Positions 1 to 21,499 of a DNA stretch of 21,499 nt are shown piece after piece. The DNA is taken from the IMG/VR virus record IMGVR_UViG_3300050821_001325, positions 1 to 21,499 of that record. The stretch is one strand, 5' to 3'. The notes under the pieces were generated by a model that did not search any database, was not told the DNA's origin, and saw nothing but the letters and a program-made list of their open reading frames with translations. Source of the DNA: a virus. Position 1 is the first letter of the stretch, and each line of letters begins with the position of its first letter. Both the position numbers and the translations under genes were made by a program.

Positions 1-2905
1 CGGTGATCGTCTGTTCCGCCCCGGTCGGCAGCGGCTGCCCGATCGTGACGGCGTCGTAAATGCGCGGCGCCCCGATATCGGACGTTGGCGTGGACTGCAC
101 CGCGATCACGGCTGGCGGACTGAGCAGTACGAACGTCTCGCCGACCGCGTGCGTCGCCATGCCAGCTTCGGTCGCGAACCGGCCGCGCAGGAATCCAGAT
201 AGCTGGTAGGTGTTCGTGCTGACTAGAGTCGCGCTCTTGAACTGGAGAATCTCCGCGCCTATCAGCGCCGCGTTGCTGCCGTTGAGCACTCCGAGCGCCG
301 TCGTCCCGGACAGCGTCTGCCCGGACAGGACGGTAACGGTCACAGTGCTGCACTCGTCGAAGACATTCCCGCCGGTCCAGTTGCCGAGCACGTTGGTCGC
401 GCGCCCGACCGTCGCGGGCGTTCCCATCGTGATGCCGGCAATGAACGATGCGCCCCCGTCGCTCGACTTGAAAAGGCCCCCGCCCGGCCAGCCCACGCCG
501 GGCCCGTACATCGCCACATACAGGTTCGGGCTACCCGTGCCGTCCTGATCGCGCAGCGGCGGGATGTCCATGATGACGGCAATAGTCGAGATGACACCGC
601 TCACGATCTGCCCGGCCGTGATCGCCCCGCCGTTGGCCGCCTGCGAATAGACCGGCGCGCATGCGACGCACTCCCAATCGATCTTGCCGCCGTTCTCGGT
701 CTTGCGGTTGATACGCGCTAGGTACGCCTCGTTGGCGGTCTGGATCGTGATGATGTCGGTCGGCTCAAGCTGTCCGGCCGGGACGGTGCCGGTACTCAAC
801 TTGTACGAGGTAGAGAACTTGAACGAGATGCGCCCGGCGATCGTGTCCCACAGGATGATGGCGGCGGCGACGGCGGCTTGCGTGTCATCCATGACCGTGC
901 CGGTATCGACGTTCACGACGTTATTGGACTCTATCCCGATCAGGCGGCGCGCGTACTGCACGCCTGGCTGGTAGTCGCCGCCGAGCGCGTAATAGGTGAG
1001 ATCGATTTCGGAAGGCAGTTCGATCTCGCTGCCGCGCACGAACGCCAGCGGGCTCGCGTTGTTCTTCCCGGTGGTGTCGGCGCCCATATCATCGAGCGTG
1101 ATCGTAGCCACAGGCGAGGCCGAGCGATGCACGAACTTGAGCGCGCCGTCCGACTCGACCGCATCGAACCACAGTGCCGGCGCAATGGCCTCGAAGGCCG
1201 CGCGCGCTGTCATCTGCCGATCGATGATGAAGCCCCACACGCCATCGGTGAGCGCAGTCGCGTTGATGCTGCCGCTCGCAATGCCGGCGCGTTCGGCGAT
1301 GTCGGTAACGATCGAGGACAGCGGAACCGTCGTAGCGGCCCCGAGCTGGCTCGCGCTGATGCAGTGGGCGCGGTTGCCTTCCTCGTACACCATGACACCA
1401 TTGTCGGCGAAGATCGATGCGTGGCTCGTCGGTGTTGGAATGGTGTAGTTGAGCTGACCGACCATCACGACCTGATTGGTCGCGCCATCAACCTTATAGT
1501 AGGACGCCTCCGGCACTCCGAAGAATCCATTCGAGGCCCAATAGGAGTTCAGGCTGGACTCCAGCATGGCCGTGCCGGGTGCCCAGTAATTGAAGGGGTC
1601 CAGCCAGGAGCCGTTGACGTTGCCGGTGTGAACGAAATCGCCCGGAGTGGTAAAGAGGTAGTAGGCGACCTCGGAACATGCGCCCAGGTCGGTGAACGCG
1701 ACCACGTGCAGCCAGACGTTCCCGGTGCCGGTGGCATCGCTCGTGATGACGCCGACGTGCTGCCAGTCAGCGCACGGGAAGGCCGCGTTGAAAGTCCAGA
1801 CTCCTGTGATGCCGGCCGGCTTGGTCAGGCACGCGAGCACATCCTGATCGACGTGTCCGGTCGTGTAGTTGCTGGTCCATAGGCCGGCCGCCGCGTTCGA
1901 TCCCTGCGGGCTCAGGGTGATCGCGCCCGGTCCGCGCATGTACACGCCGCAGCTGGAGCCGTGACTCGGGCAGGTCAGCACCATGCCGTTGCCGTACGGA
2001 TCTCGGAAGTAGGCGGCCCCGGACGAGATGGTGTTTTCGAAGTTGGTCGGGATGTCGGGCGATACGGTGGTACCGTCCGTCAGGTTCAGGCGATAGGCGG
2101 TTCCGTCGTTGCTAGCAATGGTGCTGAAGGTCTTGGCGATCGAGCGCACCGAGCCGTTCGCAAAGCCCGTCACGAAGACGGCGCGGCTGCCGTCTATGAA
2201 GTGGAAGCCCGTCGCATCGTTCTCCCACACCTTGACCGGAGCGTTGCCGGCAGTGGCCGTCGTGATCTCGACGTTGATCGACGGCAGTAGGTTCCCGTAA
2301 TTGACCAGCGGCAGGTTGCGAAAGACGATGTAGGCCGTGCCGCGGTAACCCGGAACGTTGCCGGCGCCGAGGGCGGCCTGCATGGTCGGGTCCGGGTTCT
2401 GGGTGAGCGTGCCCAGATACACGGTCATGTACTGCCCGGCGAACTCGTTCGAATTGATGAGCGTCGCCGGGGTTGCAGTAGAACTCACGTCGTAGACGAG
2501 GATCCCGTTCGCCCACACGCGGCGCACGCCGGTGATCGGTAGCCCGCCCGCGCAGTCGCACAGCGCGACCGCGAAGGTGCCGAAGTACGCGTAGCTTGTG
2601 ATGCTCGCTCCGCCGCCCTTGCCGCCCTGTGAGGTCCCGACCTCCTGGATCGGGAGTTGCCAGATCAGGGTCGGGACGATGCGGCAGTTGCCGTAGGCGA
2701 TCGGCAGCGGCGTCCCGTAGGCCGCGCTCTGGGCGAGCAGGGATCGGACGTGCGGGCCGCGAATATTCGGCGGGAATGCAATCGCTCCGATCCCGCTGCC
2801 CAGCGCATAGCCGAGTTCGGCCCCGTAGGTCGTGCCAATCGTCGTGTACGTGCCGATGACGCCGCCGACGACGGCGCCGACAAATCCTAAGACCTGCTGG
2901 CTCAT
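1..2905 (-). CDS. Tail tip / host-specificity protein, GTA megatron-like (3' end outside window)
   Basis: This frame is open for all 968 codons from an ATG that overlaps the peptidase stop (ATGA) to the window edge, so the C-terminus is missing. Residues 5-45 are a glycine-zipper, membrane-like segment. Residues 60-215 match the N-terminal region of large phage/GTA tip proteins: YGNCRIVPTLIW at 71-82, RVWANG at 129-134, GTLTQNPDP at 165-173 and VPGYRGTAYIVF at 184-195. Residues 770-930 carry the C-terminal signature, with PPLRDQDG at 782-789, NGSNAALIGAEILQF at 875-889 and GFLRGRF at 904-910. Residues about 235-520 look like a beta-rich insertion that I do not recognise. Proteins of this kind form the tail tip, contact the host surface and follow a DUF2460/DUF2163/NlpC set, as here. 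The family call is firm; receptor and exact fold are not visible. Confidence 0.9.
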   Translation of the reverse strand, partial: MSQQVLGFVGAVVGGVIGTYTTIGTTYGAELGYALGSGIGAIAFPPNIRGPHVRSLLAQSAAYGTPLPIAYGNCRIVPTLIWQLPIQEVGTSQGGKGGGASITSYAYFGTFAVALCDCAGGLPITGVRRVWANGILVYDVSSTATPATLINSNEFAGQYMTVYLGTLTQNPDPTMQAALGAGNVPGYRGTAYIVFRNLPLVNYGNLLPSINVEITTATAGNAPVKVWENDATGFHFIDGSRAVFVTGFANGSVRSIAKTFSTIASNDGTAYRLNLTDGTTVSPDIPTNFENTISSGAAYFRDPYGNGMVLTCPSHGSSCGVYMRGPGAITLSPQGSNAAAGLWTSNYTTGHVDQDVLACLTKPAGITGVWTFNAAFPCADWQHVGVITSDATGTGNVWLHVVAFTDLGACSEVAYYLFTTPGDFVHTGNVNGSWLDPFNYWAPGTAMLESSLNSYWASNGFFGVPEASYYKVDGATNQVVMVGQLNYTIPTPTSHASIFADNGVMVYEEGNRAHCISASQLGAATTVPLSSIVTDIAERAGIASGSINATALTDGVWGFIIDRQMTARAAFEAIAPALWFDAVESDGALKFVHRSASPVATITLDDMGADTTGKNNASPLAFVRGSEIELPSEIDLTYYALGGDYQPGVQYARRLIGIESNNVVNVDTGTVMDDTQAAVAAAIILWDTIAGRISFKFSTSYKLSTGTVPAGQLEPTDIITIQTANEAYLARINRKTENGGKIDWECVACAPVYSQAANGGAITAGQIVSGVISTIAVIMDIPPLRDQDGTGSPNLYVAMYGPGVGWPGGGLFKSSDGGASFIAGITMGTPATVGRATNVLGNWTGGNVFDECSTVTVTVLSGQTLSGTTALGVLNGSNAALIGAEILQFKSATLVSTNTYQLSGFLRGRFATEAGMATHAVGETFVLLSPPAVIAVQSTPTSDIGAPRIYDAVTIGQPLPTGAEQTIT

Positions 2906-3327
2906 TCGACGCCCGGGACGTGAAAGGCGCCGCGCAGGCGGCCACGCCAGATATCGTCGAAGTCGTGCTCGACCACGCGGCGCGCGTCGGCGAAGGCGTG
3001 GATCAGGCCCGGGCGGCCGGCCACCTCGGAGGCAAAGCCCATGTGCTGCGGCTCGCGCGTCCAGGCGAACACCAGCACGTCGCCCGGGGCGGCCTGGCTC
3101 GGGTCGATGCGCCGAAGGTGCTCGCGGCACAGCGCCATAAGGGTTTCGCCGTCCGGGTGGCGCGAGTAGTTTGTGAACCGCACGTCGAATAGGGCCAGCT
3201 CGTAGCCGACGCCCATGATGAGGCCGGCGCAATCGACGCCGACGCCCTTCAATCGCCCCTGGTGCTGCCAGCGCGTCCCCAGCCAAGTGCGGGCGCAGGC
3301 CACCACGTCCGCGCGCGCCACGGCCAT
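2902..3327 (-). CDS. NlpC/P60 family tail peptidase (GTA g14-like)
   Basis: The 141-residue product has the NlpC/P60 cysteine peptidase pattern: C33 in a VDCAGL motif near the N-terminus, H95 in QHMGF and H110 in LIHAF. These fit the Cys-His-polar triad of enzymes that cut peptide crosslinks of peptidoglycan. In GTAs and related siphophages this gene sits between the hub (DUF2163) and the giant tip protein and is thought to open the cell wall locally during DNA entry; that role is inferred from position and family. The ATG lies directly after the upstream TAA, with a GGAGG Shine-Dalgarno about 7 nt upstream. The stop overlaps the next start (ATGA). The length is typical for the tail-associated members. 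Confidence 0.92.
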   Translation of the reverse strand: MAVARADVVACARTWLGTRWQHQGRLKGVGVDCAGLIMGVGYELALFDVRFTNYSRHPDGETLMALCREHLRRIDPSQAAPGDVLVFAWTREPQHMGFASEVAGRPGLIHAFADARRVVEHDFDDIWRGRLRGAFHVPGVE

Positions 3328-4206
3328 TTAGATGCCTCCGGGACGCAGCATCTTGTCGATCCCCGGCAGGTATGGGAAGCCGCCGAAGTTGATCCCGTTG
3401 GAGAACTTCGTGATGCAGTCCTGCTGCAGGCGCTTCTGGCAGCCCGGATAGATCGTGAACACGTCCCCGACCTGCACCAGGTTCAGCATCGGCACTTGCA
3501 GCACGATCGCCCCGCTTGAGCCGTGCGCCTGGATGTCCATCGGCCGCTCGGCGTTCAGGCCCCCGGTCCACTTCAGAAAGCCGCTGGTGAAGTAGCCGGC
3601 CAGCGCCGTCAACCCGGAGGCCGCGAAGCTCTGATTGTTGACCACCGACGTGACGACGGCCCCGGTCACGGCCAGCGCGGCAAGGTTGATCGTGCAATGC
3701 GAGCCCGCCACCGGGCCCGCCGCGTTCACGTCGCCCAGCGTCCAGCGGCAGGTCGGGGAGACGAGGTATCCGATCGTCTTCTGGATGTACTGCGTCAGGC
3801 CCCGCAGCTCGGCCGTGAACTGCCCGGGCGATGTGATCGTGATCTGCCCGATGACACCGTCGCGCATGTGGTAGGCCCCGGCAGTCAGGTCCAGCCGGTT
3901 GACCATGAACATGCTGATCTTGGCGTCGTCCCACAGGCCCGCCATCACGTCCGCCTCGGTCATCCCGGAGGCGTCCAGGAAGCTCGTGACCTCGACGTGG
4001 TCCACGTCATAGGCGTCGGAGGACTGCACGTTGGACGGCGAGTAGCCCTCGATCGGCGAGTACGAATGGCCGCCGAAGACGATCGGCTGGTCGCAGTCGG
4101 TGAAATAGAAGTTGGTGCCGTTCACCAGCGCGATCGACCAGCACGTATTGAAGGTCTGCGTGTCGGATTGCAGGTACCCGATCATCGCTGAGGTCAGCGT
4201 CTTCAA
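3328..4206 (-). CDS. Tail hub protein, DUF2163 / phage BR0599 family (GTA g13-like)
   Basis: The 292-residue protein resembles the tail hub of the Rhodobacter GTA. The N-terminal half has the family pattern of a CW near residue 22, FTDCDQPIVFGG at 35-46 and a YSPIEG segment. The C-terminal half has four spaced cysteines, C153 (PTCRW), C171 (SHCT), C256 (PGCQK) and C264 (QDCITKF), followed by NFGGFPYLPG at 273-282. In the solved GTA structure the equivalent hub cysteines bind an iron-sulfur cluster, so a cluster is likely here. I chose the TTG start in a TTGA overlap with the upstream gene because a GGAG lies about 8 nt before it; the ATG at residue 8 has no Shine-Dalgarno. Confidence 0.9.
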   Translation of the reverse strand: MKTLTSAMIGYLQSDTQTFNTCWSIALVNGTNFYFTDCDQPIVFGGHSYSPIEGYSPSNVQSSDAYDVDHVEVTSFLDASGMTEADVMAGLWDDAKISMFMVNRLDLTAGAYHMRDGVIGQITITSPGQFTAELRGLTQYIQKTIGYLVSPTCRWTLGDVNAAGPVAGSHCTINLAALAVTGAVVTSVVNNQSFAASGLTALAGYFTSGFLKWTGGLNAERPMDIQAHGSSGAIVLQVPMLNLVQVGDVFTIYPGCQKRLQQDCITKFSNGINFGGFPYLPGIDKMLRPGGI

Positions 4207-4838
4207 ATCCGGATCTCCACCAGCGGGATGGTCTGGATCACGTACAGGCCCCCTTGATCGAGCGCCCAGTCGAGCATGTCCAGGGCGAAGCGCACCGGGA
4301 TGTCGAACTGGCCGGTCCAGGTGAGCGTGTGGCCCGACGTGGGCGGGCTGCCGAAGGTAACTTTCCCGGTCGTGTAGTCCACCGTGGGCGAGACGGGCGA
4401 GCCGTTGTCGAACACGGCCACGGTCGCGCTTACCGGCTTTTGGATCTGACGCAGTTGTGTCACCGCTCCCATCGTGTAGGACTTCGCCATCTGGAAGACG
4501 GTGAGCACGCCGTCAGGCTGGGCCACGAACGTGCCGGCGGCCTCGTCCTTGAAGTCGGTCGCGTCCTTGAACCGGAAGCCGCTGTACTGCCCCTGCATCG
4601 TGATGATCCAGTTTCGGACCAGCGCGATGTTGTAGGCCGCCGCACCCTCGCCCTGGATCGCTACCAAGCGCAGCGCGTTGGCGATGTCGAAGCGCGCCTT
4701 CGGATACGTCCAGACCTGGTTGCGGACCTCGCGCCCGCTCTTGACCGTCACGACCTGGTTGGACCAGCCCACGCCAGACTTGGCCCACACGGCGAGGTCA
4801 TCCGGAAAGCGCGGAGTTTCGAGGAAGGCGCCGGCCAT
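4203..4838 (-). CDS. Distal tail protein, DUF2460 family (GTA g12-like)
   Basis: The 211-residue product matches the DUF2460 family. It starts with FLETPRFPDDLAVWAKSGVG at residues 5-24, has the SGREVRNQVW core at 34-43 and GFRFKDATDF near residue 90, and ends in a beta-rich half with SGHTLTWTGQFDIPVRF. In GTAs this is the distal tail protein, a ring joining the tube to the hub. It sits directly between the tape measure and the DUF2163 hub, the conserved order. Its ATG overlaps the tape-measure TGA by one base (TGATG), so it is probably translated by reinitiation. Confidence 0.92.
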   Translation of the reverse strand: MAGAFLETPRFPDDLAVWAKSGVGWSNQVVTVKSGREVRNQVWTYPKARFDIANALRLVAIQGEGAAAYNIALVRNWIITMQGQYSGFRFKDATDFKDEAAGTFVAQPDGVLTVFQMAKSYTMGAVTQLRQIQKPVSATVAVFDNGSPVSPTVDYTTGKVTFGSPPTSGHTLTWTGQFDIPVRFALDMLDWALDQGGLYVIQTIPLVEIRI

Positions 4839-7405
4839 CAGAAGTTACGCCGTGCCGCTTGCAGGGTGCGCCCGACCTGGCTGGCGATGGCCGCGCGCGA
4901 CTCGTAGGTGGTCTCGCCCTGCACGTTGAAGTTGTTATGGACGTGGACGGTGTCGCCACCGCCCTCCATATTCTCCTGACGGGTGAGCACTCGCTCGCCC
5001 GGGTGCAGCACCGCCAAGCCGGTTTTCGGCACATAGTCGATGCCGCTGTCGAACGAGCCGAGCCAGCCGAGAAGGCCGGAGCCAGGCGCAGCCGGCCCGA
5101 CGCCCCCCGGGCCAGTCGAGCCGCCGAAACTTCCGAACAGGCCGGATAGAAGGCCGCCACCGCCAGCGCCACCCGCCGAGCCAGCGGCCGGGTTCGCGCC
5201 GAACAGGTTTTGCGCGAGCTCCTGGTTCGCCATCTTGAGAAACTGCGACTCCAGCGACGTGAGCATCGTCTTGATCGCATCGAAAACGCTTTTATGTTTG
5301 GTCTCGATGTCGTCCAGCGCCGTGGCGAAGTCATTCTGGATATCGGTGATCGCCTGCGTCTCAAAGTCCTTACGCTGCTTGATGTTCTGCACCGCGATCT
5401 CGGTGTCCTTCTTCTCGTAGTCGGCCCGGATCGTGGCGAGCTTGTCGCCGAGTTCCTGCTGGGCCTTCACCTGATCGGATTCAAGAGCGGCCCGCTGCTT
5501 GGCGAACTCCACCGCAATGTCGTACTTCTGCTTTTCGATGTTGCGGAACGCCTCGATCGCCTGCGCGCCCGTGATCTGTCCGGCGGCGGCCTCGGCGGCG
5601 ATGACCGCGTGCTGCGCATCGAGTGCGTCGGTGCGCACCTTCTCGTTTGCCTGCGCGTGAGCGAGCGCGATCTGATCGGCTAGCTTCTTCTCGGCGTCGA
5701 CCTGAGCGGCCGCAGACTCGATCGCGACGGCGGCGCGCTTCTGCTGCAAGACGATGAGCTGCGTCTGTAGCGTTGCCTCCTGCGCGAGCGCCGCCTGCAC
5801 GCCCTTGTCATCGCCCTGCGAGGTTGCAAGCGCCTTCTGCGCGGCGACCGATTGCTGCATCCGCTCGGTCGTGGCGATCTCGGTGTCGAGCTGAAGCTGC
5901 GACAGGGCAAGCCGCTGCGCGTAGTAGTCCTTCAGAGCGATGAGGCCGTTCTTGTAGCCGTCCTGAAGCGCCTTGTCCTGCTCGGAGACGTACTCCTTGA
6001 CGATCGCGTTCTCGCCCGCGAGCTGCGCGCGCAGGACGGTGTCGCGACCGGCTGCGGCATCCTTCGACTTGTCGGGCGCCTCAAACCCTTTAGTGCCGGA
6101 TTTGAATGCGAGCGGGTCGGCGGCGGCCTCGCCGGCTTTCTTCGCGCCGTCCGCTGCGGCCTCGTAGCCGGACAGCAACGATTTCTTGATCGCATCCCCC
6201 GTAGCTGCGGCAGCGGCCTTCATCTTCGCGAAGGTGGACTCGGTGTTCGTGCCGAGCGAGGCAACGCCCGCTTTCGCATCGGCCCACGCCTGTGTGAGGT
6301 CGCCGTGGGCCACATCGCCGAGCACGGTGCCGACCGTGCTGAAGATGATTGCGACGTTCTTAGCCGCGCCCACCAGCGCGTCCAATACGATGATGAACTC
6401 GCCCTTGATGAAGTTACCGACCGCCCCGAGGATGCCGAGCACGTTGCGCCAGGTCTCGCCCCACGTAGCAAGGTCGGCGCCCGTGCCGCCGAGGATGGAG
6501 CTGATCTGCCCGAAGGCGTCGGCCAGGATCGCCCAGACCTGTTTGACCGCATCGCCGAGCCAGTGCATCAAATCGCCCGCGATCTGAAGGCCCGCGGCCA
6601 GTACGTCGCCCACGACCTGAGCGACCTTCACGATCTGCGGCCCCAGATCGGCGAAGCCCTTGGCCGCTTCTGTCAACACCGGGATGAGCTTCTGACCGAT
6701 CGCAGAAAACGCGCCCTCGACCACCTCCTTCGATTCGTTCAGGGCGATCTTGTAGCGGTTCACCGCCGCGACCTGCTCGTCGGACAGCACCAAGCCCAGC
6801 GCCTGCGCCTTCGCCTTGGCCTCGTCCATGTTGACGTTGAGAAGCGGCATCAACTCGCGCACTTCCTGCACGGAGCGGCCAAAGAGGTACATCGCCGCCT
6901 GCGTCTGATCCAGCCCCGGCTTGTACTGCTGCACGGCCTTGAGCGCATCCAGCATGACCGCCTGGCTGTCGCGCGTGGTGCCGTCCGTGTTGCGGGTGGC
7001 GATGCCCAGCGCGTTGATCCCCGTTTCGTTCGTTTTCATCTGCCGCGCCAGGTGATCGAGCGCGCCCACGTATCCCTCCGAGGTCGCGCCGATCGTGGTC
7101 AGAGCGGACTTCAATACGGATGCGTTCTCGACCGATATCCCCATCGAGAGCGACAGGCTTCGGATCGATGTGGACAGTTGCGTCGTGGAGCTGATGATCT
7201 CGGCGAAACCCGCCGCAGCGCCAAGGCCAGCCGAGAAGGCGACCAGCTTGCTCGTGACCGATTCGAAGATGCCGCCGATCGCGCCGAAGGAGCCGGTAAT
7301 CTGTTCGGCCCCGCTCTTGACATTCGCGGCCGCATCGGAGAGCGCGGTAGCAAGACCGGAGGTGTCGCCCCCGATCTCAACCTTCGTTTTGAGGTCTTCT
7401 GCCAC
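4838..7405 (-). CDS. Tape measure protein
   Basis: This is the longest complete gene (855 aa), placed after the G/GT chaperones as expected. The protein is alanine-rich and mostly helical. It has an N-terminal KTKVEIGGDTSGL segment, hydrophobic glycine-rich stretches around residues 55-75 and 250-350, and a charged coiled-coil-like block about 490-700. Near the C-terminus is the tape-measure signature YVPKTGLAVLHPGERVLT, after a low-complexity Gly/Ser/Pro linker. At the rule of about 0.15 nm per residue the tail would be near 130 nm long. I start it at GTG 7405, with GGGAG 6 nt upstream; the TTG two codons earlier (7411) has too little spacing. It begins just after the GT stop at 7408. Confidence 0.93.
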   Translation of the reverse strand: MAEDLKTKVEIGGDTSGLATALSDAAANVKSGAEQITGSFGAIGGIFESVTSKLVAFSAGLGAAAGFAEIISSTTQLSTSIRSLSLSMGISVENASVLKSALTTIGATSEGYVGALDHLARQMKTNETGINALGIATRNTDGTTRDSQAVMLDALKAVQQYKPGLDQTQAAMYLFGRSVQEVRELMPLLNVNMDEAKAKAQALGLVLSDEQVAAVNRYKIALNESKEVVEGAFSAIGQKLIPVLTEAAKGFADLGPQIVKVAQVVGDVLAAGLQIAGDLMHWLGDAVKQVWAILADAFGQISSILGGTGADLATWGETWRNVLGILGAVGNFIKGEFIIVLDALVGAAKNVAIIFSTVGTVLGDVAHGDLTQAWADAKAGVASLGTNTESTFAKMKAAAAATGDAIKKSLLSGYEAAADGAKKAGEAAADPLAFKSGTKGFEAPDKSKDAAAGRDTVLRAQLAGENAIVKEYVSEQDKALQDGYKNGLIALKDYYAQRLALSQLQLDTEIATTERMQQSVAAQKALATSQGDDKGVQAALAQEATLQTQLIVLQQKRAAVAIESAAAQVDAEKKLADQIALAHAQANEKVRTDALDAQHAVIAAEAAAGQITGAQAIEAFRNIEKQKYDIAVEFAKQRAALESDQVKAQQELGDKLATIRADYEKKDTEIAVQNIKQRKDFETQAITDIQNDFATALDDIETKHKSVFDAIKTMLTSLESQFLKMANQELAQNLFGANPAAGSAGGAGGGGLLSGLFGSFGGSTGPGGVGPAAPGSGLLGWLGSFDSGIDYVPKTGLAVLHPGERVLTRQENMEGGGDTVHVHNNFNVQGETTYESRAAIASQVGRTLQAARRNF

Positions 7406-7407
7406 TC

Positions 7408-8054
7408 TCAACTCCCGTGCGGGGCGCCGATGCGTAGGGTGCCGCTTTGCACCGAGTCCATGAACCGCATGAACGCTTCGGCGCCTTCTCTGTTCTTCTC
7501 CTCGGCCGCGATGCCCCTCAAGAGTTGAGCACGCTCAACTTTCTTGCCGTACCCGAAGTACGATCCGATCATCCAGTGCAGCGGAGGCCAGCGCTGCCAG
7601 TACTTGTAGATCGGCTCAAGCTCCCACAGCGTCAGTTTGCCGATGTATTCGAGGGTCCATCCGAAGGCGCTGGCGAGATCGCACCGGATTCCGTCCCAGT
7701 CCGTACCATCGTCAGCGCCGCCGCGTTTCCCTCGCCGGCCTTCTCGGTCTTGATGTTTGAAATCTTCAGCACGGCCAGGAATGCCTCGTGCCAGTTGCCG
7801 TAGTCGAGGATATCGTGCCCGACCTTCTCGCGCGTGATCTCCGGATTGTTGCCCAAGCGCATGGATGCGAAGACGACATCGGCCGCCGCCTTGATGATGT
7901 CGGGCGCCTTGTCGAAATTGGCCGCATCAGTAAGGGATGGCGTCTCGCGTAGGACCTTGCAGACTTGAGGCCAGATCTCCGCGAGATCATCGACCGGCAC
8001 CGGGGCAAGGGTATACTCCTTGTCCCGCAGCAAAACCTTGATACCTTTCAGCAT
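7408..8054 (-). CDS. Tail assembly chaperone GT, made by -1 ribosomal frameshift
   Basis: After the slippery heptamer at 7731-7725 the -1 frame stays open for 105 further residues to a TGA at 7408. The joint product is about 215 aa: 110 from the G frame, then 105 from the T frame. The T-frame peptide has no good start of its own and contains the typical GT pattern FGWTLEYIGKLTLWEL, followed by WQRWPPLHWMIGSYFGYG. This is the lambda gpG/gpGT arrangement, in which a minority of ribosomes shift and the fusion chaperone links tube subunits to the tape measure. Position between tube and tape-measure genes agrees. Frameshift efficiency cannot be judged from the sequence. Confidence 0.85.
7632..8054 (-). 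CDS. Tail assembly chaperone G
   Basis: The zero-frame product is 140 aa from ATG 8054 (MLKGIKVLL), preceded by a GGAG about 9 nt upstream. A TTG two codons earlier (8060) directly follows the tube gene's TAA but is poorly spaced from that site. The sequence has VLLRDKEYTLAPVPVDDLAEIWPQV near the N-terminus and a helical middle, typical of tail assembly chaperones that coat the tape measure during tail assembly. The last 30 residues after the slippery site are low-complexity Ser/Pro/Asn, as expected for the short, unshifted ending. Location between major tail and tape-measure genes supports the call. Confidence 0.88.
   Translation of the reverse strand: MLKGIKVLLRDKEYTLAPVPVDDLAEIWPQVCKVLRETPSLTDAANFDKAPDIIKAAADVVFASMRLGNNPEITREKVGHDILDYGNWHEAFLAVLKISNIKTEKAGEGNAAALTMVRTGTESGAISPAPSDGPSNTSAN
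7725..7731 (-). promoter_or_regulatory. Programmed -1 frameshift slippery heptamer
   Basis: The minus strand reads GGGAAAC, in frame as G GGA AAC with respect to gene G. This is a perfect X XXY YYZ heptamer, one base different from the lambda G/GT site GGGAAAG. The -1 frame downstream is open and encodes the conserved T-domain peptide; the zero frame ends 93 bases further on. I did not establish a stimulatory structure. Confidence 0.88.
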
Positions 8055-8060
8055 TCTCAA

Positions 8061-8831
8061 TTACTCCGAAACTGAGTACTTGAACGGGTTGCCCGACGGG
8101 GTCGCGAAAAAGCCGAACGTCGTCTCCGTGATAATGAAGTCCTCCAGCTTGGTGGCGAATGCGAGCTTGTCGCCCACGCACTGGTACAGGGTGAACTTCG
8201 TATTCTTGTTGTTGTACGGCACCAGCACGTCGAGCTGGAACACCGGCACGTACCCGAGCAGCGGGTTGGTCGCAACGACCGTCTTGGAGTTGGTGATCGA
8301 AGCCGTGTAGGTGTAGTCGATATAGACGACGTGCGTCGTGTCGGCCGCGGCGAAGGTGTAAACGCCGGCCGCGACGCTGTACTGGCCGGTTGACGGGGAG
8401 GCGGCCACCTTCGTGAGCTGGATGCCGTTCGCATCGACCACGCCAAGGTCCGCCAGCCATGTCCCGCTCGACGGCGGGGTCGGCGTAATCTGGTAGGGCG
8501 TGCCCGGGATCGCGGTGCCGGTCACGTCGCGGTAGTCGATGGTCTGCGTGCCGCTGGTGACGCCGGAGGCGGGCGTGCCGATCACGAGCGCATTCCAGAG
8601 TTCCGAATTGATCTGCGCCCACTTGATGGCGCCGGTCGATTTGGCCGTGCCGCGACCGACCGCAAGCGGGTACTGGTTCGTGCCGAACAGCTGCTTGGAG
8701 GTCCAGGTGAGATCGATCGATAGCTCCTGGATGACGCCGACCCGCAGGGGCGTCGGCACCGTGATCGTCGTGCCCGTGTTGTCGGTCAGCGGGGTGGCCC
8801 ACACAGCGCCGGAACCGAATGCGAATTGCAT
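8061..8831 (-). CDS. Major tail (tube) protein
   Basis: The 256-residue protein is beta-rich. The N-terminal part (residues 1-70) reads PLRVGVIQELSIDLTWTSKQLFGTNQYPLAVGRGTAKSTGAIKWA as one continuous region, a pattern common in siphophage tube subunits where an inner tube strand follows a fixed reference segment. The C-terminal part includes FQLDVLVPYNNKNTKFTLYQC and ends with a KLEDFIITETTFGFFA strand. The gene lies between tail terminator and tail chaperones, the normal place for the tube gene. A strong GGAGGT Shine-Dalgarno lies 4 nt before the ATG, fitting a protein needed in many copies. Residues about 105-180 may form an extra outward-facing domain; that is inference. Confidence 0.88.
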   Translation of the reverse strand: MQFAFGSGAVWATPLTDNTGTTITVPTPLRVGVIQELSIDLTWTSKQLFGTNQYPLAVGRGTAKSTGAIKWAQINSELWNALVIGTPASGVTSGTQTIDYRDVTGTAIPGTPYQITPTPPSSGTWLADLGVVDANGIQLTKVAASPSTGQYSVAAGVYTFAAADTTHVVYIDYTYTASITNSKTVVATNPLLGYVPVFQLDVLVPYNNKNTKFTLYQCVGDKLAFATKLEDFIITETTFGFFATPSGNPFKYSVSE

Positions 8832-8835
8832 ATGT

Positions 8836-8841
8836 ACCTCC
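8836..8841 (-). promoter_or_regulatory. Strong ribosome binding site of the tail tube gene
   Basis: The minus strand reads GGAGGT, a full anti-16S match, 4 nt before the ATG at 8831. Most neighbouring genes rely on overlaps or weak sites, so this marks a gene with high translation demand. Confidence 0.7.
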
Positions 8842-8843
8842 GT

Positions 8844-9314
8844 TTAGACCGGCACGATGATGCGAACCGGGATGATGGCGACGGCCTGGAAGTCAAGGTT
8901 GCCCTCGTCCACTTCCACGACTCCATCGATGAAGACGCGCGAGACCAGGCCGCCGAGCGTTTGCACGTTGCCGAGCACCGGAATCGGCCGCAGGGCGTTC
9001 TCGACCGCGTCGATCAGCGGGTTAAGGATCTGCCCGCCCCCGGAGTCGCCCCCGGCCGCGTTGATCTCGTTTTTCGCGTAGATGTAGAGCGACCCCTCGA
9101 GCTCCCACTTGGTCGGCAGCCCGCGCTCGTTGGTGATCGCCTTCTCGTGCCGCTGCAGCTGGTACAGGGCCGGCCACGGGTTCGTATCCGAGCCCCAGTG
9201 CCGCGCCCGCCTGCTCACCGTCTGGAACGGGCCGCCGGCCGAGGCCAGCAACGGCGCGAACAGGGCGAACAGGGCCGCCCAGATCGCCTCGCGCCCGACC
9301 GGTGGGGCTACCAT
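8844..9314 (-). CDS. Tail terminator / tail completion protein
   Basis: This 156-residue product lies between the HK97 gp10-like protein and the tube protein, the usual place of the tail terminator. Its start overlaps the upstream stop (TGATG). The sequence has an N-terminal helix (REAIWAALFALFAPL), a central RHWGSDTNPWPALYQLQRHEK and LEGSLYIYAKNE segment, and a C-terminal region with VLGNVQTLGGLVSRVFIDGVVEVDEG, which resembles other phage tail terminators with one mixed alpha/beta domain. These proteins cap the tube and join it to the head connector. The assignment rests on position and overall pattern rather than on a catalytic motif. Confidence 0.78.
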   Translation of the reverse strand: MVAPPVGREAIWAALFALFAPLLASAGGPFQTVSRRARHWGSDTNPWPALYQLQRHEKAITNERGLPTKWELEGSLYIYAKNEINAAGGDSGGGQILNPLIDAVENALRPIPVLGNVQTLGGLVSRVFIDGVVEVDEGNLDFQAVAIIPVRIIVPV

Positions 9315-9805
9315 CAGCGCCCCGGCAGCGCGCCGCCCACGGCGGCCTCGATGCGCTGCTTGATGCCGGATGCCTCCTGGGCCAGCGCCGAGCGCAGGAA
9401 CGAGCGCTGCGGCATCCTAGAGCCCGGGTGGTTCACGCGGGTGGCAAAAACTGTCACTCCGCCCTTTTCGAAAGCGAGCACTTTCGCGTTCAGGGCCTCG
9501 ATCACGTGGGCCTTTGTCTGGCCCCCGAACTCGTGGATGGCCGCGTACTCGACGTTGGTGCCAATAGCGGCGGACGGCGCCGTGTCGGTGCCGCCGAGCA
9601 CGTAATGGAGCGAGCGGCGCAGGCGGCCGGTTTTGACGTGTAGCACATCGTCCGACACCTTCGCCTTGGCCGTGGACAGCACGCGCGCGGCGCTTTCCTC
9701 CACCGCGCGGCGCACGGCGGCCCGGATCTTGGCCGGAGCGGCCTGCAGGGCCGCTGAAACGGCGTCAGCACCAACGACGCGGATCGGGAAGGCGTCGGTT
9801 GCCAT
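9314..9805 (-). CDS. HK97 gp10-like head-tail joining protein
   Basis: The start is the ATG overlapping the connector stop (TGATG at 9807-9803), giving 163 residues; the same frame stays open upstream, but that extension is antisense-like low-quality sequence. The protein has the HK97 gp10 family pattern: an early amphipathic helix with Ala/Arg-rich turns, VKTGRLRRSLHY at about 68-79, an EYAAIHEFGGQTKAH segment near 97-111 and a C-terminal RMPQRSFLRSAL. Members act in head closure or tail joining and are encoded between connector and tail terminator, as here. It could equally be called a virion morphogenesis protein. Confidence 0.88.
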   Translation of the reverse strand: MATDAFPIRVVGADAVSAALQAAPAKIRAAVRRAVEESAARVLSTAKAKVSDDVLHVKTGRLRRSLHYVLGGTDTAPSAAIGTNVEYAAIHEFGGQTKAHVIEALNAKVLAFEKGGVTVFATRVNHPGSRMPQRSFLRSALAQEASGIKQRIEAAVGGALPGR

Positions 9806-10665
9806 CAGACCACCGGGAGCCGCCTGTACGGCTGCAGGGCCGCCTGCGCGGCCGGCGGCAGGGCCGAGACGATGTAGCTGATCGTCTCGCCCGCCATCGA
9901 TTTGGAGCGCTCGCCGATCCGACCGGTCTCCTTGAACCGCAGCGCGATCATCTCGATGCAGGCCTCCTCCACGTCCCACGGGACGGCCGTGTAGCCGCCG
10001 CTGTAGACGACGGTCACGTCCTTTTTGCCGCGGAATTGCGGTCGGTAGCCGGCCACATACACCATGATCGGATGCTCGGTGTCGAAGAACCAGCCCGGCT
10101 TGCTCACCGCGTCGCCCCCGCTCGGCACCACGATGCTGTCCAGCGTCACCGAGGTCACGGATTGGATCGGCGGATAGCGCACCGGGATCGGGTACAGCCA
10201 CTCGTTGGGCCAGCCGGCCCCGTCGAATACTGCGTTGGGCGACTCGGTGTAGGTGGTCTGCGCCAGCATCGAGCCGGCCGCTGGGTCATAGCCGAGCCAG
10301 GTCTGAATCGCAGCGCTGGCGCTGGAGATCATCCGCTGCAGCAGCGCGTCGTTCGCGGTCGGTGGCGCGCCTGACGGGAAAAGGTACTGCTTCAGGTTCG
10401 CCAGCACCGTGAGGTCGAACGGCTGCGGCGCGAAGGTCGGCAGCAGAACCATCGGCTCCGACCCAACCGTGGCCGGCCCGCTCAGGGTCCAGCTCAATCC
10501 GCTGCCGGCCAGGATTGTGAGCCCGGGCGGAACGCTCGGCCCGGTAACCTGCTGGCCGATCGCCACCGTGCCAGTCGCAACCGCGCTGATCGTCAGCGTC
10601 GATCCTGCGATCGAGGCCGTGACGACGGCACTCAGGCCGGCGGATGCGAGGGTCGGGCCTGGCAT
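9805..10665 (-). CDS. Head-tail connector (gp6-like) with extra N-terminal domain
   Basis: The true start is the ATG at 10665 (MPGPTLASAG), 4 nt after the upstream TAG; the same frame is open further upstream but reads through the neighbour gene antiparallel in quality. Of 286 residues, about 85-286 match gp6-like connectors: FDLTVLANLKQYL, PPTANDALLQRMISSASAAIQTWLGYD and the late VVYSGGYTAVPWDVEEACIEMIALRFKE. These form a ring under the portal. Residues 1-75 are a separate beta-type unit (STLTISAVATGTVAIGQQV, then GPSVPPGLTILAGSG), a sequence type usually met in phage fibre and decoration proteins. Its presence on a connector is unusual. The TGA overlaps the next ATG. Confidence 0.88.
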   Translation of the reverse strand: MPGPTLASAGLSAVVTASIAGSTLTISAVATGTVAIGQQVTGPSVPPGLTILAGSGLSWTLSGPATVGSEPMVLLPTFAPQPFDLTVLANLKQYLFPSGAPPTANDALLQRMISSASAAIQTWLGYDPAAGSMLAQTTYTESPNAVFDGAGWPNEWLYPIPVRYPPIQSVTSVTLDSIVVPSGGDAVSKPGWFFDTEHPIMVYVAGYRPQFRGKKDVTVVYSGGYTAVPWDVEEACIEMIALRFKETGRIGERSKSMAGETISYIVSALPPAAQAALQPYRRLPVV

Positions 10666-10669
10666 TGGT

Positions 10670-10867
10670 CTACTTCTGCGGCCTGACGATCTTGCCGCCC
10701 AAGTCTCGGTAGGTCCCGATCGGCTCCTCGTACTTCGTGAAGCCGTGCTCGATGAGAAGCTTCGCCTGGCTGACCGTAACCTCAACCATGCCGTCGATCA
10801 ATTCGGCGAGCGAGGTCGCGGTCACGCCCGGGGGCGCTTTCAGCTTCACGAGCTTTTCGTCTGGCAT
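10670..10867 (-). CDS. Small conserved-looking head-region protein (65 aa), function unknown
   Basis: The chosen ATG (MPDEKLVKLKAPPG) has an AGGAG about 10 nt upstream; the longer open frame extends into the end of the capsid gene and is rejected. The peptide has a basic N-terminus, a TSLAELIDGMVEVTVSQAKLLIEHGF stretch typical of small phage head-region proteins that sit between capsid and connector genes, and a charged end (YRDLGGKIVRPQK). I do not recognise a named family. A role in head-tail joining is inferred only from position. The 74 nt between it and the capsid stop hold no visible terminator. Confidence 0.75.
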   Translation of the reverse strand: MPDEKLVKLKAPPGVTATSLAELIDGMVEVTVSQAKLLIEHGFTKYEEPIGTYRDLGGKIVRPQK

Positions 10868-10941
10868 CTGCTGCGATCTCCTAAAGTGCGGGCGCTGGAT
10901 TTGAGGCCCAGTCTTTAATGCTTCGGCGCAACCCGCATCTA

Positions 10942-12477
10942 TCACCCGTTCCCGATATTCGTGATGAGCCCGAACGCCGGCGGGAAGTAGTTCTGCAGCA
11001 CCCCGTCGAAGTACACGCCCCACTCATAGCGGCGGGTGACCATCGGCCACTCGAGCGCCCGGTAGTCGTACCGCAGCAGCTTGCGCAGCACTTGCCGCAC
11101 GCCCGACAGCGGATACGGGATCAGGTCCGAGTACGCCACGATCGTGCCCGGCGGCATGTTCGGGTGCACCCGCAGCATCACCTTTTTGCCGGTGATCTTG
11201 TTGATGAGCCCGGCGATCACCACCCCACCGATGATGTCGTTTTGCCCGGTCACGTCCAGGTTGTAGCGGAACAGGGGCGCCCCGCCACCCGCGATGATCT
11301 TCGCGTTGATGTTGGTCATCTCCTGCGAGCTGACGTACAGCGTGTCGGGCGACAGGCGGTACAGGTCGTACATCGAGCGGAACATAGCGTTGAGCTCCAC
11401 GATCCCGCCCGCGCCGTCACTGGTCAACGGCGTGCCCGTGCCGGCCGTACCGGTCGCCAGGGCCTTGTAATAGCTGCCCAGACCCTTCGACAGCTGCGTG
11501 ATGATGCCGTCGTAGACGTAGCCGTTTTCCGAGTTGTCCGACGACGGCAGGGCCGTGGCGTTCTGCGTGCCGGTCGAGTCGGCCGTGATCAGGGTCGAGT
11601 TGATCGTGGTCACTGCCCCGAGCACTTCGCTGCCTGCCGACTGACCCCAGTACCAGGCGTACGCCACCGCGCCGACCACGGGCGTGACCGTCGCCGTCAT
11701 CGAGCCGGTCGCTCCGGTCACGGCCACGGTCGCGTTGGCGGACTTTTGCGCAACGCCGCCGCCATAACTGTCGCTTGCCCCGTTGGCCGTGGTGCGGTTG
11801 AAAACCGCCGTCAGGGCCGCCGTAGCCGCGCTAAAAGCCTCGCCCGTCGTGCCCATGTTGATGCCGGCCAGTTGGATATAGCCGTCATTGGTCAGTGCGA
11901 CGCAGATCACCGAATACGTGTGCGAGCCGAGCGTGCCGCCGGTGGTCGAGGCCGCCAGCGTCGGCGTGGGCGTGGTGCCCAGCGCCAGGGACGTGTTGCC
12001 GCCCAGGTCGATGAGTTCTTCCGACACCATCGTGGCGCGCAGCAGGTTGTCCACCACCAGCGCCTTGAGGTCCGCGAACCCTTCGGCCGTGTACTCGGCT
12101 TTCCAGGTGAGGTTGTCTTCCTCGCCGAGCTCGCGGAAGGCCGCGAAGTAGTCGGCCGTGGTGTGGTTCACGACCGCGTTGCGGTTGCCTTCCGACACGC
12201 CGGGCGACTGGTGCCCGCTGTTGATCCCGGTGATCGCGCGCCAGTTGGCTTGCGTACCGCCCGGGGCTTTTGCGCGCGGAATGCGGTCGCGCAACGGCGT
12301 GTCGATCGGGAAGAGCTGCTTGACCGGAACTTCGAGGTCGTAGTAGTTGATCCCGGAGGTCGCCGAGGTCGGCGCAATCCATCCGGCTTTCGCGAGAGAT
12401 CCGCCCGCGGCCAGTGCGCGTCGCACCAGGTCGAGCGATTCCCCCGTCAGTGCTGACGCAGGCAAAATCGAACTCAT
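10942..12477 (-). CDS. Major capsid protein with inserted Ig/FN3-like domain
   Basis: The 511-residue product lies directly after the prohead protease. I start at ATG 12477 because AAGGGGG sits 5 nt upstream; the GTG one codon earlier is too close. Capsid-like segments are NYYDLEVPVKQLFPIDTPLRDRIPR near 45-69, a helix with ADLKALVVDNLLRATMVSEELIDL and a C-terminal half with LYRLSPDTLYVSSQEMTNINAKI, IAGLINKITGKKV and LEWPMVTRRYEWGVYFDGV. Between about 165 and 315 lies a Thr/Gly/Ala-rich beta segment (GSHTYSVICVALTNDG, then GAVAYAWYWGQ) that resembles an Ig or fibronectin-type fold and probably projects from the capsid. An HK97 fold is expected from the neighbours; it is not proven by sequence reading. 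Confidence 0.9.
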   Translation of the reverse strand: MSSILPASALTGESLDLVRRALAAGGSLAKAGWIAPTSATSGINYYDLEVPVKQLFPIDTPLRDRIPRAKAPGGTQANWRAITGINSGHQSPGVSEGNRNAVVNHTTADYFAAFRELGEEDNLTWKAEYTAEGFADLKALVVDNLLRATMVSEELIDLGGNTSLALGTTPTPTLAASTTGGTLGSHTYSVICVALTNDGYIQLAGINMGTTGEAFSAATAALTAVFNRTTANGASDSYGGGVAQKSANATVAVTGATGSMTATVTPVVGAVAYAWYWGQSAGSEVLGAVTTINSTLITADSTGTQNATALPSSDNSENGYVYDGIITQLSKGLGSYYKALATGTAGTGTPLTSDGAGGIVELNAMFRSMYDLYRLSPDTLYVSSQEMTNINAKIIAGGGAPLFRYNLDVTGQNDIIGGVVIAGLINKITGKKVMLRVHPNMPPGTIVAYSDLIPYPLSGVRQVLRKLLRYDYRALEWPMVTRRYEWGVYFDGVLQNYFPPAFGLITNIGNG

Positions 12478-12482
12478 CACAG

Positions 12483-12489
12483 CCCCCTT
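12483..12489 (-). promoter_or_regulatory. Ribosome binding site of the capsid gene
   Basis: The minus strand reads AAGGGGG, 5 nt before the ATG at 12477. The 89-nt gap before the capsid gene also contains a 10-bp palindrome, CTTCGCGAAG (12539-12548), of unknown meaning. Confidence 0.6.
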
Positions 12490-12566
12490 GGGTTAGGGAG
12501 TTCGCCGGGCACGCCCCGACGCGCGGTTAGGTTGATCTCTTCGCGAAGCCTCGCGGCCCGCGCGCC

Positions 12567-14255
12567 CTATCTCAGCAGCTGCTGAGCCCGGCTCGGGTCC
12601 AGCAGCTTCTTCATCCAAGTTGCCGCCTCGTCCACGCGGCCATCGACCACGACCGGCGGGACCTCTGGCGCGCCGCCACCGCGCTCGACCACCGTCAGCC
12701 CCGCGGCCCGCAGCATGTCGGCCGCCTGCTGGCTCGCCACCGGCAGGCCCCCCACCGGCTGGCGCGCGATGACCTCGACCGTCTTGCGCAGGTCGGCCGT
12801 GGCCGCGCCCACCGCATCGCCGATCAGCTTGGCGAGGTTCGCAGCAGCTTCCTCGTCGGTGCCGGCCGCTGGCGTGGTCACAGCGGCAGCAGGAGTCGCC
12901 GTCTTGGTCAGGATCTTGCCGGCCTCGGCAATCGCGTCGGCCAGGATCTTTTCGCCCTCGGCCTTGGTCGGTGCCGCTGCCGCCTTGGCGATCCCGGCAG
13001 CGACGATCTTGGCGGCCTTCTTGCCGTCGTCATCGTCGCCGTCGTCCGCGCCGTCGCCGTCCTTCGGCATGAGCGCGTCCATCTTGTCGCACGCCTCCTT
13101 CGCCATCGACGTGCATTCCTTCATGGCCTTGTGCAACTTGCCCAGGTGTTCCGCGTGCGCGTCCATTGCCGCCTTGGTTTCTTTCGAGAACTTCGCGCCG
13201 GCCTTGTTGAGTTCGGCGAGCTGCAGCTTCGGATCCATCGACTGTCCTTTCATCACAAGTTGGATTGCCTCGCCCGCTTGCTCGCGCAGCGAATCAACGA
13301 GTTCGTTGGCTTCCTCTTCGGCCATGTCGCAGAAGATATCGACACCACTCTGCATCCATTCTCGCATCTGCGCCGGCACCGGCGAGCCGTCGCCCTCCCA
13401 GTCGAAGTCCGCCTGCGCGGCCTGGCAGATCCACGCGAGCGATTCCAGGCACTGGGCGAAGTTGGCGACAGAGTAGAGGCCCTTGGCGAGCTTTTCGCCG
13501 TCGTCCGCGCTGGGCGGGCCGTCCTTGTCGATCTTCTTCTTCCAGGCCGCGACGATCTTGCGCTTGATGCTGGCAACTTGAGCGGAAGAATACTGCGCCT
13601 GGTTCTTTTCCTTGTTGATGTAGTTCCACGCGGCCCGGATGTGGGCCTCGGTGTCGATCGGGTAACGCTTCTTCTTGTCCTCTTGGTAGCCGGGGTCGGC
13701 GTACTCCACGTCGCCGTACGGCTTGGCCGCGTCCTTCTCTAACGCCGCATCGATCAGGATCTCCGGATCGACGGCTTTCTTCTTGAGCAGTTCGACCAGG
13801 TCATCGAGCGCCGCGTCGGCCGAGCGCTTCGCCATCAGGATCTCGCACTCCGGATTCGCCGGCCGATCTACCAGCGAGACCTCGATCAGCTTGATCGCCG
13901 TGATAATCGTCTTGTCGAGCTCGTCGCGATCCTCGATCCGGCCACCGACCGAGAAGCCCTTCAGCACCTTGTTCTGCACCTTCTTGACCGCGATCGGATC
14001 GACCACGTGCGCGCCGAACCACGTGCGTCCGTCGTCCTGCACCGTGGCTTCGATCGCCGTGCCGACCGCCTTGGGCTGGTGCATCTCGCGCACCGCGCCC
14101 CACTTCAGGTAATCGGGCAGCGCCGCCTTGATCGCCTCGGGCTGGATCGTCTCGCCGTCCTCGTCCTGCTCGCCCGTGGAGGCGTAGCCCCAAACCTTGA
14201 TCGTGCCGTCGTCGGCTTCTTCGACCTTTGTGATCGGCGCGTACAGGCGTTTCAT
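12567..14255 (-). CDS. Prohead protease (XkdF-like) fused to scaffold-like C-terminus
   Basis: The first 140 residues carry the HK97-type prohead serine protease pattern: VWGYASTGEQDEDGE at 21-35, H59 in EMHQPKAVG, S102 in LKGFSVGG and E125 in LIEVSLVDRPANP, giving a likely His-Ser-Glu triad. Residues about 155-250 resemble the small DUF6582-type unit found in XkdF-like proteins (YPIDTEAHIRAAWNYIN, YSSAQVASIKRKIVAAWKKK). The remainder is helical, rich in Ala, Lys and Asp, with an acidic run near 400. It resembles a scaffold, and no separate scaffold gene is present. The enzyme should cut itself and the scaffold during head maturation. The ATG overlaps the upstream TGA (ATGA). Confidence 0.87.
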   Translation of the reverse strand: MKRLYAPITKVEEADDGTIKVWGYASTGEQDEDGETIQPEAIKAALPDYLKWGAVREMHQPKAVGTAIEATVQDDGRTWFGAHVVDPIAVKKVQNKVLKGFSVGGRIEDRDELDKTIITAIKLIEVSLVDRPANPECEILMAKRSADAALDDLVELLKKKAVDPEILIDAALEKDAAKPYGDVEYADPGYQEDKKKRYPIDTEAHIRAAWNYINKEKNQAQYSSAQVASIKRKIVAAWKKKIDKDGPPSADDGEKLAKGLYSVANFAQCLESLAWICQAAQADFDWEGDGSPVPAQMREWMQSGVDIFCDMAEEEANELVDSLREQAGEAIQLVMKGQSMDPKLQLAELNKAGAKFSKETKAAMDAHAEHLGKLHKAMKECTSMAKEACDKMDALMPKDGDGADDGDDDDGKKAAKIVAAGIAKAAAAPTKAEGEKILADAIAEAGKILTKTATPAAAVTTPAAGTDEEAAANLAKLIGDAVGAATADLRKTVEVIARQPVGGLPVASQQAADMLRAAGLTVVERGGGAPEVPPVVVDGRVDEAATWMKKLLDPSRAQQLLR

Positions 14256-14494
14256 GTTTTCGGCTCCACGATCTTGACCGTCAATTCAACTCCGAATTGC
14301 GTCAGCATCAGCGCTCGCACCGCATCGGCCTTGTTCATCAGCAACGCGGTCGCGCGATTGTGCGGCGCCCCGATCGACAGCGTCTGCGCCAGCGTGCGGG
14401 CGTGATGCTCCAGGCCCTTCGGGAGCATGGCGATGATCTCGACCTGGTCGGTTTCCGGGTGCGCCTGGATGACGGTCCATACCTGTTCGACCAC
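14252..14494 (-). CDS. Small protein of unknown function (80 aa)
   Basis: The GTG start abuts the upstream TGA, with GGAA and AGGAAGAG purine runs before it. The peptide has one beta-alpha-beta-like pattern: VEQVWTVIQAHPETDQVEIIAML, then a helix (LEHHARTLAQTLSI), then NKADAVRALMLTQFGVELTVKIVEP. It ends in an ATGA overlap with the protease gene. I recognise no family. It is the last of four consecutive short genes between portal and protease. Confidence 0.7.
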   Translation of the reverse strand: MVEQVWTVIQAHPETDQVEIIAMLPKGLEHHARTLAQTLSIGAPHNRATALLMNKADAVRALMLTQFGVELTVKIVEPKT

Positions 14495-14590
14495 TCAATT
14501 TCCGCTCTTCCTCAACCGTCGCCCTTCGAGGCGCAATCGCAGCCATATGATCGGATGCTGCCACCAACGCACGCTGATGGTACCGCCCAT
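14495..14590 (-). CDS. Basic microprotein (31 aa), function unknown
   Basis: A 31-codon frame starts with an ATG that overlaps the previous TGA (TGATG) and ends directly before the GTG of the next gene. It has a WW pair at residues 9-10, a short hydrophobic stretch (HPIIWLRLRL) and a strongly basic end (EGRRLRKSGN). Its perfect fit in a chain of overlapping genes supports translation, but it may serve mainly to couple its neighbours. No family is recognised. Confidence 0.5.
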   Translation of the reverse strand: MGGTISVRWWQHPIIWLRLRLEGRRLRKSGN

Positions 14591-14829
14591 CAGAAGAAGT
14601 CCTGCCGCGTGATCGCCCGCCGGATGCACATCATGCCGATCTGCAGATGCGTGCGCCCGATGGTGAGCCAGCCCGGATCGACCTCGCCGCTCGATTCCTG
14701 GATGAATCGCAGCATGTGCCGCAGATTGTTCTCCATCGTCTTGCAGTGCGCCATCTTTTCCTCGTGCGCCACGCTCAAGCGCCGCTGCGCTTCCTGCGCG
14801 AGCGAGGGCGGGGCGGCGTGGGTGTTCAT
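14590..14829 (-). CDS. Acb2/Tad1-like candidate cyclic-nucleotide sponge (anti-CBASS/anti-Thoeris)
   Basis: The 79-residue protein starts at an ATG overlapping the stop of the preceding gene (ATGA). Residues 10-47 form a charged helix. Residues 51-79 read DPGWLTIGRTHLQIG followed by MMCIRRAITRQDFF, which closely matches what I remember of the helical hairpin of Acb2 and Tad1: a Trp, a Thr-His-Leu-Gln run, a basic RRAI helix and a terminal Phe. Acb2 binds cyclic di- and trinucleotides that activate CBASS; Tad1 binds Thoeris cyclic ADP-ribose signals. The plain length (79 aa) fits an Acb2-type small oligomer better than full-length Tad1. The match is from memory of the family, not from a search; which nucleotide it binds, if any, cannot be read here. 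Confidence 0.72.
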   Translation of the reverse strand: MNTHAAPPSLAQEAQRRLSVAHEEKMAHCKTMENNLRHMLRFIQESSGEVDPGWLTIGRTHLQIGMMCIRRAITRQDFF

Positions 14830-14954
14830 GCCGATTTGCGCCGAACGAGCGCAAGCAGGGCGTTGAAAAGCGCCGAGCCGCCCGCAAAGCCGAGGCCGAA
14901 GAAAAAGCCGACCACGATCAGGTGCCACCAGTTGCCTGAGTTGATGATGTCCAT
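14826..14954 (-). CDS. Single-pass membrane microprotein (42 aa)
   Basis: The ATG overlaps the portal TAA by one base (TAATG) and is preceded by GGAGG at 7 nt within the portal gene. The longer open frame upstream is portal antiframe and is rejected. The peptide has a hydrophobic segment WWHLIVVGFFFGLGFAGGSALFNALLALV (about residues 9-37) followed by RRKSA, which predicts one membrane helix with a cytoplasmic basic tail. No signal-peptide cleavage site is obvious. It ends in an ATGA overlap with the Acb2/Tad1-like gene. The function is unknown; a holin-like or superinfection role is speculative. Confidence 0.72.
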   Translation of the reverse strand: MDIINSGNWWHLIVVGFFFGLGFAGGSALFNALLALVRRKSA

Positions 14955-17263
14955 TACGCGGCCTCCGTCTCGGTCACGACCGGCGAGATATCGCAGCGGC
15001 ACGCGGGATGCAGCGGAGGCCCGTCGCCACCCTCGCCCGGGAACGACTCGTCGATATCGACCTCGACGCCGTCCAGATCGCAGCACTCAGGACAACAGTC
15101 GTCCCCGACGATCCACTGCTTGCGCTCCACCACGCCCGACGCCTGCCAGCCGATGAGGTTGCCGGCCACATCCGCCCGCGCAGTCTCGGTGCGCGCGATC
15201 ACGTCAGCTCGAGCCGCGCTGAACGCGTAGGACGCCTTGAGGTTCGCCGCTAGCGTGTCGTTGCTCCAGCCCTCGTCGATTGCGCTGGCGACCAGCCCCC
15301 GCACGTGCGAGCGCGTGCCGTCCGTGATGGCGAACTCCGCCCGCGGGTTATCGACCAGATCGCCGTCCTCGTTGTAGCGCTTGCCGACCAGTTCGGCGGC
15401 GCGCGTCCGGGCCCACCGTTCGGCGTCTTCGTTCGGAGAGTCGAGGTCCAATTCAACGCCGACCTGATCCAATCCCATGCGCGCGCCATCCTTCGCTACC
15501 GTGGCAAGGCCGGATTCGAAGGCGCTCACCATCCCGTCCATAGCAGCCAGGTCCAGAGCCTGGGCGATGTCATCGGGCAGGCGATCGCCGCTGGCCTTCT
15601 TCCGCTCCGGCAGGCGGTCGGCGATCTGCTTGGCAATGTCGGGTGCCATCTTGCGCAGTGTCTTAGTAAGGGCGCGGCTCAGGCGCTCCGTGGCCGTTTT
15701 GACGAGGCGCCGGTCGCGGTCGATGCGCGCCGGCGCTCGCGCTTTTCCCAGGCCGTTGGCAGCGGCCCCCTTGCCCGCTGCCGCGCCGCCCGAGGCGTGC
15801 TCGTCGTCCGAATGTGGAGCAGCCGCGCCGCCACCTTGAGCGGAGGTTGACGCTACCGGAGGAGAAGCCGGGGGAGTCTGGGCGGGCGGCGGCTGACCGT
15901 CTTGCCACACCGCCGGGGACGGCACCGGGGTGGGAGAGCGCTGCATCGCGAACAGCCACGCGATGGTTTGATCGTCCAGAGGATCGAGCCCGTCTTCGGC
16001 GCGGGCCTCGTTCGGGTGGAGCGCCCCGGCGGCGATCTTGTTTTTGATGATGGTCGATTTTTCGACCGGGTCGATCGCCTCGTCGTCTTTCCAGTTGTGG
16101 CGGAAGTCGGCAAAGCCCATCCGCTCCAGGCAGTCATCGACGAGCTCGCTGATCCAGACCTGATACGGTGCCAGCCCTTCGGCCAGGGCCGCCTCGCGCG
16201 TGGTCTCTTGCGTTCCGCGGTTGACCTGCTTGATGAACGGCGTCGGGTCCACTCCGTAGGCCGCGCACTGCACGCGCGCCAGCCACTCGTCGAACTCGTC
16301 CTTCAGATCGATCTTCTTGAACTCGTGCGTGCCGATCCCGTCCGGAATGAAATGCGTGCGGGCCCGCTCGGCGAGGTTGCCGGAAAAGCGCGCATCCCAG
16401 CGAGCTTGAAAGGACTCGATCTGCTCCGCCGTCCACTCCTTCGGCACGCTCAGCAGGTAATGCGGCATCGACCCTTCCGTGAAGTGGTCGAGCTGCTGCA
16501 CCTGCCGGCGCAGCGCCACGTTCACGGTCAGGATCACCCGCTCGATGGGCGAGTAGCCGTACAGGTGCGAGGTCCGCAGAACGCGCGGCTTGTACACCAT
16601 CTGGTCGTGCGTGTACCAGATGGCCGGCGTGCCGTGCAGGACCTGCGAATAGGCCGGCAGCGGCGGGATCGGCCGATGGCCCTGCAGGTCGATGAGCGGC
16701 TTGATGGTGGAGCCGTCGATCGGGTCGAACCCCCACACGACGCCGGTGCGGTCGCGCCGAACGAAAAGGCACGGCGCATCGATCACCAGCAGGTCGTCCA
16801 GCAGCATGGACAGCCACTCGCGCCAGGTGTGCCGCTGATCGGGCTTGCGCCACCAGTTCTCGAGCTCGATCGCCTGCGCGGCCATCGTCTTGCGCTTGCT
16901 GGTATCGCGCGGCTCGATCGACCATTCGAGCTTGGCGAGCTGATCCTTGCGGCCGTTGATGATGATCGACAGCAGGTCCGAGTGCGCCAGCTGCCGCATC
17001 GTCTGAAACGAGATGAGCTCTTCCGAGCGCGGCGTGTACCGGATGTTGGAGCCGACGACGTAGTCGAGCTGGCGGCCCTCGACGGACGGCTTTTGCGAGT
17101 CCGGCACGATCGGCTGGATCGGATTGAGCGGCGGGAACCAGCCCTGCGAGAAGTCGCCCGTGAGCGCATAGCGGAACGCGCCCCGCAGCCGGTCCCAGAA
17201 GCCCGGCGTTCCGGCCGTGTCCGACAGGTCGGTGACGCGCGAGGCTTGGGAGGCGTCGGGCAT
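14954..17263 (-). CDS. Portal protein fused to MuF (phage head morphogenesis) domain
   Basis: The 769-residue product combines two normally separate proteins. Residues about 60-420 are portal-like: QLAHSDLLSIIINGRKDQLAKLEWSIEPRD, a WREWLSMLLDDLLVIDAPCLFVRRD segment, IERVILTVNVALRRQVQQLDHFTEGSMPHYLL and GVDPTPFIKQVNRGTQETTREAA. A Pro/Ala/Gly linker lies near 450-500. Residues about 520-769 contain the MuF pattern: ASYAFSAARADVIARTETARA near 678-698, a CCPECC cluster at 723-728 and HPACRC at 752-757, suggesting a metal site. The portal forms the DNA entry ring and the MuF domain is a minor head protein that may be co-packaged. The ATG follows the upstream TGA by one base. Confidence 0.92.
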   Translation of the reverse strand: MPDASQASRVTDLSDTAGTPGFWDRLRGAFRYALTGDFSQGWFPPLNPIQPIVPDSQKPSVEGRQLDYVVGSNIRYTPRSEELISFQTMRQLAHSDLLSIIINGRKDQLAKLEWSIEPRDTSKRKTMAAQAIELENWWRKPDQRHTWREWLSMLLDDLLVIDAPCLFVRRDRTGVVWGFDPIDGSTIKPLIDLQGHRPIPPLPAYSQVLHGTPAIWYTHDQMVYKPRVLRTSHLYGYSPIERVILTVNVALRRQVQQLDHFTEGSMPHYLLSVPKEWTAEQIESFQARWDARFSGNLAERARTHFIPDGIGTHEFKKIDLKDEFDEWLARVQCAAYGVDPTPFIKQVNRGTQETTREAALAEGLAPYQVWISELVDDCLERMGFADFRHNWKDDEAIDPVEKSTIIKNKIAAGALHPNEARAEDGLDPLDDQTIAWLFAMQRSPTPVPSPAVWQDGQPPPAQTPPASPPVASTSAQGGGAAAPHSDDEHASGGAAAGKGAAANGLGKARAPARIDRDRRLVKTATERLSRALTKTLRKMAPDIAKQIADRLPERKKASGDRLPDDIAQALDLAAMDGMVSAFESGLATVAKDGARMGLDQVGVELDLDSPNEDAERWARTRAAELVGKRYNEDGDLVDNPRAEFAITDGTRSHVRGLVASAIDEGWSNDTLAANLKASYAFSAARADVIARTETARADVAGNLIGWQASGVVERKQWIVGDDCCPECCDLDGVEVDIDESFPGEGGDGPPLHPACRCDISPVVTETEAA

Positions 17264-17264
17264 G

Positions 17265-18185
17265 TCAGCGGCGGCGGCGCGCCCGGATCGTGCCGTAGGC
17301 AGACAGGGCCGCCGCGGTGAAGGTGCCCTCGGCGTTCAGGAACAGGTTCGTGGTCGTGGCGAGCTTGTAGCGGACCTGCGGCAACGGACCCTCGATGTTG
17401 TTGGCCCCCGGCACCAGGCCAGCGGCGGCGGCGCGCGATGTGAATCCGCTGCCGGAGTCGATCTGCGCGGTGGTCAGGCTCGAGCTTGCCTGCAGCGCCG
17501 TGATGTTGGTGGTCCCGGCCGGCACGAACCCGACGAACCCGAACACGTCCCAGTCGCCGGCCGTGAGCGACAGACTTGCAACCTGCGCGGGCGTGGCCGT
17601 GGTGAGCGAGACGGCGGACCCGGAAGCAACGACCGTCTCGGCATACTCGCCCACGAATCCGGCCGCGGCGTCCGAGCTGGTCGCCACGCCCTTGATCGGC
17701 TGGGCAATCGCGCCGGTCGAATCGAGCTCGGCGAACCCGACCACGGCCGTGCCGCTGCCCGGGGTGCCGCTGGTCGATGCGCCGCCTTCGAGCACGTCGC
17801 CCGCGATCAGAGCAGTTCCGCCCGATTCCTTGATCGTCGGCGGCGTGGTGCCGCTGGGAAGCTGCGCGCTCGGAACCTTGCCGGTCGCATCCAGCCCGGC
17901 CACGCCCTGGACCGCGCTGCCGCTGCCGGGCGTGCCGGTGCTGGCCGCCGCCACGCGCAAGGTATCGCCGGATATCATCGTGGCGCCGTTGGCGCCTTTG
18001 AGCGTCGGCCCGGGCTCGGCAATGCCGCCACTCACGACGAGCAGGGCGCCAGCAGCAATGAGCGCGGACTCCTGAGCCGAGCCGGCCGTCACGCTGAAGG
18101 TGCCGCTGCTATCGGCCTGGAGCAGACCGGACGGCGAGCTGAAATTGAGTTGAGAAGTCGGCAGGCGATATTGAGCGGTCGTCAT
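17265..18185 (-). CDS. Fibre/decoration-like structural protein with internal duplication (306 aa)
   Basis: The protein is low in charge and rich in Gly, Ala, Ser and Thr. Residues 60-109 and 116-163 are two copies of one unit (PTLKGANGATMISGDTLRV versus PTIKESGGTALIAGDVLEG, each followed by GTPGSG and an LDxTG motif). The LDATGKVPSAQLPS phrase is typical of phage tail-fibre shafts. The last 120 residues (LTAGDWDVFGFVGF, then YKLATTTNLFLNAEGTFTAAALSAYGTIRARR) look like a beta-sandwich receptor or decoration domain. Its place between terminase and portal suggests a head-associated fibre rather than a tail fibre, but this is inference. The ATG abuts the upstream TAA; the TGA is 1 nt from the portal ATG. 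Confidence 0.8.
   Translation of the reverse strand: MTTAQYRLPTSQLNFSSPSGLLQADSSGTFSVTAGSAQESALIAAGALLVVSGGIAEPGPTLKGANGATMISGDTLRVAAASTGTPGSGSAVQGVAGLDATGKVPSAQLPSGTTPPTIKESGGTALIAGDVLEGGASTSGTPGSGTAVVGFAELDSTGAIAQPIKGVATSSDAAAGFVGEYAETVVASGSAVSLTTATPAQVASLSLTAGDWDVFGFVGFVPAGTTNITALQASSSLTTAQIDSGSGFTSRAAAAGLVPGANNIEGPLPQVRYKLATTTNLFLNAEGTFTAAALSAYGTIRARRRR
17697..18008 (-). repeat. In-gene duplication of a ~50-residue unit
   Basis: Within the 306-aa protein, residues 60-109 (18008-17859) and 116-163 (17840-17697) align along their length, sharing PT-K, GATMISGD/GTALIAGD, STGTPGSG/TSGTPGSG and GLDATG/ELDSTG. The repeat is clear in protein and diverged in DNA. Confidence 0.7.
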
Positions 18186-18452
18186 TTACATGCTCTGCCG
18201 TGCGGCGCGGTCTGCACCGTCGGCGGAAATTCCAAGGTCGGTTGAGTGCTCGCCGCACCAGAAGTCAGACTTGACCGGCGGGAACGCGGCAACCGTACGC
18301 GCTTCTCCTTTCGGTCCCGGCACCAGAAAGACGCGCGGCGCGTGGGCGCGGCATTCGTTCTGTATCGCGCTGAAATGCGCGCAGGTCTGGCAGGTCCCGT
18401 TCATTGCGCTTCTGCGCTCCTCGATGAGCTTTCGGTTGCGCGCCTCGCCCAT
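18186..18452 (-). CDS. Small Cys-motif protein, CxxC-C-WCG type (88 aa)
   Basis: The 88-residue product has C21 and C24 (CQTC), C34 and C66 in FWCGEH, a spacing that suggests a small metal-binding fold. A basic N-terminal tail (GEARNRKLIEERR) precedes it; ATG at residue 17 is a possible alternative start. The pattern C-x2-C, then C with HAP, then P-V and a final WCG is one I have met in short hypothetical proteins of proteobacterial phages. The neighbour upstream has the same pattern, so the two appear to be diverged tandem paralogues. Function is unknown. Confidence 0.78.
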   Translation of the reverse strand: MGEARNRKLIEERRSAMNGTCQTCAHFSAIQNECRAHAPRVFLVPGPKGEARTVAAFPPVKSDFWCGEHSTDLGISADGADRAARQSM

Positions 18453-18456
18453 TTAC

Positions 18457-18645
18457 TCACGCCTTGGTCCAATCGCCGCACCAGTCCTTCGGGTTGACGC
18501 GCGGCCACTCAACGGCGACCCCGGCGGAGTGCGCGCACGGAACCGGAGCGTGCCGCTGGCACCGCAGCAGCTTCGGATCGCTGCCGGGTCTGGAGGAGGC
18601 ACAAGTTGAGCACGAGGGAGGCGCGGGAGCGGGCGTTGTGGTCAA
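18457..18645 (-). CDS. Small Cys-motif protein, second copy (62 aa, TTG start)
   Basis: This short frame has no ATG. The most economical start is TTG at 18645, which overlaps the upstream TGA (TTGA). It encodes CSTC at residues 12-15, C29 and C37, and a final PKDWCGDWTKA with C56. This matches the downstream 88-aa protein: CxxC, then C with RHAP, a hydrophobic P-V phrase and WCG. It ends 4 nt before the next ATG. A longer antisense-like extension of the frame runs upstream through the 116-aa gene and is not credible. Function is unknown. Confidence 0.65.
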   Translation of the reverse strand: MTTTPAPAPPSCSTCASSRPGSDPKLLRCQRHAPVPCAHSAGVAVEWPRVNPKDWCGDWTKA

Positions 18646-18992
18646 ACGCTTGAGCCGTCGTGGTCGCGCCAGGTCGCGCCGTCCCACACGATGATGTGGC
18701 CGACCGTCGTGTCGTAGTAGAGCACGCCTCGGCTCACGTTGGGCGCAACCGGACGCTGAGCGGTCGTACCGCTGAAGCGGCCGAAGGCGGTCCAGCCGTT
18801 TTCGATCATCACGCTGCCGTCCATTGCCGGCACTTGGAGCGACGCACCCAGCGCGGCCGTGTACGTGCGGCCGTTCACCACGATCGGGTTGGCGCCGCTG
18901 TTTTTCGTGGCCCCTGATGCGCCGCTCGCTGACGGCGGCAGCACCGTGATGAGGCCGGTGGCCGAGTCGGGTACGTCCGGGTGATGCGCCAT
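18642..18992 (-). CDS. Fibre/decoration-like protein (116 aa)
   Basis: The protein starts at an ATG 3 nt after the upstream TGA. It is beta-rich and low in charge, with a hydroxyl-rich start (ATGLITVLPPSASGASG), VVNGRTYTAALGASLQVPAMDGSVM in the middle and a C-terminal GVLYYDTTVGHIIVWDGATWRDHDG. This last phrase is a common element in phage fibre and decoration proteins, where a product or window is displayed. With the 306-aa protein it may form a head-associated appendage. The exact role is not determined. Confidence 0.75.
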   Translation of the reverse strand: MAHHPDVPDSATGLITVLPPSASGASGATKNSGANPIVVNGRTYTAALGASLQVPAMDGSVMIENGWTAFGRFSGTTAQRPVAPNVSRGVLYYDTTVGHIIVWDGATWRDHDGSSV

Positions 18993-18995
18993 CGG

Positions 18996-19181
18996 TCAGA
19001 CCTCCACGGGTTGCTGGGCGAGCAGATTCCAGAGCGTTTCGATCGATTCGTCCGACGGCCTTGGCACCGGGCCAGGACCGGCCGCAGCGGCAGCACCGCG
19101 CAGATACCAGCTCTCCAGCGCGGCGCGCAGGTCCGCCCGGTTGATCGTGATGGTGGGAGGCATCGCCATCAGGCGCGTCAT
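18996..19181 (-). CDS. Small protein of unknown function (61 aa)
   Basis: The start is the ATG in an ATGA overlap with the upstream microprotein; GAAGAAGA lies before it. The frame extends further upstream, but that part overlaps the microprotein and looks like antiframe sequence. The peptide has TITINRADLRAALESWYLRGAAAAAGPG followed by PRPSDESIETLWNLLAQQP, which suggests two short helices around an Ala/Gly/Pro linker. No family is recognised. Confidence 0.65.
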   Translation of the reverse strand: MTRLMAMPPTITINRADLRAALESWYLRGAAAAAGPGPVPRPSDESIETLWNLLAQQPVEV

Positions 19182-19324
19182 CCGCCGATCTTCTTCTCGA
19201 TTGTGCCGGCCTCGGCGATGAGCTTCGCGGCAGCGGACGGATGCAGCTTCCCCCACCACAGCGCAAGGCCCGCAACCACGGTATGGGAGATGACGAGAAC
19301 CACGACAACCATCCACGTCGGCAT
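19178..19324 (-). CDS. Single-pass membrane microprotein (48 aa)
   Basis: A 48-codon frame starts at ATG 19324, 66 nt after the large terminase gene, and ends in an ATGA overlap with the next gene. Residues 3-24 (TWMVVVVLVISHTVVAGLALWW) form one hydrophobic helix; the rest is a short amphipathic tail (KLHPSAAAKLIAEAGTIEKKIGG). A GGGA lies before the start at a suboptimal distance. A holin-like or Rz-like role is possible, but no endolysin is nearby. Confidence 0.7.
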   Translation of the reverse strand: MPTWMVVVVLVISHTVVAGLALWWGKLHPSAAAKLIAEAGTIEKKIGG

Positions 19325-19390
19325 GACAATTCCCGTCACGGATGCAAATTGCGCTGGACAATACGCGCGATTCTTCAGGTTGGAAAGCCC

Positions 19391-20920
19391 TTACTCGCCG
19401 TGGAAGGTGTTCTGGCGCACGGTGACGCCCGAGGCTGGCTTGGACAGAACCGGCGTTGCAGGTCGCTCGTGCCCTGCGGGGACAGATCCGTTTGCGCCAT
19501 TCTTAGACTTTTCGTCCTGGGCGGCCATCCAGTCGAGCAGGCCCGTGGTCGATTGCGCCAGGGCGAGCTCGGTGATCGCCCACACCAGCGCGTCCAAGCG
19601 GTTCGGGGACTTCTTCGACGTGTTCGGGTCCCAGTCGCACAGTTCGTCCTCGAGCCGGGCGAAGGCGCCGACGTGGTGGACCCGGTTCTGCTGGTACAGA
19701 GACGACACCGGTTCTGCCCGGACCTGCTTGCCACGGCTGGCGCTCACGGCCTTGTACGGCACGTTCCGATCGACGGTCCGGATCACCATCTCGACCATGT
19801 CGCCCCCGAAGTTGACCTCGGCCACGATCCGGTCGGCCTTCAGATCCCGGTACAGCTGCACCGCGACCTGGCCCCAGCCGTCGCCTTCGTCCGTGACTGG
19901 CTTGGCATGGACCGACGAATCGTCCAGGACATACGCGTCCCCGTCCTCGCCCAGCCCGGCCGCGACGATCCCGCACTCGGCCGCCTCGGACGCCGTCGAG
20001 CCCATCGGGTCGATCGCCACCACGATGCGGCGCAGCGCCGGCGCCACGCGAACCCGGTTGCGCTCGATCACCGGCCGCTGCCACAGCGCGCCCGGGTTGT
20101 CGTCTAGCAGGTCGGCGTCGAGCTCCTGGCGGCCTAACCGCGTGCCGATGTACTTGCCGACGATGTTGGTGAGGAACGTGCGCGCCAGGTTGTGGGCGTT
20201 ATCGTAGGTCGTTCCACGTGAAACAATGGCCCCAGGATCGCTCAGGATCGCTTTAAAAACGGGGACATTCTTAGGGGTCGTGGTGATGCAGGCTTGCGGG
20301 CGATCGCCCAGCCTGAGCCCGAATTGGGCCTGATCCCAGGCATCCGCATAGCGCCAGGCCGCCAGCTCGTCCGCCCAGATGCCGCCGTGGGCCGGGCCGC
20401 GCAGCCGTTCCGGCTCGTCGGCGCTGAAAAGTTCGGAGATGTGGCCGTTGGGCCATGTCAGGCGTAGCAGGGACGGCTCATAGACCGGCCGCTCAGCCGG
20501 CGGGCACACGGCCAGGATGCCGGACGGGCCCTCGACCATGACCGCGCGTATGTCGTGGGCGGTCGGGGCGATGAGGCTCACCCGGTCGGTGGTCCGGATC
20601 TTGCGCCGCACCCATTCGGCCCCGACCCGCGTCTTGCCGGTGCCGCGGCCGGCGTTGTTGACCCAGTACGTCCAATCGTCGGTGGCCGGCGCTGGCTCCC
20701 ACCGATCCCCACGGTAGCGCCAGTACTGGCCGGCGCCCAGCGGGTGGTCAAGCGTGGCCGTTGGTTCGAGCTGTTCCGTTCGTGCCCAGAATTCCCGCCA
20801 CGCGTACAGCAGCGTGATCCGGTCCTTCGGGGTGAGCTTGGCCAGGCGCTTGAGCTTTTCCTGCGTCGGCAAGTTCCGGAACAAGTCGGCCGGCGATCGA
20901 TCGGGCGGCCTCTGAGTCAT
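19391..20920 (-). CDS. terL: Terminase large subunit
   Basis: The 509-residue protein has the large-terminase plan. The Walker A motif is AGRGTGKT at residues 90-97, the Walker B motif is IWADELAAW at 181-189 with D184 and E185, and a coupling segment TTTPKNVPVFKAI follows at 213-225. The nuclease half has D304 in VVAIDPMG, E368 in IVAEVNFGGD and D443 in SPNRLDALVWA, the expected acidic metal-binding residues. The enzyme pumps DNA into the head and cuts it at packaging ends. The start ATG lies inside the small-subunit gene and has no clear Shine-Dalgarno, so coupling is likely. The segment at residues 232-236 includes a parS-like DNA sequence. Confidence 0.96.
   Translation of the reverse strand: MTQRPPDRSPADLFRNLPTQEKLKRLAKLTPKDRITLLYAWREFWARTEQLEPTATLDHPLGAGQYWRYRGDRWEPAPATDDWTYWVNNAGRGTGKTRVGAEWVRRKIRTTDRVSLIAPTAHDIRAVMVEGPSGILAVCPPAERPVYEPSLLRLTWPNGHISELFSADEPERLRGPAHGGIWADELAAWRYADAWDQAQFGLRLGDRPQACITTTPKNVPVFKAILSDPGAIVSRGTTYDNAHNLARTFLTNIVGKYIGTRLGRQELDADLLDDNPGALWQRPVIERNRVRVAPALRRIVVAIDPMGSTASEAAECGIVAAGLGEDGDAYVLDDSSVHAKPVTDEGDGWGQVAVQLYRDLKADRIVAEVNFGGDMVEMVIRTVDRNVPYKAVSASRGKQVRAEPVSSLYQQNRVHHVGAFARLEDELCDWDPNTSKKSPNRLDALVWAITELALAQSTTGLLDWMAAQDEKSKNGANGSVPAGHERPATPVLSKPASGVTVRQNTFHGE
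20210..20225. promoter_or_regulatory. parS-like ParB-binding sequence inside terL
   Basis: The plus strand reads CGTTCCACGTGAAACA. The chromosomal parS consensus is TGTTNCACGTGAAACA; the 14-base core GTTNCACGTGAAAC matches exactly and only the first base differs. The coding strand reads it through the conserved terminase phrase IVSRGTTY, so the protein sequence explains part, not all, of the match. Whether it is bound is not known. Confidence 0.5.
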
Positions 20921-21236
20921 TCGGCAGGTTGAGGTTAGCGTTCACTATCGTTTCGCGGTATCCCATGCGGGTCTTTGTCCACCAGATCATCGCCGTGGTG
21001 TCGCCCCCCGTGGCCTTGGCGAACAGGGACTTGACAATCTGTCCGTTGGCCCGCTGTCCGCCGCTTGCAATTTCTTCGCGGAAGGCCCGGCTTAGGGTCT
21101 TGCGGTCCAGAGCGCCGTTTGCGCCCGGGATGGCGAGCCGGATCGTATCGAGCGGTATGCCACCGGCCACCAAGGCCGCGACGTAGTCGCGCTGCTCGTC
21201 CGTTGGCTCGAATCTGGGTCGCCCTGTTCGCGGCAC
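20748..21236 (-). CDS. terS: Terminase small subunit
   Basis: The 162-residue protein has an N-terminal helix-turn-helix-like region: FEPTDEQRDYVAALVAGGIPLDTIRLAI at residues 9-36, then KTLSRAFREEIASGGQRANGQIV. It then has SLFAKATGGDTTAMIWWTKTRMGYRE, a pattern common in small terminases and DNA-packaging partners that bind the packaging site. It starts at GTG, and its last 57 codons overlap the large-subunit gene in another frame by 173 nt. Those last residues (AQAPGQAHPEGPDHAAVRVAG) are poor in structure, as expected of a sequence constrained by the other frame. The helical core is intact upstream of the overlap. Confidence 0.85.
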   Translation of the reverse strand: MPRTGRPRFEPTDEQRDYVAALVAGGIPLDTIRLAIPGANGALDRKTLSRAFREEIASGGQRANGQIVKSLFAKATGGDTTAMIWWTKTRMGYRETIVNANLNLPNDSEAARSIAGRLVPELADAGKAQAPGQAHPEGPDHAAVRVAGILGTNGTARTNGHA

Positions 21237-21238
21237 CG

Positions 21239-21257
21239 TTTTTCTACCGGGGAAAAA
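21239..21257 (-). other. Short inverted repeat upstream of terS
   Basis: The minus strand reads TTTTTC, then seven bases, then GAAAAA, just 2 nt before the terS GTG. It is a 6-bp, A/T-rich stem and could be a packaging or operator element or chance. The 56-nt gap here has no clear -35/-10 promoter. Confidence 0.25.
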
Positions 21258-21292
21258 GTCGGCCCGAATCTACACGATTTCCAGCGAAGTGG

Positions 21293-21433
21293 TCACTCTT
21301 CATCGTCGAAATCGCGCTCCCATATCCGGCGAAGAAACGGCGGCAGCCAGATCGCCACGAGCACGAGGACGGCGATGCCGAACACGGCGATGGCGCCGAC
21401 CGTGAGGGCGATGACGATCTCATCGGCTGCCAT
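21293..21433 (-). CDS. Single-pass membrane microprotein (46 aa)
   Basis: A 46-codon frame starts at ATG 21433 and overlaps the end of the preceding frame. Residues 5-31 (EIVIALTVGAIAVFGIAVLVLVAIWLP) form one strong membrane helix, followed by FLRRIWER and an acidic tail (DFDDEE). This is the charge layout of a small phage membrane protein with the basic end in the cytoplasm. It stands directly before terS. No family name is assigned. Confidence 0.68.
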   Translation of the reverse strand: MAADEIVIALTVGAIAVFGIAVLVLVAIWLPPFLRRIWERDFDDEE

Positions 21434-21499
21434 TGCGCGGCTTCATGCGCCAGGCGTGGTTGCCGGGTGTCTGGTTCATGCCGAGGGCGCGCATTTCCT
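21420..21499 (-). CDS. 3' end of an unidentified gene (partial)
   Basis: A frame entering from the right edge ends at a TGA at 21420-21422, inside the membrane-microprotein gene. The visible peptide includes MNQTPGNHAWRMKPRNGSR. It could instead be a 24-codon gene starting at ATG 21494. Too little is present to assign a function. Confidence 0.35.
   Translation of the reverse strand, partial: EMRALGMNQTPGNHAWRMKPRNGSR

Follow-up and report, generated by a model that had tools for sequence, protein, structure and literature searches.

The window, a 21.5-kb IMG/VR virus record, carries a set of late genes on the minus strand: the small and large terminase subunits, a tail-fibre-like gene, a portal-MuF fusion, a prohead protease, a probable major capsid protein and tail genes, a tape measure gene among them. 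A long tail-tip-like reading frame (2-2901, minus strand) continues past the left window end, so the record is incomplete on that side. The portal-MuF fusion (14954..17263, minus strand; PF04860 and PF04233; phrog_2662, E 3.9e-109) and the protease, a Peptidase_S78 (12567..14255, minus strand; PF04586, E 1.5e-7; phrog_80, head maturation protease), are the upstream and downstream borders of a gap holding four small genes. The probable major capsid gene (10942..12480, minus strand) is named from its position; it matches phrog_13692 (E 9e-140), a family of unknown function. All four small genes lie on the minus strand: a 42-aa protein (14826..14954), membrane-like by its sequence with one hydrophobic segment by eye and supported by its junction; a 79-aa protein (14590..14829), which from its PF24729 and PDB matches to Acb2 p26, its purifying selection and its predicted hairpin appears to be a divergent Acb2/Tad1-hairpin protein; and two ORFs recognised by their junctions, of 31 aa (14495..14590) and 80 aa (14252..14494). 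The 79-aa ORF opens with an ATG at 14829, closes with a TGA at 14592-14590 and ends in ...DPGWLTIGRTHLQIGMMCIRRAITRQDFF; the sequence-only reading had placed it between portal and prohead protease, and the Pfam and PHROG assignments of the flanks bear this out.

How tightly is the small gene tied to its neighbours? Overlapping or abutting start and stop codons are the usual mark of translational coupling, and from portal to protease the junctions read TAATG, ATGA, TGATG, TGAGTG and ATGA. The stop of the upstream 42-aa gene overlaps the start of the Acb2-like gene (ATGA), the stop of the latter overlaps the start of the 31-aa ORF (TGATG), and the stop of the 80-aa ORF overlaps the protease start (ATGA). 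The genes from portal to protease, the Acb2-like gene included, thus look translationally coupled. Relatives of the 31-aa ORF were sought in the fetched loci, where none appeared except in a near-identical contig (L002, 99.9%), and a PHROG search with the 80-aa ORF gave no match.

A resemblance to Acb2 and to the related Tad1 had been read from the letters, with an HMM search proposed as the check. The Acb2 part of that resemblance held: the Pfam model PF24729 (Acb2_Tad1_hairpin) matches residues 18-75 of the 79-aa protein with 28.5 bits (E 1.7e-6), above its cut-off of 27, the sole phmmer matches in the PDB are the Acb2 (p26) entries 8ixz and 8h2j (E 4e-4), and a clade-profile search of the PDB reaches Acb2 p26 at E 6e-5. 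The Tad1 part has to be dropped, as neither phmmer nor the clade profile returned a PDB sequence match to Tad1 and the PDB structure search returned none either. A custom HMM made from about 90 canonical Acb2 homologues gave 26.8 bits for the protein; 2000 shuffles reached 9.6 at most, and the next ORF of the window about 5. Canonical stand-alone members tested with PF24729 reach 57-71 bits, which marks the 79-aa protein as divergent; its relatives from two further contigs, L003 and L004 (71% and 68% identical to it), score 26.2 and 25.7, slightly below the cut-off. The PF24729 match starts at profile position 5 and not at position 1, and canonical members carry the GY of GYR there. Searches against NCBIfam and PADLOC gave no meaningful match, GenBank phages searched at the DNA level gave none, bacterial genomes scanned with clade patterns yielded no relative, and IMG/VR yielded no clade copies past L002-L004. 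By its profile matches the protein belongs to the PF24729 hairpin superfamily, two of the three clade copies scoring just below the cut-off. Membership in Acb2 in the strict sense is withheld because the conserved functional motif, GYR with its pocket tyrosine, was tested for and is absent, and membership in Tad1 is denied. It is best described, from these comparisons, as a divergent variant of the Acb2-family hairpin, with a family name that needs care.

Does the predicted structure agree? The AlphaFold2 monomer, built from a 36-sequence alignment, is all-helical, with helices at 10-45 and 52-74, a mean pLDDT of 83.6 and a low-confidence N-terminus. The two-helix hairpin expected earlier is therefore predicted, but the fold match to Acb2 is not significant: among 350,542 PDB chains searched with Foldseek the top six are Acb2, at E 0.64 or worse and a best TM of 0.41. 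As a control, canonical PaP2 Acb2 taken through the same pipeline matched the crystal structure of PaP2 Acb2 with an E of 1e-13 and T4 Vs.4 with 2e-3. Tad1 (Thoeris anti-defence 1) shares with the window protein the Pfam hairpin family name and two C-terminal helices; an N-terminal beta-sheet domain has been described for it (PMC12043709), and the model of the window protein has no such N-terminal antiparallel beta-sheet domain. Could the protein be a short helical head protein with a chance likeness to Acb2? Weak matches are common for short helical sequences, and the non-significant Foldseek result would fit. Yet three independent profile tests concur and the six best fold matches, though non-significant, are all Acb2, and we regard a chance likeness as extremely improbable.

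The pattern of selection points to a gene in use. Between the window and L003, dN and dS are 0.015 and 0.51 in the C-terminal part (window V50 onward) and 0.28 and 1.0 in the N-terminal part, values from a Nei-Gojobori count that was coded by hand and applied to short sequences. In their final 26 residues the three copies do not differ at all. Constraint, in the form of strong purifying selection, falls on the second helix (WLTIGRTHLQIGMMCIRRAI). Given the start and stop overlaps with its neighbours and a dN well below dS, the 79-aa ORF is a real translated gene, and it looks functional. A decayed acb2 remnant without function would explain the loss of several family-invariant residues and a profile score that is weak beside those of canonical members; it sits badly with an intact frame and coupled junctions, with a dN well below dS and 26 unchanged last residues in three copies from different phages, and with a gene transferred to, or retained at, two different sites. 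Such a remnant is very improbable.

Which residues have been kept and which lost? The alignment has 36 rows, 33 diverse IMG/VR relatives and the three window-type sequences (window, L003 and L004). In PaMx33 numbering, G10, Y11, R12, L14, M22, N23, K26, Q77, G79, M81, R85, A88 and P90 are invariant in all 33 relatives. The window-type sequences all keep R12, L14, Q77, G79, M81 and R85, the last four being Q63, G65, M67 and R71 of the window protein. They have replaced G10-Y11 by AQ or AK, N23 by A, A88 by T and P90 by Q, and R67, conserved in at least 90% of a canonical set, is Gly. K26 survives in the window copy alone, as K30, and is Q in L003 and L004, where the M22 position is Leu. The window protein has no tyrosine along its whole length. 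So few residues of the N-terminal segment are conserved that its alignment is uncertain; PaMx33 Y11 aligns with T4 Y8. These losses, the GY with Y11 and N23 among them, indicate that the classical dinucleotide pocket has very probably been dismantled or rebuilt, and absence of the N-terminal motif with the pocket tyrosine, present in 33 of 33 relatives, weakens the case for a sponge.

Published work on T4 Acb2 helps to weigh these changes. Y8A, described as a binding-deficient mutant, does not act (PMC12657230; PMC12657218), binding is reduced in T68M (PMC12657230), and the Acb2 trinucleotide site has been described at the trimer interface (PMC12043709). T4 Vs.4 (Acb2; PDB 7uq2) has in common with the window protein the PF24729 domain, the threonine of T68 (T60 in the window protein) and an arginine equivalent to R79; its Y8 and F82 positions are changed in the window protein, and its gene lies within a cluster of small non-structural genes, unlike the window gene. 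Acb2 of the Pseudomonas phages PaP2/PaMx33 (p26; PDB 8h2j, 8h2x, 8ixz) shares the C-terminal helix motif W-L-x-I-G-[KR]-T-x-x-Q-x-G-M-M-x-I-x-R-A-I and a pattern of two long helices, predicted in the window protein. It differs in size (93 aa, the window protein being the shorter at 79), in having the MDNQHKKIKGYR N-terminus, whose absence from the window protein removes Y11, in its N23, R67 and P90, all gone from the window protein, and in its setting, the PaMx33 acb2 lying in a replication operon and the window gene in a structural one. Might the window protein still act as a classical Acb2, binding 3'3'-cGAMP-like dinucleotides and blocking type I/II CBASS despite its altered N-terminus? The PF24729 score above the cut-off would suit this, as would T60 and K30 in the window copy, but a tyrosine-free protein is hard to reconcile with the loss of T4 Acb2 function in Y8A (PMC12657230, PMC12657218), and the K26 position is Q in both related copies. 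Classical activity is, all told, improbable.

The surroundings of the related copies suggest a mobile gene. In L003 and L004 it sits farther down the late operon, directly ahead of a putative major tail protein gene (by eye), and nucleotide similarity to the window near the gene is limited to the gene itself (~14578-14829). Tail-tip proteins are 44-49% identical, and a search of these loci with the window head proteins gave no match. The simplest reading of these comparisons would be that the Acb2-like gene moved alone. A survey of 80 loci found via the portal detected an Acb2 gene in the near-identical contig alone; for 20 of these loci the complete records were searched too, again without detecting one, a negative that does not amount to proof of absence. 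One portal locus, L124 (portal 63%, protease 75% identity), is an empty site in which the portal stop overlaps the protease start (GCATGAAG). In other portal loci the distance between what can be recognised of portal and protease runs from ~20 bp to 3.5 kb, the longest gaps perhaps being in part divergent ends of the two genes; these loci hold varied small genes, some lysozyme-like by eye. The four small genes of the window are best seen, from this comparison, as one cargo within a variable slot.

Seen across the group, the portal-protease junction (window 14252-14954; loci L124-L201) is a variable accessory slot of these phages, perhaps worth mining for counter-defence genes. One cargo in it, at L173:1992-2405, resembles an SMI1/KNR4-type protein by eye. 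A homologue of the 42-aa protein, 47% identical, lies outside the slot at L139:2441-2554, so the 42-aa gene may also be mobile. The nearest GenBank relative by portal is Brevundimonas phage Strzyga (38% identity), which has a more canonical Acb2-like gene, with an AGYQ motif, in its replication region (L009:4776-5192), suggesting independent acquisition within the same broad lineage.

What else could a hairpin with an altered pocket do? It may have been repurposed: the Acb2 oligomer helix would be kept and nucleotide binding lost, giving a small late protein-binding factor that assists head assembly, for example, or inhibits a host protein. In keeping with this, the pocket tyrosine and other invariant N-terminal residues are lost, the gene lies between two head-assembly genes and constraint centres on the second helix. 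However, the junction is variable, with the L124 site empty and different cargo in other relatives; since it is a variable slot, the Acb2-like gene is dispensable for building this head type. The L003/L004 copy, moreover, has other late genes around it, and the head proteins there are unrelated, which misfits an assembly role specific to a partner. Repurposing is therefore rather unlikely, though it deserves to be taken seriously.

Is a late operon an odd place for such a gene? The sequence-only reading had taken the position as a possible sign of a transcript made earlier than normal, a suggestion that finds no support, on three grounds. The genes look coupled; no sigma-70-like promoter match was found in 12400-21499, a scan confined to that promoter type, and an early internal promoter was rejected on this result; and in annotated GenBank phages Acb2-family genes occur in the structural operons of at least seven other lineages. 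In Beetrevirus JBD67, Acb2 lies between the major head protein and a head-tail adaptor, and Beetrevirus SS2019XII also has its family gene in the structural operon. The gene follows the tail tube in Vibrio R19R, the major head protein in Shewanella 1/41 and, directly, the portal in Vibrio D80; it lies between terminase and portal in Marinobacter PS6 and between portal and scaffold in Thiohalocapsa LS06, and precedes the tail sheath in Vibrio 1.087. Outside structural operons are the genes of PaMx33, T4, Ac42, B8b, Vibrio 1.193, Strzyga and KPP23, and eight further records have theirs elsewhere or in an unclear setting, counts that are not frequencies because the phages were hand-picked for diversity. 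A scan of IMG/VR confirmed more than 440 Acb2 homologues. Among 92 genes adjoining Acb2 homologues (PHROG/Pfam), families for head building and packaging are numerous (portal, protease, scaffold, capsid, terminase), and HNH, ssDNA-binding and thymidylate synthase genes occur as well. A limited literature search found no published account of this structural-operon pattern. Late placement of the Acb2-like gene is not anomalous.

JBD67 offers a precedent. Its Acb2 (gp34) lies, like the window gene, within the head operon; it follows the major head protein and differs in its canonical GYR motif, its slot and its length of 108 aa. Functional work has made use of a JBD67 delta-acb2 phage (Huiting et al. 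2023, cited in PMC13083879), and since this gene was studied by deletion, late-operon residence is compatible with anti-CBASS function.

Taking the sequence comparisons together, we lean, with somewhat more confidence than doubt, toward a late-expressed sponge for a cyclic-nucleotide-type signal, a divergent form of the Acb2/Tad1 hairpin with a changed pocket. How would it work? The gene shares its coupled operon with those of portal and protease and would be expressed late. Homology and the monomer model suggest that its product is probably a two-helix hairpin that oligomerises like Acb2. It would probably sequester a host defence signal produced during infection and so keep a CBASS-type or related effector off during virion assembly. 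Because a different N-terminal segment stands in place of the one with the canonical dinucleotide-pocket tyrosine, the ligand probably falls outside the classical 3'3'-cGAMP set that this pocket binds. The gene may have come as cargo into the variable portal-protease slot and would be able to move alone. A more specific proposal, which we offer tentatively and would not expect to hold in full, concerns the rare clade of the window, its near-identical contig, L003 and L004. Here the dinucleotide pocket would have been dismantled and the remaining oligomer surface would sequester a defence signal of another kind, such as a cyclic trinucleotide at the trimer interface or one that no sponge has yet been linked to, with late structural operons supplying the protein from a single-gene cargo that moves into head- or tail-gene junctions.

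Such a protein would matter in several ways. Acb2 serves to study phage suppression of CBASS and of related signalling. In a natural variant that has the oligomer helix but not the residues of the dinucleotide pocket, evolution could have parted the two binding sites, and such a variant could reveal a new ligand. The repeated presence of Acb2-family genes in capsid and tail operons implies that some sponges are probably made late, which bears on the timing of the alarm signal and suggests searching head-gene junctions for unannotated counter-defence genes.

Two further observations concern the wider family. In many Pseudomonas phages the Acb2 homologues carry the annotation 'NAD/FAD-utilizing enzyme' (L017:4001-4288, L206:3001-3231, L208:1455-1745), a misleading label that spread, it seems, by annotation transfer. 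Another family architecture is found in KPP23_062 of Pseudomonas phage KPP23 (L014:4179-5081), where the Acb2 hairpin is fused to an N-terminal region. The BFVD entry W8VUQ6, second by fold, is taken to be this protein from its 300-aa length and its match. Fusions of this type (300 aa) have the PF24729 hairpin at the C-terminus, as does the window protein, and differ from it in an N-terminal extension of ~200 residues and in the tyrosines retained ahead of the hairpin.
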